NCBI GenBank assembly: GCA_902362275.1
Contig: CABIWB010000001.1
Coordinates: 404,659-468,658, forward strand
Origin: Coriobacteriaceae bacterium
Lineage (GTDB): Bacteria; Actinomycetota; Coriobacteriia; Coriobacteriales; Coriobacteriaceae
Direction: 5' to 3'
Length of the DNA: 64,000 bases
In this document: positions 1 through 64,000 of the stretch, piece by piece
How positions within the stretch are numbered: the stretch's first letter is position 1
Layout of the letters: every line of letters starts with the position of its first letter
Translations under genes and position numbers: made by a program
The notes under the pieces: model-generated
What the model saw: only the letters and a program-made list of their open reading frames with translations
Told to the model about the DNA's origin: nothing
The model's database searches: none

Positions 1-1
1 C

Positions 2-718
2 CTGGCGGCCATCCTTACCAACCTGCAGCCGGGTGACGTGCTATTTATCGACGAGATCCACCGTCTTAACCGTTCGGTCGAGGAAGTCCTGTATCCCGCG
101 ATGGAGGACTTTGCGCTCGATATCGTGATTGGCAAGGGTCCGGCGGCGCGCTCGATTCGCCTGGATATTCCCAAGTTTACGCTGGTAGCGGCAACGACCC
201 GCTCAGGCATGTTGACCGGCCCGTTGCGCGACCGCTTTGGCATTTCATATCGCCTGGATTACTACACGGTCGAGGAGCTCGCGCAGATTGTGACGCGCTC
301 GGCGACTATCCTGGGCGTGACGATCGACCATCCCAGTGCACTCGAGATCGGCTCGCGTTCGCGCGGCACGCCACGTCTTGCCAACCGCCTGCTCAAGCGC
401 GTGCGCGATTACGCACAGGTGCGCGGCAACGGCCCCATCGAGCTCGATATCTGTCGCCAGGCGCTTGAGTTCTTCGAGATCGATGAGCTCGGTCTGGACT
501 GGATGGATATTCGCATTTTGGAGACGCTCGCTAAGACGTTCTCCGGTCGTGCTGTGGGACTTACGACCCTTGCCAGCGCGGTGGGCGAGGACCCGGGCAC
601 GCTCGAGGATGTCTATGAGCCCTATCTGCTGCAGTGTGGCTTGATAATTCGCACGCCTCAGGGTCGTCAGGCAACGCTTCGCACCTTTGAGCACCTGGGG
701 ATTGAACCTACCGTTTAG
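2..718 (+). CDS. ruvB: Holliday junction branch migration ATPase RuvB (C-terminal part, gene starts before the window)
   Basis: RuvB is the hexameric motor that drives branch migration of Holliday junctions with RuvA and RuvC. The reading frame is open from the left window edge. The visible part starts just before Walker B ([10 protein letters not shown]), continues through sensor 1 (LVAATTRSG) and the arginine-finger region (GPLRDRFG), and ends in the C-terminal winged-helix domain ([26 protein letters not shown], split here only by family knowledge). The N-terminal Walker A part lies outside the window. The stop is at 716-718, and an independent intergenic region precedes fhs. No frameshift or odd residue is seen. 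Confidence 0.95.
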
Positions 719-794
719 GGCGCTTTGTTTTGGCTAGTCTGTAGGCTATCGCTGAGCATTGGATAAACATATCGCCATTCATCGGTTACGGGTG

Positions 795-822
795 TTTTAC
801 TATTGCGCGCCCGTGCTATGCT
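795..822 (+). promoter_or_regulatory. candidate promoter of fhs
   Basis: A TTTTAC hexamer (795-800) and a TATGCT hexamer (817-822) are separated by 16 bases. They lie about 40 bases upstream of the fhs start, with a GAAAGGA ribosome site between. This rests on pattern matching only. The intergenic region 719-862 holds no other recognisable feature. Confidence 0.3.
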
Positions 823-862
823 GAATTGGTCTTTTTCTCATTCGGTAACGAAAGGACCGCCC

Positions 863-2530
863 ATGCCTACTGACATCGAAATCGCACGTTCCGTCACGCC
901 GCTGCCCATTACCGAGGTGGCTAAGAACGCCGGCGTCGACGTAAAGCACCTGATTCCGTACGGCTTCGACAAGGCTAAGGTTGACTATTCACTGCTCAAC
1001 GAGCCGACCGATCACCAGGCCAAGCTCGTCCTCGTGACCGCTATCAACCCAACGCCTGCGGGCGAGGGCAAGACCACCACGACCATCGGTCTGGCCGATG
1101 GCCTGCGTCGTCGCGGCGTCAAGAGTGCCGTGGCCCTGCGCGAGCCTTCGCTCGGCCCCGTCTTTGGCGTGAAGGGCGGTGCTGCCGGCGGCGGCTGGGC
1201 TCAGGTCATCCCCATGGAGGATATCAACCTGCACTTTACCGGTGACTTCCACGCTATCGGTGCTGCCAACAACCTGCTGGCCGCCATGCTTGATAACCAC
1301 ATCCAGCAGGGCAATCAGCTCGGTATTGACGTTAAGCGCATCACTTGGAAGCGCGTCGTCGATATGAACGACCGTCAGCTGCGCCACGTCATCGACGGCA
1401 TTGGCGGTAAGGCCCAGGGCGTGCCGCGCGAGGACGGCTTCGATATCACCGTCGCCTCCGAGGTCATGGCAATCCTGTGCCTGTCTACGAGCATCAACGA
1501 CCTCAAGGAACGCTTGGGTGAGATTGTCGTCGGCTACAGCTTTGCCGGCGAGCCCGTCCGTGCCCGCGACCTTAAGGCCCAGGGTGCCATGGCCGCGTTG
1601 CTTAAGGACGCGCTCAAGCCCAACCTAGTGCAAACGCTCGAGGGCACGCCCGCATTTGTCCACGGCGGTCCCTTCGCCAACATTGCCCACGGCTGCAACT
1701 CTATCATGGCCACGCGTATGGCGATGCGCTTTGGCGATGTCGCTATTACCGAGGCCGGCTTCGGTGCCGATCTGGGTGCCGAGAAGTTCCTCGACATTAA
1801 GTGCCGCATGACGGGCGTTCGCCCCAGCGCCGTCGTGGTCGTCGCGACCGCTCGTGCGCTGAAGTACAACGGCGGCGTCGCCAAGGCCGACCTCAATGAG
1901 GAGAATCTCGAGGCACTCAAGGCTGGCATGCCCAACCTGCTGCGTCACGTCGACAACATCCAGAACGTCTATGGTCTGCCCTGCGTGGTCGCCATCAACC
2001 GCTTCCCGACGGACACCGAGGCCGAGCTTGCGCTCATCGAGTCCGAGTGCCAGAAGCTCGGCGTCAACGTTAAGCTTTCTGAGGTCTGGGCTAAGGGCGG
2101 CGAGGGCGCGCTCGAGCTGGCCGATGAGGTCATGCGTCTGATTGAGCAGCCGAGTGAGTTTAAGTTTGCCTATGAGGACGGCGCCGATGTGGCCGACGCT
2201 CTCGAGGCCATTGCCACCAAGGTCTACCGCGCCGACGGCGTTGACTTTACGCCGGCCGCCAAGCGCCAGCTCGCCGACCTGCGCGAGAACGGCTTTGGCA
2301 ACCTGCCGGTGTGCGTGGCCAAGACGCAGTACAGCTTTAGCGACAACGCCAAGGCCCTGGGCGCTCCCGAGAACTTCCGCATCACCGTGCGTGAGCTCAA
2401 GGTTTCTGCCGGCGCCCACTTTGTGGTCGCGCTGACCGGCAGCGTTCTGACCATGCCGGGCCTGCCCAAGGTCCCCGCGGCCGAGAATATCGACGTCGAC
2501 AACGACGGCAACATCACCGGCCTGTTCTAA
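863..2530 (+). CDS. fhs: formate-tetrahydrofolate ligase (10-formyl-THF synthetase)
   Basis: This enzyme makes 10-formyl-THF from formate, THF and ATP, feeding purine synthesis and one-carbon exchange. The 555-residue product has the normal family length. Near the N terminus it carries the nucleotide-binding loop [16 protein letters not shown], followed by the family signature around [14 protein letters not shown] and [14 protein letters not shown]. The start at 863 ([10 protein letters not shown]) is chosen because GAAAGGA precedes it. An in-frame ATG at 803 would add 20 unrelated residues and has no ribosome site. It stands alone with its own terminator, but the window also holds fchA and folD, which carry the next two steps from 10-formyl/methenyl-THF to methylene-THF. 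Confidence 0.97.
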
Positions 2531-2556
2531 GCCTGCTGTCCATAGCTGCTAGCCCG

Positions 2557-2592
2557 CCCCGTCGCGCCTACCAAGGCCCGGCGGGGCTTTTT
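2557..2592 (+). terminator. rho-independent terminator of fhs
   Basis: The hairpin has CCCCG and CGGGG-type arms and is followed by CTTTTT. It lies 26 bases after the fhs stop and directly abuts the long inverted repeat that begins at 2592. Confidence 0.7.
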
Positions 2593-2677
2593 GATCCCTT
2601 GGGGACGGAAGGATTACGGATCACCGCACAGGGCCAACCCCCAAGTGATCCATAATCCTTCCGTCCCCAAGGGATCA
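2592..2677. repeat. GGGGAC-family inverted repeat, 32-base arms
   Basis: The arms at 2592-2623 and 2646-2677 match at 31 of 32 positions and enclose a 22-base loop. The core is CCTTGGGGACGG. The right arm ends exactly where the ureD stop codon (TAA on the minus strand) begins. The element therefore sits between the convergent 3' ends of fhs and the urease operon. It belongs to the same loose family as the repeats at 44057, 47188 and 63857. Confidence 0.8.
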
Positions 2678-3604
2678 TTAGACCAGGTCGCGTACTTTGT
2701 TGAGGACGTCTTGCAGGCGCTGCGCACGGTGGCCGAGCAATTTGATCAGGCAGTCTCCGGTGGCAAGACGCGTGATACCGCCTGCGATGTCATCTTTGCC
2801 AGGAGCGTCGCTTGCAGGGGCTGCGGCGCTGGCGCCGATCTCGCCCGTTTGGGATTGCAGGTAGTCGCGGATGGTGGCAAAGCGCGCGCCATCGATATCG
2901 AGGTTCACGAGCACCAGATTAGCCAGATGCGAGTAGGCGCCAAAAAAGCCAAGTCCCTCCATGTCGGTCGAGGTGGGCCGGTAGATGGTGTTGTCGATAA
3001 AGACCGGGGTGCCCGAGCAGGTCACACGTACATGGCTGCGATAATCGCGGTACGCAAAGCGTTCACCGCGCGCCACGCGCCCGCAACTAAGAATCTCCTC
3101 GTATACCACATGCGAACTATCGTCGGTGAGCTCGATGACCGTGTCGGTCGAAAACGACGATGCCGCAAAGGGAATCTGCGGTAGGGGCCGATAGTCCAGG
3201 TAGGCATGCGCGCCAACATGGATGCGAGTCGCGCGCTCGGCATGCTCGCCGTCTTCCATACGGTGAATCTTCTCGAAGGCTTGTGTGGTCACGGAAAGCG
3301 CGGCGCCCGGCTCAACGTCAACTGTAAGCTCCTGACGGTCGCCTGCCATAATGCCTGCCGACACGCTCATGACCATGAGTTGTTTTGGTGCCGCGAGCTT
3401 GCTGCGCCCGTCGTCTTGCCCCGCAAGGCGCCCGTAGCCAGGTAGATCGCGCTCGCACACATCAAACGTATGCATCACCTTAAAGGGCATCGATGCATAC
3501 AGCTCGGGCACGGCTGTCACGCCATCGCGGGCGGTTGCCTTCAGGCGCAGCTCGGAGATGCGACCAAATCGATTTTCGCCATCGTTGCGGTGCTCGTCGT
3601 GCAT
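2678..3604 (-). CDS. ureD: urease accessory protein UreD (UreH)
   Basis: UreD scaffolds the UreDFG complex that delivers CO2 and nickel to apo-urease. The 308-residue protein has the UreD pattern: an N-terminal FKVMHTFDV beta region, MSVSAGIMAGDRQELTVDVEPGA around residue 85, and a central QIPFAASSF segment. It is the last gene of the urease operon. Its ATG directly abuts the ureG stop, with a GAGGAGG ribosome site inside ureG. The stop touches the inverted repeat at 2592-2677. Sequence conservation in this family is low, so the assignment leans partly on position. Confidence 0.9.
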   Translation of the reverse strand: MHDEHRNDGENRFGRISELRLKATARDGVTAVPELYASMPFKVMHTFDVCERDLPGYGRLAGQDDGRSKLAAPKQLMVMSVSAGIMAGDRQELTVDVEPGAALSVTTQAFEKIHRMEDGEHAERATRIHVGAHAYLDYRPLPQIPFAASSFSTDTVIELTDDSSHVVYEEILSCGRVARGERFAYRDYRSHVRVTCSGTPVFIDNTIYRPTSTDMEGLGFFGAYSHLANLVLVNLDIDGARFATIRDYLQSQTGEIGASAAAPASDAPGKDDIAGGITRLATGDCLIKLLGHRAQRLQDVLNKVRDLV

Positions 3605-4225
3605 TTAGGCCTCCTCGACAAGGTCCTCGAGCAGTACGTCGTGTTTGATCCACGAGATGACTTCGTCCACGCCTTCGCCCTTCATAATGTTCGTGAACAG
3701 GAAGGGGCGCGCGCCGCGCATACGGTGGGAGTCGCGGTCCATGACCTCGAGCGATGCGCCTACGTAGGGCGCCAGATCGATTTTATTGATGACCAAAAGG
3801 TCACTCTTCATAATGCCGGGGCCGCCTTTGCGAGGGATCTTATCGCCCTCTGCCACATCGATAACAAACACTGTGGCATCGGCGAGCTCGGGGGAGAACG
3901 TGGCGGAAAGGTTATCGCCGCCACTCTCCACAAAGACGATCTGGATATCGGGGTGGCTCTCAACAAGCCCCTCGACGGCCTCGAGGTTCATGCTTGCGTC
4001 CTCGCGAATGGCGGTGTGAGGGCAGCCGCCGGTCTCCACGCCTACGATACGGTCGGCGGGCAGCACCGAGTTCTTGGTCAAAAACTGTGCGTCCTCGTGT
4101 GTGTAGATGTCGTTGGTGACGACGCCGATCGAGTACTCGGCCGCCATCTTGCGCACGAGGGCCTCAATCAATGCGGTTTTGCCAGACCCTACGGGACCGG
4201 CGATTCCGATGCGAACATGCGACAT
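3605..4225 (-). CDS. ureG: urease accessory GTPase UreG
   Basis: UreG is a SIMIBI-class GTPase whose GTP hydrolysis drives nickel insertion into urease. The 206-residue protein shows the P-loop [12 protein letters not shown] near residue 10, the [19 protein letters not shown] segment, and the base-recognition motif [13 protein letters not shown]. It also has a [13 protein letters not shown] stretch that matches the Cys-Pro-His metal site of the family. The start has a GAAAGGAA ribosome site. It lies 66 bases after ureF and is immediately followed by ureD. Confidence 0.97.
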
Positions 4226-4291
4226 GTTGTTTCCTTTCCGATGGCGGATTAACAGGTGGGGCCGCTTCCGACGGGGGCGGCAGGGGCATTT

Positions 4292-4984
4292 CTAACTCAT
4301 ATAGAGCCGCGAGTAGAGCGTCTCGTGCTCGATGCAGCGCGTGTCAAAACCGGGGCACGAAAGCCCAAGCATAGTTGCTTCGCAGGTCAGGGCGGTATCA
4401 CAGGCCGTCTCCATGGCACTAAACGAGCCGGTGATGATCTGCTGTCCCGCAGTCTGCGATAGCGGCACCGTCTTGACACAGTTGACGACTATGGCAGAGA
4501 CCTGGGAATAGAGATAGCGATGCATGAGGGGTGCGAGATCTATGTCGGCAAGGGCGGCAAGCACTCCATAGGCCACGTTGACGGCATGATCGCGCTGCGA
4601 GACCGCATAGCCCGAAAAGAACGCGGCGGCCTCGGGATCTAAAACCTCGAGTTCGCTGACTGTGCGGATAAACCGCGCCGCCAACTTATTCATGGCGGTG
4701 CGGGGCTCGGTGGGCGTTTTGAGCGCCTGCAGCTCGAGTTCAAGTGCGGCCAGTGCATCCATATCCGCATGCCGAGCGGACTCGTAGCCAAGGCGCATAC
4801 CCAACAGCTCGGTATAGGTGAGTGGGTATGCGATCTGGTCCGCAACATAGGCGGCAGCGCTGTCGGCATCACGAACGATGCCAAGCTGGATAAAGGTCTC
4901 GAGTCCAAAAGAATGGGAGTACGCACCAATGGGAAAGACCGAGTCGCAAATCTGCTGAAGGAGAAGTTCGGATGCGGGACTCAC
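4292..4984 (-). CDS. ureF: urease accessory protein UreF
   Basis: UreF bridges UreD and UreG and acts as a GTPase-activating-like checkpoint during urease maturation. The 230-residue, mostly helical protein has the hallmark FPIGAYSHSFGLETFIQLG near the N terminus and the conserved C-terminal CDTALTCEATMLGLSCPGFD-type ending. Translation starts at GTG 4984, which overlaps the ureE stop codon as GTGA, so the two genes are probably translationally coupled. Confidence 0.93.
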   Translation of the reverse strand: MSPASELLLQQICDSVFPIGAYSHSFGLETFIQLGIVRDADSAAAYVADQIAYPLTYTELLGMRLGYESARHADMDALAALELELQALKTPTEPRTAMNKLAARFIRTVSELEVLDPEAAAFFSGYAVSQRDHAVNVAYGVLAALADIDLAPLMHRYLYSQVSAIVVNCVKTVPLSQTAGQQIITGSFSAMETACDTALTCEATMLGLSCPGFDTRCIEHETLYSRLYMS

Positions 4985-5559
4985 GATGCGGTACCTTTCT
5001 TTTGGACAATCTTAAAGTCGCTGTCAAGTTCGACGGTCGCCTGCACGGCGCGCGTCGAGAAACGCCGATCCGCGGGAAGCGGGCAGACTGTCTTGGTAAC
5101 GCGTACGCCGGGAATGTCGGCAAGCATACGGTCGAGGACGGGCATGGCGGGAGCAAGTAGACGGACCGTGTGCTCGTCGCTGTCGCCGCGAAAGAGCGGC
5201 GCATGCATGTTGCCCACTTCCCAGCAGGCGTGGGCCAAGGCAAGGGGTTCCATCCGGTCGCATTCGATGAGCAGCGCTTCTGCACGCCGCGGTCGCGCGA
5301 CGACCACGATGGGAACCTCGCCTACATCCTCGACGCATCCCAGCACGTCGCCGTCTGTAAGGGGCTGGTCGAGCGCTGCATCTCCCAAGCGAATGCCAAC
5401 ATCGCGTCCCGCCTCGCTTACTTTGCGGATTACGCGCCGGCGACATTCATCCCAGTCGAGCAGAACCTCGTCGGTTGTGAACGCCCCGCCCAGACGCCGG
5501 CGAAGCGCCAGCTCAAAGGAGGGGTCGTTGAGGTTGCCCTCGATATGTGTACAGAGCAT
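4981..5559 (-). CDS. ureE: urease nickel metallochaperone UreE
   Basis: UreE carries nickel to the UreDFG-urease complex. The 192-residue protein is longer than the roughly 150 typical of the family. It contains the family nickel-site region HACWEVGNMHAPLF, with the conserved histidine after NM. There is no histidine-rich C-terminal tail; the end is DSDFKIVQKKGTAS. This suggests delivery through the central site rather than storage. It follows ureC after 77 bases that contain a GC-rich hairpin, and its stop overlaps the ureF start. Confidence 0.93.
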   Translation of the reverse strand: MLCTHIEGNLNDPSFELALRRRLGGAFTTDEVLLDWDECRRRVIRKVSEAGRDVGIRLGDAALDQPLTDGDVLGCVEDVGEVPIVVVARPRRAEALLIECDRMEPLALAHACWEVGNMHAPLFRGDSDEHTVRLLAPAMPVLDRMLADIPGVRVTKTVCPLPADRRFSTRAVQATVELDSDFKIVQKKGTAS

Positions 5560-5585
5560 GCGCCCCTCCTTGTGCTAATCGTGGG

Positions 5586-5622
5586 CCGCGTGGAGCCGGG
5601 GGCTGTGCCCGGGTTCACGCGG
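5586..5622 (-). promoter_or_regulatory. GC-rich hairpin between ureC and ureE
   Basis: An imperfect palindrome with CCGCGTG and CACGCGG outer arms and CCCGGG-type inner pairing lies in the ureC-ureE gap. There is no T-run on the minus strand. It could be an RNA-processing or stability hairpin that separates structural from accessory expression. The role is inferred. Confidence 0.4.
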
Positions 5623-5636
5623 CGGCAAAGTGGCTA

Positions 5637-7358
5637 TTAGAACAGGTTGTAGAGCTGCGTGAGCGGCAGCTTGGTCGCCGGCTCGCAGCTGGCGAGCTCG
5701 CCGTCGACGGTGACCTTGTAGGTCTCGGGGTCGACCTCGATCGTGGGCATGGCGCCGTTGAGCTTCATGTCGGCCTTGCCCACGGTGCGGCAGCCGTGTA
5801 CGGGCACGACGTGTTTCTTAAGGCCGAGCTTCTTGGGTACCTCCAGGTCCAGGGCGGCCTGGCTCATAAACGTCAGGCAGCTCGTTGCGCGGGCGAGACC
5901 GTCAGCCGCGAACATGTGGCGGTAGGTGACCGGCTCGGTGGTGGGGATGGAGGCGTTGGCGTCACCCATCTTGGAGGCGACGATCATGCCGCCCTTGATG
6001 ATGGTATCCGGGCGCGAGCCAAAGAAGGCCGGGTTCCATAACACCAAGTCGGCAAACTTACCCACCTCGACTGAGCCTACGTAATCGGCCACGCCGTGAG
6101 TGAGCGCCGGGTTAATCGTGTACTTGGCAACGTAGCGGCGGGCGCGGAAGTTGTCGTTGTCGTGGCCCTCGTCCTCGGGAAGCGGTCCGCGCTGGGCACG
6201 CATCTTGGAAGCCGTCTGCCAGGTGCGGGTGATGACCTCGCCCACACGGCCCATGGCCTGGCTGTCGGAGCTCATCATGCTAAAGATGCCCATGTCCTGC
6301 AAAACATCCTCGGCCGCAATCGTCTCGGGGCGAATGCGGCTGTCGGCAAAGGCAACGTCCTCGGGGATGCGCTTGTCCAGATGGTGGCACACCATGAGCA
6401 TGTCCATATGCTCGTCGAGCGTATTGTGGGTGAAGGGCATGGTGGGGTTGGTGGAGCTGGGCAGCACGTTGGGCTCGCTCGCGATGCGGATGATGTCGGG
6501 CGCGTGACCGCCACCGGCGCCCTCGGTGTGGTAGGTGTGAATGGCACGGCCGCCAATCGCGGCGATGGTGTCCTCGACGCAGCCGGCTTCGTTGAGTGTG
6601 TCGGTGTGAAGGGCAACCTGTACGTCGTAGCCATCGGCCACGTTGAGTGCATGGTTAATAGCCGCCGGGGTGGCGCCCCAGTCCTCGTGGACCTTCAGGC
6701 CGATGGCGCCGGCCTCGATCTGCTCGGCCAGCGGACGCTCGTCCGAGCAGTTGCCCTTGCCGGTGAAGCCCAGGTTCATGGGGTATTCCTCGGCAGCCTT
6801 GAGCATCATCGAGATGTTCCAGGGACCAGGGGTGGAGGTGACGGCGTTGGTGCCGTCGGCCGGGCCCGTGCCGCCGCCGATCATGGTGGTCACGCCCGAA
6901 TACAGGGCGCAGTCGATCTGCTGCGGGCAGATGAAGTGGATGTGCGTGTCCAGGCCGCCTGCGGTAAGGATGAGCCCCTCGCCGGCCAGGGCTTCGGTGC
7001 CCGCGCCAACGGTCATGCCCGGGGTTACTCCGTCCATGATGTCGGGGTTGCCGGCATGGCCGATGCCGACGATGTAGCCGCCCTTAATGCCGATGTCGGC
7101 CTTGTAGATACCCGTGTAGTCGAGCACAAGCGCGTTGGTGATTACCAAGTCCAGGTCGCCGTCGGCGCTGGTGGTGGTGACGGACTGGCCCATGCCGTCG
7201 CGCAGCGTCTTGCCGCCGCCAAACTTGGCCTCCTCGCCATAGGTGGTCAAGTCGCGTTCGACCTCGATGATCAGGTCGGTATCGGCCAGACGAACCTTGT
7301 CTCCGACAGTGGGTCCGTACATGGCGGCGTATTTATTGCGGTCGATAGAAAATGCCAT
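5637..7358 (-). CDS. ureC: urease subunit alpha (catalytic)
   Basis: UreC hydrolyses urea to ammonia and carbamate at a di-nickel centre. The 573-residue protein has the usual length. It keeps the metal ligands in GGLDTHIHF, the lysine that is carbamylated to bridge the nickels ([10 protein letters not shown]), the metal-binding [15 protein letters not shown], and the flap with the active-site cysteine and histidines ([19 protein letters not shown]). A GAGGAGG ribosome site precedes the ATG. It starts 2 bases after ureB. All catalytic residues I can place are present, so the enzyme should be functional. Confidence 0.98.
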
Positions 7359-7360
7359 GG

Positions 7361-7786
7361 CTAGCGTGCCTCCTCGATATCGTTATCCCAGCCCTCGGGG
7401 AATCCCGTCGCCGGACCCTCGCGATAGTCGAGAAAGCCGCGACGACGGGCCTTCTCCATGCTCGCTGCGAGGTTGCGGGGAACCGCCTCGCCGCGCGTGA
7501 GGTCGTTGAGGCCAAAGACGCGCTTGGCGCCTCCCAGCTCAACGAGGTTCACGAGCTTTTCCTCGCCCGGCTCAAAACGGACGGAATTGCCGCTGGGAAT
7601 GTCGAGTCGATAGCCAAAGGCCTCGGCACGATCGAAGGACAGCGCGCGGTTAACCTCAAAGAAGTGAAAATGGCTACCGACCTGCACGGGGCGGTCGCCC
7701 TTGTTGGTGACCCGGATCTGTTTGGTGGCGCGTCCGGTGTTGAGCGTGATCGGCTCGTCGCCGCAGATGACTTCTCCAACTTTCAT
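7361..7786 (-). CDS. ureB: urease subunit beta
   Basis: This is the beta chain of the urease trimer of heterotrimers. Of 141 residues, the first 100 are the conserved fold: [16 protein letters not shown], then [18 protein letters not shown], with the GFRLDIPSG-like segment seen as [17 protein letters not shown]. The roughly 40-residue C-terminal tail (after [15 protein letters not shown]) is somewhat longer than average. It has an AAGGAG ribosome site and is encoded 18 bases after ureA. Confidence 0.97.
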
Positions 7787-7804
7787 GCGTGATGCTCCTT
7801 GCTA

Positions 7805-8107
7805 TTACTGGATGGGGTCGTGGACGGTGACGAGCTTGGTGCCGTCGGGGAAAGTCGCCTCGACTTGAACCTCGGCCACCATATCGGCCACGCCGTCCAT
7901 GACGTCGTCGCGGGTGAGGATTTGCTTGCCCAGGCTCATGAGCTCGGCGACGTCGTGACCGTCGCGGGCGAGCTCCAAAAGCTCAGAGCTAATGAGCGCG
8001 ACGGACTCGGGGTAGTTGAGCTTGAGTCCGCGCGCGCGACGCTCCTTGGCAAGATTGCCCGCCATGTGGAGCATCAGTTTCTCCTGGTCTTTTTCGTTGA
8101 GTCTCAC
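7805..8107 (-). CDS. ureA: urease subunit gamma
   Basis: This is the smallest urease chain, 100 residues. It shows the family sequence [30 protein letters not shown] and VPDMV-type segments (here [20 protein letters not shown]). The GTG start is preceded by GAAAGGAA. It is the first structural gene of the operon and follows a membrane-protein gene after 78 bases, probably on the same transcript. Confidence 0.97.
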
Positions 8108-8185
8108 GATGCGGTTCCTTTCTTATTTGGGTCTGGTGTGGCTGAGGTTACGAGGGACTTGACTGGGGTCGATGATTGACTGCAC

Positions 8186-9439
8186 TTACAACCACAGCAG
8201 CGCGCCCAAGTAGGCGTAGGTAAAGCTCGTCGCCAGCGCGCTCATGGCGATATAGACGACGCTCGTGGTGATGGCCATGGATGCGACGTTGGCCACGGTG
8301 CCGTGGATGTCTTTGGGAAGCCAGCTGGCGACCAGTTCGGCAATGGGTGCGCCCAGGATGCCGCCGAGCACGCCGGCGACAAGGGCAACCGGGATATTGG
8401 CGCCCAATGCGAGCACGCAGGCGGGGCCGGTGCTGACGACGGGAACGTAGGTGGCGCACCAGCCGCCGTCAGCGAATTTGCTCGCGTAGAGCAGCACGCC
8501 CACGGCCGCCGAGGTAAACTGCGACAGCACGATGGCGGGAAGCGCCGCCCCGGCTCCGTTGACATTGTGGCCGGGGCACAGGATAGTGCCCAGGATGAGG
8601 CCGGCGAAGATAAAGAGGCTTGCGACCTCGTTACCGTAGAACGGGGCCTCGGAGAACTCGGCCAGAACGCGACGGACAAACCACAGGGGTGTCGTGACGT
8701 CCTCGACGGGGCTGAGCGTGCCGCGGTTCTGGGGAATATCCTGCTTGGTGATCCAGGGGAGCTCACGCAGCACGATAAAGATGACAAAGCCCGTGAGTGC
8801 CATAGCGGTGACGTTGGAGACGACGCCGGGCAATCCGAGCGGCGTGCCAATGGTTGCCGTCAGCCAGGTTGCGGTGGGAGAGCACAGCAGCGCCGCCAGC
8901 ACGCTCGAGGTGAGCAGTGCCGGTACGCTGGGGCCGTAGAGCAGCATCGTTGCGGGCGGGGCAGCGACGATGGGGATGAAGGTGGCGACACAGGTCACAT
9001 CACCCGCGGCGCCGAAGCCGTCGATAAAACGGAAGACAAAGATGGTGAGAGCCAAGCTCAGCACCTGCGATGCGAGGACCCAGGGAAACATGCGGTGCTC
9101 GCCATAGCAGACGGTAAAGCCTTGGAAGCGGCTGTTTTTGTGCGCGAGCAGGTAGGCGGCCGCGCCGCCGATGATGGTGCCGGCGCCGGCAAAGACGCTC
9201 GCGTAGAACTGCGGTTCTGTGAAGTCCATCAAAAACCATACGAGCTGCCTGGGGAGTGAAGCGGTGATGCCGGTGATGACGTTTGTGTAGTCAAGCTGGG
9301 GGATGAGCGTCGACTCTTGTGCGACGAGGACGCTCAGTAGGGCGTAGAGGCCAAAGCCGATCGCCATGCTGATGACAAAGCCTACAGGGGAGCCGAATGT
9401 GGGCGAAGGGACGTTTTGCTTGGAGTCGGTATGGGGCAT
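8186..9439 (-). CDS. polytopic membrane protein heading the urease operon, unknown substrate
   Basis: I do not recognise the family with confidence. The 417-residue protein is almost wholly hydrophobic, with about ten membrane segments and conserved-looking polar spots (YGNEVASLF, CPGHNVNGAGAALPA, ADGGWCATYVPV). It appears to have two related halves, which suggests an internal repeat as in many transporters. The start at 9439 (MPHTDSKQN) has a GAGAGGAA ribosome site. An in-frame upstream ATG at 9565 has none. It lies upstream of ureA on the same strand, so a urea, ammonium or nickel transport role is an inference from context. It lacks the motifs I know for UT-type urea transporters, UreI, or NikA-type permeases. 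Confidence 0.82.
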   Translation of the reverse strand: MPHTDSKQNVPSPTFGSPVGFVISMAIGFGLYALLSVLVAQESTLIPQLDYTNVITGITASLPRQLVWFLMDFTEPQFYASVFAGAGTIIGGAAAYLLAHKNSRFQGFTVCYGEHRMFPWVLASQVLSLALTIFVFRFIDGFGAAGDVTCVATFIPIVAAPPATMLLYGPSVPALLTSSVLAALLCSPTATWLTATIGTPLGLPGVVSNVTAMALTGFVIFIVLRELPWITKQDIPQNRGTLSPVEDVTTPLWFVRRVLAEFSEAPFYGNEVASLFIFAGLILGTILCPGHNVNGAGAALPAIVLSQFTSAAVGVLLYASKFADGGWCATYVPVVSTGPACVLALGANIPVALVAGVLGGILGAPIAELVASWLPKDIHGTVANVASMAITTSVVYIAMSALATSFTYAYLGALLWL

Positions 9440-9620
9440 AGGTATTCCTCTCGTTTCTCTAGAGAGGAATGCTAGTAAGATGCCCGCCCCATAGGGGGCG
9501 TCATTGGAGCGGTTTAACCGCCTCATAACAAAGTGCCACGTTTCTTGAAATAAATTGATCCGCATGCGACGGAGGAAAACGGATCATTTTGTGGCTGTTG
9601 GGTCAAGGATGGGGTCGTTC

Positions 9621-9780
9621 GTCCAAAACTATGCCGGTTTACTACGATGAATCGGTACACCTCGACCATTTCTTGATTTTTCGATAATGACCGATTCGTT
9701 TACCTGCGGTTTTGTTTTCTTGTAAAGTAGCGTGCTCAGGTCCGGGCGATTTATCGTAGTAAACCGGCATAGTTTTGGAC
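9621..9780. repeat. TACTACG-type inverted repeat, copy 1
   Basis: The arms at 9621-9649 and 9752-9780 match at 28 of 29 positions. A second stem is nested inside (GAATCGGT near 9648 with ACCGATTC near 9690). The interior carries TTTACCTGCGGTTTTGTT at 9699-9716. The same 18-mer occurs in the same orientation in the element at 11480-11632. The two elements flank the zinc-ribbon gene. The rest of the 9440-9853 gap holds the urease-operon promoter region, with short GCCCGCCCC and GCGGTTTAACCGC palindromes. Confidence 0.8.
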
Positions 9781-9853
9781 GTGGCGGCAATGTCGCGCAA
9801 CAAGAATGGAGATTTCTCTCGTACGGTGGAGTTAGAAGAACTGCGCGGGCGGA

Positions 9854-11365
9854 TTGCGGCTGCGACGAGAGACGGGAGATGCGCAGTATTGCGCTAAGTG
9901 CGGAGCTCAGATACCCGATGGCTCCATGTTTTGCACGAGCTGCAGCGCTCGCGTGGGCGGAGTTGAGGACCAGGCGGAGCCTGTGACGTTTCCGGTAGGG
10001 GATGCGCCGGCGACCGCTCCTGCGGGACAGCACGCTCCTCAGGGTACCTCGGCTCATATGGCGGCGCGGTCTCGTTATGAGGAACCTATGACCGGGCCTG
10101 CCGAGGCCTCTCAGCCGTTTGTTCCGCCGCCGCCCAAGAAACCCAAGCACAGGGGCCGCATCGTCGCTGCCGTTATCGGTGGTGTGGCCGTTGTCGCCAT
10201 TGTGACGGCAACTGTTGTCGTGACGCGTATCGGCGCGTCGTCCGAGGTCACTTCGGGTGGCAAGGGCTATGTTGTCTGCGCATGCGAGACCAAGATTCTG
10301 CCCAAGAACAGCCAGGGTAAAAAGATTAAGAGCTTTACCGTCGAGCTGGCGCCCGCGAACGGCAAGGGCAAGAGCTATACCATCAAGGTCGATGGCGAGG
10401 ATGGCTTTGCCATAGAGGACTTTGGCGAGCTGCCCGACCAGAAGTACCAGATGACCATCACCTCGGGCAAGGGCAAAAAGAAGAGCACGACCACCATGAA
10501 GGTCGACTACGCCAAGGAGGGCTCGGACGCCCCCAAGAACGTCGAGCTCACGCAGTCCAAGAAGGAGGCCAAAGCCTCTGCCAACTCTAAGGACTCGATA
10601 AACAAAGCCATCGCCTCGGTCGCCACGACGCTGGAACAGCTGAAGTCGAAGGACGCTGACGACGCGCAGGCGAGCTACGAGGCCGTTTCCGCCACGCAGG
10701 ATGTCGACTTTACGGCTGCAGTTGGCGAAGGCCCGCTGAATCCGTCCCCCGATGACACGTGCCAGATCACGGCTACGTGGACCTATCCTCAGGTGAAGGG
10801 CCAGGGCGTGGGTGTCGCCAAGTTTAACAAGGATATGGTCCAGCTCGTTGCGGATACGCTCGATGCGAGCAAGCAGGCCTCGATGGATGACGAGGACAGC
10901 CACGTGACCATGATGTACACCGCCGAAATCGTCTCGATTGACGGCGATATCGCCTGCGTGCGAACCTACGCCGATAGCTATCAACCTCCGTATCGATCGG
11001 AGCGAGTGACAAGGTCGGCGTACTACAACCTCAAGACGGGTGAGCAGGTTTCGCTCGAGGACTCGCTTGTGCAGCATGGGCTCTCGTTTGACACCCTCAA
11101 GAGTGAGACCAAGCAGGCAATTAAGACGGCAAAGCCGAATATTGACTCTGTGTCCGAAGGCAACATCGACGATGACGATAACTACACCGGGGATCATTTC
11201 TACTACGATGGCAAGGGCTATATCGTTGTCCTCGATACTGGCGAGTTTGACTGCATGGCATGGGATACGCACGACTTGGTTGCGCACGCCTTCGACTCGA
11301 GCTATTCCTGCGGTCAGGATGTAACGCCCGAGCGGGCTAGGGCCACGTACGTGCCCAACGAGTAG
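9854..11365 (+). CDS. zinc-ribbon membrane protein with a DUF3298/RsiV-like C-terminal region
   Basis: The product of about 503 residues has three parts. An N-terminal CAKC-(12)-CTSC zinc ribbon is followed by a proline-rich linker. A single membrane helix lies near residues 100-125 (IVAAVIGGVAVVAIVTATVV). The extracytoplasmic part ends in a region containing AYYNLKTGEQVSLEDSLV, which resembles DUF3298/PdaC-RsiV domains. The start is uncertain. The frame opens after a stop at 9833, and the only start-like codon before the ribbon is TTG 9854 with a poor ribosome site. An ATG at 9790 in another frame runs into this region, so a small frameshift near 9878 is possible. The role is unknown; envelope sensing is a guess. 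Confidence 0.7.
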   Translation: MRLRRETGDAQYCAKCGAQIPDGSMFCTSCSARVGGVEDQAEPVTFPVGDAPATAPAGQHAPQGTSAHMAARSRYEEPMTGPAEASQPFVPPPPKKPKHRGRIVAAVIGGVAVVAIVTATVVVTRIGASSEVTSGGKGYVVCACETKILPKNSQGKKIKSFTVELAPANGKGKSYTIKVDGEDGFAIEDFGELPDQKYQMTITSGKGKKKSTTTMKVDYAKEGSDAPKNVELTQSKKEAKASANSKDSINKAIASVATTLEQLKSKDADDAQASYEAVSATQDVDFTAAVGEGPLNPSPDDTCQITATWTYPQVKGQGVGVAKFNKDMVQLVADTLDASKQASMDDEDSHVTMMYTAEIVSIDGDIACVRTYADSYQPPYRSERVTRSAYYNLKTGEQVSLEDSLVQHGLSFDTLKSETKQAIKTAKPNIDSVSEGNIDDDDNYTGDHFYYDGKGYIVVLDTGEFDCMAWDTHDLVAHAFDSSYSCGQDVTPERARATYVPNE

Positions 11366-11390
11366 AGTAAAGTCGCAAGAAGTGAATTAC

Positions 11391-11432
11391 AAAGTCCCCG
11401 GTGGCGCAAGACGCAGCGACGCCGGGGACTTT
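11391..11432 (+). terminator. hairpin after the zinc-ribbon gene
   Basis: Perfect 11-base arms, AAAGTCCCCGG and CCGGGGACTTT, lie 25 bases past the stop. There is no long T-run, so termination efficiency is uncertain. The GTCCCC core links it to the GGGGAC repeat family. Confidence 0.55.
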
Positions 11433-11479
11433 ATGATGCAGATTGGCTCCGAAACAAGCCGTCTGGGCCAGCCGCGCCA

Positions 11480-11632
11480 CGAAAAGCGCCCATCTACTAC
11501 GTTTGTCCAGGTTGTACCGGCCATGGGGCGTTTTTTTAACAATGCGGCAAGACGTTTACCTGCGGTTTTGTTAACTCAAATTTGGCTATGGTTAGCGGCC
11601 TTGGGTTAAACGTAGTAGACGGGCGCATTTCG
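11480..11632. repeat. TACTACG-type inverted repeat, copy 2
   Basis: The arms at 11480-11504 and 11608-11632 match at 23 of 25 positions. They share CTACTACG with the element at 9621-9780, but the outer parts of the arms differ completely between the two copies while remaining self-complementary. The shared 18-mer TTTACCTGCGGTTTTGTT lies at 11555-11572. Confidence 0.75.
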
Positions 11633-11658
11633 TGCCATACGACCCAAGCGGGGAGGTA

Positions 11659-11895
11659 TTAGCCGCGCTGGAGGCCGAAGAGTTTGGCGTTGCGCTCGGC
11701 GACCATCATGTTGATGTCGGCGATTTCCATCTCGCCGTCAATGTAGGGCTGGTAGGTGCCGTATGGGTCGCCAGCCCCCAGGCTGCAACTGCCGCAGTTA
11801 TCGCAGCTGCCGTTGCCGCAGCCGGCGAGTGCCAGTTTAATGATCTCCTCGCGCTCGGCACGCGTCGTGTCCTTGATGAGCTTACTTTTTGCCAT
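11659..11895 (-). CDS. small cysteine-rich protein, unknown function
   Basis: This is a 78-residue soluble protein. Its centre is a dense cysteine cluster (CGNGSCDNCGSCSLG), followed by YGTYQPYIDGEMEIADINMM. The CxxxxCxxCxxC spacing suggests a bound metal or Fe-S centre, but I know no matching family. The start at 11895 (MAKSKLIKD) has a GAGGAA ribosome site; longer in-frame starts overlap the divergent gene at 12033 and look non-coding. It is transcribed away from that gene. Confidence 0.75.
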   Translation of the reverse strand: MAKSKLIKDTTRAEREEIIKLALAGCGNGSCDNCGSCSLGAGDPYGTYQPYIDGEMEIADINMMVAERNAKLFGLQRG

Positions 11896-12032
11896 GACGT
11901 TCCTCGATTCGCTTGTTGCCGCCTGTCGCGCATGTCTTGTAAATACCGACGGCCTTTGCCCATCATAGGCTTTTGCGCGGGTAGAATGCATGGATAACTT
12001 GAGGCGCACGCGCGACGGAAAGGAATCGTTGC

Positions 12033-13022
12033 ATGGATCAGGACAAGACAACCGTGATGGGCGGCTACGGTTCCGCGCAGGCTGGCGATAGCGCCGATGC
12101 GACCCGCGTTGTTCCCAACCCCGGTTATACCGACCCCGCGGCGACGCAGCCTTCTGCCGAGCCCACCCGGGTTATGGGCTATGGCGACACGGCGCAGGAT
12201 TCTTACGCTGCATCTTCGCAAGGCCCCTATGGCAACGCAGCTCCGGACCCGTTTGATTACGCGCCGCAGGATTCTTATGCCGCCTCGACGCCGAATCTCT
12301 ATGATGACCTGTCGCAGAATCCCATCCCGCAGCCTCAGCAGACGACGTATATGCCCCGCACGGCGCAGCCTCGCTACGAGTCGCGCGAGCCGTATCGCGA
12401 GTATCCCAAGTCCATCCCTCAGTATGGCGAGGACGAGGAGAAGAAGCCTTCACGTTCGTCGAGCGTGATCAAAAAAATCCTGATCGTGCTGGCGATCTTC
12501 TTTGCCCTGTCGGTTGTGTTTGCCATCGTGTCGGGTATGCTCAACAAGCGAGGGAGCTCGACGGCCGATACCACTGCCGAGCAAACCGAGTCCGCCTCGT
12601 CTAGCACCGTCGATCTGAGCGATATCCCGGGGCAGTACTGGTCCAATGCCAAGAAGCTTCTCAAGTCGCGCGGCGCCGATCTTTCGAATGCCGTGGTCCT
12701 GACTGATGATGGCTCAACGCCCGTCGTCGATGCCAACTGGGTCGTTACTTCTGCCTACTATAACGACAACGGCAACCTCGAAATTCAACTCACGCACAAG
12801 AACAGCTCGGGCAACTCGTCCGGCGGCCAAAGCGGTCCCGACAGCTCGAGCTCCAACACGCTGGAGGACCTGAGCAACAAGGCGCAGGAGCTTGGGGATA
12901 AGGCCCAAGAGCTGGGTGACACGGCTCAGAATCTCGGCGATACCGCACAGAATCTGGGCGATATGGCAACGAACGCCTGGAACGCCCTACAAAACGGCAT
13001 TTCGGGCGCGCAGGGAAACTAG
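12033..13022 (+). CDS. single-pass membrane protein with PASTA-like region and C-terminal heptad repeats
   Basis: The 329-residue product begins with about 140 residues rich in Pro, Gln, Tyr and Ser (cytoplasmic and disordered). One membrane helix follows (IKKILIVLAIFFALSVVFAIV), then an outside domain. Its DIPGQYWSNAKKLLKSRGAD segment recalls the start of PASTA-type repeats. After a Ser/Gly linker comes a seven-residue repeat (KAQELGD, TAQNLGD) repeated about five times, which should form a short amphipathic helix or coiled coil. The ATG has a GAAAGGAA ribosome site. The function is unknown. Confidence 0.8.
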   Translation: MDQDKTTVMGGYGSAQAGDSADATRVVPNPGYTDPAATQPSAEPTRVMGYGDTAQDSYAASSQGPYGNAAPDPFDYAPQDSYAASTPNLYDDLSQNPIPQPQQTTYMPRTAQPRYESREPYREYPKSIPQYGEDEEKKPSRSSSVIKKILIVLAIFFALSVVFAIVSGMLNKRGSSTADTTAEQTESASSSTVDLSDIPGQYWSNAKKLLKSRGADLSNAVVLTDDGSTPVVDANWVVTSAYYNDNGNLEIQLTHKNSSGNSSGGQSGPDSSSSNTLEDLSNKAQELGDKAQELGDTAQNLGDTAQNLGDMATNAWNALQNGISGAQGN

Positions 13023-13056
13023 CGGCCGAGCGGCTAGAGCCTTAGCAGTGCAAACA

Positions 13057-13124
13057 AAAACGGGTCGCAGGATCGCGTGACCGGGCGCATAGGCGCGTTG
13101 GTCGGCGGTCCTACGTCCCGTTTT
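13057..13124. terminator. bidirectional terminator-type hairpin
   Basis: The arms AAAACGGG-CG-AGGA-CG at 13057-13075 and 13106-13124 pair with a few mismatches. They carry A-runs and T-runs at the outer edges, as expected for a terminator that serves the convergent genes on both sides. Confidence 0.6.
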
Positions 13125-13132
13125 GCTGTCGG

Positions 13133-14314
13133 TTACAGCTGCTCGGCTGGACGGTCGGGCGAGCTAAAGCCCGAGTCAAACGTAACGACGCACGAGGCAT
13201 CGGGCCTGCGCTCGTGCACGATGCGCGTGACGAGCTCCAGCAGCTCCTCGTCGGATATGTCAAAGCCGTCGGGACGCACCAGGTCAAATGACACAAAGCC
13301 GTCGTGCTCGTGCAGGTCGTGGATGGAGAGCGCGGGGTCGATCTGCATGACGCCGCGCTTGACCCAGCCGCGCAGGTCGTCGCCGGTGGTGGCGATGGGG
13401 TCGCAGTGCAGCGTGATGCCAATGCCCATCTGCCGTTTGATATCGTGCTCGATGGTGTCCAGGATCTCGTGGTGCTCAAACGCATCGCCCTCGCCGGGCA
13501 TCTCCACGTGGGCGCTGGCAAACTGACGACCGGGGCCGTAGTCGTGCACCATCAGGTCGTGCGTGCCTAGGACCTGCGGATACGACATGATCTTGTCGCG
13601 GATTGCCTGGACGAGCTTGGGGTCGGGCGCTTGCCCCAGCAACGGGCTGATGGCGTCGCGCACTAGGCCCATGCCGCTGATGCAGATGAAGATGCCCACA
13701 CCCAGGCCAGCCCAGCCATCGAGGTCAAAGCCGGTCGTCTGCGAAATAAGCGCCGCCACTAAGACCGAGCCCGAGGTGATGACGTCGTTTTTGGAGTCCT
13801 GCGCCGTGGCGATGAGCGTCTCGGAATCGATGCGGTTACCCAGTGCGCGGTTGAACGCGGCCATCCAGAATTTGACGAGCATGGACAGAACAAGGGCGGC
13901 CATGGAGAGCGCCGAATACACGGTGGGCGAGGGCTTGATGATTTTGGTGACAGACTCGAGGATCAGATTGATGCCGACGGCGCAAACCAGGACGGCGACG
14001 AACAGGCCGGCTAGGTACTCGTAGCGGCCGTGGCCATAGGGGTGGCCTTCGTCTGCCGGGCGGCTGGCAAGGCGGAACCCGAGCAGGCTTACGATGTTGC
14101 TCGAGGCATCGGAGAGGTTGTTGAAAGCGTCGGCGATGAGGGAGACGGAACCGGCGAGCAGGCCCGCGATGCCCTTGGCTAGGCACAGGGTGATGTTGAG
14201 GCCAATGCAGATGAGGCTTGCGGCAAAGCCCGCGTTGATGCGGCAAGAGGTATCGACCGGCTCGCTTTCGCTGCCGGGAACAAGCGTATGTACCAGCCGA
14301 TTTACAAATAGCAT
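13133..14314 (-). CDS. cation diffusion facilitator family metal exporter
   Basis: CDF proteins export divalent metals (Zn, Fe, Mn, Co) by proton antiport. The 393-residue protein has six predicted membrane helices. The TM2 site motif is ADAFNNLSDASSN and the following loop is HPYGHGRYEYLAGL. The TM5 site is QDSKNDVITSG, and a cytoplasmic C-terminal dimer domain contains VHDYGPGRQFASAHVEMPG. A further 100 residues extend past the usual ferredoxin-like domain (FVSFDLVRPDGFDISDEEL), so it is longer than FieF-type proteins. The metal cannot be assigned from these residues. The start at 14314 is preceded by GAGGAGA. Confidence 0.93.
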   Translation of the reverse strand: MLFVNRLVHTLVPGSESEPVDTSCRINAGFAASLICIGLNITLCLAKGIAGLLAGSVSLIADAFNNLSDASSNIVSLLGFRLASRPADEGHPYGHGRYEYLAGLFVAVLVCAVGINLILESVTKIIKPSPTVYSALSMAALVLSMLVKFWMAAFNRALGNRIDSETLIATAQDSKNDVITSGSVLVAALISQTTGFDLDGWAGLGVGIFICISGMGLVRDAISPLLGQAPDPKLVQAIRDKIMSYPQVLGTHDLMVHDYGPGRQFASAHVEMPGEGDAFEHHEILDTIEHDIKRQMGIGITLHCDPIATTGDDLRGWVKRGVMQIDPALSIHDLHEHDGFVSFDLVRPDGFDISDEELLELVTRIVHERRPDASCVVTFDSGFSSPDRPAEQL

Positions 14315-14530
14315 GGTGTGTCTCCTCGCATTCTTATTAAGGGGATAGTGTAGCTCGCACAGACGCAACGCGCGCCGGTGCTCAGAAAATGCAGTAATGG
14401 TCTGCCGGCGCTAACGAGTGGGGCTTCTTGTCCGACCGGGTGCTCCATTTTGGCCATATGGGTATGGGCATGTGCTTACCTGCCCGACATACTTAATGTC
14501 GACAGCCCCTGCGCAAAGGAGGACGTATCC

Positions 14531-15868
14531 ATGGACGAGATGTTTGCCATTAAATGCCAAAACTGCGGCGGCCCTATGTACTCACACCGGGCTAAACGCA
14601 GCTTTGAGTGCGCCTATTGCGGCACGGTCGTTCCGTGGCAGGCCGATGCGGGGGAGCCCAAGAGCGCCCTGGGCATTCACCATACGCCGCTGACGGTTGT
14701 CGATGGGCTGCTTAAGCTCACCCATGTGTCGCAGCTCGAGCGCCCGGAGGACCCGGACTGGTATTTCTTCAATTCGCACTGGCGCAACCAGACGGTTCTG
14801 GAGCATCTGCTGTGGGAGGACCGCGGCACGGCGCAGGAGTTCCAAGAGGCTGCGCACGTGAGCATTCCGTGCCCCTTCTGTGGCGCGTCCTTTGAGGGGT
14901 CATCGACCCAGCGCGTGTTTGAGTGCCCGTCCTGCGGCAATAAGATCGGCGTTGCCGACCTCCTCAAGCCCGGTACCTTTAGCAAGCGCCTGACCATGGG
15001 CGTTGGTGCGGAGTATGTACCTGAGCAGGGTATTCCCTGCGAAATCTCGCCGCAACAGGCGCGTGCCAACGCGATGCAGCTGGTGCGCCAGTACCCCGAC
15101 GCCTTTGCCGGGCACGACGTGGAAGACGCGATTCAAAATGACATGATGCTCTTCTACTTCCCCATGGCGCTGGCGGACCTGCGCATGATAGCGTCCTTCC
15201 TGGGTAAGGGGCTGAGCAAGGAGACCTTGGTGTACTACGAGGTGCTCGACTGGGCGTATCCCAGGGCAAACTACCTGGACGTTCGTCTTATGGGCATTTT
15301 GGAGCCGTGGGACTTTGCCAAGGTTGGACCGTTTGACCCGGCCATGCAGGAGGGCGACTTCCGCGTTGTCTCCGTCGATGCGTCTACCAAGGACCAGGTG
15401 GTCATTGATAAGCTGGCGCTCGACGTTGCCGGCAACGACGCCGAGGCAGTACTGGGGCTCAATAAAAAGAGCATCCGCACCTGGGCGCGCAAGGCCCGCA
15501 AGCACAAGGATGGCCTGGTGATGGTGCCGGTCTACTTTGTCGATCGTCCCGCGTCGGACAGCCGCGATGGCGAGCAGGTGCGCATCGCTGTGAACGGCCA
15601 GACGGGCCGTGCGGCAGCGGTGGTGTTTAGCGACAAGCGCGAGACGCATGTGGTGGCGCCGCTCAATCCGAGCCTGCATCTGTCCGGAGAAAGCACCGTG
15701 CACGCCACGCCCATCGAGGTCAAATACGTTAAATCGCCGTTCCTATACCAGATCGTGCGCCGTGGAGGCGGCGAGCAACCGCGCCAGGTGGCATCCGCCG
15801 TCGAGAGTTCCTACCGAGAGGAGAAGCCCAAACGCCGCGGTCTGCTGAGTGCGCTATTTGGGAAGTAG
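14531..15868 (+). CDS. double zinc-ribbon (TFIIB-like) protein, unknown function
   Basis: The 445-residue soluble protein begins with a four-cysteine zinc ribbon (CQNCGG, CAYCG). A second ribbon follows near residue 115 (CPFCGA, CPSCGN). The long C-terminal region has mixed alpha/beta character and the segment NKKSIRTWARKARKHKDGLVM. There is no signal peptide or membrane helix except a weakly hydrophobic end (RRGLLSALFGK). An AAAGGAGGA ribosome site fixes the start at 14531. I do not recognise the C-terminal domain. The protein may act on membrane or cell-envelope assembly, but nothing in the sequence proves that. Confidence 0.85.
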   Translation: MDEMFAIKCQNCGGPMYSHRAKRSFECAYCGTVVPWQADAGEPKSALGIHHTPLTVVDGLLKLTHVSQLERPEDPDWYFFNSHWRNQTVLEHLLWEDRGTAQEFQEAAHVSIPCPFCGASFEGSSTQRVFECPSCGNKIGVADLLKPGTFSKRLTMGVGAEYVPEQGIPCEISPQQARANAMQLVRQYPDAFAGHDVEDAIQNDMMLFYFPMALADLRMIASFLGKGLSKETLVYYEVLDWAYPRANYLDVRLMGILEPWDFAKVGPFDPAMQEGDFRVVSVDASTKDQVVIDKLALDVAGNDAEAVLGLNKKSIRTWARKARKHKDGLVMVPVYFVDRPASDSRDGEQVRIAVNGQTGRAAAVVFSDKRETHVVAPLNPSLHLSGESTVHATPIEVKYVKSPFLYQIVRRGGGEQPRQVASAVESSYREEKPKRRGLLSALFGK

Positions 15869-15983
15869 GGGAGTAGCGCCGGGGTGTCGGGCTGCATCAC
15901 AAGGTCATTAGATGAATTTAAAAGTGCTGGGAATGTGCTAACATTGCCGATAGCCTTAATCTTGTAGAAGCGGAGGCCGGATT

Positions 15984-16450
15984 ATGGGTTTTGCGGATCA
16001 GCAGCTTCAGATTCAGGTACCGTATTCTCCTGACGACACGTTTAATGCCTTGAAGGCAGCTATGGAAAAGCTACCTAAAGTAAAAGTTGATAGCGCATCG
16101 CCCACAACAAGAACAGTTGCAGCCGAGATTGGTATGAGCCTTTGGTCCTGGGGTGAAAATATCAGTATTTCGGTTGTTCCAGTTGAAGGCGGATCTGGCA
16201 TTACTGTCAACTCGTCATCTAAGGTCAGGGCAAACGTATTAAACGGGGCAAAAATGCAAAGAATATTGCCGAGATAGTCGATGCCCTATCGAAGGAGCTC
16301 GAGCAGTATCCGCAGGTCTCACAGACTATTGAGACGCTGGTGGATAGTGGTGATGTAGCTGCAAGGCTCGAAAGGCTTGCCGCGCTGCGTGATAGTGGAG
16401 TACTTACCGAGGAAGAGTTTGCTGCAGAAAAGGCGAAAATCCTTTCGTAA
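15984..16450 (+). pseudogene. SHOCT-domain protein broken by a one-base frameshift
   Basis: The first frame (15984 to about 16244) encodes an N-terminal alpha/beta domain (VPYSPDDTFNALKAAMEKL, LWSWGENISISVVPVEGG). The second frame runs from about 16247 to the stop at 16448. It reads GKNAKNIAEIVDALSKEL and ends in a clear SHOCT motif (LERLAALRDSGVLTEEEFAA). Adding one base before the GG at 16245 joins the frames as LNWGKNAKN, which fits the family pattern. As sequenced, the product stops after 97 residues without its SHOCT end. A GCGGAGG ribosome site precedes the ATG. Local base composition is less GC-rich than the neighbours. It could be a true pseudogene or a sequencing error. Confidence 0.75.
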
Positions 16451-16544
16451 TTAGACACGATGGTTGGAATTGCATTCTGGTATTGAACTTGTTTATACCA
16501 GGCTGAAAACATCGTGTGGAATAAAAGTGCGCAGTAGCCTCGCC

Positions 16545-16997
16545 TTATACAGCAATAGGGACCTCTTTTGGGCGCCCTGCCTTTGGTGCGTCGGCGAGTC
16601 GTGCCTCGATGGAAGCTTTGGACACCATTCGCTTGGTGCCATCCTTCCATGAATCCAACAGTTTAGCATTTATAAGTTGCGATACTCTTGCCGAGCTAAC
16701 GCCAAGCATGCGCGCGGCATCCGCTGCGGTGACGGCGGGGATATCGTTGAGTTCGCGACTGACGGCCACGGCGATAATCTTGTCACCGTATTGTGGCTCA
16801 TGTCCGAAGTCTTGCGCGGCAAGTTCAATGCCACCCATAAGGTTATCGTCGACCATACATGCGAGATAATCAGCGGCGCTTTCGACAGCGTCGTTTAGGC
16901 TGGAGCCAAGCGTTCCTCCTCCGCCCAGCGAGCCGCATGGCACGGCATCGACAACGCCATCTGAATCAAAGAACTCGAATTCCCATACGTAAACCAG
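16545..16997 (-). CDS. HicB-like protein with helix-turn-helix, apparent CTG start
   Basis: The first 70 residues have HicB-type features: YVWEFEFFDSDGVVDAVPCG, then GTLGSSLNDAVESAADYLACM. A MerR/HTH_17-like helix-turn-helix follows (VTAADAARMLGVSSARVSQL). It is most likely a DNA-binding regulator or an orphan antitoxin; no HicA partner is visible on either side. The coding signal extends upstream of the GTG at 16943, back to a perfect AGGAGGT (17009-17003). The only start-like codon correctly spaced from that site is CTG at 16997, and an in-frame stop lies at 17012. Translation from CTG, giving about 150 residues, is therefore the best reading. Confidence 0.75.
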   Translation of the reverse strand: MVYVWEFEFFDSDGVVDAVPCGSLGGGGTLGSSLNDAVESAADYLACMVDDNLMGGIELAAQDFGHEPQYGDKIIAVAVSRELNDIPAVTAADAARMLGVSSARVSQLINAKLLDSWKDGTKRMVSKASIEARLADAPKAGRPKEVPIAV

Positions 16998-17198
16998 GTA
17001 AGACCTCCTCTAATGGCGAATAATACGAGGCGTGCTCCTAGAATATTCCGGTCGCATCGATGCAGCTGAGCATGCCTATCTTAAAGCCTCGCGCGGACTC
17101 GAATTTCAATGTCGCCTAGCGCCTTCGTGCAGGATTCCCGAAGTGACTAAAATGTGACCATAGAGGCAGTTTTAGCGAACCCCATGGGAGTGACACGC

Positions 17199-17468
17199 AT
17201 GGACAACAACACCTTGCTGTTTCAGGACAAGGGTTCGGGTAGGTTTAAAGACGTCAAGATCTACCCTAATCGCATTGAGGTACTCAAGAAGGGCACTTTC
17301 GGCGGCAAGCACACCGAGATTGTCTACCTTAAGGACATCACGGGGGTCAGCAGAATCAAGGGCCGCGACGTTTTTCTGCGCAACAGGCTGTTGACTGCCT
17401 GCGTCTTTAGCCTGAGCAGCCGCTCCCAGGCCCAGGAATTTGTGAACGTGCTGAACATGGTGATGTAG
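17199..17468 (+). CDS. small PH-like domain protein, unknown function
   Basis: An 89-residue protein made of short strands and one C-terminal helix (SQAQEFVNVLNMVM). The pattern YPNRIEVLKKG, EIVYLKDITGVS and DVFLRNR resembles small bacterial PH-like domains, which often occur with SHOCT domains. The start at 17199 follows GGGAG; a further 15 codons upstream are open but have no ribosome site. It sits between the HicB-like gene and the convergent PI-PLC gene. The functional assignment is tentative. Confidence 0.68.
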   Translation: MDNNTLLFQDKGSGRFKDVKIYPNRIEVLKKGTFGGKHTEIVYLKDITGVSRIKGRDVFLRNRLLTACVFSLSSRSQAQEFVNVLNMVM

Positions 17469-17502
17469 CCTATGGCGGCGTTCGGGCCAAGGTAAAAATC
17501 GG

Positions 17503-17520
17503 GGGCACAGAACGGTGCCC
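17503..17520. terminator. short perfect hairpin between convergent genes
   Basis: GGGCAC and GTGCCC arms enclose a six-base loop within a GGGGG/CCCC context. It lies between the 17468 stop and the convergent PI-PLC stop at 17564. A termination role is inferred from position. Confidence 0.35.
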
Positions 17521-17563
17521 TGCGCCCCTCGTCGAGTCGATGTGTCCAAAAGGGTCGGCTCGC

Positions 17564-20070
17564 CTATTCGCTATCGTCCCCAGCGTTTTCGCGGTCATTG
17601 GCAAGCATTGCCGCGCCAGTGACCGTTGTCGCCACGGCGGCAGCGGCGAGCCCGGCGGCGATGCCAGAGCCGTCGCCCGTGCCGGCGAGCTTCTCGCCCG
17701 AGTCCTTGCTCTTGTTGCCCTTGCCGTTCTTGTCGGCGCTGTCCGTGGCGGCATCGTTGCCGTTGCCGCCGCCGGTACCGTTGCCGGTGTCGCCCGCGTT
17801 GCCCGAAGTCGTCACAGTAAAGCTTGCGGCTCCGTCGGTGGCAAGCGTGTAGTTTTGCGCCGCGTCGCCCAACAGACCTTTCACACGCACCCAATACGTC
17901 CCCGCGGCAAATGCCTCACCCTTGGCCATTGCTGTGCCCGGAGCGCCGTTCGCGTCGTGCGCAAACTCGAGCTGGTCCGTGCAGGCATCGGTTTCGAGCT
18001 TGCCTTCGAGTGATGCCGCAATCTTGGCGCGCACATCCTCGCCGACCTTGAGGCCTTCGAGTCCTTCAAAATGGGGCGTCAGCGCGCGTGGATCGATATC
18101 GATGGGCACAAAGCCCTGCAGCCCCGTAACGGTCTCGTTGCCCAGGGCGTCGACATCCACGTATTCAATGGCAAACGCATGGCCCGAAGCTGTCGCGTTG
18201 AGCGCGTTGCTGCTGTCGGCAAGGCGGAAATGACCCTCGCCAACGGTCTTGCCATCCTGGAATGAGGCATCGCTCAGCGAGTCGCCGTACGTCATGCGCA
18301 TGCGGGTCGGGAGATAGTACGGGAGATAGTACGAAGCCGTCTGCTTGTGCTCCGTATCGTAATTGCGCTGGTAGATGCTCCGGGCCAGCGCCGCATCAAC
18401 AAAGTCGGATGCGATGATGCCAATGTGCTTGAGGTAATCTGACTTTGTATCCTCGATGCCGCTGGGATTGATGTACGGGCTCTTATACAGATGCTCGTTG
18501 ACTACTCGTGCCGAGGTAAAAGGATTGCCTCCGTGCGACAAGCCCGTGCAGCTGGTGTAGTTGATAGACCAGCAACGCTCCAGGACTTTCTCCTTGGCCC
18601 CGTTATCGTCCTCGACATCTACCTCGTTGCGCGTGCGCCCGGTCGTTTCCTTCAGCGCATTATCGACCCAGCTGAGCTTGTCGGTTCCCGTGAGTTTGTA
18701 CTTGTCCTGGGCGTATACCTTGGTGCAATAGGGCTCTTTGTCGCCTGTTTCCCCCGCGGCTTCAAAGCCCTGCGCGTCTTGGACGAGGCACATGGAACTG
18801 CTGTCGGTGTGCGCTGCGATTTTGTTATCCCATTCGGTGAGGTCGAGTCCCCACGTGTGGCCGCTTACGCTGTCGCCGTCGAGTCCAAATCGACGTAGCA
18901 GGACGATCTTTCCGCGCACCTCGCCCAGTGTGGGAACGCGGCTCGACGTATAGAACAGTTTGGGGTTGTCGTCCAAAACCTTGGCGAAAGCCGTCGTAAC
19001 ACTTTCGTCGGTAGCCTCGTCGTTGCCGCGCGATGCGAGCATGATAAGCGCTTCTCTCGGGTTTTCGCTCAAAAACGTTTTAAAGTACCCGATGACATCG
19101 GAGAGATGCAGATAGTACCCGTCTTTTTTGAATAGGTAGAAATCCCCGTGGCAGATACCGGGGTCGTTGCCCTTTCCGAGTCGGATATCAAAATAGCGGA
19201 TTCCCTCGAGCAACTGCGTGGGAATGTAATCCTGCTGGCATTTTACTTGCGAGGATTGGGGCTCAGTGTCGTTGTCCACGCTGCAGGTGCCCGAATCGTG
19301 CGTACCCGGGATGCTCAGCTCGTCGAGGAACTTGTTGTCGTCGACGTATTTCATCCAACATGGCCCATCGACGTAGCTGCTGTACGTGATCCAGTCGAGG
19401 CTGCTAACCGTGGCATCGTTCTTTTTCATGTCGTAACCGATAAGTTCGAGCTCCCACGGAATGCTCTTACTCTTATGGCAGATCTTATTGTTGTCCCGGT
19501 CTTTGCCGTTCGATTCTATTGCCAGGTACTTAATGTCTTTTTTCTCGGTTTCTTTCTCGACCGTGCGGTCTCGGATGATATAGGTTCCGTTTGATTGACG
19601 CTCGAACGCAAAAGCGCGGCTGGGCTTGTTGTCATACTCGCCGCCCCATACGTGGATGACCTTTCCATCTTTGTCCGAGTCGTCGTCGACCGACCAAATG
19701 CTGTAGCCCGTCTTTTATGCTCTTCGAAATTGAGCAAGGTGCGGATAGCATACCAGTTTGTATCGTCATTCTTGGTCGTTACGTTCTCAAGGATGAGCTT
19801 GCTGGACGTGCCGTCGTTAAACAGGTGGCAGACGTTGCCGCGAACGTTGCCGTCTTGGTTGACGCTCGCGGTGCGAAAATAGCCCGCGGGGCGAAGGCGA
19901 ATGACGAAATTGTCGAGGCTGACTGACGCTGTGGCAGCGTCTTCTGCAAATGCCGCGCGCACGGGAAGGCCCAATCCCGCGGTTTCGGGCAGGCTTACAA
20001 ATGGCGACAATGCTGCGAGTCCTAGGCCCAACATGAATGCTCGACGGCTGACGGCGTGGTGTTCGGTCAT
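17564..20070 (-). pseudogene. Tat-exported PI-PLC-like phospholipase with C-terminal anchor, frameshifted
   Basis: PI-specific phospholipase C cleaves phosphatidylinositol or its glycans outside the cell. The start (20070, GGAGGAG ribosome site) gives a twin-arginine signal, SRRAFMLGLGLAALS, cut near AFA. A beta-rich region follows, then the PI-PLC X domain with the catalytic-histidine motifs PGTHDSGT and CHGDFY. A Gly/Asn-rich linker leads to a C-terminal sorting-like end: KLAGTGDGSG, a hydrophobic helix, and a charged tail. The gene is interrupted at the A-run read from 19716-19713. The upstream frame stops at 19516, and the downstream frame continues through YDNKPSRAFAFERQ into the catalytic domain. 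One added A restores about 835 residues. It is a pseudogene, a sequencing error, or a phase-variable gene. Confidence 0.8.
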
Positions 20071-20374
20071 AACTCCTCCGTTCGCAGGGTGCGGTTATGC
20101 ACTCATTTTGTTCTCTATACTGCCCGGATGTCTAAACGTGTTGGCTTAATTGTCTGCGCGGCGCCATAAATCGGCGGGCGGACGCGTTGGGGCGCTTGTC
20201 TATTTGTGCTGCTACCGCGCTGGGGGTGGTTTTGCTGCCCGGCACCCTCGCGTTCGCCGGCTATCGGCATAAGAAAAGGAGGGTCGGTTTACCGGCCCTC
20301 CCTGGGTGCGAAGCACTGGGGTATCGTCGCTTGTTTGCACTGTGCCCGTGTTTCCCGTTGCGCTCGCCAGTCGT
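20071..20374. other. intergenic region between lipoprotein and PI-PLC genes
   Basis: The first 100 bases should hold the PI-PLC promoter, though I see no convincing hexamer pair. Around 20187-20280 a short open stretch would encode LPGTLAFAGYRHKKRR, resembling the tail of a surface protein. It has no proper start and may be a decayed gene end. The rest is the lipoprotein terminator. Confidence 0.4.
20278..20301 (-). terminator. terminator of the lipoprotein gene
   Basis: The arms GGAGGGYCGG and CCGRCCCTCC have a four-base loop and one wobble pair. On the minus strand the stem is followed directly by TTTTCTT. It lies about 75 bases past the lipoprotein stop. A related GGGGAGGG hairpin lies at 21112-21140. 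Confidence 0.65.
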
Positions 20375-20968
20375 TTAGCGCTTAATCTCGATATCGTCGA
20401 GCTTGACGTCCATGGCTTTGGTCTTGGCTTCGGCGATTTCGTCGGCAAACTCCAGAGACTTCATCATGGTCTCGACGGCGTCCTTGTGCTCCTCGACATT
20501 GTCGATGCGCACGTACACGCCGCCACCGTCAACGTCGGTGAAGTACTCGGTCGTCACGCCGCCCGAGTGCGTAAAGTAGGCGCTGCGCCAGGTCTTGCCG
20601 TTGTGCTTAACGGGATCGCTCTCGGTCCATCCGGAGTTGGCCTTCCACTTTGCCTCGTAGTCGAACAGTTCATCGGCGTTCTTGTCAGGATCGAAGACGG
20701 GGATGAAGCGGTCACTGGCGTGCTCGCTCTCGGTGAACTTAAACTGGGCCCTGTCGGCGGTATCGCCTGCGACGTCCGTGATTTCGACGCCCTCGGGCAC
20801 CTCGACTTTAAACCAAATGTAGTCAGTCCTCATATCCACGGCTGGCTTTTCTGCTCCGCTGCCACCGCCACTTCCGGTAGCGCCGCCGCTGCCACCGCAG
20901 CCCACCAGGGCAACTGCGGCAAAGAGGCTTATGCAGAGGGTGAGAATCGCAAAGGCCTTCTTTTTCAT
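20375..20968 (-). CDS. secreted lipoprotein, unknown function
   Basis: The 197-residue protein starts with KKKAFAILTLCISLFAA and a lipobox ALVGC, followed by a Gly/Ser spacer, so it should be lipid-anchored outside the membrane. The mature domain is mixed alpha/beta (VPEGVEITDVAGDTADRAQF, KWRSAYFTHSGG-like segments). It resembles small uncharacterised Coriobacteriia lipoproteins. It is a single gene with its own terminator. No binding or catalytic motif is visible. Confidence 0.85.
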   Translation of the reverse strand: MKKKAFAILTLCISLFAAVALVGCGGSGGATGSGGGSGAEKPAVDMRTDYIWFKVEVPEGVEITDVAGDTADRAQFKFTESEHASDRFIPVFDPDKNADELFDYEAKWKANSGWTESDPVKHNGKTWRSAYFTHSGGVTTEYFTDVDGGGVYVRIDNVEEHKDAVETMMKSLEFADEIAEAKTKAMDVKLDDIEIKR

Positions 20969-21040
20969 GGTCGTGTCCTCCTCGATCTGTAACCGCCCAT
21001 GGATTACCCGTCTTTACTGTACGCGCGAGCGGCTCGCTCG

Positions 21041-21267
21041 GGTGGGCCATGTGTCCCATTCTGAGGGCTGGAATTGCGCCGACAAGTGGCAATATGTCCG
21101 GGCGCAAGAGAGGGGAGGGCCGGCACTGTCGACCCTCCCCGGAGTTGGGCGCTCGTTTTTTTAAAGGGGCGCGTGTACGCGGGCGTTGCCCCAACAGGTT
21201 CCTTGTTTATAGATATGCCCCAGTTTGTGACGTCCGGAAGTCCCGAAAGGTGGGCCATGTGTCCCAT
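21041..21267. repeat. paired 19-base direct repeats around a GC-rich palindrome
   Basis: GGTGGGCCATGTGTCCCAT occurs exactly at 21041-21059 and 21249-21267. Each unit is itself a near palindrome (TGGG and CCCA). Between them a GGGGAGGG-CG hairpin lies at 21112-21140, and a run of seven T at 21156-21162. The whole 20969-21430 gap holds no gene that I can support. Confidence 0.6.
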
Positions 21268-21430
21268 GTTTGCGTTGGCATGGCCTATCGTGTGCCATAG
21301 AAATCCGCGATGGCCAGGTGCGCTGACGCTCGAGTACTTATGGGCTAGACTTAGCACCATTACGTGATCGATGCGGTCGGCCGGCGTCGGCCGCCCGACC
21401 GATATATATGACTTGAAGGTGCGTGTGCGT

Positions 21431-22063
21431 ATGAGCCAAGAGATGATGGATAAAACCTGTCGCGGTTTTGCCGAGGCGCTGGCCGCGCGCGAGCCGGTTC
21501 CCGGTGGTGGCAGCGCGAGCGCTTTTGTGGGCGCGCTGGGCGCCTCGCTGTGCGGAATGGTTGCCCGCTACGGTGCGACCAATCCCGCGCTTGCTGATCG
21601 TGCGGATGACCTGACGCGTGCGTTTGCCCAGGCAGACGAGTTGGCGCAGGAGCTTGTGGGTCTGGTCGCCGAGGACGTTCGTGCGTACGGCCAGGTGTCC
21701 GCTGCGTACGGTATTCCGCGTGAGGACCCGGCCCGACCGGCTGCGATTCAGGATGCGCTGCACGTGGCCGCCATGCCGCCGTATCGCATTATGGATGCCT
21801 GTGGGCGCGCACTGGCGCTGCTCGAGGACATGGCGGACAAGGGCTCCCGACAGCTGCTGTCCGACGTGGCGTGCGGTGCCGTATTCTGCCGCGCCGCCAT
21901 GCAGGGCGCGAGCCTGACGCTCTTTGCCAACACCACATCTATGAAAGACCGGGTGCGTGCCGAGGAGCTCGAGGCGGCGTGCGATGAGATGCTGGATACG
22001 TGGCTGCCGCGCGCCGATGCGCTGGCGCGCCGCGCCTCCGACGCTGCAAGGAAGAGAGGATAG
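21431..22063 (+). CDS. fchA: methenyltetrahydrofolate cyclohydrolase (FchA/FTCD_C family)
   Basis: Stand-alone proteins of this cyclodeaminase/cyclohydrolase family hydrolyse 5,10-methenyl-THF to 10-formyl-THF. The 210-residue, all-helical protein has the folate-binding motif PVPGGGSASAFVGALGASLC near residue 25. It also has the conserved AAMPPYRIMDACGRAL and SDVACGAVFCRAA segments. The chosen ATG at 21431 follows GAAGG; the longer in-frame start is unlikely. It ends 2 bases before the folD ATG. That FolD lacks its own cyclohydrolase residues, so this protein probably supplies the step. Glutamate formiminotransferase is not fused or adjacent, which argues against a histidine-degradation role. 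Confidence 0.88.
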   Translation: MSQEMMDKTCRGFAEALAAREPVPGGGSASAFVGALGASLCGMVARYGATNPALADRADDLTRAFAQADELAQELVGLVAEDVRAYGQVSAAYGIPREDPARPAAIQDALHVAAMPPYRIMDACGRALALLEDMADKGSRQLLSDVACGAVFCRAAMQGASLTLFANTTSMKDRVRAEELEAACDEMLDTWLPRADALARRASDAARKRG

Positions 22064-22065
22064 CC

Positions 22066-22920
22066 ATGGCTGAACTGCTGAAGGGTGCTCCCGTTGCCCG
22101 TGCTTTGACCGAGGAGCTCGTTGCTCGCTGCGTTGCTTTGCGCGAACGCGGCGTTCTGCCGACGCTGGCCATTGTTCGTGTGGGCGAGCGCGAGGACGAC
22201 TTGTCCTACGAGCGCGGTGCCCTCAAGCGCTGCGAGAAGGTTGGCATTGAGGCTCGCCGCGTTTTGCTTCCTGCCGATGTTTCGCAGGATGAACTGCTGG
22301 CGGCTATTAAGGACATCAATGCCAACCCCGCTGTTCATGGCTGCCTAGTGTTTCGCCCGCTGCCCGCTGGACTTGACGAGGATGCGGTTGCCGCGGCGCT
22401 CGATCCCGCCAAGGATGTTGACTCCATGACGCCGGCCTCGCTGCTTACCACGCTTTCGGGTCGTGGCGAGGGCTTTGCTCCCTGCACGGCTGAGGCCGTG
22501 TTGGCGTTGCTGGACCATTACAGTGTTGAGCTGGATGGGGCCAAGGTTGCGGTCGTCGGTCGGTCTCTGGTGATTGGTCGTCCCGTTGCCGCCATGCTTA
22601 CGGCTCGCAATGCCACGGTGACGACGTGCCATACGCATACACGCGATCTTGCTGCCGAGTGCCGTTCTGCCGATATCGTTGTTGCGGCCGTTGGACGCGC
22701 GAGCACGATTGGCGCGGATGCCGTTCGCGAGGGCCAGGCGATCATTGATGTTGGCATTAACTGGGACGAGGCCGCTGGCAAGCTGGTGGGTGACGTCGAT
22801 TTTGTTGCCGCGGAGCCGGTTGTTGGTGCCATCACCCCCGTGCCGGGCGGCGTGGGCGCCGTGACAACGGCGATTCTCGCCAAACACGTGATCGAAGCGG
22901 CTGAGCGCGCATCGAAATAG
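22066..22920 (+). CDS. folD: methylene-THF dehydrogenase FolD, cyclohydrolase site lost
   Basis: FolD normally interconverts methylene-, methenyl- and 10-formyl-THF. The 284-residue protein has the expected fold, the Rossmann motif VAVVGRSLVIGRP, and the C-terminal TPVPGGVGAVTTA. Compared with E. coli FolD, Tyr50 is kept (Tyr48 here) but catalytic Lys54 is Ala52 (YERGALKRC). Gln98 of VQLPLP is Phe96 (VFRPLP). The Asp of KDVD is kept, but the next Gly is Ser. Family mutagenesis shows the Lys and Gln are needed for cyclohydrolase activity, so this is probably dehydrogenase-only. It is coupled to fchA (2-base gap, GAGAGGA ribosome site). Confidence 0.92.
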   Translation: MAELLKGAPVARALTEELVARCVALRERGVLPTLAIVRVGEREDDLSYERGALKRCEKVGIEARRVLLPADVSQDELLAAIKDINANPAVHGCLVFRPLPAGLDEDAVAAALDPAKDVDSMTPASLLTTLSGRGEGFAPCTAEAVLALLDHYSVELDGAKVAVVGRSLVIGRPVAAMLTARNATVTTCHTHTRDLAAECRSADIVVAAVGRASTIGADAVREGQAIIDVGINWDEAAGKLVGDVDFVAAEPVVGAITPVPGGVGAVTTAILAKHVIEAAERASK

Positions 22921-22929
22921 GCTTTTGAC

Positions 22930-22968
22930 CACAAGGGCTGCCGAGGCCGTGGTTTCGCCCTTTTGTGC
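22930..22968 (+). terminator. terminator of fchA-folD
   Basis: The arms CACAAGGGC and GCCCTTTTGTG lie 10 bases after the folD stop, with T residues built into the right arm. Confidence 0.6.
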
Positions 22969-23018
22969 CGAAGCGATACACTGTTGCCGTTTGATTTCTT
23001 CGCTCAAGGAGGATGCGC

Positions 23019-24542
23019 ATGCCGTGCACAACGATTTTGGTTGGTAAGAACGCGAGCTACGACGGGTCGACCCTGGTCGCGCGTAACGAGGACTCGTCCA
23101 ACGGGGTATTTGAGCCCAAGCGTATGCGCGTTGTGCATCCCGACGAGCAGCCGCGCGTCTACACGAGCGTCCTGAGTCACCTGACCGTTGAACTGCCCGA
23201 TAACCCCATGCGCTACACGAGCGTCCCCGATGTTGTCCCGGGCCACGGCATCTGGGCCGAGGCCGGCTTCAACGAGCTCAATGTTGGCATGTCCGCAACC
23301 GAGACGCTCACCACCAACGATCGCGTCCGCGGCGCCGACCCGCTCGTCGACTACGTGCCCGCCAAGGGCAACGAAGGCGAGGACGGATACGTCCCGGCAC
23401 GGCCCGGTGGCCTGGGCGAGGAGGACATGGTGACCCTGGTGCTGCCGTATGCCAAGTCCGCCCGCGACGGCGTGCGCATCCTGGGCGACCTGCTCGAGCG
23501 CTATGGCACTTACGAGAACAACGGCATCGCCTTTAGCGACGTGGACGAGATCTGGTGGCTCGAGACCATCGGCGGTCACCACTGGATTGCCAAGCGCGTG
23601 CCTGACGATGCCTATGTGACCATGCCCAACCAGCTGGGTATCGACAGCTTTGACCTGGATGACGCTGAGGGCGCCCAGGCCGACCACATGTGCTCCGCCG
23701 ACCTGCGCGCCTGGATGGCCGAGTGGCATCTGGACCTGACGCTGGGCGTTGAGGGCGACGGTCCGGCGACGGTCTTTAACCCGCGCGAGGCCTTTGGCTC
23801 GCACAGCGACAGCGACCACGTCTACAACACGCCGCGCGCGTGGTACATGCAGCGCTGCCTCAACCCCAGCGACGTGTGGGATGGTCCCGAGGCCGACTAC
23901 ACGCCCGAGAGCGACGATATCCCCTGGAGCCGCGTGCCCGAGCGCAAGGTGACCATCGAGGACATTAAGTACGTACTCTCGAGTCACTACCAGGGCACAG
24001 AGTACGACTGCTACGGCAGCAAGGGCACGCCCGCCACGCGTGGCGCCTATCGTCCCATCGGCATCAACCGCAACAGCCAGCTCGCCGTGCTGCAGCTGCG
24101 CCCCTATGCGCAGCCGGCGTATCGCGCCGTGCAGTGGATGGCCTTTGGCTCCAACTCGTTTAACGCGCTGGTCCCGCTGTACGCAAACGTCGAGACCATG
24201 CCCGAGTACTATGCCGACACGCAGGCTCGCGTGACGTCCGAAAACTTCTACTGGGCCAACCGCCTGATCGGCGCGCTGGCCGACGTCCGTTTCCATGAGT
24301 GCGGCCGCGCCGTGGAGGACTATCAGGAGAAGGTCGGTGGCATGGGCCATAAGCAGATCCATGACGTCGACGCTGCTGTAGCCGCTCTGCCCGAGGCCGA
24401 GGTGCCTGCCGAGCTTGCACGCGCCAATGAGGCCTTTGCCGAGCGTGTTCGTGTGGAGACCGATGCTCTACTGGGCAAGGTGCTCTACACCACGAGCTGC
24501 GCCATGAAGAACTCTTTCGCGATGAACGACAACGTGAGGTAG
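23019..24542 (+). CDS. C69 family dipeptidase (PepD-like)
   Basis: These N-terminal-nucleophile hydrolases cleave dipeptides. The start at 23019 puts the nucleophile at Cys3 (MPCTTILVGKNAS) at the correct distance from AAGGAGG; the ATG at 23013 is too close. The 507-residue protein shows the family segments LVARNEDSSNG, GADPLVDYVP, WWLETIGGHHWIAKRVPDD and MCSADLRAW. It has no signal peptide, so it is probably cytoplasmic. It is a single gene with a good ribosome site. Confidence 0.93.
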   Translation: MPCTTILVGKNASYDGSTLVARNEDSSNGVFEPKRMRVVHPDEQPRVYTSVLSHLTVELPDNPMRYTSVPDVVPGHGIWAEAGFNELNVGMSATETLTTNDRVRGADPLVDYVPAKGNEGEDGYVPARPGGLGEEDMVTLVLPYAKSARDGVRILGDLLERYGTYENNGIAFSDVDEIWWLETIGGHHWIAKRVPDDAYVTMPNQLGIDSFDLDDAEGAQADHMCSADLRAWMAEWHLDLTLGVEGDGPATVFNPREAFGSHSDSDHVYNTPRAWYMQRCLNPSDVWDGPEADYTPESDDIPWSRVPERKVTIEDIKYVLSSHYQGTEYDCYGSKGTPATRGAYRPIGINRNSQLAVLQLRPYAQPAYRAVQWMAFGSNSFNALVPLYANVETMPEYYADTQARVTSENFYWANRLIGALADVRFHECGRAVEDYQEKVGGMGHKQIHDVDAAVAALPEAEVPAELARANEAFAERVRVETDALLGKVLYTTSCAMKNSFAMNDNVR

Positions 24543-24641
24543 GGATTTCCCGTCGATCGAATAGCGCTAAAACGCTTTGTCGCTTTCGCTCAATCTTGGG
24601 TACAAGAACGCCAATGCAGTTGTTTGTGATTGGAGACAACC

Positions 24642-25058
24642 ATGGTTATGAAATTCGATCAGCTTGTTAACGGCGCCATTAACGTGGGCTTTGGCGCTGC
24701 CGCCGTTGCTGTCGAAGGCGGCAAGAAGGTCCTCGACGACCTTAACACCAAAGGCGAGCAGGTGCGCAAGGACACCGCCACCCCCGATATCGCCCGTAGC
24801 GTGTCCGACATGTTCGAGCAGGCCGGCGGCACCATCTCCGACCTGACCGAGCGCTTGGGCATGCAGGGCGAGACCGCGGCCCAGCGCGTGCTTGACGAGC
24901 TCATCCTTGCCCGGGTCCGCGTCATGACCGCCCCAGAGCGCACGGCCTTCCTGGCCCATGTGCGCGACATCGTCGATTCGGTCGAGGACAACGTGATCTC
25001 GGTTCCCGTCGAGTCCGTTGAGCCCGACGATGCGAAGGATACCGAAGAGGCCGAGTAG
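24642..25058 (+). CDS. small phasin-like helical protein preceding an ABC1 kinase
   Basis: The 138-residue, mostly helical acidic protein has an N-terminal helix (MKFDQLVNGAINVGFGAAAVA) that may touch the membrane. A helical region containing LDDLNTKGEQVRKD follows, and the tail is acidic. It is 8 bases upstream of the UbiB-type gene on the same strand and probably shares its transcript. In many Firmicutes a phasin-like protein sits beside ABC1 kinases, which supports a joint membrane role. Start ATG 24642 follows TTGGAGA. Confidence 0.75.
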   Translation: MVMKFDQLVNGAINVGFGAAAVAVEGGKKVLDDLNTKGEQVRKDTATPDIARSVSDMFEQAGGTISDLTERLGMQGETAAQRVLDELILARVRVMTAPERTAFLAHVRDIVDSVEDNVISVPVESVEPDDAKDTEEAE

Positions 25059-25066
25059 CAGCGCAG

Positions 25067-26830
25067 ATGGCAGATTCCACCACCGATTACAACAATCTAG
25101 ATCCCTTGGGTGACGAGGCGGCGGTTGTCGATGAGGTCGACGCCGCCGTCTCGGGCGCTCGCAAGAAGCCGCGCGCTGTCGATATGGTGCCCGAGGAGCC
25201 CGAAGCGATGTCGCCGGACGAGGAATACCAGCTCACGCCGGCGGGTCGTCGCGAACGCATTGGGCAGATTGTTCGCCTGGTCAAAAAGTACCGCGTGTGG
25301 GATAACCTCACGCCGGTTCGTTTGCGCCGCCTGCTCGAGGAACTCGGCCCCATGTTCGTCAAGATGGGGCAGATTTTGGCCAACCGGTCCGAGATTCTGC
25401 CGCAACGCTTTTGCGATGAGCTGCGCCGTCTGCGCTCCGACGTGGAGCCGGTGCCGTACGAGGTCGTACTCAGTTGTCTGGAAGAAGAATACGGCCTGCG
25501 CCTGGGGGAGATGTTCGATGCGATCGACCCCAACCCGCTCGGTAGCGCATCGCTCGCGCAGGTGCACCGCGCACGTCTGGTGACGGGCGAGGACGTGGCC
25601 GTCAAGGTGCAGCGCCCCGGTGCGCAGCAGGTTATGGCACAGGACATCGATATCATCCGCTCGGTGGTGCGCATCGTTTCCAAGTTCGTCAACACCGATC
25701 AATTCGTTGACCTGCACGGCGTAGTCGAGGAGTTGTGGACCTCGTTTCGCGAGGAGACCAACTTTTTGGCCGAGGCCAAAAACCTCAACGACTTCTACGA
25801 GTTCCATAAGAGCGTTCATGGCGTGACGTGCCCTAAATCCTATCTGGACCTGTGCACCGAGCACGTGGTGGTTATGGACTACGTCGACGGCATTTCGATT
25901 GCCGATCCTGAACGCTTGGTGGCCGAGGGCTATGACTTGGAAAAGATCGGTGCCGCGATTGTCGAGGACTACTCGACGCAGGTGCTCGACGACGGCTTTT
26001 TCCATGCCGACCCGCATGCGGGAAACATCATCCTCAAAGACGGCATCGTTTACTTTATCGACTTGGGCATGGTCGGACGCATGTCGAGCCACGATCGTGG
26101 CATCGTTAAGGACATGATTTTCGCCGTGGCCGAGGGTGACGTGCCCAAGCTCAAGGATTCGCTCATGCGCTTCGCCGTGACGCGTGGCGACTCGGCTGAG
26201 CTCGATCATTCGGCCTTTTTGTCCGATTTGGACTTTATCGTGGCTGACTTTGCGGGCCTTGACCTGAAGGATCTGGATATCGGCGAGTTTTTGACCTCGC
26301 TGTTAAACCTCGCGCGTAAGAATGATGTTGAGCTGCCGAGCGTGGTGACGATGTTCGCGCGCGGCATGGTGACGCTTGAGGGTTTGCTGACCGAGTACAT
26401 GCCCAACGTCAACATGATCCAGATTATCCAGACGCACATCAAAAACGAGAAGAGCACCTATGCGCGCGTGCGTGATATGGGACGCGATCTGGCCGCGAGC
26501 AGCTATCGCGCGGCAAAAGGCTCGCTCGAGGCGGCCGAGTATCTGGGCTTGGCTTCGCGTATGCTCACGCGCGGCCAGCTTAAGGTAAACACGCAGATTA
26601 TGAGCAGCGATAAGGCGCTGCGACAGCTGGGCGGAATTATCGACCGCATGTCGATGGCTATCGTTATCGCCGGCCTGTTTATCGGTTCGTCGGTGGTGTA
26701 CTATGCGCGCATCGAGCCGGTTGTGTTTGGTATCCCAGTCATTGGCTTTATGGGCTACGTGAGCGCGCTGGTGCTGGCGCTTATGCTGGGCCGCAATATC
26801 TGGCTCAACAGCCACGGCGGCAAGCACTAG
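25067..26830 (+). CDS. ABC1/AarF/UbiB family atypical kinase
   Basis: These protein-kinase-like proteins support isoprenoid-lipid (quinone) metabolism. The 587-residue protein has the family motif FVKMGQILANRSEILP and the alanine-rich loop GSASLAQVHRA in place of the usual glycine-rich loop. The active-site Lys is in VAVKVQRPG, the catalytic loop is FHADPHAGNIIL, and the metal site is IDLGMVG. Two C-terminal membrane helices end the protein. It is a typical ABC1 kinase. No ubiquinone or menaquinone gene is nearby, so the substrate is unknown. Confidence 0.93.
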   Translation: MADSTTDYNNLDPLGDEAAVVDEVDAAVSGARKKPRAVDMVPEEPEAMSPDEEYQLTPAGRRERIGQIVRLVKKYRVWDNLTPVRLRRLLEELGPMFVKMGQILANRSEILPQRFCDELRRLRSDVEPVPYEVVLSCLEEEYGLRLGEMFDAIDPNPLGSASLAQVHRARLVTGEDVAVKVQRPGAQQVMAQDIDIIRSVVRIVSKFVNTDQFVDLHGVVEELWTSFREETNFLAEAKNLNDFYEFHKSVHGVTCPKSYLDLCTEHVVVMDYVDGISIADPERLVAEGYDLEKIGAAIVEDYSTQVLDDGFFHADPHAGNIILKDGIVYFIDLGMVGRMSSHDRGIVKDMIFAVAEGDVPKLKDSLMRFAVTRGDSAELDHSAFLSDLDFIVADFAGLDLKDLDIGEFLTSLLNLARKNDVELPSVVTMFARGMVTLEGLLTEYMPNVNMIQIIQTHIKNEKSTYARVRDMGRDLAASSYRAAKGSLEAAEYLGLASRMLTRGQLKVNTQIMSSDKALRQLGGIIDRMSMAIVIAGLFIGSSVVYYARIEPVVFGIPVIGFMGYVSALVLALMLGRNIWLNSHGGKH

Positions 26831-26881
26831 AGGCTGCGACCGTCACCGCATTTTCCTATCGCAAACAATAGCTTTTACCTT

Positions 26882-26908
26882 GGGCTTCGCCTGCGTGCGA
26901 GGCCCTTT
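26882..26908 (+). terminator. terminator of the ABC1 kinase gene
   Basis: GGGCTTCGC and GCGAGGCCC arms with a U-G wobble are followed by TTTTG. The T-run overlaps the -35 element of the next promoter. Confidence 0.65.
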
Positions 26909-26936
26909 TGCGTGATACCATATTGACGGTAATAAT
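26908..26936 (+). promoter_or_regulatory. candidate promoter of the cobalamin riboswitch transcript
   Basis: TTGCGT (26908-26913) and AATAAT (26931-26936) have a 17-base spacer. They lie immediately upstream of the riboswitch. The position is strongly suggestive and the hexamers are moderately good. Confidence 0.45.
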
Positions 26937-26942
26937 CGATGG

Positions 26943-27120
26943 CCTAGATGGTGGTGCGGAGACGCACGAATGCGCGGTTTTCCTGCGCGTTTGGGAGAAT
27001 CGGGGTGCAAGTCCCCGGCTGTACCAGTAACCGTAATTCCTCTTGGCTCGGGATGTTCGCGTCGCAGATCGGACGGCGCGCCCGAGTCGTTAAGGTTAAG
27101 TCGGATCGCCTCCCATCTTG
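26943..27120 (+). promoter_or_regulatory. cobalamin (adenosylcobalamin-type) riboswitch
   Basis: The core has the family layout: GGGAGAATCGGGGTGCAAGT (26993-27012), then CCCCGGCTGTACCAGTAACCGTAA (shown in parts: CCCCGGCTGTACC, AGTAACCGTAA). A B12-box-like GTCGGATCGCCTCCCA lies at 27100-27115. A local helix flanks the core (GGTGCG...). The element sits about 60 bases upstream of the first DUF4430 surface-protein gene and should repress it when corrinoid is plentiful. The exact boundaries need covariance-model alignment. Confidence 0.85.
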
Positions 27121-27180
27121 CATGCGGCTGCGGCGTATGCCGCCGGTGTGCATAGGGCTCTGGAGGGAAGGGGGACCCCG

Positions 27181-30100
27181 ATGGGGGAACTCGAGCGCAA
27201 CATGCGCGATGACGTGGGGCAGCCTCAAGGCAATGCTCCAAGTACAGACAATGGGGGACAAATGGATATGTTTGAGGACGAGCGCGAGCGCGCCTCGATG
27301 CATCGCCGTGGCGCGATTGCACGCGGTGTAGCCAAGCGCGGTCTGGTGGCATTCCTGGCCTTCGCGATGGCCTTTGGCACCACGCCGGCTCAGCTGTGGG
27401 CCGAGGGCGCCGAGGGCATTGCCGAAGCTGTGGCTCAGACTGCGACGCCGGTCGAGGACGCAGCGCTTGCGGGCGGTACCGCTGAGCAGAGCGGCGCCGA
27501 GGTTTCGGATTCCGAGGGCGCGCCTGCAGCTAGTGCAGCCATAACAGAGGCAGCAACTGGCGACGAAGGCTCGGCGACGGGGGAGAGCCCTGCCGCGAGC
27601 GAGCAGTCTTCGGCGGCATCCGCTGGCCAAGCAGGATCTGCCGCCGCGGCTGCCGTTCAGACAGAGAACCCGACAGAAACCGGCGATGTCGCCCAGAAGC
27701 AAGTCGAGGTCTCGTTCTCGATTATCGGCACCGATGCCGACGGCAAGGCTCAGACCTGGGTGGCACCTACGCAGCTCAAGCTCGACGAGGGCGCGACGGC
27801 TGCGGATGCCTTCATTAAGCTGCAGCAGAAGACGGGCTTCAAGGCGGATTACGATCCGAACACGGCATACGGTTTCTACCTCAAAAGCATCACATCCCCG
27901 AGCGATGGCCGCACGCTTGCCTACGATCCGACGACTTATGCCTTCTGGCAGCTGTTCGTCGACGGTGCGTCTTCCTCGGTTGGCGCGAGCAGCGTTAAGC
28001 TCGCCCAGGGGCAGCAGATTGAGTTTGCCTATACGGCTGGTAGCACTACCCCCGTTGTTAAGGACCAGGTTGCCGCAAATGTGACCGTCATTGGTCGCGA
28101 TGCCCAGGGCAAGACTCAGACTTGGGTCGATAACGCGCAGTATGTGGTGACGTCCGGCTCGAACGCACTTGACCTTACGAAGGCCGCGCTCGAGGCGAAT
28201 GGCATCGACGCCGTTGCTGCGGGCTCCTTCATTCTGAGTCTTAAGTACAACGGCGTTGAGCTGGGTACGCCGCTCGATTATTCGACCTATTGGCAGCTGT
28301 TCATCAACGGCAAGTCGAGTGACTATACGGCGGACAATGTCACCATCCATGCCGGCGATACCGTCACGTGGTTCTACGGTGGCTGGGGCGACAAGTTGCC
28401 TTCTGATTCCGTCCATGCTTCCGTTCAGGTCCTCGGTAAGGACAAGGACGGCAAGCAGCAGGTTTGGGCTTCGACGGGCCAGACGAGTCTCAAGTCGGGC
28501 TCTACTGCCAAGGATCTCCTTGAGCAGACCGGCCTTACTCTCGATGCTGGCGAATCGTCTTGGGGCTGGTTCCTCAACGGCATTACTTCGCCGTTCGATG
28601 GTAAGTCCTATGGCTGGGATGCTGCGACCAATAGCTATTGGCGCTTCTACGTAAATGGCAAGTTCGCCGACGTTGGCGCCGGTGCCTACGAGCTCCAAGA
28701 GGGTGACGCCGTCACCTTTATGTATGGTGCTGACGCCGATGCCCTTCCTGGCCAGGTTCTTGGGTCTGTCGATGTTATCGGTCCCGATGTCAACGGCAAC
28801 AATACTCGCTGGGGCTCGGCAAGCAACGTTTCTCTGCCCGAAGGCTCTACGGCTCAGGATTTCATTGAGACAGTTCTGAAGGCAAAGCGCGTTGATTACA
28901 AGGCCTCCCAGAGTGGTGCATACTGGTTCCTGAATTCCATTACTTCGCCGTTCGATCACAAGCCGTATGCCTGGGATGCTGAGACCAATAAATATTGGCA
29001 CCTGTATATCAATGGAGAGCCCTCCTTACTCTGCGCCAATCAGATTACGCTCAAGAGCGGCGATAAGGTTACGCTTGCCTATACCACCGACGATTCGCCC
29101 ATGCCCGATCCCGACAAGATTGTCGTGGACCCGAGTGCAACGACTCCTGATTGGGATGCCGAGTGGGCCGGCTACGGCAACAGTGGCAACGGTTCGACCG
29201 TAACGGATGCCAAGACGCCTGCGCAGGCCGCCGGTCTTAAGTGGGCCTTCGATTGGAAGGCCGAGTCTGGTCAGCAGTATGCCAACTGCAGCGAACCTGT
29301 CATCGCTAACGGTTTTGTGTACATCGCGACCGAGAACGAGCTCATTAAGATCGATTCGTCCACGGGCAAAAAGGTTGCCTCTGCGCCGCTTGCCTCCAAG
29401 GTGAGCTATACCTCTCGTCCGATCTATACCAATGGCCTTATCATTGTTCCGCTCAACGGTGGTGCGGTCCAGGCGATTACTGCAGACAAGCTGATCTGCA
29501 AGTGGCTGACGCCTGGTTTGACGGACTTGACGCAGAGCTCCTGCACCGTCGTTTCGGACGGCGAGTACGTCTATGTAGGCTCGGTCGATATTTCGTATGA
29601 CGAGAATTACAACGCGACCTACGGCAACGGCTCCTTTGCGCGCATTAAGATTGCCACGGGCGAAGTTTCTTGGCAGAACATCGACCCTGCCGAGGGCTAT
29701 TACTGGACTGGTGCGGCTTTGACGAATAAGTATGCCATCGTTCCTACGAGCGCGGGTACGCTTAAGTGCATTGATAAGATGACGGGCGATGTCGTCTCGA
29801 CCATGAAGCTCGGCGCTGTCGCAAATGCCGATTGCATTGCCGATCCGTCCAATGGTTCGACCTTCTATCAGATGACGCACGACGGAAAGCTCCATGTGAT
29901 TTCGCTTTCGGCGAAGGGCGTGCTGAGCGAGCAGAAGACGGTTGATCTGGGCCTTACGAATAATCTGAGCGCTCCTGCGGTGTCTGGTGACAATCTGATT
30001 GTCGGCGGACAGACGGCTACTGGCTCTGCTCTGGTTCTCTATAACCTGAAGACGGGTAAGACCACGATGGTCGCTGCTGCCGACGGCAAGGCGCTGCCGG

Positions 30101-31026
30101 CTGGCCTCAACGGTATTGCTGCTACTCCGCTGGTGAGTGTTCAGGGCGGCAAGACCTATGTGTACTTCACCGTTAACAGCGCGGATAGCAAGGATTACGT
30201 CAACTACTCTGCTGGTGGTGGTGTGTATCGCTATACGCTCGGCGATGCAGAGGCGACGCAGATTTATGATGCGGCTGGCCATTACCAGTACTGTGACTCT
30301 CCGGTCATTGCCGATGCATCTGGCAACCTGTACTACATCAATGACTCGGGCACGCTGTTCAAGCTGGGGGCCGTCGAGTCTTGGACGGTTGCCTTTAATT
30401 CCAACGGCGGGTCTGCTTGCGACACTAAGTTTGTTGCTACGGCCGATGGCAAGCTGGTCAAACCGACCGATCCGACGCGCGATGGCTACACTTTCGGCGG
30501 TTGGTATACCGATGAGGCTTGCACGCAGGCGTATGACTTCAGTACGCCGGTGACGGCCGACCTGACGTTGTATGCCAAGTGGACCAAGAATGCCGTTAAC
30601 CCTGACGGAAATGGCGGTTCTGGCTCCAATGGCGGCAATGGTGGCGCTGGCACGGGTTCAGGCTCCGGCACGAAGGACCAGCAGGCTGGCGGCGCTGTCG
30701 CTCCGGGTCATAAGCCGACGACCAAGACGACGGTGTCGACCAAGACCGAGACCAAGGACAACAAGTCCGACAAGAAGGACGCCGATAAGTCCGATAAGAA
30801 GGACAAGAAGAAGTCTGACAAGAAGTCTGACAAGAAGGACAGCAAGTCCGACAAGAAGTCCGATTCCAAGTCCGATACGGGTGCTGCTTCTACGACCACT
30901 GCTAAGAAGTCCTCTAGTGCTTCCGAGCAGGAGACTGGCACCAACCCGCTCGCCATTGTTGGTGTTGCCGCCGGCGTCATCGGTCTCGCCATCGTCGGCG
31001 TGTTCGTGTTCACCAAACGTCGGTAG
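27181..31026 (+). CDS. large surface protein: four DUF4430 domains, beta-propeller, InlB-type repeat, C-terminal anchor
   Basis: DUF4430 is the transcobalamin/intrinsic-factor C-terminal-like fold. The 1281-residue product has a signal-like stretch at about residues 55-80 and a disordered Ala/Glu-rich region. Four DUF4430 copies follow (about 172-288, 296-404, 410-519, 524-638), each ending in a pattern like YWQLFVNGK and VTFMYG. A PQQ-like propeller (about 681-1066) and one InlB/Flg_new repeat (YTFGGWYTDEA...LYAKW) come next. A Lys/Asp/Ser repeat leads to a C-terminal membrane helix ending TKRR, with no clear LPXTG. The cobalamin riboswitch upstream supports a corrinoid-capture role. Start 27181 follows GGAGGGAAGGGGGA. 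Confidence 0.9.
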   Translation: MGELERNMRDDVGQPQGNAPSTDNGGQMDMFEDERERASMHRRGAIARGVAKRGLVAFLAFAMAFGTTPAQLWAEGAEGIAEAVAQTATPVEDAALAGGTAEQSGAEVSDSEGAPAASAAITEAATGDEGSATGESPAASEQSSAASAGQAGSAAAAAVQTENPTETGDVAQKQVEVSFSIIGTDADGKAQTWVAPTQLKLDEGATAADAFIKLQQKTGFKADYDPNTAYGFYLKSITSPSDGRTLAYDPTTYAFWQLFVDGASSSVGASSVKLAQGQQIEFAYTAGSTTPVVKDQVAANVTVIGRDAQGKTQTWVDNAQYVVTSGSNALDLTKAALEANGIDAVAAGSFILSLKYNGVELGTPLDYSTYWQLFINGKSSDYTADNVTIHAGDTVTWFYGGWGDKLPSDSVHASVQVLGKDKDGKQQVWASTGQTSLKSGSTAKDLLEQTGLTLDAGESSWGWFLNGITSPFDGKSYGWDAATNSYWRFYVNGKFADVGAGAYELQEGDAVTFMYGADADALPGQVLGSVDVIGPDVNGNNTRWGSASNVSLPEGSTAQDFIETVLKAKRVDYKASQSGAYWFLNSITSPFDHKPYAWDAETNKYWHLYINGEPSLLCANQITLKSGDKVTLAYTTDDSPMPDPDKIVVDPSATTPDWDAEWAGYGNSGNGSTVTDAKTPAQAAGLKWAFDWKAESGQQYANCSEPVIANGFVYIATENELIKIDSSTGKKVASAPLASKVSYTSRPIYTNGLIIVPLNGGAVQAITADKLICKWLTPGLTDLTQSSCTVVSDGEYVYVGSVDISYDENYNATYGNGSFARIKIATGEVSWQNIDPAEGYYWTGAALTNKYAIVPTSAGTLKCIDKMTGDVVSTMKLGAVANADCIADPSNGSTFYQMTHDGKLHVISLSAKGVLSEQKTVDLGLTNNLSAPAVSGDNLIVGGQTATGSALVLYNLKTGKTTMVAAADGKALPAGLNGIAATPLVSVQGGKTYVYFTVNSADSKDYVNYSAGGGVYRYTLGDAEATQIYDAAGHYQYCDSPVIADASGNLYYINDSGTLFKLGAVESWTVAFNSNGGSACDTKFVATADGKLVKPTDPTRDGYTFGGWYTDEACTQAYDFSTPVTADLTLYAKWTKNAVNPDGNGGSGSNGGNGGAGTGSGSGTKDQQAGGAVAPGHKPTTKTTVSTKTETKDNKSDKKDADKSDKKDKKKSDKKSDKKDSKSDKKSDSKSDTGAASTTTAKKSSSASEQETGTNPLAIVGVAAGVIGLAIVGVFVFTKRR

Positions 31027-31035
31027 GTGAGGGTT

Positions 31036-31938
31036 GTGTCCAATACATCCAAGGACGCTGACCCCAAGCAACCAGATTCCTCGTTCATTCAGTTCGACGA
31101 TGCAAAGCAACGGGGCGCCGCTTCGGCGGCGTCCGCCTCTCGTAGCAAGGCACTCCTTGGCGTTCTTGCTGCCGCGTGCACCATTCTAATCGTCGTCTCG
31201 CTGGGCTTCGTTCATCCTTCCGAGAGCGGTGCCTGGTCCATTGACTGGATCGTTCAGACCGTGACGGGGGAGAGCGTCGTCGCCAAGGACACCAAGAGGT
31301 CTGGCTCGTCTGCCGCTTCGGGCGAGGCTAGTTCCAAGGATTCCAAATCTTCGAATGATGCAAAAGACGAGCCCAAGGGTTCGAACGACGCCAAGGACGA
31401 TTCCGAGTCTTCAAACAAGGAATCGAACAAAAACTCGGATAGCAAGAAGTCCGAGGACCGGGGCGGCAAGAAGTCTGGCGATAAATCCGCTGCCCAAAAT
31501 ACGGGAGCCGGTGATACTTCCAATGCGTCTGGCGGTGCTTCTTCGGGCGGTGGCCAGTCGTCTGATGGAGCCTCATCCTCTAATGGTGGAAACGCCTCCT
31601 CGGGCAGCCAAAGCGGCTCACAGGAGTCCAACTACGTTACGGTGACGGTTTCGGTCACATCGAGCGCTGTGGGCAATCCCGTGTCCTCTGGCGGCACCTT
31701 TACCTTTAACGAAGGCGCCACCGTTTACGATGCCCTGTGCGCGCTGGGCCTTTCTGTCAACGCACACGGCTCATCGTACGGCACGTATGTTTCTGCGATT
31801 GGTGGTTTGGCCGAGAAACAGTACGGCGGCACGAGCGGCTGGATGTACTCCGTCAACGGCACAACGCCCATGACGGCCTGCAGTAACTACGTTCTCTCCA
31901 ATGGCGACAACATCGTTTGGTATTACGTAACGGGCTAG
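31036..31938 (+). CDS. membrane-anchored DUF4430 protein, second gene of the riboswitch operon
   Basis: The product of about 300 residues has an N-terminal cytoplasmic part and one membrane helix (ALLGVLAAACTILIVVSLGF). A long Ser/Lys/Asp-rich stalk follows, then one DUF4430 domain at the C terminus (FTFNEGATVYDALCALGLS, GTSGWMYSVNG, GDNIVWYYVTG). It begins 9 bases after the large surface gene. Start is GTG 31036 after GGTGAGGG; a GTG at 31027 is also possible. Its topology is opposite to its partner, which is anchored at the C terminus, so the two DUF4430 proteins may work as a pair at the cell surface. Confidence 0.85.
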   Translation: MSNTSKDADPKQPDSSFIQFDDAKQRGAASAASASRSKALLGVLAAACTILIVVSLGFVHPSESGAWSIDWIVQTVTGESVVAKDTKRSGSSAASGEASSKDSKSSNDAKDEPKGSNDAKDDSESSNKESNKNSDSKKSEDRGGKKSGDKSAAQNTGAGDTSNASGGASSGGGQSSDGASSSNGGNASSGSQSGSQESNYVTVTVSVTSSAVGNPVSSGGTFTFNEGATVYDALCALGLSVNAHGSSYGTYVSAIGGLAEKQYGGTSGWMYSVNGTTPMTACSNYVLSNGDNIVWYYVTG

Positions 31939-31960
31939 AGGCCTTGACATAGCGCGCCAG

Positions 31961-31999
31961 ACGGGCGGTTCGGACAAACATCCGGGCCGCCCGTTTTTC
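31961..31999 (+). terminator. terminator of the DUF4430 operon
   Basis: The arms ACGGGCGG(T)TCGGA and TCCGGGCCGCCCGT are followed by TTTTT, 22 bases after the stop. Confidence 0.75.
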
Positions 32000-32041
32000 A
32001 TGCGAATGGGACTGGGCCGCCGGGTCTCTCGGCAAACAAAA

Positions 32042-32071
32042 AACCGGTTGGAATGGGAATTCCAACCGGTT
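32042..32071 (-). terminator. terminator of the first GtrA gene
   Basis: The near-perfect palindrome AACCGGTTGGAA...TTCCAACCGGTT is followed on the minus strand by TTTTTTGTTT. It lies just past the GtrA stop at 32098. Confidence 0.75.
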
Positions 32072-32097
32072 ATACATTCAGGCAAATAGTGAATCGA

Positions 32098-32505
32098 CTA
32101 CGACCGTGCGCCCTCGAGGAAGAAGCGACGGCTAAAGTAGTTGTACCAGGTGACGAGGAACGTTGCGATGGCCTTCATGGCCTGGTAGCCGATGCTCAAA
32201 AACGTGACGCCCACAAACATGTACAGGTCGTTGAGGCCCAAACCAATCACCGACAGGATGGTGAAGATCGTGAACTCGCGCTTGCGGCTCATGCCCTCGC
32301 GATGGTCGAACACGTACTTCATGCTGAGCCAGTAGTTGACCACGACGGACGTGGTAAACGAGACCGTGGTGCTCATCAAAAAGTCGAGGTGAAACAGCTC
32401 GACAAGCGCAATGAGCATACCCCAGTCGATGCCAAAGGAGATAAGACCCACGACAGCGAACTTGAGGAACTGCTTGGTATGAGGTTGTGCCAGTGCCTTG
32501 CGCAC
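32098..32505 (-). CDS. GtrA family membrane protein
   Basis: GtrA proteins are small four-helix membrane proteins thought to flip or present lipid-linked sugars for glycosylation. The 135-residue protein has the motif FLKFAVVGLISFGIDWGML and the conserved NYWLSMKYVFDHREG loop. Start is GTG 32505 with a weak ribosome site. A related gene lies at 32725-33120 on the same strand. The two proteins share the layout FAVVG, NY, SMKYVF and FLEG, so they arose by duplication, although a separate intergenic region divides them. No glycosyltransferase is adjacent. Confidence 0.9.
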   Translation of the reverse strand: MRKALAQPHTKQFLKFAVVGLISFGIDWGMLIALVELFHLDFLMSTTVSFTTSVVVNYWLSMKYVFDHREGMSRKREFTIFTILSVIGLGLNDLYMFVGVTFLSIGYQAMKAIATFLVTWYNYFSRRFFLEGARS

Positions 32506-32526
32506 GTAATCACATCCAATGCGTTG

Positions 32527-32634
32527 ATGAATCGAGCAGAAGATACTTTAGAGCTTTTACAAGGGAAACGTAAGGTCTTTGCCAAGAACTATATGAACTC
32601 GCCATATTTTCAAGAGCTAATCCGCAAACGTTGA
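32527..32634 (+). CDS. possible 35-residue small protein (weak)
   Basis: An ATG frame encodes MNRAEDTLELLQGKRKV followed by FAKNYMNSPYFQELIRKR, which looks protein-like and is markedly AT-richer than its surroundings. There is no good ribosome site. It lies opposite the promoter region of the GtrA gene. It may be a real small protein, a leftover, or chance. Confidence 0.25.
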   Translation: MNRAEDTLELLQGKRKVFAKNYMNSPYFQELIRKR

Positions 32635-32658
32635 AAATTTGCCCGTAAACGAGCGACA

Positions 32659-32698
32659 CCCACGGACGATACTGCGCTGAGTGCGCGTCGTCCGTGGG
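32659..32698 (-). terminator. hairpin after the second GtrA gene
   Basis: The arms CCCACGGACGA and TCGTCCGTGGG surround inner GCGC pairing. It lies past the stop at 32725 on the minus strand. There is no T-run. Confidence 0.45.
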
Positions 32699-32724
32699 CG
32701 CCGTAATGCTGCAGGGGTTTCGAG

Positions 32725-33120
32725 CTATTTTGTCTCGTCGCCCTCCAGGAAGATTTTTCGGGTCACAAAGTTGTAGACCATGACAAGCGCGGTGGCGCAG
32801 ATCTTGGCGATATTGGCCTCGAGTCCCAGGCCGGCGTTGAGCGCCAGCACGATGCCGTCGTTGAGTGCCAGGCCGATCACGGACAGCACGACAAAGATAA
32901 TGAACTCGCGGCGGCGGCTCATGCCCTCCTTGTGCGCAAACACGTACTTCATGCTGGCGAGGTAGTTAAAGATGAGTGAGATGATAAAGCCGCTGGTGTT
33001 GGCGATTAGGATGTTGAGGCCCAGACCGTAGTGGAGCAGATTCATAATGCCAAAGTCGATGACCGTGGCGACGATGCCGACGACGCCAAACTTCATGATC
33101 TGCGCAAGGAGCTTTTGCAT
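32725..33120 (-). CDS. GtrA family membrane protein (paralogue)
   Basis: The 131-residue, four-helix protein carries MKFGVVGIVATVIDFGIMNL and NYLASMKYVFAHKEGMSRR, matching the neighbour at 32098 in most conserved positions. Start 33120 follows AAGGCAGG. It is probably a component of surface-glycan assembly by family analogy. It is 78 bases downstream of the fbp stop on the same strand and could be read through from it. Confidence 0.9.
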   Translation of the reverse strand: MQKLLAQIMKFGVVGIVATVIDFGIMNLLHYGLGLNILIANTSGFIISLIFNYLASMKYVFAHKEGMSRRREFIIFVVLSVIGLALNDGIVLALNAGLGLEANIAKICATALVMVYNFVTRKIFLEGDETK

Positions 33121-33198
33121 GGTACCTGCCTTATGGTGGCGCCGGGGCGCCGTGGGGATGACAAACTCAGCAAGTTTAGCCAATCCCCACGGGTGGTG

Positions 33199-35115
33199 CT
33201 AGGCGCGCTCCTCGATAGCACCGTTTCTATATGCATCGAGCAGCTGGCGCAGGTCTTGGATCTGGCCGCGGATCTTGGTGCCGGTATCGGTGTCGCTCAC
33301 CATGCGGCGACGGTCGGCCTCGTCAAAGCGGTTGGTCTCGCTTTCGATATCGACGTTGCGGGTGAGCGCCTCGGCAACGGTGGTAAAGGCCTGATGTGAC
33401 TTGAGGCGGCAGCCGCGCGAGCTCGAGATGAGCGTATAGCCGGCGATACCCGTCTTGGGATGGTAAGCGCGGCAGAAGCCGCCATCGATGACCAGCAGCT
33501 TGCCCTCGGCGCGGATGGGCTGCTCGCCCTTGGTGGTTTTAACGGGCGTGTGGCCGTTGATGATGTGGCCGGTCGGCGAGCATGCCATGGGCGCGACGCC
33601 AAACTCGCGCATGATGTCATCACAGACCGAGGGCGACTTGGTAAGCGTAAAGTACGGATCCATTGGCTCGATCCAGGTGCTCTTATCGGCGATATAGGCG
33701 CGCTCAAAGGTACGCACCAGGCGTCCGCTGGCGGGTGAGTTAAAGCCAATCCACAGGTACCACATCCAGTCGAGGGCATCACGGTCGCCCACGCGCCAGG
33801 CGCGGCGGGCGATGTGGTCGCAAAAATCGAGATAATCGCGGCCGGCGTGCCAGGTGCCCAAGCAGTTCATGCTGCTAAAGGTGCCGTCTTCGTTGAGCGG
33901 AACGCAGCCGTGGAAGAGCAGGTTGCCGTTGGCGACCTTGTACATCGAGCCGTGGGAATAGAGGAAATCGATATGGCGATGCAGGTGATCGGCGGTGACA
34001 AACTCGGACACGAGCTTGTCGATGATGTGCTGCTCCTGGGGCGTGAGCGTATAGGGGTCCGCCGGGTCGACGGTGGGGAAGTCGTTGGTCGTGAGCGGCC
34101 ATACGCTGCCGTCGGCGAGCGTGACCGTGCCGTTGTCGTGTTCGATCTTGTCGAGTAACAGGCGGTCGGTCATATCGAACTCGGGGTGGCGCTGGATAAT
34201 CTGGCCCTCGAGCTTAAAGAGCAGCACGTTGATGGCCTTGATCAGCGGGGTGATGGGCTCACCGGCGATGTAGGTGGCATCGGCAAAGGCAACAAGCTCG
34301 CGCAGCGAGATGCCGTAGTCGTTCTCGAGGATCTCGTAATTGTCGTAGCGTAGGTTGTTGCGCAGCACCGTGGCGATGCAGGCGGGCTCACCGGCCGCAG
34401 CGCCCATCCACAGCAGGTCGTGGTTGCCCCACTGGATGTCGAGCGAATGGTAGGTGAGCAGGCGGTCCATAATCTTAGCCGCGCCGCCGCCTCGGTCGAA
34501 GATGTCACCCACCAGGTGCAGGTGGTCGACGGCCAGCCGCTTGATGAGCGAGGCGAGCGACTCGATAAAGTCGTCGGCGCTGGCGGTCTCTAAGATGGAT
34601 TCGATAATGCGCTCGTGATAACGCACACGGTAGTTGTTTTCATCCGGATGCGTGTGCAGCAACTCGTCGATGATGTAGGCGTAATCGCGCGGGATGGCCT
34701 TACGCACCTTGGAGCGGGTATAGCGGCTCGAAAGCGAGCGGGCAACCACAATGAGTTGGTCGAGCATGGTCTTGTACCAGGTGGGCGAGTCCTCGCGCCG
34801 GCTGCGGACAAGATCGATCTTCTCGCGCGGATAGTAGATGAGCGTGCATAGCTCGCCCTTTTCGTCAAAGGAGAGCGTGTCGCCAAAGATCTCGTCGACA
34901 TGCTCGCGCACGACGCCCGAGCAGTTGTTGAGGATGTGCATAAAGGCTTCGTACTCGCCATGCACATCGCTCATAAAATGCTCGGTGCCCTTGGGCAGGT
35001 TGAGGATGGCCGAGAGGTTGATGATCTCGGTGAATGCGGATTGCTCGGTGGGGAACTGTCTCGACAGCAGGCGCAGATACTTGAAGTCTTGCGGATTGCG
35101 ATCGAATGCGACCAT
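33199..35115 (-). CDS. fbp: fructose-1,6-bisphosphatase, class III
   Basis: This enzyme removes phosphate from fructose-1,6-bisphosphate in gluconeogenesis. The 638-residue protein has the Firmicutes-type class III layout and the calcineurin-like metallophosphatase motifs FMSDVHGEYEAF, LVGDIFDRGGGAA, WGNHDLLWMGAA and NGHTPVKTTKGE. The start follows CGGAAGGTGCC-type sequence (GGAAGGTG). The upstream region has a palindrome at 35147-35174 (ACTGATAAA and TTTATCAGT) that could be an operator. Confidence 0.95.
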   Translation of the reverse strand: MVAFDRNPQDFKYLRLLSRQFPTEQSAFTEIINLSAILNLPKGTEHFMSDVHGEYEAFMHILNNCSGVVREHVDEIFGDTLSFDEKGELCTLIYYPREKIDLVRSRREDSPTWYKTMLDQLIVVARSLSSRYTRSKVRKAIPRDYAYIIDELLHTHPDENNYRVRYHERIIESILETASADDFIESLASLIKRLAVDHLHLVGDIFDRGGGAAKIMDRLLTYHSLDIQWGNHDLLWMGAAAGEPACIATVLRNNLRYDNYEILENDYGISLRELVAFADATYIAGEPITPLIKAINVLLFKLEGQIIQRHPEFDMTDRLLLDKIEHDNGTVTLADGSVWPLTTNDFPTVDPADPYTLTPQEQHIIDKLVSEFVTADHLHRHIDFLYSHGSMYKVANGNLLFHGCVPLNEDGTFSSMNCLGTWHAGRDYLDFCDHIARRAWRVGDRDALDWMWYLWIGFNSPASGRLVRTFERAYIADKSTWIEPMDPYFTLTKSPSVCDDIMREFGVAPMACSPTGHIINGHTPVKTTKGEQPIRAEGKLLVIDGGFCRAYHPKTGIAGYTLISSSRGCRLKSHQAFTTVAEALTRNVDIESETNRFDEADRRRMVSDTDTGTKIRGQIQDLRQLLDAYRNGAIEERA

Positions 35116-35434
35116 GAGGCACCTTCCGATGTGGTTGGTAAAACTGATAAAACAGCGTCAAACGTTTATCAGTATGCGCCGCTTTTGTTTCGATTGGAGA
35201 TGGGAGGTCAAGTTGTTGGCCGAACGGTTTGGTAAATCGATTTAGTCGAGGTAGATATGGCGGTTGAATGGAGACGCAGAGTCGTTTTTGCAGGTGCATA
35301 CCTCCGGGGTCGATAGAGATGATAACGGTAAAGATGCTCACTACCTTTGGTTCAATTTGGTAAATAGTGGACATTTGTACCGTATTCACGCTTACTGTGC
35401 GATAATTTGCGTAACAATGAGTAAGGAGCCTCAT
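35116..35434. other. divergent intergenic region between fbp and degV
   Basis: It contains a palindrome near 35147-35174 and a GATAAT hexamer at 35401-35406 that could be the -10 of the rightward DegV gene. The best -35-like match (TTGTAC, 35375-35380) is 20 bases away, longer than ideal. No gene was found. Confidence 0.4.
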
Positions 35435-36325
35435 ATGAGTGATTTTGTCCTGACCTGTGAATCCGCCGCCGATCGAACCCGTGAGTTCTTTGAATCGCGC
35501 AATATCCCTGTCGTGTGTTTTCATTACGAGATCGACGATGTTGTCTATACGGACGATCTATATCAGTCGATTACGCCGGACGAGTTTTTTGCCAAGATCG
35601 CCGCGGGTGTCATGCCAAAAACGTCGCAGCTGAGCGCGGGTGAGTACGAGGAGTTTTGGGAGCCGTTTGTTGCCGAGGGTAAAGACGTGCTGCACCTGAC
35701 GTTGTCGTCGGGTATTTCGGGCACGTATGGATCGGCCTGCGTTGCGGCGCAGATGCTCGCGGATCGCTATCCCCAGGGCGGCAAGGTGCGCGTCATCGAT
35801 TCGCTGGGGGCGTCTTCGGGCTTTGGTCTGTTGCTGGAATATGCCGCCGACGTGCGCGATGGTGGGGCTTCACTCGACGAGACGGCCGCTTGGATTGAGG
35901 AGCATAAACTCAACCTGCACCACTGGTTCTTCTCGACCGATCTGTCGAGCTACCTGCGCGGCGGTCGCATTTCGGCCGCGAGCGCGATCATCGGCACGGC
36001 GCTCAAGATTTGCCCGCTTATGACGGTCGATTGCGAAGGTAAGCTGTCGCCACGTGAGAAAATTCGCACTAAGAAGCGAGCGATTCCCGAGATGGCTAAG
36101 ACTATGATGGCACACGTGCAGGACGGTGCGGATTATTCGGGTAAGTGCATCATGTCGCACTCGGCGTGCCGCGAGGATGCCGAGGCAGTTGCGGCGCTGA
36201 TTGAGGAACAGGTTCCGCAGCTTAAAGGCAAGATTGAGATCAATAACATCGGTACCCTGATTGGCTCGCATACCGGACCTGGTACGGTGGCGCTCTTCTT
36301 TATGGGCGACAAGCGCGTGGATTAA
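35435..36325 (+). CDS. DegV family fatty-acid-binding protein
   Basis: DegV/FakB proteins bind fatty acids and present them to the FakA kinase. The 296-residue protein has the family patterns VLTCESAADRTREFF at the N terminus, TSQLSAGEYEEFW, LTLSSGISGTYGSAC, and the C-terminal GTLIGSHTGPGTVALFFMG. Start 35435 follows TAAGGAG. A second DegV protein is at 53912. No FakA-like gene is in the window. Confidence 0.92.
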   Translation: MSDFVLTCESAADRTREFFESRNIPVVCFHYEIDDVVYTDDLYQSITPDEFFAKIAAGVMPKTSQLSAGEYEEFWEPFVAEGKDVLHLTLSSGISGTYGSACVAAQMLADRYPQGGKVRVIDSLGASSGFGLLLEYAADVRDGGASLDETAAWIEEHKLNLHHWFFSTDLSSYLRGGRISAASAIIGTALKICPLMTVDCEGKLSPREKIRTKKRAIPEMAKTMMAHVQDGADYSGKCIMSHSACREDAEAVAALIEEQVPQLKGKIEINNIGTLIGSHTGPGTVALFFMGDKRVD

Positions 36326-36366
36326 TTTGCCCCATCACATCGCTGCATGATTGCTCAAACGAAAAC

Positions 36367-36394
36367 GGCCCGCCTCACGTTTGTGGGGCGGGCC
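36367..36394 (-). terminator. terminator between degV and the TIM-barrel gene
   Basis: The arms GGCCCGCCYCAC and GTGGGGCGGGCC are flanked on the left by AAAA, giving a minus-strand T-run. It may serve both convergent genes. Confidence 0.7.
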
Positions 36395-36405
36395 AAGATG
36401 TTTTG

Positions 36406-37497
36406 CTAGCGTTTCTTTCCGCGGAAGAAGAAGCCGTGCAGTGACGGCTTGAGGCCGCGATTGGCGCGACGCTCCTCGAAGCGCTCGTGGATCGAGGCGA
36501 CGCGCTCGATAACCTCGTCGGGAATCGGCACGTCGGGATTCATGTTCTCGACCTGGCTGACCTCGGCGGCGGCGACCTGGTCGATAATGGGTACATCGTC
36601 GCGCGAGATAACGGGCGTGGCGTCTTCCTTCATCTTGCGATAACGCTGCATCATGTCGGTCTGTAGCTGCTGTGCCGAAGGCGGCGTCCAGATGATGGCG
36701 TTGGCGCCGGCGGCGATGGTCTCGCGGATGCTCTCGGGCGTCTTGCCGCCCGGCGCGATGAGCGGCAGGTTGGGATAGTGCTCGCGCAGTTCACGCAGGA
36801 CCTGCGGCGTGTTTTTGCCAGCGGCGATGTTGAGGATCTTGGCTCCGGCGCGCACTTTGGCATGCGCATCATCGTCGCAACGTACGACCGTGGCGATGAC
36901 GGGGATGTCGGCGATGTTAGTGATGTGCTCGACCATCTCGGCGGTGGCGGGGGAGTTGACCATACAGCCCGCCGCGCCCTGCATCTCGGAGACGGCTGCC
37001 ATCTGAACGGAGCGCTTGCCGGTGGTGGTGCCACCGCCCACGCCTACGAAGACCGGGCACTCGGCAACGGTCAGCAGCGCCTGCGTAATGGCCGGCTGCG
37101 GCGTGAAGGGGTAAACGGCAAAGACGGCATCGGCGTTGGAGTTGCGGATGACCGCGACGTCGGTGGTGTAGATGAGCGATTTGATACGACGGCCGAAGAG
37201 CGTGAAGCCGCTGGCCTCCTCAATCTCGTCAGGCATGCGGAGGGCCGCCTTGCGCAGGCGCCCGTCGATGGGCAGCGGCTCCATGGGAAGCAGTCCGTTG
37301 GGGGTCACGGCTACCTGGGGTTCGGTGAACTCGTCTGCGAGCTCGACCTCGGAGAAATCGACCGAGGCGACAATGTCCCCGTGAACCTCGGCGGGCACAT
37401 CGATGGGGGCTTGGTCGTTTGCCGCGGCAGGCGTGTCGAAAGAGCTGGTGCCGACGAAGGCGTCGACGCGCTCATTTAGATCGTTGAGGGTATTCAT
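36406..37497 (-). CDS. TIM-barrel protein of unknown function with terminal extensions
   Basis: The 363-residue protein has a core matching a conserved but uncharacterised family often labelled 'hydrolase' in Clostridia. Features are GRRIKSLIYTTDVAVIRN, DAVFAVYPFTPQPAI, FVGVGGGTTTGKRSV, GAKILNIAAGKNTPQ and ETIAAGANAIIWTPPS, the pattern of a phosphate-binding (beta-alpha)8 barrel. About 75 extra acidic N-terminal residues and 60 basic C-terminal residues (ending FFFRGKKR) are not part of the core. The reaction is unknown. Confidence 0.8.
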   Translation of the reverse strand: MNTLNDLNERVDAFVGTSSFDTPAAANDQAPIDVPAEVHGDIVASVDFSEVELADEFTEPQVAVTPNGLLPMEPLPIDGRLRKAALRMPDEIEEASGFTLFGRRIKSLIYTTDVAVIRNSNADAVFAVYPFTPQPAITQALLTVAECPVFVGVGGGTTTGKRSVQMAAVSEMQGAAGCMVNSPATAEMVEHITNIADIPVIATVVRCDDDAHAKVRAGAKILNIAAGKNTPQVLRELREHYPNLPLIAPGGKTPESIRETIAAGANAIIWTPPSAQQLQTDMMQRYRKMKEDATPVISRDDVPIIDQVAAAEVSQVENMNPDVPIPDEVIERVASIHERFEERRANRGLKPSLHGFFFRGKKR

Positions 37498-37688
37498 GGA
37501 AGCTCGATTCTATGTGATGACGGCCGGCGCGATGCAGCCGGAATTGCGAATGCTAAATCGTTTGACGAGTTGATTTTTCCCCGCCGCGCCATCCGTTAGA
37601 CCGAAGGGCAGGTGAACGTGAAGGAGCTGTGGTGGCGGGGATCGAGGTGCTATCTTGAAAGTCCCGTTTACAAGAGAGGTGACGCGGT

Positions 37689-37859
37689 ATGGAATTTTCG
37701 GCAATGTTGGGCTCGATTGGCCTGTGTGTGGGCGCAATCGTTGCCGCCGCGGTCATCTACTTTGTGGTCACGGCCATTAAGGGCAAAAGGGCCGAACGCA
37801 AGGAGCGCGCGATGCTTAAACAGCATCGCGACCAGCAGGGCAAACGCGCACAGAGATAG
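37689..37859 (+). CDS. small single-pass membrane protein
   Basis: A 56-residue protein too short for many gene finders. A hydrophobic helix (MLGSIGLCVGAIVAAAVIYF) is followed by a basic tail (KGKRAERKERAMLKQHRDQQ). GAGAGGTG precedes the ATG at a good distance. It looks like a small membrane anchor or stress peptide. The function is unknown. Confidence 0.7.
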   Translation: MEFSAMLGSIGLCVGAIVAAAVIYFVVTAIKGKRAERKERAMLKQHRDQQGKRAQR

Positions 37860-37883
37860 CTTGTTGAGTTTTGGATCCGTGCG

Positions 37884-38987
37884 CTAGCTGCGTTTTCGGA
37901 TCAGGGCAATGTAGAAGCCCTCAAAATCGCGGCTAGGCGGAATGGTCAGCGTGCCGGGCATACCGTTGGCGACGGCCGAGACACGGCCGGCGGCGATGGC
38001 CTCGGTGAGGGCGTTGCACTCGATATGCGGCTCCTCGCCGGCATCCTGGGCGCGACGCGCTTCACTTTCGCTCGGTGTGCCGTCGAGGGGGATAAGCTCG
38101 CAATCCATGTGCTTGTCGAGGGCCTCTTGCAGGGCGTCCTCGTTTTCCTGCGGCATGATCGAACAGGTGGAATAGACGAGCGTGCCGCCCGGTTTGAGTG
38201 CTCCCATGGCGCGGTCCAGAAGCGCGCGCTGCGAGCGGGCGCACTTGACGAGCAGCTGCTCGGTCAGGCCGCGCAGGCTTTTCTCGTTGCCGCTGATGAC
38301 GGTGCCCGTGCCGGTGCAGGGGGCGTCGAGCAGGATGCGGTCAAAGCGGAAGAACTCGTCGAGCTCGCGTGCGTCGATGCGCATGACGGGCACGTTTTTG
38401 GCACCCTGGCGATGGAGGTTCGACTCGAGCTTTTCGGCGCGGGGAATGCTCATCTCACAGGCGGTGAGGTGCGCCTGTCCCTGCGTGAGGGCGGCGATCT
38501 GCGTCGTCTTGCCGCCGGGGGCTGCGCACATGTCCAGGATGTCCTCGCCTGCCTGGGCGCCCAGGACCAACGGCGGCATCATGGATGACAGGCTCTGCAG
38601 GTAGATCTTGCCGTCGCGGTAGATGTCGAGATCCCACAGATCGGAAACCTGGGCCTCGGGCAGGATAAAGGCGTCTGGGTACCAGGCGACGGGGTTGTGG
38701 GCGATGCCGGCGGCACCGAGCGCCGCAGCGATGTCCTCGGCGGTCGCCTTGAGCGTGTTGGCGCGCAGCGTGACCGGGCGTGTGGCCGCGGCGCCGAAGC
38801 CCTCGATCATGAGCTTGGCATCGGCGGGCGCATAGGCGCCGGCGACCGTGTCGACCATAAAGCGCGGCAGGTCGGCGGCGCAGGGAAGGGCGGCAAGCTG
38901 GTCGGAAAGCTCGGTAGCAGCAAACTGCCTGAGCTTGAGCTCGGGCTTAACCTGCTTTTTCTGCTTACGACGACGCGGCTTGGACAT
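37884..38987 (-). CDS. RsmB/RsmF-type rRNA cytosine-C5 methyltransferase
   Basis: These SAM-dependent enzymes methylate C5 of specific cytosines in 16S rRNA. The 367-residue protein has the RNA-binding N-terminal region, SAM-binding DMCAAPGGKTTQIAAL, the catalytic DAPCTGTGTV, and the second cysteine motif YSTCSIMPQENE. The two cysteines in PC and TC motifs fit the NSUN/RsmF mechanism. It is shorter than E. coli RsmF and lacks its C-terminal PUA part. Start 38987. Confidence 0.92.
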   Translation of the reverse strand: MSKPRRRKQKKQVKPELKLRQFAATELSDQLAALPCAADLPRFMVDTVAGAYAPADAKLMIEGFGAAATRPVTLRANTLKATAEDIAAALGAAGIAHNPVAWYPDAFILPEAQVSDLWDLDIYRDGKIYLQSLSSMMPPLVLGAQAGEDILDMCAAPGGKTTQIAALTQGQAHLTACEMSIPRAEKLESNLHRQGAKNVPVMRIDARELDEFFRFDRILLDAPCTGTGTVISGNEKSLRGLTEQLLVKCARSQRALLDRAMGALKPGGTLVYSTCSIMPQENEDALQEALDKHMDCELIPLDGTPSESEARRAQDAGEEPHIECNALTEAIAAGRVSAVANGMPGTLTIPPSRDFEGFYIALIRKRS

Positions 38988-39046
38988 CCGTTTTTCCTTC
39001 CCGTCCCAAATTGACTACTTTCCGGGTACGCCGCTGCTGGCGTGCT

Positions 39047-41197
39047 TTAGTACTGGCTCTCGTGCTTGCTAAAGAAGTCGAAGCGAGGGGGCAGCGGCTT
39101 CACTCGGTGCTCGCCGGGCTTCTCGCCCAAGCTCTCCACAAACTCATCCGTGGAGGCGAAGATGTTATCCCAGCTAAAGAAGGCGACCGGGTCAACGTCG
39201 AAGTACTCGCAGATGAGCTCGCAGCCGGCAGGGACGATGCCGTGCATGAGCACGGTCGCCACGCGCAGCTCGGTAAAGGCGTCGACGAGGGCCTGCGTCA
39301 TTGTGGCGTTTGCCTCGTTACCCTCGAGCTTGTTGGCGGCCTTGGAAGCGTCGCTCCAACGCTTGTTGGCGGCACGCAGGTAGTCGTCGCACACGGCAAG
39401 CGCGCGGTGCGTCTCGAACTTGTACATGGCCTGCTCAAAGGCGAGGGCTGCCTGCTCGGCGACCTCCACCACGGTGGCCGAGGCGGCGCCGGCGGGGATG
39501 CAACCGTTGCGATAGGGGCTCTCGTCGCCCTCCTTGACGGCGACGCCGTAGAAGCAGCTGCGGGCCAGGCGGTTGAAGACGCCGGTCAAAAGGGCGCTTT
39601 CCTTAAGGGCCGGATCGATGACGCGCTTGTCGTCGCAGGCGTGCACCTCGTTGCCGTCCTTGTCCTTGCCGGTCACGCGGGTGTCGTATGCCTTGGGGCT
39701 AAAGCTCACCGGCTTCTCGGACAGGCCGAGCGACAGCCAGTGCGCGCGCATCTGCTCGCAGGTGTAGTGGTTGAGCAGGTCGTCTGCCGGCGGGGGAGGT
39801 GTCTGCGAGGACGAGCTTGCCTTTTTGCCCATGTAGAGCAGGTGGTAGCAGGCGCTGACGGTGCTCTGCGTGAGGTTCCAACCCAGGGCCTCCCACATGG
39901 CGGTCTGCGCGATGCAGTAGAAGTAGATGTTGTCCTGGCCAATGAACTGGTAGATCTGTGCGTCATCGGAGCACCACCAGTCGCGCCAGTCGAGCGAGCT
40001 GTGCTGGTAGGTGGGCGCGGGGACCTGCGTGGAATCGGCGGCGGGCTCGCCCATGAGGGCGGCATCCTGGGCGGCGACGCCCTCGGTCACGCCGGCGGCC
40101 TTGGCATCGCGTGCGAGCACGGTGCGCGTATAGCTGATGGGAGCCCACAGGCTCTCGGGCCAGCACCAGCAGGTGACGTCGGAGACGCCATCGACCTCGG
40201 GCACCGGAACGCCCCAGTCGATGTTGCCGGTGATGCGGAAGGGTACGAGCGCCTTGCCGCTGCGGAAGCGCACGCCGCCGTTGGCGAGCACCGCGTGGGC
40301 ATCGTCGCGCTCCTTCCAGCTGGGGAAGGTGACGGTAAAGCTGCTCTTGTTGCCCTCGGGCTCCAGCACGGTGTGCTCGGGAAGCTGATCCTCGACGGCA
40401 TCGAAGGCCTCGCGGAACTTGTTCTGGATGTAGAGCTGAGCCGGCAGCAGCCACTCCTCCATGGTCTTGGAGACCACGGAGCGAACCTGCGGGTTCTGGG
40501 CGAGCTTGGCGGTATAGGTCTTCATAAAGTCGAGGTAGGCCGGCAGGTCGAAGTAGAGGTTGTCTACCGGGCGCAGCTCGGGCACCTCGCCGGTGAGCTG
40601 GCTCTTAGGCGCGATGAGCTCCTCGGGCTCAAACTGGTGGCCCAGGTCGCACTCGTCGGCATAGGCCTTCTCGGACTTGCAGCCCTGGATGGGGCAGCGG
40701 CCGATCACCTGACGGCCGTTGAGGAACGTGCCGGCCTTGGCATCGTAGAACTGCAGCGTGGAGCGCTTGGAGATGGTGCCCTGCTCGTGCAGGCGCTCGA
40801 TAATCTCAGCGGTCACCTCGTTGTGGATCTGGGCCGCCGGCTCAAGGCCCGAGCCGCCGTAGATGTCACAGCTGATGTTGTAGTTGTTGAGGGTCGCGGC
40901 CTGGCGGGAGTGATTGGACTCGACATACTCGCTAATGGACTTGTCGTAGCCCTCGTTCTCCTTGAGCTTGCGGTAGCTCTCCATGATGGGCGAGCCATAG
41001 CAGTCGGTGCCCGAGGTGAAGATGACGTTCTCACGGCCCAGGCGGTCGCGCAGGAAGCGGGCGAAGAAGTCGGCAGGGACAAAGACGCCGCCAACGTGGC
41101 CAAAGTGAAGGCCCTTGTTGCCGTAGGGCTCGCCGGCGGTAACGATGGCGCGGCGAGGCCAGCTGGGACGGTCGTTCATGGAGTATTTGGATGCCAT
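39047..41197 (-). CDS. class I methionyl-tRNA synthetase-like protein
   Basis: The 716-residue protein has the HIGH motif as HFGHVGG near residue 25, followed by VFVPADFFARFL and IFTSGTDCYGSP. A zinc-knuckle-like CPIQGC...CDLGH and QFIGQDNIYFYCI follow. At the KMSKS position it reads MGKKASSSSQTPPPP. Canonical MetRS carry KMSKS; this family of 'MetRS' in gut Clostridia and Coriobacteriia has the altered KKxSSS sequence. The anticodon-binding helical domain follows. It may be a second MetRS or an editing or accessory paralogue. Start 41197 follows AAGGAG. Confidence 0.88.
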   Translation of the reverse strand: MASKYSMNDRPSWPRRAIVTAGEPYGNKGLHFGHVGGVFVPADFFARFLRDRLGRENVIFTSGTDCYGSPIMESYRKLKENEGYDKSISEYVESNHSRQAATLNNYNISCDIYGGSGLEPAAQIHNEVTAEIIERLHEQGTISKRSTLQFYDAKAGTFLNGRQVIGRCPIQGCKSEKAYADECDLGHQFEPEELIAPKSQLTGEVPELRPVDNLYFDLPAYLDFMKTYTAKLAQNPQVRSVVSKTMEEWLLPAQLYIQNKFREAFDAVEDQLPEHTVLEPEGNKSSFTVTFPSWKERDDAHAVLANGGVRFRSGKALVPFRITGNIDWGVPVPEVDGVSDVTCWCWPESLWAPISYTRTVLARDAKAAGVTEGVAAQDAALMGEPAADSTQVPAPTYQHSSLDWRDWWCSDDAQIYQFIGQDNIYFYCIAQTAMWEALGWNLTQSTVSACYHLLYMGKKASSSSQTPPPPADDLLNHYTCEQMRAHWLSLGLSEKPVSFSPKAYDTRVTGKDKDGNEVHACDDKRVIDPALKESALLTGVFNRLARSCFYGVAVKEGDESPYRNGCIPAGAASATVVEVAEQAALAFEQAMYKFETHRALAVCDDYLRAANKRWSDASKAANKLEGNEANATMTQALVDAFTELRVATVLMHGIVPAGCELICEYFDVDPVAFFSWDNIFASTDEFVESLGEKPGEHRVKPLPPRFDFFSKHESQY

Positions 41198-41329
41198 GGG
41201 ACTCCTTCGCATATGGTGAGGGCGCGGCCGGGCGCGGGGCTCGGCGGCGCGGTGGTCAATTCGTGCATATCGTTCGACATTATCGCACATGCGGACGGGT
41301 GCGTGGCAGGGGCGCTATCCTAAGATGCT

Positions 41330-41899
41330 ATGAATGAGATTTCCAACATACATGCGTTTGAGGACGAGGATTTTCTGCACGCTTGCTTCGTGTGGGGGAT
41401 ATTCGTAGTCGGCGTGTTTGCCGTGTGCCTGGTGCCGGTGTTTATGCTGCTGGGCGGGCCTGCAGACTTGGATGCGGCTGACGCGGGCGGCTGGATGGCC
41501 GTCTTGGGCTGGATAGTCGGTTTGGCTGCGATCTCAATGGTGTCGTTCGCCGTGCACGAGCTGGTGCACGGTGTGTTTTTTAAGCTGCTGGCGCCTGCGG
41601 GCGCTCAGGTGACATTTGGGGCGAATCGCGAGACGGCGATGATCTATGCCTGCGCCGAGGGCGTGGTGTATTCGCGCCGGCGGTACGTGGCAGTTTGCCT
41701 GGCGCCGACGGTTGTTGTGACGACAGCGTTTGCCCTGGGGTTTGCGTTCTCGGGCTATCCGCTGCTGTGCTACCTGGCGGCCGGCTTGCATTTGTCGGGC
41801 TGTGTGGGCGACTGGTACTACGTGCGAACCATTCTGCGCGATCGCCGCATTGTCGCCTGCGAGGATACGTCCTTTGGCGTCCGCTTTTTCGCAAAGTAG
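41330..41899 (+). CDS. DUF3267 membrane zincin-like metallopeptidase
   Basis: The 189-residue protein has four predicted membrane segments. A zinc-binding HELVHG lies at about residue 74 in AVHELVHGVFFKLL, and LHLSGCVGDWYY is a possible third ligand region. The DUF3267 family is predicted to be intramembrane metallopeptidases. No substrate is known. It lies between the MetRS-like gene and queH; the ribosome site is weak. Confidence 0.85.
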   Translation: MNEISNIHAFEDEDFLHACFVWGIFVVGVFAVCLVPVFMLLGGPADLDAADAGGWMAVLGWIVGLAAISMVSFAVHELVHGVFFKLLAPAGAQVTFGANRETAMIYACAEGVVYSRRRYVAVCLAPTVVVTTAFALGFAFSGYPLLCYLAAGLHLSGCVGDWYYVRTILRDRRIVACEDTSFGVRFFAK

Positions 41900-41961
41900 T
41901 CTTTTTGGAATGATTTTTCTGGGACGGGGATTAAAAAATCATTGCGGGTGAGGAGATGTCG

Positions 41962-42537
41962 ATGAAGTCGTTGTTGTTGCACGCTTGCTGTGCGCCGTGC
42001 TCGCTTGAGCCGGTTCGCCTGCTGCGCGAGGAGGGGTTTGAACCCACGATCTGCTGGACCAATCCCAATATTCAACCGCGCGATGAATGGCAGCGTCGTT
42101 TGGACGAGCTGCGCCGGTGGTGTGCCGACGGCGACATCGAGCTCATCGAGGCCGGGGAAGACCGCGAACGCTGGGAGACCGGCGTGGCCCCGTTGGGTGC
42201 CGACCGAGCTCGTCGCTGTCGCGCGTGCTATGCCCTGCGTCTGGCCGAGGCGTGCCGTGTGGCCCAGGAGCGCGGGTTTGAGTTTGTGGGCACGACGCTC
42301 GCCGTCTCGCCGTATCAGTTGTTCGAAACCTGCAATGATGTGTTGGAGCGCTTGGCGGCGGCACATGGGCTCACCCCGGTGATTCGCGATTTTCGCCCGT
42401 ATTATCCCGAGGCTACGCGCCGTTCGCGCGAACTGGGCATGTACCGACAGAACTACTGCGGCTGCCGTTTTTCTGCCGTCGATGCGGCCATGGACCGCGC
42501 TCGCATTCGCGACGAGCGCAAGGCTGCCAAAAAGTAG
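41962..42537 (+). CDS. queH: epoxyqueuosine reductase QueH
   Basis: QueH reduces epoxyqueuosine to queuosine in tRNA, replacing QueG. The 191-residue protein has the iron-sulfur and active-site motifs HACCAPCSLEP near the N terminus, RCRACYALRL in the middle, and NYCGCRFS near the C terminus. Start 41962 is chosen over 41956 because GAGGAG lies directly against the first ATG and is correctly spaced for the second. It is 64 bases upstream of queA, the preceding step, and probably in the same operon. Confidence 0.93.
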   Translation: MKSLLLHACCAPCSLEPVRLLREEGFEPTICWTNPNIQPRDEWQRRLDELRRWCADGDIELIEAGEDRERWETGVAPLGADRARRCRACYALRLAEACRVAQERGFEFVGTTLAVSPYQLFETCNDVLERLAAAHGLTPVIRDFRPYYPEATRRSRELGMYRQNYCGCRFSAVDAAMDRARIRDERKAAKK

Positions 42538-42601
42538 TTCATTTGGGACGTCAGCCTGCTAGGATGTAGGGCGGACTTTAGCTATATAAGGAGAATCCGA
42601 C

Positions 42602-43819
42602 GTGTCTATGCGTACCGATGATTTTGACTACAACCTTCCCGAGGAACTGATCGCCCAGGCTCCCACCGAGCCGCGCGACTCCTGCCGCCTGCTGGTGGTG
42701 GATCGCAAGGGCTCCCAGGCGGGAACGCCGCTGGAGCATGGCGGCACCGTTGAGCACCGCATCTTCCGCGACATCATCGACTATATCGAGCCGGGCGACG
42801 TGCTCGTCATCAACAAGACGCGCGTGATGCCGGCCCGCCTGATCGGTCGCAAATCGGGCTCGGGTGGCGTGGTCGAGACGCTGCTGCTCAAGCGCCGCGA
42901 GGATGTTGACCCGCTGGGCCATGTTTGGGAGTGCCTGGTCAAGCCGGGCAAGCGCCTGAAGCCCGGTGCCCAGATTGAGTATCGCGCCGGTGGCGCCCAT
43001 GCGCCCGAGGGGGCTCCCGTGGTGCTGACGGCCGAGGTCATCGACTTTGTCACCGATAGCCGTGGTGGCCGTCTGGTGCGCTTTGAGCCGGCCGGTTGCA
43101 ATGCCGCCGGCGACCCGCGCACGCTCGACGAGGCCATCCATGCGGCCGGCCACGTGCCGCTGCCGCCCTACATTACCGATTACGAGGGCGACCCCGAGAA
43201 GTACCAGACCGTCTACGCCATGAAGGAAGAGCACTCGGCTGCCGCTCCCACGGCGGGTCTGCACTTTACGCCCGAGCTTATGGCTGCCATCGAGGCCAAG
43301 GGTGCCAAGTTTGCCGCCGTCGAACTCGAGGTGGGCATCGATACCTTCCGTCTGGTGGAGGAGGACGATCCCACGCAGCATGTGATGCACACCGAGCGCT
43401 ACCACGTGTCGCAGGAGGTTGTCGACGCCGTGCATAAGGCGAAGGCCGAGGGCCATCGTGTGATTGCTGTCGGTACCACGGCGGTGCGCTCGCTCGAAAG
43501 CGCGTTTGACGCCGAGGCGCCGGTGTCCGATCCGGCCGTGACGGCGCGCTATTTTGAGGGCCGCGAGGATGGGGCCGATACGCTCGGCCGCGGCGACATC
43601 GTGGTGCGCGAGAACGCGACGACGCAGCTCTACCTTATGCCCGGCTTGACCTATCACGTGGTCGACGCGCTGATCACGAACTTCCACGTGCCGCGCTCCA
43701 CGCTCATGATGCTCGTGAGCGCACTTGCCACCCGCGACCAGATCATGGATGCCTATGCCGCCGCCATCGAGGAGCGCTACCGCTTCTTCAGCTTTGGCGA
43801 CGCAATGCTCATTCGTTAG
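42602..43819 (+). CDS. queA: S-adenosylmethionine:tRNA ribosyltransferase-isomerase QueA
   Basis: QueA transfers the ribosyl part of SAM to preQ1-tRNA to make epoxyqueuosine. The 405-residue protein is longer than the roughly 350 of E. coli. It has FDYNLPEELIAQAP, DVLVINKTRVMPARLIG, SAAAPTAGLHFTPELM, VELEVGIDTFRLV, VGTTAVRSLESAF and TNFHVPRSTLMMLVSAL. Extra length lies in the region after ETLLLKRRED. GTG 42602 follows AAGGAG. The last base of the stop is the first base of the repeat hairpin at 43819. Confidence 0.96.
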   Translation: MSMRTDDFDYNLPEELIAQAPTEPRDSCRLLVVDRKGSQAGTPLEHGGTVEHRIFRDIIDYIEPGDVLVINKTRVMPARLIGRKSGSGGVVETLLLKRREDVDPLGHVWECLVKPGKRLKPGAQIEYRAGGAHAPEGAPVVLTAEVIDFVTDSRGGRLVRFEPAGCNAAGDPRTLDEAIHAAGHVPLPPYITDYEGDPEKYQTVYAMKEEHSAAAPTAGLHFTPELMAAIEAKGAKFAAVELEVGIDTFRLVEEDDPTQHVMHTERYHVSQEVVDAVHKAKAEGHRVIAVGTTAVRSLESAFDAEAPVSDPAVTARYFEGREDGADTLGRGDIVVRENATTQLYLMPGLTYHVVDALITNFHVPRSTLMMLVSALATRDQIMDAYAAAIEERYRFFSFGDAMLIR

Positions 43820-43980
43820 TTACGCGGTTCTACGAACCGCGTAACGGCTCGACGCTGCAAACGCCCCTAAGCGGCAATCTGACGTTCAATCGTCGGGCAT
43901 GACCAGAAGGTCAATGCCCTCCTCTTTCACGTCACCTTGCTCGCTTAGGGGCGTTTTCGCTGTCCGCGCCAAAACATTGG
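43819..43980 (+). repeat. four-helix structured repeat, copy A
   Basis: Visible helices are: (1) GTTACGCGGTTC/GAACCGCGTAAC, 43819-43845; (2) an enclosing 15-base perfect stem, AAACGCCCCTAAGCG (43859-43873) with CGCTTAGGGGCGTTT (43942-43956); (3) TGACGT (43880) with ACGTCA (43929); and (4) GGGCATGACC/GGTCAATGCCC, 43895-43919. A short CGCCAA/TTGGCG hairpin follows. Copy B at 46991 keeps the same layout with changed but complementary bases. The GGCGTTTTC end also looks like a terminator for queA. The remaining 43981-44129 bases hold GGGGAC repeats. Confidence 0.8.
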
Positions 43981-44056
43981 CGTTGCCGTTGTTGGCACTT
44001 GGGGACGTTCCTTTTGTGCCGACACCTGGGGACAGTCCTTGCGCCAAACTCTTGAC

Positions 44057-44112
44057 TAGTCATTGGGGACGTTCTTGTTCGACTAGTCGTTTAAGAACGT
44101 CCCCAATGACTA
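44057..44112. repeat. GGGGAC-family inverted repeat, 20-base perfect arms
   Basis: TAGTCATTGGGGACGTTCTT at 44057-44076 pairs perfectly with 44093-44112. The palindrome CGACTAGTCG sits in the loop. More GGGGAC half-units lie just upstream at 43998-44040. The same arms recur at 47188 and 47300. It looks like a REP doublet (REPIN). Confidence 0.8.
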
Positions 44113-44129
44113 CTTGCCTGGCGGCTGGT

Positions 44130-45893
44130 TTACTTGCTTGCGAACAGCCAGACTAGGATGATCACCAGGATTGCGGCGACGATGCAGACGATGGCGCCGG
44201 TGAATTTGATGCGTGAGTCGCGGGTGCGCTCTCGTACGTCGTCTTCGGTGGCCTCCAGCTGGGCGACTTCTCGCTCGGTCTCGGTGTGTTCGGCTTTGTC
44301 TCGGGCCAAGGACCCTGCAAGCGACTCGGTGATCTCTGGGTGGTCGTGCACCTCGGTCGCCTGTTCGATGATCGACTGCGCATGTGCGGCATCTGCTTGG
44401 GCGTTGGCGATGGTCTGCTCCTGGTCGCGGCGTGCCTTGTCCTCGGCAGTGATCTTCTCGCGCAGTTCGCGCTGACGAGTCGTGGCGGCAGTCTTCGCCG
44501 TCTGCAACTCGTCGCGCGCGGCATCGGCTTCGGTCGTCACGGCTTGGTGCGCGCGTTTTGCGTCGGCGATAGGGGCTTGAGCCTGCTCGACGGCCTGCTC
44601 GGCTGCGGCAAGTGAATGTTCAAGGTCGGCGGTGATGTGCGGGACATCTTCTTCGGCTTTACGCAGGGCATCTGCCGTGTCGGAAATCTGCATCGAGAGC
44701 TCGCTGGTGCGCACCGTATAGTTGGCGGGATTTGCCGAGGGATTGCGTTGCAGCTCGGCATACTCATGACGCAGCGTCTCGAGTTGGGCGCGCGTGGCGT
44801 CGACGGTTTGTTGTGCGGCGGCAATGCCGGCGTCTCGCTCTGCCTTCACCTTGTCGCGGATGCGCTTGGAATCCTCAAGACGTCGAACGAGGCGGTTGCC
44901 AGTCTCGCGTGAGCTCGCCTCGCGGGCCTCCACGGCGTCGAGCGCGGCCTTCAGACGGAGCTCAGTCGCGTCATCCTCTGTCTTCATTTGTTCGAACTGA
45001 CCCTTGAGCTCTGTCACTTTGGCGGCGTGGGCATCACGGTCAATCTCGGCTGCCGCAGCGGTCTTTTGCGCTGTGGCGATCGCCTGACGCTGGTCGGCGA
45101 CGATCTGGTCGTAGCGGCCTGCGATATCCTGGCGCGTCTCGAGTTCCTCGGCCTGATCGGCAATGCGCTGCTCAAGTTCGGCTAGGTGGGCGCGGGCATC
45201 GGCAAGTGCCTTTTTCGCGGCGTTCATCTCGCGCATGGCCGAGGCACCCTGGGCGATAAAGGTGCCCACGGCGTTCGCAGTGTTCGAGACGGCGGTCCCC
45301 AGATCTCGGCTCGCGGCGGGGGAGTGCGGGGTGGTCGGGCGAGCGGTGTCGGCAGCGTCCGCATCGGTAGCCTGCGGCGCGGCGATATTGCCGGTGCCGC
45401 CCTCGACCACAGAAAAGCCTGCTGCGTGCGGGTCGACCGCATCGGCGCCAATCGTGGGGTGCTCGAGCTGCAGAAACGAGGGCATGGTGCTGCCCTGGTC
45501 GGCAACCGGAGTTTCGCCGGGTACGAAGGTCGAGGCTGCCTCGGCGGCCTCCTCTTCCTCGGCATCAACGTCAGCGTCGGCCACGGCGTCTTTCATCGCT
45601 TTGACGGCATCCATCATGGAGTCCATGACGGCGTCGAGCTCTTCTTCCGAAGACACCTCGATGGGGCCCGCAGCTTGCGGGGCGGCGTCCTGTACAGGGG
45701 CGTCGTCCTGAGCGGGCACATCGTCATTTTCCTCGTCGGCGTTTTCTGTTTCAGGGGTTTCCGCCGTAGCGCTTTCGTCCAAGATGGGGTCGTCGATGTC
45801 GATATCATCGCAGGTCACAGCGTCAGTATCTGCGGCGACGTTTACGGAATCATCAATATGCTGTTGAGTCTGGGGGTCCAGCTCGTCTGTCAT
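44130..45893 (-). CDS. long coiled-coil protein with C-terminal membrane anchor
   Basis: The 587-residue protein has an acidic, Asp/Glu/Ala-rich N-terminal 150 residues. A middle region follows (LGTAVSNTANAVGTFIAQG). About 300 residues of Ala/Gln/Glu coiled coil come next (AHLAELEQRIADQAEELETR and similar heptads). One C-terminal membrane helix ends it (FTGAIVCIVAAILVIILVWLF). This is a tail-anchored topology. The function is unknown; a spacer or envelope-organising role is a guess. Start 45893 follows GAGGAGC. Confidence 0.85.
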   Translation of the reverse strand: MTDELDPQTQQHIDDSVNVAADTDAVTCDDIDIDDPILDESATAETPETENADEENDDVPAQDDAPVQDAAPQAAGPIEVSSEEELDAVMDSMMDAVKAMKDAVADADVDAEEEEAAEAASTFVPGETPVADQGSTMPSFLQLEHPTIGADAVDPHAAGFSVVEGGTGNIAAPQATDADAADTARPTTPHSPAASRDLGTAVSNTANAVGTFIAQGASAMREMNAAKKALADARAHLAELEQRIADQAEELETRQDIAGRYDQIVADQRQAIATAQKTAAAAEIDRDAHAAKVTELKGQFEQMKTEDDATELRLKAALDAVEAREASSRETGNRLVRRLEDSKRIRDKVKAERDAGIAAAQQTVDATRAQLETLRHEYAELQRNPSANPANYTVRTSELSMQISDTADALRKAEEDVPHITADLEHSLAAAEQAVEQAQAPIADAKRAHQAVTTEADAARDELQTAKTAATTRQRELREKITAEDKARRDQEQTIANAQADAAHAQSIIEQATEVHDHPEITESLAGSLARDKAEHTETEREVAQLEATEDDVRERTRDSRIKFTGAIVCIVAAILVIILVWLFASK

Positions 45894-46187
45894 AGGTATG
45901 TGCTCCTCATCGTTGTTTGTCACCCTATGATAAAGTCTCGCGCCGACTTCCCGCGCGCCGCAGCAAAGTTTCAAAACGTGTTCGATGGCTCGATCTGATA
46001 ACAATAACTCGGCCGCTTTATCCAGTTTGTACTTGACAATCCCTTCGCCGAACGACGTGGTGCCGTTCGCCTACCGTGGTCTTTTATTTTCGCTTGAACA
46101 CGCTAAAGTTGCGTCTCAGCTTTTGGCGCGTTTATTTGGATGCGCGCAGTCGGCGGGTTCGCCCGTCGCGATTTGAAAGGACTTTGT

Positions 46188-46988
46188 ATGGGACTTTTCA
46201 CTGGTAAGACCGTGATCGTCACCGGCGGCGGCAAGGCCACGCTTAAGGACGGTTCTGCTGGCTCCATCGGCTACGGCATCGATATCGCATTTGCCAAGGA
46301 GGGCGCGAACCTCGTCATCACCGGCCGCAACGTCGCCAAGCTCGAGGCCGCCAAGGAGTCTCTCGAGGCCGAGTACGGTGTCAAGGTTCTGCCTGTTCAG
46401 GCCGATGTCTCGGCTGGCCAGGATAACGAGGCCGTCGTCCAGAACGTCATCGACAAGGCCATTGAGGAGTTCGGCCGCATCGACGCCGTCGTCAACAATG
46501 CTCAGGCCAGCGCCTCGGGCGTGACCATCGCCGATCACACCATGGACCAGTTTAACCTGGCCATTTACTCCGGTCTGTATGCTACCTATCTGTATATGCA
46601 GAAGGCCTATCCGCACCTGAAGGAGACCAAGGGCTCCGTGGTCAACTTTGCCTCGGGCGCCGGCCTGTTTGGCAACTACGGCCAGTGCAGCTATGCCGCT
46701 GCCAAGGAGGGCATCCGCGGTCTGACTCGCGTTGCCGCCAACGAGTGGGGCAAGGACGGCATCAACGTCAATATCGTGTGCCCGCTTGCTTGGACCGCTG
46801 CGCTCGAGAACTTCCAGGATGCTTATCCCGAGGCGTTCAAGGCCAACGTTCACATGCCGCCGGCGGGCCATTACGGCGATGCCGAGAAGGAAATCGGCCG
46901 CGTGGTCGTTCAGCTTTGCGGTCCCGACTTTAAGTACATGAACGGCGAGACCGTCACCCTCGAGGGTGGTATGGGCCAGCGGCCTTAG
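46188..46988 (+). CDS. short-chain dehydrogenase/reductase, unknown substrate
   Basis: Classical SDR fold, 266 residues. The nucleotide site starts KTVIVTGGGKATL and is unusual, with extra residues before GSIGYGI. VVNNAQAS is the NNAG-like motif, the catalytic Ser is in VNFASGAG, and SYAAAKEG gives the Tyr-x3-Lys. The C-terminal end is GETVTLEGGMGQ. The Asp/Asn pattern after the beta2 strand (VITGRN) suggests NADP(H), but this is not certain. Gut SDRs include bile-acid dehydrogenases, yet no residue here identifies that substrate. Start 46188 follows GAAAGGA. Confidence 0.9.
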   Translation: MGLFTGKTVIVTGGGKATLKDGSAGSIGYGIDIAFAKEGANLVITGRNVAKLEAAKESLEAEYGVKVLPVQADVSAGQDNEAVVQNVIDKAIEEFGRIDAVVNNAQASASGVTIADHTMDQFNLAIYSGLYATYLYMQKAYPHLKETKGSVVNFASGAGLFGNYGQCSYAAAKEGIRGLTRVAANEWGKDGINVNIVCPLAWTAALENFQDAYPEAFKANVHMPPAGHYGDAEKEIGRVVVQLCGPDFKYMNGETVTLEGGMGQRP

Positions 46989-46990
46989 GG

Positions 46991-47160
46991 GTTACGCGGT
47001 TTTACCAAACCGCGTAACCAGTTGACGCTGCAAACCCGCCAGAGCGGCAATCTGCCTTTCAACTTCGGCGGCATGACCAGAAGGTCAATGCCGCCTCGTT
47101 TCAAGGCACCTTGCTCGCTTTGGCGGGTTTTCGCTGTCGGTGCCATAACATCGGCGTTGC
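46991..47160 (+). repeat. four-helix structured repeat, copy B
   Basis: Same layout as copy A: GTTACGCGGTTT/AAACCGCGTAAC (46991-47018); AAACCCGCCAGAGCG (47032-47046) with CGCTTTGGCGGGTTT (47116-47130); TGCCTT (47053) with AAGGCA (47103); and GGCGGCATGACC/GGTCAATGCCGCC (47067-47095). The paired bases differ from copy A yet stay complementary, apart from one G-U. It begins 2 bases after the SDR stop. The rest of 46989-47425 holds a GGGGAC repeat cluster and the tgt promoter. Confidence 0.8.
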
Positions 47161-47187
47161 CTTGGTTGTTGGAAATGATCCCAGATG

Positions 47188-47319
47188 TAGTCATTGGGGA
47201 CGTTCTTAAACGACTAGTCAAAAGGGATGCTCTTGCCGGCACTTGGGGACAGTCCCTAAGTGCCGGCAGATTGGGACACTCCTTTGCAAGATGGCGCTGA
47301 AGAATGTCCCCAACGACTA
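47188..47319. repeat. GGGGAC-family repeat with a second palindrome inserted
   Basis: The outer arms at 47188-47207 and 47300-47319 are the same 20-mer pair as at 44057-44112 (18 of 20 pair). A near-perfect 35-base palindrome, TGCCGGCACTTGGGGAC and its complement, is nested at 47234-47268. It looks like a REP doublet that took up another REP hairpin. Confidence 0.75.
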
Positions 47320-47382
47320 GCGCGGGAACCTGATCCTAATGCACCAGTTTCTGTCGAGTCGGTGCTTCTTGCGGGTTGCCCG

Positions 47383-47388
47383 TATAAT
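47383..47388 (+). promoter_or_regulatory. -10 element upstream of tgt
   Basis: A perfect TATAAT lies 38 bases before the tgt ATG. No clear -35 is present at the expected place. A TTGCGG-like stretch lies closer than normal. Confidence 0.45.
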
Positions 47389-47425
47389 GGTTTGCGTATG
47401 AACCACAACCAAGGAGTTCCAGTTT

Positions 47426-48565
<1,140 letters not shown>

Positions 48566-48712
48566 GAGCCGCGGACGCTTGCGGGGCGCGAGCAACGGCA
48601 AAGGTCAAGCGGCGATCGGGCGTCGCGTTCGCTAACACCGTCTGCGCGACCGCTGACCGATAGCTTGCAAGCACTTGATGCATCGTGGGTACCATACCGA
48701 ATAGTTGATGTT

Positions 48713-48750
48713 CGGGCGGGTGTTTGGCGCATGGCGTCGACCCCGCCCGT
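48713..48750 (+). terminator. terminator-like hairpin before the LOG-family gene
   Basis: The arms CGGGCGGG and CCCGCCCG are followed by TTTCTATTTT. It is 150 bases past tgt and 24 bases before the next start. It may be a tgt terminator or a leader attenuator. Confidence 0.55.
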
Positions 48751-48773
48751 TTCTATTTTCGATAGGAGTACCC

Positions 48774-49532
48774 ATGATTAAGAACGAGAATGTCGAGGGC
48801 GAGCCTGCCTACGACGAGACGTACCGCCGCGGTCCCGTGGTCATGCGCGGCCCCATGATTCCCAAGGACAACACCTACGCCAACCTGCTGGCGCCCGAGG
48901 AGTCGACCGACTGGCTGCATGCCGATCCGTGGCGCGTACTGCGCATCCAGGCCGAGTTCGTCGACGGCTTTGGCGCGCTGGCCGAGCTCGGACCTGCGGT
49001 GACCATCTTCGGTAGCGCCCGCACGTCCAAGACCGATCCGCTCTACAAGGCGGCGCGCACGGTCGGTCGCAAGATTGCCCAGCGTGGCGTGGCGGTTATC
49101 ACCGGTGGCGGCCCCGGCATCATGGAAGCGGCCAACAGGGGAGCGGCGAGTGTCAACGGCAAGTCAGTTGGCCTGGGCATTGAATTGCCGCACGAGCAGG
49201 GGCTCAACAAATACGTAAACCTCGGTATGGATTTCCGTTACTTCTTTGTGCGCAAAACCATGTTCGTTAAGTACAGCTCGGGCGCCATCGTATTTCCCGG
49301 CGGCTTTGGCACACTCGACGAGATGTTCGAGGTCCTCACGCTGGTGCAGACGCACAAGGTCAAGCGCATGCCGCTCGTTTTGGTGGGCAGCGAGTACTGG
49401 CAGGGCCTGTTCGACTGGCTCAACGGCCCGGTAATGAGCGCCGGTATGATTAGCCCGCTCGACCCGGATCTGGTACACATTACCGACGACCTCAACGAGG
49501 CCGTCAACATCGCCCTGAGCGGGCTGATGTAG
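48774..49532 (+). CDS. LOG-family nucleotide phosphoribohydrolase-like protein
   Basis: LOG proteins release free bases from nucleoside 5'-monophosphates. The 252-residue protein has the signature GGGPGIMEAANRGA and the PGGFGTLDE motif. An N-terminal extension of about 75 residues (including VVMRGPMIPKDN) is present. It is often labelled 'lysine decarboxylase', a name not supported by biochemistry. The bacterial substrate is uncertain. Start 48774 follows GATAGGAG. Confidence 0.9.
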   Translation: MIKNENVEGEPAYDETYRRGPVVMRGPMIPKDNTYANLLAPEESTDWLHADPWRVLRIQAEFVDGFGALAELGPAVTIFGSARTSKTDPLYKAARTVGRKIAQRGVAVITGGGPGIMEAANRGAASVNGKSVGLGIELPHEQGLNKYVNLGMDFRYFFVRKTMFVKYSSGAIVFPGGFGTLDEMFEVLTLVQTHKVKRMPLVLVGSEYWQGLFDWLNGPVMSAGMISPLDPDLVHITDDLNEAVNIALSGLM

Positions 49533-49565
49533 AGCGAGCGTGCCTGTCGTTGTAGTAATGTGAAC

Positions 49566-49615
49566 GGCAGGCTGATGCTATTTAACATCAGTCTGCCATC
49601 TAAACTGGGTATACT
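49566..49615 (+). promoter_or_regulatory. operator palindrome and -10 of the toxin-antitoxin operon
   Basis: A 32-base palindrome, GGCAG-CTGATG and CATCAG-CTGCC (49566-49597), is followed by TATACT at 49610-49615. It lies 32 bases before the antitoxin start. DinJ/RelB-type antitoxins bind such sites for autoregulation. Confidence 0.6.
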
Positions 49616-49646
49616 GATGCAAAAGACGAGGGCGAGGAGGTCGCGT

Positions 49647-49946
49647 ATGTCTACTGCAACGGTTAAGCCCACGACGGTTCGCATCGAAGAGGGGCTCAAG
49701 GAACAGGCGACTGAGTTCTTGGATACGGTTGGTCTGAGTCTCAATTCGTATCTCAACCTTGCTGTTCGGCAGCTGGTAAATCAACGAAAGATTCCTTTTG
49801 AGATCGTAGGAAGGGCGGAGGTGCCCAACGAGGCGACGAGACGCGCCATGGTGATCGCCGAGGCTCATGAGTTGGGGATTTTGCCGGACGACAGCCCGTC
49901 ATTCAATAACGCTGATGAGCTTATATCGTTCCTCGATGAGGACTAG
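49647..49946 (+). CDS. RelB/DinJ family antitoxin
   Basis: The 99-residue protein has a ribbon-helix-helix N terminus (TVRIEEGLKEQATEFLDTVG, SLNSYLNLAVRQLV) and an acidic C-terminal toxin-binding part (NADELISFLDED). GAGGAGG precedes the ATG. It ends 2 bases before the toxin gene. It is expected to bind the palindrome upstream and to neutralise the toxin. Confidence 0.92.
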   Translation: MSTATVKPTTVRIEEGLKEQATEFLDTVGLSLNSYLNLAVRQLVNQRKIPFEIVGRAEVPNEATRRAMVIAEAHELGILPDDSPSFNNADELISFLDED

Positions 49947-49948
49947 CG

Positions 49949-50257
49949 ATGTTTGAGATTAAAGTCGAGGCTCAGTTTAAGGCGGATTACAAACGGACGA
50001 TGCGCATCCATCCGCAGCTAAAAACCAAGTTTAAGGCGGCAGTTGCAGAGCTTGCGGCTCACGGTTCGCTTCCCGCGGAATATGGTGCCCACGAGCTTTC
50101 AAACCCGGGCGGCAATTACAACGGCCACATCGATTTCCATCTATCCGATGGCTTGGTCGATGTGGTCGTTCTCTACTTGCCGCATAAGACTAATCCTGTG
50201 ATCCGGCTGGTCAGAATGGGCTCGCATGATGAACTGTTCCAAGGCCCGCAGGGCTGA
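49949..50257 (+). CDS. YafQ/RelE family mRNA-interferase toxin
   Basis: These small RNases cleave mRNA on the ribosome. The 102-residue protein begins FEIKVEAQFKADYKRTMRIH. It has the family core NYNGHIDFHLSDGLVDVVVLY and ends VIRLVRMGSHDELF. The catalytic-type histidine, Asp and Arg pattern (HIDFHL, GSHDELF) fits YafQ. It is 2 bases after the antitoxin, and the 3' end abuts an inverted repeat at 50271. Confidence 0.92.
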   Translation: MFEIKVEAQFKADYKRTMRIHPQLKTKFKAAVAELAAHGSLPAEYGAHELSNPGGNYNGHIDFHLSDGLVDVVVLYLPHKTNPVIRLVRMGSHDELFQGPQG

Positions 50258-50270
50258 TTACCCGCTTTTA

Positions 50271-50336
50271 AGTTGCGGTGGAATAGGGACTGATTTGCGG
50301 TTGATTAGCCAAGGCAGCCCCTATTCCACCGCAACT
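50271..50336. repeat. AGTTGCGGTGGAATAG hairpin, copy 1
   Basis: Perfect 18-base arms at 50271-50288 and 50319-50336. A small inner stem (GGTT with AGCC) lies inside. The right arm overlaps the last codons and TAG stop of the primase-helicase gene on the minus strand. Other copies are at 53832 and 57105. Confidence 0.8.
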
Positions 50337-53305
50337 GATAGGGGCGCCACGTTCGTTGCTGCGGCCCCCGGTTCTCCTCGTTGCTGGATTTCGCTCAAAA
50401 ACTCAGCGGCGACTTCGTTGCTTTTGAAACGGATGCTGCAGTCTTCTTTCTTGGGGAATGCCAGCAGCGGGATAGTCCCGTACCAGACAGTTTCCTCGTC
50501 AATCACGGCCGCGCACAGCCGCCCTTTGGCCTTGACGGAATAGTCGACGTTAATCTCGGCAAAAATCGCTTTCGCGTCATCGCGCGGCGGTGAGGCAACA
50601 TAAACCTCAAGGGTAATCCCACGGGCAGCTGCGCCTGCGAGTGTGGCGGTGAGTTTCGTGAGGCATGCGGCGGATGCGTAGGATGCGGCTATGAAGGCGC
50701 TCTTTGTGGCACCGGTGATGTCTTTAATAAATGCCTCAATAGCGTTTGCCGGCTCTATGAGGATGTTGTAATCGGGTTGCTCACTGTCCTCTGCTGAATA
50801 AATTTCGTACCCCAACTTGGCGTACGTCTTGAGTCTTTTCTGGTACATGCGGGCGAGCATGGGTATCGACAGGTCAATGTAGTCGAATATCTCAACCTGT
50901 TGCTTGCCCTCGTGGCTTCTATGCAGTCTGCCCACCTGCTGCGTTACGCTGCCGTCCCAAGATATCGGCGTGGCAATGAAAAGGGTGTCAAGGTAGGACA
51001 GATCGAAGCCCTCGCTCAGAAGGCTTTCGGTGGCGACGATGATTCGATGTTCATGCTCAAAGCCGGGAAGACTGTTCAGTATCGCTTTTCTTTCTTTGGC
51101 GCCGATTTCTCCGGTTAAGAGTATGGGCTCATGTCTGCGATCATTGAGCAACCTGAACAGTTCCTCAGCATGCTTTTTCCTTTTGGATAGTATGAGCGGA
51201 TGCCGACCGTTTGACGCTGTTTCGAGGGCGTCATCGACAATCAATTCGTTTCTTGCCGCATGTTCACACAGCAGATCGAGAATCTGATTGAAGCTTGCAC
51301 CCGGCTCGTAGGCGGATAGCCGAATGCCGGTAAATCTCGGTCGCACGATGCGCTGGATGCCCTGCTGAATTACCTGCGTTTTTGGATCGATGGCATAGCG
51401 AAGCGGGCCGCAGAGCATCGAGAGCGCCCGCGTGAGCCCGTCGGAGCGCTCGGGTGTCGCGGAGAGGCCATATACATATTTGGCTGGAGCGGACTTGAGG
51501 ACGAGCTCGAGCTGTGGCGCGGCAGCATGGTGGCATTCGTCGCAGATAATGAGGCCGTAATTGCGAACAAGGTCCTTAACTACCGGCTCCCCGGTTTGGG
51601 AGTCTTTGCCAGATAGCGACTGAAAGGAAGCAACGTCAATAAGGCCGCTGACGGCGGTTTTGCCCCCTCCGATTTGTCCAATAAGGGGAGGTTGCTTTTT
51701 GCTGATTCGTCCTTTTGGCGTTCGGACTGGCTCTCTGGTGTCCGTAATGTCGAGAAATCGTTCGAGCTGCGATTTCCATTGGGTTATGAGCGCAGTCTTT
51801 GGAACAATGACGAGCGCCGGAAGACCAACGGCGGCAATAAGATAAGCTCCGATGACGGTTTTACCGAAGCCCGTTGGCGCAGACATGATTCCGTCTTCGT
51901 ATTCAAGCATCTGGTCGGCGGCAATTTGCTGTTCGGGATGAAGGACCCCTTTGAATGCCATTTCAATTGGATTGCCCGTGCTGCGTTCGTCTGAATAATG
52001 GGCAGTAACGTGGGCTTCTTGAATCAGCTGCTCAAGTTGGGCTTTGCAGCCTCTGGGAATCGCGACGCGGCCATCTCTAAGTTCGCTGAGGTCTATGAGT
52101 CGCGGTTTGCCGAATACTGATTGATGCATAGATTGCGCACGGAAGAACTCCGGGTTGGCAAATGTCGCAAGCCTGCGGACTTCCATTTGGGCTGCCGGGC
52201 TCAGAGACTTTTCGGGGATGTAGAGCATATCGGCTTGTGTGACGGGCAGGTTCGAGGGGAAGTCTCGTGGCGTGAGCGGGAGCCGCTTTCGTGGCTTTTG
52301 GACATTGCGCCTGGTTTTGTTTGTCGCTGCAGCTGTTGCTATTCCAGGCAGTTTGTTTTCGGTGTCCTCGATCAGACGATCCACCGTCGCACGCGAGATT
52401 AGTCGGATTTGCGAAAGGTAAAGCCATTGGTCGGGAAAGGGCTCGAATCGTTCGTCAACAAATACGCTGTTTCCTTCCCGCTGCGCTTTTCCCTGAAAGG
52501 GCAGCGCAATGAGATTTCCAAAGCCGCCCTCAGGAATGGTGGACTGCGCGGGTATCATTCGGTCAAAGGCTTCGAAGGTGATTGTCTTGTTGAGTGCCGC
52601 TGCTTCGGCGATAAGGCAGCTACCGAAATCTCGTGCTGTCTTTGCGTTTATAGGTTCTAGGAAGAAAAACCAGATATGCGCGCCGTTGCCTGACCTTGAT
52701 CGCTCGACCGCAGCGTTAATTCCATGGTTTTTTACGACAAGCCTGATAGCGTTTGTCGCTTCTTTCCAATCGGCTTTGTCAAAATCAATGATAAGGACAT
52801 TTGTGTTGCAGTCTTTGTCGAGAACATATTGACCTATGACGTCCCGGAGCCTGTCGTCGCTGCCTTTGAAATGAGCGATAATAGCGGCATCGTTCATTTC
52901 AAGGAATGTGCGGCTGCGACATTCTGCGCATTTAATTCTCTGATGGCTTGCTTTGGGACAAATGCCTGGCTTCCACTCATTTGCACAGGCAGGTGTATAG
53001 CCGATGCCTCCGTCTTTTCTGCGATACCCGTGAGCGTGCACATCTTTGCGGCCGGTAAAAAGATTGCGAAAGAGCTCGAGTTTGTCGCGCGCCGGGCTCG
53101 CACTGGTGACAATGCCCTCGACCTGAGTCCGCTCGTCGAAAGATTCCCCAGCTCTCTTCCATTCCTCGAGCGTTGCGTAGCGGATGTCTGGACCGTTGCT
53201 GCAGATGACAATTTGCTTGTGGGGATTTGAAGCATGGCCGACCACTTTATTGAATTTGAAGAGCGCGCCCCCAAAGAGGGCGTATTGATGCGTTTCGTTA
53301 CTCAT
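50321..53305 (-). CDS. TOTE-type primase-helicase fusion, conflict-system candidate
   Basis: AEP-type primase fused to an SF2 helicase and a PLD-like tail; this family is predicted to act in anti-mobile-element conflict. About 994 residues from 53305 (MSNETHQYA); 53356 is possible. In order: a zinc site (CPKASHQRIKCAEC), primase motifs with DFD (VLIIDFDKADW) and SGNGAHIWFFF, then GGFGNLIALPFQ. Helicase motifs follow: Walker A SAPTGFGKT, DECHHAAAP, SATPERSDG and QQVGRLHR. The C-terminal domain resembles PLD but its His and Lys are replaced (RLCAAVIDEETVWYGT). It is flanked by low-GC DNA and repeats, and its 3' end lies inside a repeat arm. Confidence 0.88.
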   Translation of the reverse strand: MSNETHQYALFGGALFKFNKVVGHASNPHKQIVICSNGPDIRYATLEEWKRAGESFDERTQVEGIVTSASPARDKLELFRNLFTGRKDVHAHGYRRKDGGIGYTPACANEWKPGICPKASHQRIKCAECRSRTFLEMNDAAIIAHFKGSDDRLRDVIGQYVLDKDCNTNVLIIDFDKADWKEATNAIRLVVKNHGINAAVERSRSGNGAHIWFFFLEPINAKTARDFGSCLIAEAAALNKTITFEAFDRMIPAQSTIPEGGFGNLIALPFQGKAQREGNSVFVDERFEPFPDQWLYLSQIRLISRATVDRLIEDTENKLPGIATAAATNKTRRNVQKPRKRLPLTPRDFPSNLPVTQADMLYIPEKSLSPAAQMEVRRLATFANPEFFRAQSMHQSVFGKPRLIDLSELRDGRVAIPRGCKAQLEQLIQEAHVTAHYSDERSTGNPIEMAFKGVLHPEQQIAADQMLEYEDGIMSAPTGFGKTVIGAYLIAAVGLPALVIVPKTALITQWKSQLERFLDITDTREPVRTPKGRISKKQPPLIGQIGGGKTAVSGLIDVASFQSLSGKDSQTGEPVVKDLVRNYGLIICDECHHAAAPQLELVLKSAPAKYVYGLSATPERSDGLTRALSMLCGPLRYAIDPKTQVIQQGIQRIVRPRFTGIRLSAYEPGASFNQILDLLCEHAARNELIVDDALETASNGRHPLILSKRKKHAEELFRLLNDRRHEPILLTGEIGAKERKAILNSLPGFEHEHRIIVATESLLSEGFDLSYLDTLFIATPISWDGSVTQQVGRLHRSHEGKQQVEIFDYIDLSIPMLARMYQKRLKTYAKLGYEIYSAEDSEQPDYNILIEPANAIEAFIKDITGATKSAFIAASYASAACLTKLTATLAGAAARGITLEVYVASPPRDDAKAIFAEINVDYSVKAKGRLCAAVIDEETVWYGTIPLLAFPKKEDCSIRFKSNEVAAEFLSEIQQRGEPGAAATNVAPLSVAVE

Positions 53306-53522
53306 CTGAATGCCATTCTTATAAGCGTTCGCTGAGATGAGGGTACGGCATTTCACTTTTTCAGATACTCGGCATTGATTGCGGTTCGGTTAATAGCGAG
53401 GTGTCATTCCGTGAACGGTATGACACACGCTGTCAAAACGCACTGCAGCCGTCGTTAAGTGATTTTTGAGACTTTATGGTGGGTCGGAGATACAGAGAGT
53501 GTGCCTCAAAGAGACCCTGTGT

Positions 53523-53734
53523 GCAAAAAATGGCAAATATGAGTACTGCTGCTTGGTCAACAACATATCATCAGGAAAGTATTTAAAACCAATTGACTGA
53601 GATTTTGTATATCCAACCCCTTAAACGCGACGATTCAGTGCTTTATGGCGTTTGAAAACGGTGGAAGTGGGCACTTTCAGTCAGATATTGCTGTTACTAA
53701 ATTTGTGACAGTACTCATATTTGCCATTTTTTGC
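53523..53734. repeat. MITE-like element with 26-base perfect inverted ends
   Basis: GCAAAAAATGGCAAATATGA plus GTACTG at 53523-53548 is exactly complementary to 53709-53734. The 160-base interior is AT-rich with no credible gene. There is no clear target duplication. It lies in the 53306-53911 gap beside the primase-helicase. The gap otherwise holds only the gene's promoter region and the hairpin at 53832. Confidence 0.75.
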
Positions 53735-53831
53735 CCACTGGGTATCGCTCGGAGGCCAATCAAAGCTCTCCAAGCAGCAGGGAGTGTGCCAATTGCCAAT
53801 AAATATCTTGTATGTGGATGACACACTAAAA

Positions 53832-53897
53832 AGTTGCGGTGGAATAGGGATTGATTTGCGGCTGATGAGCCAAAAACAGTCTCTATTCCACCGCAAG
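53832..53897. repeat. AGTTGCGGTGGAATAG hairpin, copy 2
   Basis: The left arm AGTTGCGGTGGAATAG pairs with CTATTCCACCGCAA at 53882-53896. The inner stem GGCT/AGCC is perfect here, where copy 1 has a wobble. It is next to the DegV stop at 53912. Confidence 0.75.
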
Positions 53898-53911
53898 TGG
53901 TAAGGATGCCC

Positions 53912-54772
53912 CTAGTGGATGGGCTGGTAGCGGGGGCAGTAGCTGATGGCGATGGCGTCGGCGCCTACATGGGTGGCGATGGTGCAGCCGATGGGGCCGG
54001 TGCCGGCGTCTACATGGTCTTGGCCTGCGAGCGCTTGGCTGACGAGTTCCTGCTCCTCGGCGGCGCCGGTCGTGAGCACACGCACGCTTGAGCCTGGGTG
54101 CTCGGTCAAAAACGCGAGGCAATCTGCCATGGTGTTGGCGACGATGCGCTTGGCGCCGCGGCCCTTTTTGATGGCCTTGATCTCGCCCGATTTCCACTCC
54201 GGCGAAACGGCCAGGCGAATGTTGAGCATTTGCGTGAGCTGGCCGGCGAGCTTGGGCGCGCGGCCGTTCTTAACGAGGTTCTCGAGCGTGCGGGGAATCA
54301 GCAGCAGGTGGGCGTCGGGCAGCGTCGCGCGGATCTGCGCCTCGGTCTCGTCCAGGCTGCGGCCGTCCTCGCGCATGGCCAGCGCGTACTCCACCAGCAG
54401 GCCCTCGGCGCCCGAGCCGGTGCGCGAGTCGATGCAGCGCACGTCGAGTTCGTGCGTTTCGGCCGTCAGGCTTGCGTTGGCATAGCAGGCGGACCACTCG
54501 CTGCACAGCGAGATAAAGATTGCGCTGTCGTGGCCGTCAGCACGCACGCGGTCAAAGAGTGCTTTGAACTCGCCGGCACTCGGCTGCGAGGTGTGCGGCA
54601 GCTGCTCAGAGCCGGCCATGCGGGCGACGTATTCCTCGGCGGTAATCTGCACCTGGTCGAGCAGGTCCTCGCCCTCGATAATCACATGTAGCGGAATCAC
54701 GTAAATGCCAAGCTCTTGAGCACGGGCGGGGGAGATGTCCGACGTGGAGTCGGTTATGATGGCAAAAGACAT
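53912..54772 (-). CDS. DegV family fatty-acid-binding protein (second copy)
   Basis: The 286-residue protein shows FAIITDSTSDISPARAQELG, HTSQPSAGEFKALFD, SRTGSGAEGLLVEYA and the C-terminal GTGPIGCTIATHVGADA, all typical of DegV/FakB lipid carriers. Two DegV proteins per genome usually reflect preference for different fatty acids. Start 54772 follows GAAAGG; in-frame sequence further upstream is not conserved. It is divergent from the HAD gene at 54929. Confidence 0.92.
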   Translation of the reverse strand: MSFAIITDSTSDISPARAQELGIYVIPLHVIIEGEDLLDQVQITAEEYVARMAGSEQLPHTSQPSAGEFKALFDRVRADGHDSAIFISLCSEWSACYANASLTAETHELDVRCIDSRTGSGAEGLLVEYALAMREDGRSLDETEAQIRATLPDAHLLLIPRTLENLVKNGRAPKLAGQLTQMLNIRLAVSPEWKSGEIKAIKKGRGAKRIVANTMADCLAFLTEHPGSSVRVLTTGAAEEQELVSQALAGQDHVDAGTGPIGCTIATHVGADAIAISYCPRYQPIH

Positions 54773-54928
54773 AATTGCACCTTTCGTTGGGGCGCGACGG
54801 CGCCGCCTTCTGAGAGCAAAGTGCGACAAGTATAGTGGAGTTGCTCTACAATGCTAGGTTTAATTGTTGAATAGTCAACAGTTTGAAGTGTCGGTGTGGA
54901 AATCATCAACTGGGGAAGAGGGGTGCCG

Positions 54929-55591
54929 ATGGCGGCGCTGGAGATATGCAAGCGGCCGATTGTGCTGTTCGATTTTGACGGCACGGTGGCCGATACGGGT
55001 CGGGCGGTGATGACCTCGACGCGCAAGACGCTGGCTGCGCGCGGGTTTTCGGAGGCGCAGATGGGCGACCTGCGTCGCATGATCGGGCCGCCCCTGTGGA
55101 AGAGCTTTCACGACTTTTATGGCTTCTCCCGCGAGGAGTCGCTTGTGGTGGCCGACGAGTACCGTGCCTTTTTTGACGAGCTGGGACCGGAGGAGTATCC
55201 CGTGTTCGATGGAATCCCCGAGCTGCTGGATGGGTTGGCCGCTCGGGGCAAGCGTATGGCCGTGACGACGTCGCGCATGGAGGCAAAGTGTATCAGCATG
55301 GTGCATGAGCTGGGGCTTTCGCAGTTTGAGGCCGTGGTCGGCATGAATCCGCCGCAGGGTCGCGAGATCAAGGCGGATTCGGTCCGCGATGCGCTGGCGG
55401 CCCTGGGCGCGACCGCGGACGAGGCCGTGATGATTGGTGACCGCTTTAACGACATCGAGGGTGCGCACGCGATGGGCGCGCCGTGTATCGGCATCTATTC
55501 GGGCGCGGCGGCGCCGGGGGAGCATGAGGCCGCGGGTGCCGATGAGGTGGTGCACTCGGTGGCCGAGCTTGCTAAACTTTTCGCTATCTAA
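54929..55591 (+). CDS. HAD family phosphatase
   Basis: The 220-residue Rossmann-type phosphatase has motif I DFDGTVADT, motif II VTTSRM, the Lys of motif III in KADSVRDAL, and motif IV MIGDRFNDIEGA. The cap is helical (RMIGPPLWKSFHDFYG), resembling phosphoglycolate phosphatase-type HADs. The substrate is unknown. It precedes the M20 peptidase gene by 55 bases and may be co-transcribed with it. Confidence 0.9.
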   Translation: MAALEICKRPIVLFDFDGTVADTGRAVMTSTRKTLAARGFSEAQMGDLRRMIGPPLWKSFHDFYGFSREESLVVADEYRAFFDELGPEEYPVFDGIPELLDGLAARGKRMAVTTSRMEAKCISMVHELGLSQFEAVVGMNPPQGREIKADSVRDALAALGATADEAVMIGDRFNDIEGAHAMGAPCIGIYSGAAAPGEHEAAGADEVVHSVAELAKLFAI

Positions 55592-55646
55592 TAGACGTAA
55601 TGTGAGGGGCGGGCGTACCCGTCGCTCATTGGTAAGGAGGTCGTCC

Positions 55647-57083
55647 ATGAATCAGGTGGAGCAGAGCGTTACCGAGTATGTCGACGAGGTCTGGGAGGAC
55701 GTCGTCGCCGATATCGAGCAGCTGGTGAGCTATCCGTCCGTGGCAGTTTCGGCCGATGCAGAGCCTGGCGCGCCGTTTGGCCGCCCGGTCCGTGACGCGC
55801 TCGACTGCGCGCTCGGCATTGCGCAAAAGCTCGGCTATCAGACGAGCGACGACGAGGGCTATGTGGGCATTGCCGATATCCCTGGCCGCGGTGACAAGCA
55901 GCTCGCGACCATCTGCCACGTGGACGTGGTGCCCGCCGGCCCGGGCTGGAACACCGACCCGTTTGCGATGGAGCGTCGCGAGGGCTGGCTGCTCGGCCGC
56001 GGCGTTATCGACGACAAGGGTCCGGCGGTGCTGTCGCTCTACGCCGGCGCCTATCTGCTCAAGCACGGCATTACCCCGCGCTGCACCTTCCGCGCGCTGC
56101 TGGGCTGCGATGAGGAAGTGGGCATGTCCGACGTTCACCATTATCTGGAGAACCACGCAGGCCCCGACTTTTTGTTTACGCCCGATGCCGAGTTCCCGGT
56201 CTGCAATGCCGAGAAGGGCCAGTTTGGGGCGACGTTTGTGAGCACCAAGATCGACGGCGGGCGCATTGTGTCTTGGAGCGGTGCCGAGGCGAGCAACGCC
56301 ATTCCGTCGCAGTCCATCTGCGAGCTCGCGATTGCCGCTGATGAGCTGCCGGCGCCGGTCGAGAACGCCGACCGCCTGGAGATCACGACGCTCGATAACG
56401 GGCATGCGCAGATTTTTGCCCACGGCATTGGCGGTCATGCCTCGATGCCCGAGGGAACGATTAACGCCGTCGGCCTGATCGTGGCGTATCTGCGCGAGGC
56501 CGAGGACGCGTTTGGTGCACGCGACGAGCGCCTGCTGACGCCTGCCGAGCACGAGTTTGTCAAGTTTTTGGCCTTTGTGCATGCGGACGCCTATGGCCGC
56601 GGCCTGGGTATCGACGCGACGAGCCCGGCGTTTGGTCCGCTCACCTGCAACCCCGGCGTCATCCGTGTGGCGGATGGCCATATTGAGCAGGTCATCGACG
56701 TGCGTTTTCCCGACAGTACGAGCGCCGATACCATCCGCGAGCAGCTCGAGCCGCTCGTGGGGCGCTTTGGCGTGACGTGTCGCGTGGGCCATGCGAAGGT
56801 GCCATTCTCGGTCTCTGCCGATGATCCGGCCGTGAAGGCGCTTATTGATACCTATAACGAGTTTACGGGCAAGCATGCTGAGCCCTTTGCCATGGGCGGC
56901 GGCACGTACGCGCGCAACTTTGCCCGCGCCGTCTCGTTTGGCCCCGAGGAGACCGGCCTGGAGCTGCCCGCATGGGGCGGCCAGATGCACGGTCCCAACG
57001 AGTGCGCCAACGAAGAGCAGCTCAAGCAAGCACTCAAGATCTATATTGTTGCGATCCTCCGTTTGAATGAATTAGAGCTTTAA
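55647..57083 (+). CDS. M20 family dipeptidase (PepV-like)
   Basis: Zinc-dependent exopeptidase, 478 residues. It has metal-site segments CHVDVVPAGPGW, GRGVIDDKGPAV, LLGCDEEVGMSD, and the C-terminal MPEGTINAVG and GGTYARNFARAVSFGPE. The layout (two-domain M20 with lid) matches PepV. Start 55647 follows AAGGAGG. It has no signal peptide, so it is cytoplasmic. Confidence 0.92.
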   Translation: MNQVEQSVTEYVDEVWEDVVADIEQLVSYPSVAVSADAEPGAPFGRPVRDALDCALGIAQKLGYQTSDDEGYVGIADIPGRGDKQLATICHVDVVPAGPGWNTDPFAMERREGWLLGRGVIDDKGPAVLSLYAGAYLLKHGITPRCTFRALLGCDEEVGMSDVHHYLENHAGPDFLFTPDAEFPVCNAEKGQFGATFVSTKIDGGRIVSWSGAEASNAIPSQSICELAIAADELPAPVENADRLEITTLDNGHAQIFAHGIGGHASMPEGTINAVGLIVAYLREAEDAFGARDERLLTPAEHEFVKFLAFVHADAYGRGLGIDATSPAFGPLTCNPGVIRVADGHIEQVIDVRFPDSTSADTIREQLEPLVGRFGVTCRVGHAKVPFSVSADDPAVKALIDTYNEFTGKHAEPFAMGGGTYARNFARAVSFGPEETGLELPAWGGQMHGPNECANEEQLKQALKIYIVAILRLNELEL

Positions 57084-57104
57084 GGTTTCGCGGTTTCCCA
57101 ATCT

Positions 57105-57172
57105 AAGTTGCGGTGGAATAGTTCCTAGAATGGGCCATTTGATGGCCAAGCAGGAACTGTTTCACCGCAACT
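57105..57172. repeat. AGTTGCGGTGGAATAG hairpin, copy 3
   Basis: The arms AGTTGCGGTGGAATAGTTCC and GGAACTGTTTCACCGCAACT pair with two G-U wobbles only. The inner stem is GGCCATTTGATGGCC. It begins 22 bases after the M20 peptidase stop. The rest of 57084-57376 should hold the pst promoter; I see no clear pho box. Confidence 0.75.
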
Positions 57173-57376
57173 TTGTTTTTATTGGTGTAATAGGTGCGCC
57201 ATGCTCGGCGCTGGATTGTTATCCGTTTGTAAAGGCTGGGCAGAGCTTGCGGTAAGGGTCTATCAAATGACCGTAAGAAACCGCAGATAACGCGGCTGTC
57301 GCCCGGTCGGGGTCGTATCTTTCCAAACAGCAAAGCGGGCAGGGTGCCCGCGAGTCGCATGTACGAAAGGAAGATC

Positions 57377-58315
57377 ATGCTCGATCAGGCTTATTCTCGT
57401 CGTCAGTTCCTCGGCCTCGCTGGTGGTCTTGCCAGCTTCGTGGGCCTCGGTCTCGTTGGTTGCGGCGGCGCAGGCGCTTCTAGCGCTACCGACAAGGGTA
57501 GCGCCGCCGCTGCCGAGTCCGTCTCCGGCGAGGTGACCTACGACGGCGCCTCCTCGTTCCAGGCTCTCGTCGAGGCCGCTGCCGAGAAGTTCATGGATGC
57601 CAACCCCGATGTCTCCGTCTCCGGCTCGGGCAACGGTTCGGGCAAGGGTCTGACCGCTGTCGCCGCTGGCACCGTCACCATCGGTAACTCCGACGTCTTC
57701 GCCGAGACCAAGCTCGAGGCCGATCAGGTCAAGAACCTCGTCGACCACGAGGTCGCCGTCGTGGGCATGGGCCCCGTCGTCTCCAAGAACGTCAAGGTCG
57801 ATGACCTGTCCCTCGAGCAGCTCAAGGGTATCTTCTCCGGCCAGATCACCAACTGGAAGGAGGTCGGCGGCGACGACGCCAAGATCGTCGTTCTCAACCG
57901 CAAGGCTGGCTCTGGCACCCGTGCCACCTTCGAGGCCGCCGTTTTTGGCGACGAGGCCGTCGACTTTAAGGGCGACGCCGAGCTCGACAAGTCCGGCGAT
58001 GTCCAGACTCAGATGGGCAGTACCGACAACGCCATCTCCTACCTCGACTTCTCGCACTTCGATGACTCCAAGTTCAACGCCATCAAAGTCGAGGGCGTCG
58101 AGCCCAAGAGCAAGAACGTCACCGACGACTCTTTCAAGATCTGGGCTACCGAGCACATGTACTGCTCCAAGGACGCCGACGAGGCTACCAAGGCCTTCCT
58201 TGAGTTCATGCTCTCCGACGACGTCCAGGGCAAGCTCGTCGAGGAGCAGGGCTTTATCCCCGTCTCTGCCATGAAGGTCGTCAAGGACGCCAGCGGCAAG
58301 GTCTCCGCTAAATAA
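57377..58315 (+). CDS. pstS: phosphate-binding protein PstS, Tat-type lipoprotein
   Basis: This binds phosphate for the PstCAB transporter. The 312-residue protein has a twin-arginine SRRQFLGLAGG signal and the lipobox LVGC. The mature fold carries SGSGNGSGKGLTAVAAG and RKAGSGTRATFE, which form the phosphate pocket, and SYLDFSHF. Start 57377 follows GAAAGGAAG. First gene of the pst operon. The Tat signal implies export of a folded lipoprotein. Confidence 0.95.
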   Translation: MLDQAYSRRQFLGLAGGLASFVGLGLVGCGGAGASSATDKGSAAAAESVSGEVTYDGASSFQALVEAAAEKFMDANPDVSVSGSGNGSGKGLTAVAAGTVTIGNSDVFAETKLEADQVKNLVDHEVAVVGMGPVVSKNVKVDDLSLEQLKGIFSGQITNWKEVGGDDAKIVVLNRKAGSGTRATFEAAVFGDEAVDFKGDAELDKSGDVQTQMGSTDNAISYLDFSHFDDSKFNAIKVEGVEPKSKNVTDDSFKIWATEHMYCSKDADEATKAFLEFMLSDDVQGKLVEEQGFIPVSAMKVVKDASGKVSAK

Positions 58316-58340
58316 GTAATCGCCCCCGGAAAGGTTTGCA

Positions 58341-59249
58341 ATGGCAAAACAGCTGCCAAAGCGCGACCTTGAGAACGTGGGCCTGGGCGTCACGGGCGCG
58401 TGCGTAGCGCTCGTGACGCTTGTCGTTGCCGCGCTCATCTTTATGGTCGCCCAAAAGGGCCTCTCGGCTTTTGTCAAAGACGGCGTCTCGGTCGTCGAGT
58501 TTTTTACCGGCACCAAGTGGGACCTGGCCAACACAGCCGAAAATGGCCTGCCCTATACCGGCGCCCTGCCCCTGATCGTCACCTCGTTTGCGGTAATGGT
58601 GCTCTCCACGCTTATCGCGCTGCCCATCGCCATCGGCTCTGCCATCTTTGCGGTCGAGATCCAGCCTAAGTTTGGTTCCAAGGTCTTTCAGCCGCTTATT
58701 GAGCTTCTGACCGGCATTCCCTCGGTCGTCTTTGGCTTGATCGGCTTTCACGTGGTCGTCGGTCTTATGAAGAGCGTTTTCCACGTGAGCACGGGCCTGG
58801 GCATCTTGCCCGGCGCCATCGTGCTGGCCGTCATGATCCTGCCGACCATGACCACGCTTTCGGTCGATGGCCTGCGCGCTGTGCCCGATAGCTACCGTCA
58901 GGGCTCGCTCGCGCTGGGCTACACCCGCTGGCAGACCATCTGGCACGTGGTGCTCAAGAGCGCCATGCCCTTGCTCATGACCGCAGTCATCCTTGGCATG
59001 ACGCGTGCCTTTGGCGAGACGCTCGCCGTGCGCATGGTTATCGGCGGCATCGAGGCCATGCCGACGTCGCTGCTGTCGCCGGCGTCCACCATCACCACCA
59101 CGCTCACCACGTCCATGGCGGTCTATGCCGAGGGCTCGGCCCAAGACGATGTTCTGTGGGCACTCGGCCTGCTGCTGATGGGCATGAGCCTCATCTTCAT
59201 CCTGATCATCCACCTTATCGGCCGCAAGGGGGCGAAGGCTCGTGGCTAG
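58341..59249 (+). CDS. pstC: phosphate transport permease PstC
   Basis: Membrane subunit, 302 residues with six helices. It has the EAA-like loop GYTRWQTIWHVVLKSAMP that contacts the ATPase and the conserved TGIPSVVFGLIG. It begins 26 bases after pstS (AAAGG ribosome site) and overlaps pstA by 8 bases. Confidence 0.95.
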   Translation: MAKQLPKRDLENVGLGVTGACVALVTLVVAALIFMVAQKGLSAFVKDGVSVVEFFTGTKWDLANTAENGLPYTGALPLIVTSFAVMVLSTLIALPIAIGSAIFAVEIQPKFGSKVFQPLIELLTGIPSVVFGLIGFHVVVGLMKSVFHVSTGLGILPGAIVLAVMILPTMTTLSVDGLRAVPDSYRQGSLALGYTRWQTIWHVVLKSAMPLLMTAVILGMTRAFGETLAVRMVIGGIEAMPTSLLSPASTITTTLTTSMAVYAEGSAQDDVLWALGLLLMGMSLIFILIIHLIGRKGAKARG

Positions 59250-60164
59250 CACGCGTATCCACATCGACGAGGCGAGGCTCGGGCGTGTCCAAAAGCAGGA
59301 CCGCTTCGCCACGGGCGTGTTGACGGCGATCGTCGCCATCGTCATACTCATCGTCGTCTCCATGGTGGCCTATATCCTGTTCGAGGGCATCTCGACGCTG
59401 TTCCAGCCGGGCTTTCTCACGGAGCCGTCGCGCGCCAACGGAACGCAGGGCGGCGTGCTCTACCAGCTGTTCGACTCGTTCTACCTGCTGCTGATCACTC
59501 TAGTCATCTCGGTGCCCATCAGCCTGGGCGGAGCGGTCTTCCTGGTTGAGTACGCGCCGAACGGCCCTATCCGCGACATCGCCTCCACCGCTATCGAGAC
59601 CTTGTCCTCGCTGCCATCCATCGTCGTCGGCATGTTCGGCTTTCTGGTGTTCTCGGTGCAGCTGGGCTGGAAGTACTCCATCATCTCCGGCGCCGTCGCG
59701 CTCACCATGTTTAACATTCCCATCCTGGTGCGCGTGATCCAACAGGCGCTCGAGGACGTGCCGCAGGCCCAGCGCGATGCGTGTCTGGCCATGGGCCTCA
59801 CCCGCTGGGAGGCCACGCTGCACATCTTGATTCCCGAGGCCATGCCCGCCATCGTGACAGGCATCGTGCTTTCGGCCGGCCGTGTGTTTGGCGAGGCTGC
59901 GGCGCTGCTCTTTACCTCGGGCATGAGCTCGCCGGTTCGCCTGAACTTCTGGAGCTTTAACCTGTCGAGCCCTACCTGCGCCTGGAACGTGTTCCGCCCC
60001 GGCGAGTCGCTCGCCGTGCATATCTACAAGATCTATGGCGAGGGCAGCCCCGAGGGCCAGCAGATCGTCTGGGGCACCGCTGCACTGCTGATGATTTGCG
60101 TGCTGCTGTTTAACGTAATCGCCCGCATCGTGGGCAAGCAACTGGCAAGGAAGATGACGGCCGA

Positions 60165-60168
<4 letters not shown>
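59242..60168 (+). CDS. pstA: phosphate transport permease PstA
   Basis: Second membrane subunit, 308 residues, starting at GTG 59242 inside pstC. It has SSLPSIVVGMFGFLVF and the EAA loop GLTRWEATLHILIPEAMP, and pairs with PstC. It overlaps pstB by ATGA. Confidence 0.95.
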
Positions 60169-61037
<869 letters not shown>

Positions 61038-61092
61038 TCCGGGACATGCTTGAGGCCCGCGGCGGCCACGGTTGCCGCGGGACTGATTGGAG

Positions 61093-61130
61093 AGGCGGGT
61101 CATCTCTTGCGGGAGATGGCCCGCCTTTTT
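61093..61130 (+). terminator. terminator of pstSCAB
   Basis: The strong hairpin AGGCGGGTCATCTC/GAGATGGCCCGCCT is followed by TTTTTG. It precedes the ABC-F gene by 70 bases. Confidence 0.85.
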
Positions 61131-61200
61131 GTGTCGTGTGCGGCCCGCCTTTTCGCTGCTATCATGGACAACGTTGAATTTCTACGAAGGAGCAGGGTAT

Positions 61201-63057
61201 ATGGCGATTCTTTTGGGATGCGATTCCGTCAGCCTAGAGTTTCCCACCAAGCATATTTTCGATAGCGTGACGCTCGGCGTGGGCGAGGGCGACCGCATTG
61301 GTATTGTCGGTAAAAACGGCGACGGCAAGTCGACGCTGCTGAGCGTGCTCGCCGGCACGTTGGAGCCCGACGACGGCCGCGTGACGCACCGTCGCGGCAC
61401 CACGATCGGTCTGCTCGGCCAAAAGGACCAGCTTGTCGATACCGACACCGTGCATCATGCCGTCGTCGGTGACACGCCCGAATACGAGTGGGCGTCGAGT
61501 CCGCGTACGCGCCAGATTCTGGCCGGCCTTATTAGCGATGTGCCCTGGGAGGGCACGGTGGGCGAGCTTTCGGGCGGCCAGCGTCGTCGCGTGGACCTCG
61601 CGCGCCTGCTGATTGGCGACTACGACGTGCTCATGCTCGACGAGCCCACCAACCACCTGGACATGCGCACCATCAACTGGCTCGCGCGTCACCTAAAGGC
61701 CCGCTGGCAGCGCGGCCAGGGCGCGATGCTCGTGGTCACGCACGACCGCTGGTTCTTGGACGAGGTCTGTACCAGTATGTGGGAGGTCCACGACGGCCAA
61801 GTCGATCCCTTCGAGGGCGGTTACTCCGCATATATCCTGCAGCGCGTGGAGCGCGACCGCATGGCCGCGGTTACCGAGGAGCGCCGTCGCAACATGGCGC
61901 GCAAGGAGCTCGCGTGGCTGAGCCGCGGCGCCCAGGCGCGTTCCACCAAGCCCAAGTTTCGCGTTGATGCCGCTCGCGAGCTGATCGCCGACGTGCCGCC
62001 CGTGCGTGACGAGCTGGAGCTCAAGCGCCTCGCCGTGAGCCGCCTGGGCAAGCAGGTCATCGATGTGGTCGACGTGGAAGCCGGCTATGCGGATGCCGGC
62101 GGCGTGCCCAAGCAGGTGCTCTCCGATGTGACCTGGCTCATTGGTGCGGGCGACCGCTATGGTCTTTTGGGTGAGAATGGCGCTGGCAAGTCAACGCTGC
62201 TCGATGTGATCCAGGGTAAAATTGCGCCCACGCGCGGCCGCGTGAAGATTGGCCAGACGGTACGCTTTGGCGTGCTGTCGCAGCAGCTCGAGGAGCTCGA
62301 GCCCTACATGGGCGACACGATCCGCGAGGTGCTCAGCAACTATAAGAAGTACTACGTCATCGACGGCAAGGAGACTTCGCCCGAGAAGCTCTGCGAGCGC
62401 CTGGGCTTTACGACGCAGCAGCTCTGGAGCCGCATCGGCGATCTTTCGGGCGGCCAGCGCCGTCGCCTGTCGCTGTTGCTGACGATTCTGGACGAGCCCA
62501 ACGTGCTCATCCTGGACGAGCCGGGCAACGACCTGGATACCGACATGCTCGCGATTGTCGAGGACCTGCTGGACGGCTGGCCCGGCACGCTGATCCTGGT
62601 GACGCACGATCGCTTTTTGATGGAGCGCGTGACCGACCAACAGTGGGCACTGCTCGATGGCCATCTGACGCATATGCCCGGCGGCGTGGACCAGTACCTG
62701 CGCCTGTGCAACGCTACCGCCGAGGGCGAGCCCGTGGGTGCGCCGAGCGCTAAGACCGGCACGTTCGACACCAGTGCGACTGCTGCTGCCGACAAGCCCA
62801 AGTCGAGCGGTCAGCCCAACGGACTGTCCAACGCCGAGCGTCAGAAGCTCCGCCGCGAGGTGAGTTCGCTCGAGCGCAAGATGGAGACGCAGCGCGCCCG
62901 CGTGGAGGAGGCCGAGGCCGCCATGGCCCAGGTCGATCCCACCAACTACACGGCGCTGGGCGAGCAGCAGGCAAAGATCGACGAGGCTCACGCCGCCATG
63001 GACGAGCTGGAGATGGCGTGGCTCGAGGCGAGCGAAAAGCTCGAGGGCGAGGAGTAG
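61201..63057 (+). CDS. ABC-F family ATPase (Uup-like)
   Basis: Two ABC domains without a membrane part, 618 residues, acting on ribosomes or translation. First domain: GKNGDGKSTLL, SGGQRRRVDLARLL and DEPTNHLD. Second: GENGAGKSTLL, SGGQRRRLSLLLT and DEPGNDLDTD, where the usual T is G. A coiled-coil end (LRREVSSLERKMETQRARVE) resembles Uup. Start 61201 follows AAGGAG; upstream in-frame sequence is the pst terminator. Resistance-type ABC-F is possible but lacks clear support. Confidence 0.93.
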   Translation: MAILLGCDSVSLEFPTKHIFDSVTLGVGEGDRIGIVGKNGDGKSTLLSVLAGTLEPDDGRVTHRRGTTIGLLGQKDQLVDTDTVHHAVVGDTPEYEWASSPRTRQILAGLISDVPWEGTVGELSGGQRRRVDLARLLIGDYDVLMLDEPTNHLDMRTINWLARHLKARWQRGQGAMLVVTHDRWFLDEVCTSMWEVHDGQVDPFEGGYSAYILQRVERDRMAAVTEERRRNMARKELAWLSRGAQARSTKPKFRVDAARELIADVPPVRDELELKRLAVSRLGKQVIDVVDVEAGYADAGGVPKQVLSDVTWLIGAGDRYGLLGENGAGKSTLLDVIQGKIAPTRGRVKIGQTVRFGVLSQQLEELEPYMGDTIREVLSNYKKYYVIDGKETSPEKLCERLGFTTQQLWSRIGDLSGGQRRRLSLLLTILDEPNVLILDEPGNDLDTDMLAIVEDLLDGWPGTLILVTHDRFLMERVTDQQWALLDGHLTHMPGGVDQYLRLCNATAEGEPVGAPSAKTGTFDTSATAAADKPKSSGQPNGLSNAERQKLRREVSSLERKMETQRARVEEAEAAMAQVDPTNYTALGEQQAKIDEAHAAMDELEMAWLEASEKLEGEE

Positions 63058-63063
63058 GCGAGG

Positions 63064-63834
63064 ATGATCAAAGCCGCGTTTTTCGATATCGACGGTACGC
63101 TGCTGAGCTTTAAGACCCACCGGATTCCGGCGTCGGCGCAGCAGGTGCTCGACAGCTTTCGCGAGCAGGGGATTGCGTGCGTGATCGCCACGGGCCGTCC
63201 GACCTACCAGATGCCGGACTGGCTGTTCGACCTGGGCTGGGATGCGTACATTACGCTTTCGGGCCAGCACTGCTTTGATGCCGAGGGGGTTTACCGCGGC
63301 TGCCCGATCGATCCGGACGACGTCGCGGTGATTGTGGACCAGGTGGCGCAGGGGCGCTACGACTCGCTGTGCATGCAGAGCGAGAACTCGTTTGTGAACC
63401 GCCTGTCCGAGCGCGTGGTGACGGCTGGCAGCAACGCGGGAATCGTCTACCACGAGGAGTCGTTTGAGCACGCCTTTGACGCACCGGTCTACCAGTTTTG
63501 CGCCTTTGTGGACCCGGCCGACGAACATATCGTGACCGACGCCGTGTCGCATTCGATCACCACGCGCTGGTGCGACCTGTTCTGCGACATTATTCCCGCT
63601 AACGGCGGCAAGGACCTGGGCGTGGCGGCGACGCTCGAGCGGCTTGGTATCGACGCGAGCGAGGCGATTGCCTTTGGCGACGGCGAGAACGACCTGTCGA
63701 TGTTTGCCGCCGTGGGCACGAGCGTGGCCATGGGCAACGCACAGGACACGGTGAAGGCTGCGGCGACCTATGTGACGACCGCCGTGGACGACGACGGCAT
63801 CTACAACGCCGCGAAGCACTTTGGACTCGTGTAG
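63064..63834 (+). CDS. Cof-type HAD phosphatase
   Basis: The 256-residue phosphatase has motif I FFDIDGTLLSF, motif II IATGRP, motif III Lys in GGKDLGVAATLERLG, and motif IV GDGENDLSMF. The C2-type cap domain is typical of Cof/YidA sugar-phosphatases. It starts 6 bases after the ABC-F stop and probably shares its transcript. The substrate is unknown. Confidence 0.93.
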   Translation: MIKAAFFDIDGTLLSFKTHRIPASAQQVLDSFREQGIACVIATGRPTYQMPDWLFDLGWDAYITLSGQHCFDAEGVYRGCPIDPDDVAVIVDQVAQGRYDSLCMQSENSFVNRLSERVVTAGSNAGIVYHEESFEHAFDAPVYQFCAFVDPADEHIVTDAVSHSITTRWCDLFCDIIPANGGKDLGVAATLERLGIDASEAIAFGDGENDLSMFAAVGTSVAMGNAQDTVKAAATYVTTAVDDDGIYNAAKHFGLV

Positions 63835-63856
63835 CTGCGACCCGGCACCTGGCACC

Positions 63857-63884
63857 TGGGGACACTCCTTGCGGGGCGTCCCCA
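63857..63884. repeat. GGGGAC-family hairpin
   Basis: The arms TGGGGAC and GTCCCCA lie 22 bases after the phosphatase stop, followed by TTTTGTTTTTG. It may also act as a terminator. It is related to the repeats at 2592, 44057 and 47188. Confidence 0.65.
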
Positions 63885-63914
63885 TTTTGTTTTTGTCCCG
63901 TGCGTTTTGTGAAA

Positions 63915-63977
63915 CACGGTTAACTTTTTAAACAACGTAGTAAGACATGGACAACTTTTGCGGTAAAGTTAGCCGTG
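63915..63977. repeat. inverted repeat at the window edge
   Basis: CACGGTTAACTTT pairs with AAAGTTAGCCGTG (12 of 13). The loop contains ACGTAGTAAGACATGG, recalling the arm ends of the elements at 9621 and 11480. It may continue beyond the window. Confidence 0.5.
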
Positions 63978-64000
63978 GAAAGTATCCAAAGGCTAACTAG

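Follow-up and report, generated by a model that had tools for sequence, protein, structure and literature searches.

A dispersed family of interrupted hairpins at gene 3′ ends in Collinsella and its order

The two related elements found in a 64,000-nucleotide stretch of Coriobacteriaceae DNA (hereafter the window) are members of a family of imperfect hairpins of about 112 nt, HP2, usually with a short hairpin, HP1, before them. The unit consists, in this order, of HP1, a linker, GACGCTGC, HP2 and TCGCTG, and occurs in Collinsella and its order, gut bacteria being among its carriers. The reading that we prefer, with a confidence that stops just short of even, is that of a non-coding dispersed two-hairpin repeat, of the REP/BIME/ERIC kind by its behaviour yet a family of its own, whose fold would act in the mRNA behind the terminating ribosome. 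Movement at the DNA level would take place between copies, through ectopic gene conversion or through template switching that the hairpins themselves set off, or alternatively by means of an enzyme acting in trans. The fold would be kept for its work in mRNA, where, as the structure that comes first after the terminating ribosome, it may hold back or insulate the ribosome and shield the 3′ end against exonucleases.

Both window copies lie on the forward strand. Copy 1 abuts the queA ORF (42602..43819), its HP1 (43819..43845, arms GTTACGCGGTTC/GAACCGCGTAAC) beginning on the last base of the stop codon. It continues with HP2 of subtype A (AAACGCCCCTAAG; 43851..43962), a long interrupted hairpin, and with a 3′ tail (43963..43986) which holds a stem at 43966-43983. 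Copy 2 follows the SDR gene (46188..46988 from the start used; the longest frame begins at 46140). Its HP1 (46990..47019, arms GGTTACGCGGTTT/AAACCGCGTAACC) starts one base past the stop (46988) and is followed by HP2 of subtype B (AAACCCGCCAGAG; 47024..47136) and a 3′ tail (GTGCCATAACATCGGCGTTGCC; 47137..47162). An earlier note on this DNA had placed the start of both copies at a stop codon and quoted stems in each; both statements agree with the sequence. The long stem of copy 1, AAACGCCCCTAAGCG/CGCTTAGGGGCGTTT, is 100% complementary and that of copy 2, AAACCCGCCAGAGCG/CGCTTTGGCGGGTTT, is 93% complementary with one non-Watson-Crick position, while the second stem is TGACGT/ACGTCA in copy 1 and TGCCTT/AAGGCA in copy 2. 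The four stems that the note counted do exist but are better described as HP1, a single interrupted HP2 (outer stem, second stem, and an inner hairpin that has a 4-nt loop and a bulge of a single A) and the 3′ stem, whose counterpart in copy 2 is weakly formed on folding. Folding is far more stable than expected from composition (z = -11.9 for copy 1 and -10.3 for copy 2), and none of 200 dinucleotide shuffles of either copy was as stable. The covariance model R2, of which both window rows are part, scores 112.2 bits for copy 1 (43851-43961) and 116.1 bits for copy 2 (47024-47135). A pattern made for the HP1 of copy 2, too strict for the HP1 of copy 1, matched only its own site on both window strands. 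The window also carries tandem repeats unrelated to the element. GGGGAC repeats do follow both copies (43999..44106 and 47185..47316), as had been noted, but these are a different, REP/BIME-like repeat and not part of the element. They look like a separate REP family, since, of five Y1-transposase genes read together with their flanks, three have similar repeats beside them.

Further homologues are plentiful: a covariance model search of 197 genomes from the class found the family in 63 and, in a draw of 198 genomes from the phylum, in seven, all of the same order as Collinsella. Once opposite-strand duplicates are removed, two genomes, G003 and G024, hold 28 and 32 distinct places respectively. 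In the wide sense the family is thus REP-like, a dispersed multi-copy palindrome at gene 3′ ends. Other species carry tandem arrays of such hairpins, with two to three in a row behind stops in G042, G020 and G053. There are at least four HP2 subtypes, present at many loci; subtypes A and B end in GTTTTC and subtype C ends without a T run. No Rfam 15 family, Collinsella-1, group II introns and riboswitches included, reaches its gathering score on the element, in line with the note's calling it undescribed. Below that score overlaps are at chance level alone: the sobemovirus FSE gives 17.4 bits at copy 2 (55 needed, E 4.7), and miRNA models give at best 40.8 of 137 bits on one family member, L113. 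Rfam membership was accordingly rejected, the weak miRNA, viral and sRNA names being hairpins that match by chance, and readings as group II intron domain V or as a tRNA-like structure were dropped on inspection by eye and on the Rfam search of the window segment. Among the literature matches listed there is no published description of the family. PMC8040213, in the portion available to us, presents 3161 candidate RNAs from human microbiomes, of which one, from Collinsella, is named and lies upstream of a ribosomal protein gene; the HP2 family may be among these candidates.

The position of the copies with respect to genes is tightly constrained. They lie on the sense strand directly behind a stop codon, with one case behind a tRNA gene (L119). 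In three genomes a stop precedes HP2 by 30-38 nt for 20 of 25, 18 of 28 and 11 of 21 copies, against two in each genome in a mirror test and 1.6-2.6% at random positions; these context counts took in 25 of the 28 distinct places in G003 and 28 of the 32 in G024. The mirror and random-position test was run because the 3′-side count of a frame-based control (opposite-strand frames on the 3′ side in 24 of 89 cases, versus 74 of 89 on the 5′ side) is, we think, inflated by spurious antisense frames. Five copies (L124, L126, L139, L163 and L172) do not share a strand with the majority of their neighbours, yet by eye still stand behind their own gene. The 3′-UTR position first noticed for the two window copies is therefore general in the family. 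At one copy (L341) the 3′ strand pairs across the stop with the gene's own last codons over 14 pairs, and behind the same gene in another genome (L279) over 11, the two genomes differing in synonymous codons; among 125 window stops taken as a baseline, 95% reach at most 7 such pairs and the highest value is 11. By the same measure L342 has no pairing across the stop. A preference for TAG stops was not convincing (63% of 38 genes with an HP1-like start versus 50% of 354 others).

The compensatory changes reported between the two copies are real and extend to the family, with 30 of 38 pairs changed on both sides and pairing kept in an alignment of 36 rows (A2). Paired cells amount to 95.1%, compared with 71.6% in shuffled alignments, none of 500 being as high, and with no more than 40.2% in slid ones. 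A2 was built from 40 kept rows after omission of L141, a chimera whose unmatched arms count against pairing, of L120, L122 and L155, replaced by the two window rows, and of L106 and L119, which were hard to align. The feet and short loop motifs (TTCA/TTTC and the AA of the tetraloop) are near-invariant, and conservation reaches 97-100% at loop columns 39-41, 63-64 and 84-86 across the 36 rows, 21 of which were selected with a motif expression demanding those loop motifs or are the window's own. In divergent rows recovered by the covariance model alone the same columns are kept in 12 or 13 of 13. Overall conservation hardly differs between unpaired (0.743) and paired columns (0.724); only the named motifs stand out.

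Copies are also exchanged. Behind queA, which 41 of the 42 genomes from the genus contain, most of them close relatives with the element and others without it, the HP2 subtype has changed at least eight times among 21 strains, and copies at one locus are swapped for other subtypes between near-identical strains. That closely related strains carry a different hairpin at the same gene suggests that the shape is kept while the letters are exchanged. Because subtypes recur across many loci and take one another's place at the same locus, the window copies owe their differences to blocks inherited whole, and these differences do not simply record divergence under selection. Behind another gene two strains (L033 and L001) have no copy, with flanks 97.4% and 97.5% identical, and R2 finds nothing at these sites. 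Elsewhere a whole unit is joined to a truncated older copy (L209, L219, L236-L238), and broken or chimeric copies persist (L141/L200, L240, L247). Comparison of G003 with the Collinsella genome G042 (22 and 14 genes) gave no clearly orthologous gene with a copy in both, so no single gene seems to need the element. At the SDR locus one sequence (L232), an unreadable poly-G, was not typed. Comparison of L051 with L024 further reveals a hairpin-templated correction, in which the arms were made to match in one step; paired changes can thus arise without selection, by such correction and by gene conversion. The earlier view of a selected RNA rather than a decaying repeat was right about the covarying structure, but the family is also a dispersed repeat, present or absent between strains, and the choice is therefore a false one.

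These events bring in a neutral repeat, in which replication stalls in the palindrome and template switching then makes one arm match its partner and takes over sequence from other loci, complementarity and swaps being by-products with nothing selected. The single-step arm correction, the subtype swaps behind queA and the chimera with unmatched arms all fit, but such correction would also erase the A bulge and internal loops, features that the various families retain, and it leaves unexplained both the stop-codon placement and the loop motifs kept in divergent rows; we regard it as quite unlikely. Presence or absence between strains, whole units set on truncated older copies, nearly fixed feet and loop motifs within a variable stem, and rows of units with flanks similar by eye would suit a miniature transposon moved in trans, its enzyme reading the folded single strand and inserting it at gene 3′ ends, with the fold as enzyme substrate and no role in host mRNA. 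However, neither an autonomous partner nor a target duplication was noticed in the course of an unsystematic reading, and the right half of the target was not seen behind the L209 insert in the stretches shown. The tight, sense-only stop placement is unusual for a DNA transposon. An R2 scan of 17 Y1-transposase loci gave a single match (L179), which by its coordinates is that genome's queA copy, and a Y1/RAYT link was rejected for HP2. We consider this explanation rather improbable. It is likewise doubtful, though conceivable, that the family represents a class of mobile 3′-end structures not described before, with a dedicated system that would copy the folded hairpin, as a module, to the ends of genes in the sense orientation beside the stop, swap versions between genes and fit the 3′ arm to the landing sequence, the genome's common set of mRNA ends evolving in concert.

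A role as transcription terminator, or as the source of a small RNA freed from the 3′ end of the mRNA, would be in keeping with the position and stability of the hairpins, with the GTTTTC ends of subtypes A and B and with the scarcity of T-tailed hairpins in the roughly 200 nt that follow, where only 12 of 53 copies have one. Yet none of the 53 contains an internal T-tailed hairpin, by a script limited to stems of at most 15 bp, loops of 3-8 and at least five T in seven, hence blind to stems of HP2 length and a weak test of it, and subtype C lacks a terminal T run. T-tailed terminators stand behind 50 of 371 genes; the median distance from the stop to their start is 29.5 nt, and 4% begin within 6 nt of it. 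A terminator-like hairpin follows the row of hairpins at L283, and another is still found farther downstream at the L033 locus in five of the strains compared, with or without the element, which is therefore not needed as a terminator for that gene. Such a role appears distinctly unlikely. A folded recombination site like the integron attC we think highly improbable. The element resembles attC in that its long hairpin is imperfect, contains an unpaired spacer, comes straight after stops and is exchanged between loci; the two genes examined closely are nevertheless not cassette-like, queA being nearly ubiquitous in the genus with and without the element, and attC boxes were not apparent by eye.

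An IS110-type (DEDD) element targets the 3′ edge of the HP2 family at one fixed point, its left end following ...TCGCT and its right end reading ...GTGT|CTG; at 3 of 30 loci the target is instead a terminator-like hairpin ending in TTTTGCT or TTTTTGCT. Phage carriage was rejected, the IS110 left end occurring in no viral contig and R2 finding no copy in 61 viral stretches that match a 15-base element motif.

The family is a large natural data set: a genome has dozens of copies, loci that have a copy can be paired with loci that lack one, and versions are swapped at one locus, which allows the effect of a stop-adjacent structure on termination, mRNA decay and re-initiation to be compared directly. 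Strong covariation, the usual sign of a functional RNA, arises here in a repeat with inter-locus exchange and at least one hairpin-templated correction, and RNA-motif searches should therefore allow for both. The IS110-type element offers a natural target site for bridge-RNA work.

REP and BIME repeats are often found at gene 3′ ends, and RAYT-associated REPs are short palindromes of about 20-40 nt, each preceded by a fixed tetranucleotide. HP2, in contrast, spans 112 positions with internal loops, has by eye no fixed tetranucleotide before HP1 and, save for the one queA copy, does not lie beside Y1 genes. The ERIC sequences of enterobacteria are imperfect palindromes of about 127 nt, intergenic and in tens of copies. 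The HP2 family resembles them in all these respects but differs in taxon and sequence, and we know of no sense-only abutment to stops, HP1 or locus-swapping in ERIC. Like REP/BIME (PMC1525189, PMC2817692, PMC11208160, as far as these were available), the family provides many dispersed palindromes per genome that are targeted by IS elements. IS621/IS110 target REP (PMC11208160, same portion), and the IS110-type element here is similarly DEDD-type with one fixed insertion point in a repeat, but with the HP2 3′ edge or a terminator-like hairpin as target. Collinsella-1 RNA (RF01700), described from Actinobacteria and human gut (PMC2864571, in the part available), gives no match within the segment of the window, even with E relaxed to 10. 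Comparable in position is the ribosome termination structure, a stable mRNA structure immediately behind stops and general to many genes (PMC7518266), which in the portion of that source available to us is described as neither a sequence family nor a repeat; by folding and placement, the HP2 family likewise puts a stable structure right after the stop codon.

Both copies in the window lie on the forward strand and comprise a short hairpin, HP1, followed by an imperfect interrupted hairpin of about 112 nt, HP2. Behind queA, HP1 occupies positions 43819-43845 and HP2 43851-43962; behind the SDR gene, they occupy 46990-47019 and 47024-47136. The two structured copies that an earlier note had placed at these gene ends are borne out by fold stability relative to shuffled sequence (z -11.9 for the queA copy, -10.3 for the SDR copy), while its statement that both start at a stop codon is exact only for the queA copy, which begins on the last base of the stop, the SDR copy beginning one base beyond it. 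HP1 has a stem of 12-13 bp. HP2 is a single long hairpin with interruptions: at the base a 15 bp outer stem, GCAA/TTGC, then a TC/CC internal loop; in the middle a 6-bp stem and a larger internal loop with TTCA on one side and TTTC opposite; and at the tip an inner hairpin closed by a four-base loop and bearing one bulged A.

In agreement with its having been called undescribed, a scan of the whole window at Rfam gathering scores yields no match on the element. At E values up to 10, the sole overlap is a chance-level viral model on the SDR copy (E 4.7) and, among 20 relatives, only miRNA models far under their cut-offs overlapped one copy (L113). No published description of the hairpin family was found in the literature searched, the supplementary lists of PMC8040213 lying outside that coverage. 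Elsewhere in the window, an Rfam match to RF02514 (5' ureB sRNA; 6910-7205, 120 bits, cut-off 40) has many non-standard pairs in its alignment, suggesting that what is matched is conserved coding sequence and not a real sRNA, and an imperfect 12-base tandem repeat, GACAAGAAGTCC, is present in 9 copies at 30757-30863.

The fold of HP2 is conserved. The alignment includes 36 rows, 34 chosen to be under 93% alike together with the two window copies; a chimeric row whose arms do not match (L141) and five others were omitted before pairs were counted. Paired cells amount to 95.1%, versus 71.6% after shuffling of the 3' letters (none of 500 shuffles was as high) and 33–40% after sliding, and 30 of 38 pairs are altered on both sides, which extends the compensatory changes first noted between the window copies. 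Taken together, unpaired columns exceed paired ones in conservation only slightly (0.743 against 0.724). Conservation is 97–100% in loop columns 39-41, 63-64 and 84-86 and over most of the feet GACGCTGC and TCGCT, some rows having been pre-selected by a motif expression demanding those loop motifs; in 13 divergent rows found through the covariance model R1 alone, the loop columns are kept in 12 or 13. These fixed loop motifs suggest a putative binding partner.

Among named genomes, the 19-base inner core occurs in 77 stretches. Of these, 70 have Collinsella in their titles; in the remaining seven (L004, L015, L035, L038, L045, L065, L071) the stretch examined has no element surrounding the core, and they look like chance matches. 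As this first set was selected by the exact core, the core is invariant by design, a limit lifted by R1, which matches in 33 of 43 genomes of the genus. R1 identifies 28 distinct places in G003 and 32 in G024 (genomes of one and three contigs); these remain of 41 and 47 raw matches (E up to 0.01) once the opposite-strand duplicates of each hairpin are taken out. The search for further homologues was carried beyond the genus with a broader model, R2. In the class, 63 genomes out of 197 were positive, representing 21 of 93 genera; with one exception (G182) these genomes belong to Collinsella's order, which we take to be Coriobacteriales. In a phylum-wide draw 7 of 198 genomes were positive, all seven in that order. 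Scoring covered part of the candidates in each genome, so these copy numbers are minima. By eye, genomes of another family, f6 (L116-L118), have a second inner module in place of the GACC-NNAA-GGTC tip, carrying CTCAGTYGCGTAT...ATACGCTCCTGT in L116 and L118.

Copies are placed on the sense strand behind stop codons well beyond the window. For 20 of 25 copies in G003, 18 of 28 in G024 and 11 of 21 in G096 (another family of the order), a same-strand frame of 100 codons or more ends in a stop 30-38 nt ahead of HP2, against 1.6–2.6% of random positions; the 3'-side version of the test gave two copies in each genome. This gap is occupied by HP1, and where HP1 is missing HP2 lies within a few bases of the stop (L153, L155, L165; L109, L111, L112). 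Rows of two or three hairpins also occur behind a stop (Collinsella G042 and G020; also G053), and one copy is preceded by a tRNA gene (L119). By fold and by eye, the stem extends across the stop into the gene in L113, L117, L118 and L294. One gene, by eye an ABC-type ATPase, is followed by members of the family in G020, G061 and G096 (proteins 72–89% identical). Its coding end QQLVYSLL* uses different codons in G061 and G096, and in each of these two the bases past the stop match the local spelling, forming 11 and 14 pairs (median 4, 95th percentile 7 and maximum 11 for 125 window stops). By the same measure L342 has only 4 pairs.

The element is present or absent behind a given gene. In L033 the stop is followed by 21 bases and then a terminator-like hairpin, which is kept further downstream in L087, L001, L022, L070 and L027; at its position L157 has other sequence, and L054/L311 stop short. 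L001 likewise lacks the element at this gene and has another repeat there, with ATGAGCGTGGA...TCCACGCTC ends, sitting before a REP. Upstream identity at these sites is 97.4% (L033) and 97.5% (L001), and R2 has no match at either, its matches elsewhere in L033 (3233-3344) and L001 (7905-8000) being other copies. In other Collinsella species, R2 found none behind queA at 10 of 10 loci (L220-L229) and one behind the SDR gene at six (L251, 40.5 bits); L253 has a weak match of 22 bits away from the SDR site.

Versions are exchanged among loci. Among the window and 20 near relatives, the queA locus carries three HP2 subtypes (A, B and C) and HP1 in two versions, requiring at least 8 subtype and at least 7 HP1 changes on a 21-row queA tree in which only 5 of the 17 inner branches have good support. 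Inspection by eye shows 14 of the relatives' 20 copies to be intact. Of the others, L200 is chimeric, other sequence disrupts L205, L209 and L219, and contig ends truncate L206 and L211. In one strain (G026, L205/L179) the interruption falls at the TTTC loop, and a Y1-transposase gene lies about 200 bases farther on. At the SDR locus, 19 strains divide into 6 with C, 9 with D, 2 with an internally deleted D, 1 with B and 1 unreadable. The same subtypes recur at many loci among 173 motif-expression matches, sorted into 35 clusters that in some cases combine different genes. In L051, compared with its allele L024, the 3' arm is rewritten into a perfect match of its own 5' arm, which is how template switching within the hairpin would act.

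The hairpins are also the main target of an IS110-type element (L063 1973-2890), which inserts at their 3' edge, TCGCT. Its transposase matches DEDD_Tnp_IS110-like at 27.1 bits (cut-off 29, E 4.1e-6, 125 unmasked residues), and of 42 Collinsella genomes, 15 contain its left end, at 34 places in all. Among 30 loci read, 21 fit the HP2 3' arm motif and three more do so by eye (L304, L312, L324); L326 is doubtful, L318 and L319 lie behind neither kind of hairpin, and L309, L320 and L327 (L309 and L320 with one flank in common) lie behind terminator-like hairpins ending TTTTGCT or TTTTTGCT. Because of these last, the target rule may be a hairpin plus a T-rich GCT. The left junction reads ...TCGCT| or TTTTGCT|, the right end ...GTGT|CTG in 4 of 4 cases and |CTGTC in all three long enough. 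This is possibly a new bridge-RNA system with a repeat target.

Spread among existing copies would proceed by gene conversion or template switching, which would explain the exchange; first arrival at a new gene would need a further step. The main rival explanation is a transposase acting in trans. The GGGGAC repeats are indeed next to both window copies, as the earlier note had it, but are a separate repeat, since similar ones flank Y1-transposase genes while HP2 is nearly absent there: GGGGAC- or GGGACGGGG-type repeats flank three of five Collinsella Y1 genes read (L190, L192, L194) and are not clear at L191 and L193, and R2 found HP2 at one of 17 Y1 loci, that one being the queA copy.

In E. 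coli, translation is affected by REP sequences near the stop codon. In mRNA, the hairpins would be the first structure met behind a terminating ribosome. Structures behind stops are reported to govern re-initiation (PMC7518266), and structured mRNAs carrying REP sequences are reported as substrates of RNase R with PNPase (PMC12320835). HP2 differs from a RAYT-associated REP in lacking the flanking RAYT gene; in its proposed working, the hairpin family is like both the REP/BIME repeat and the ribosome termination structure.
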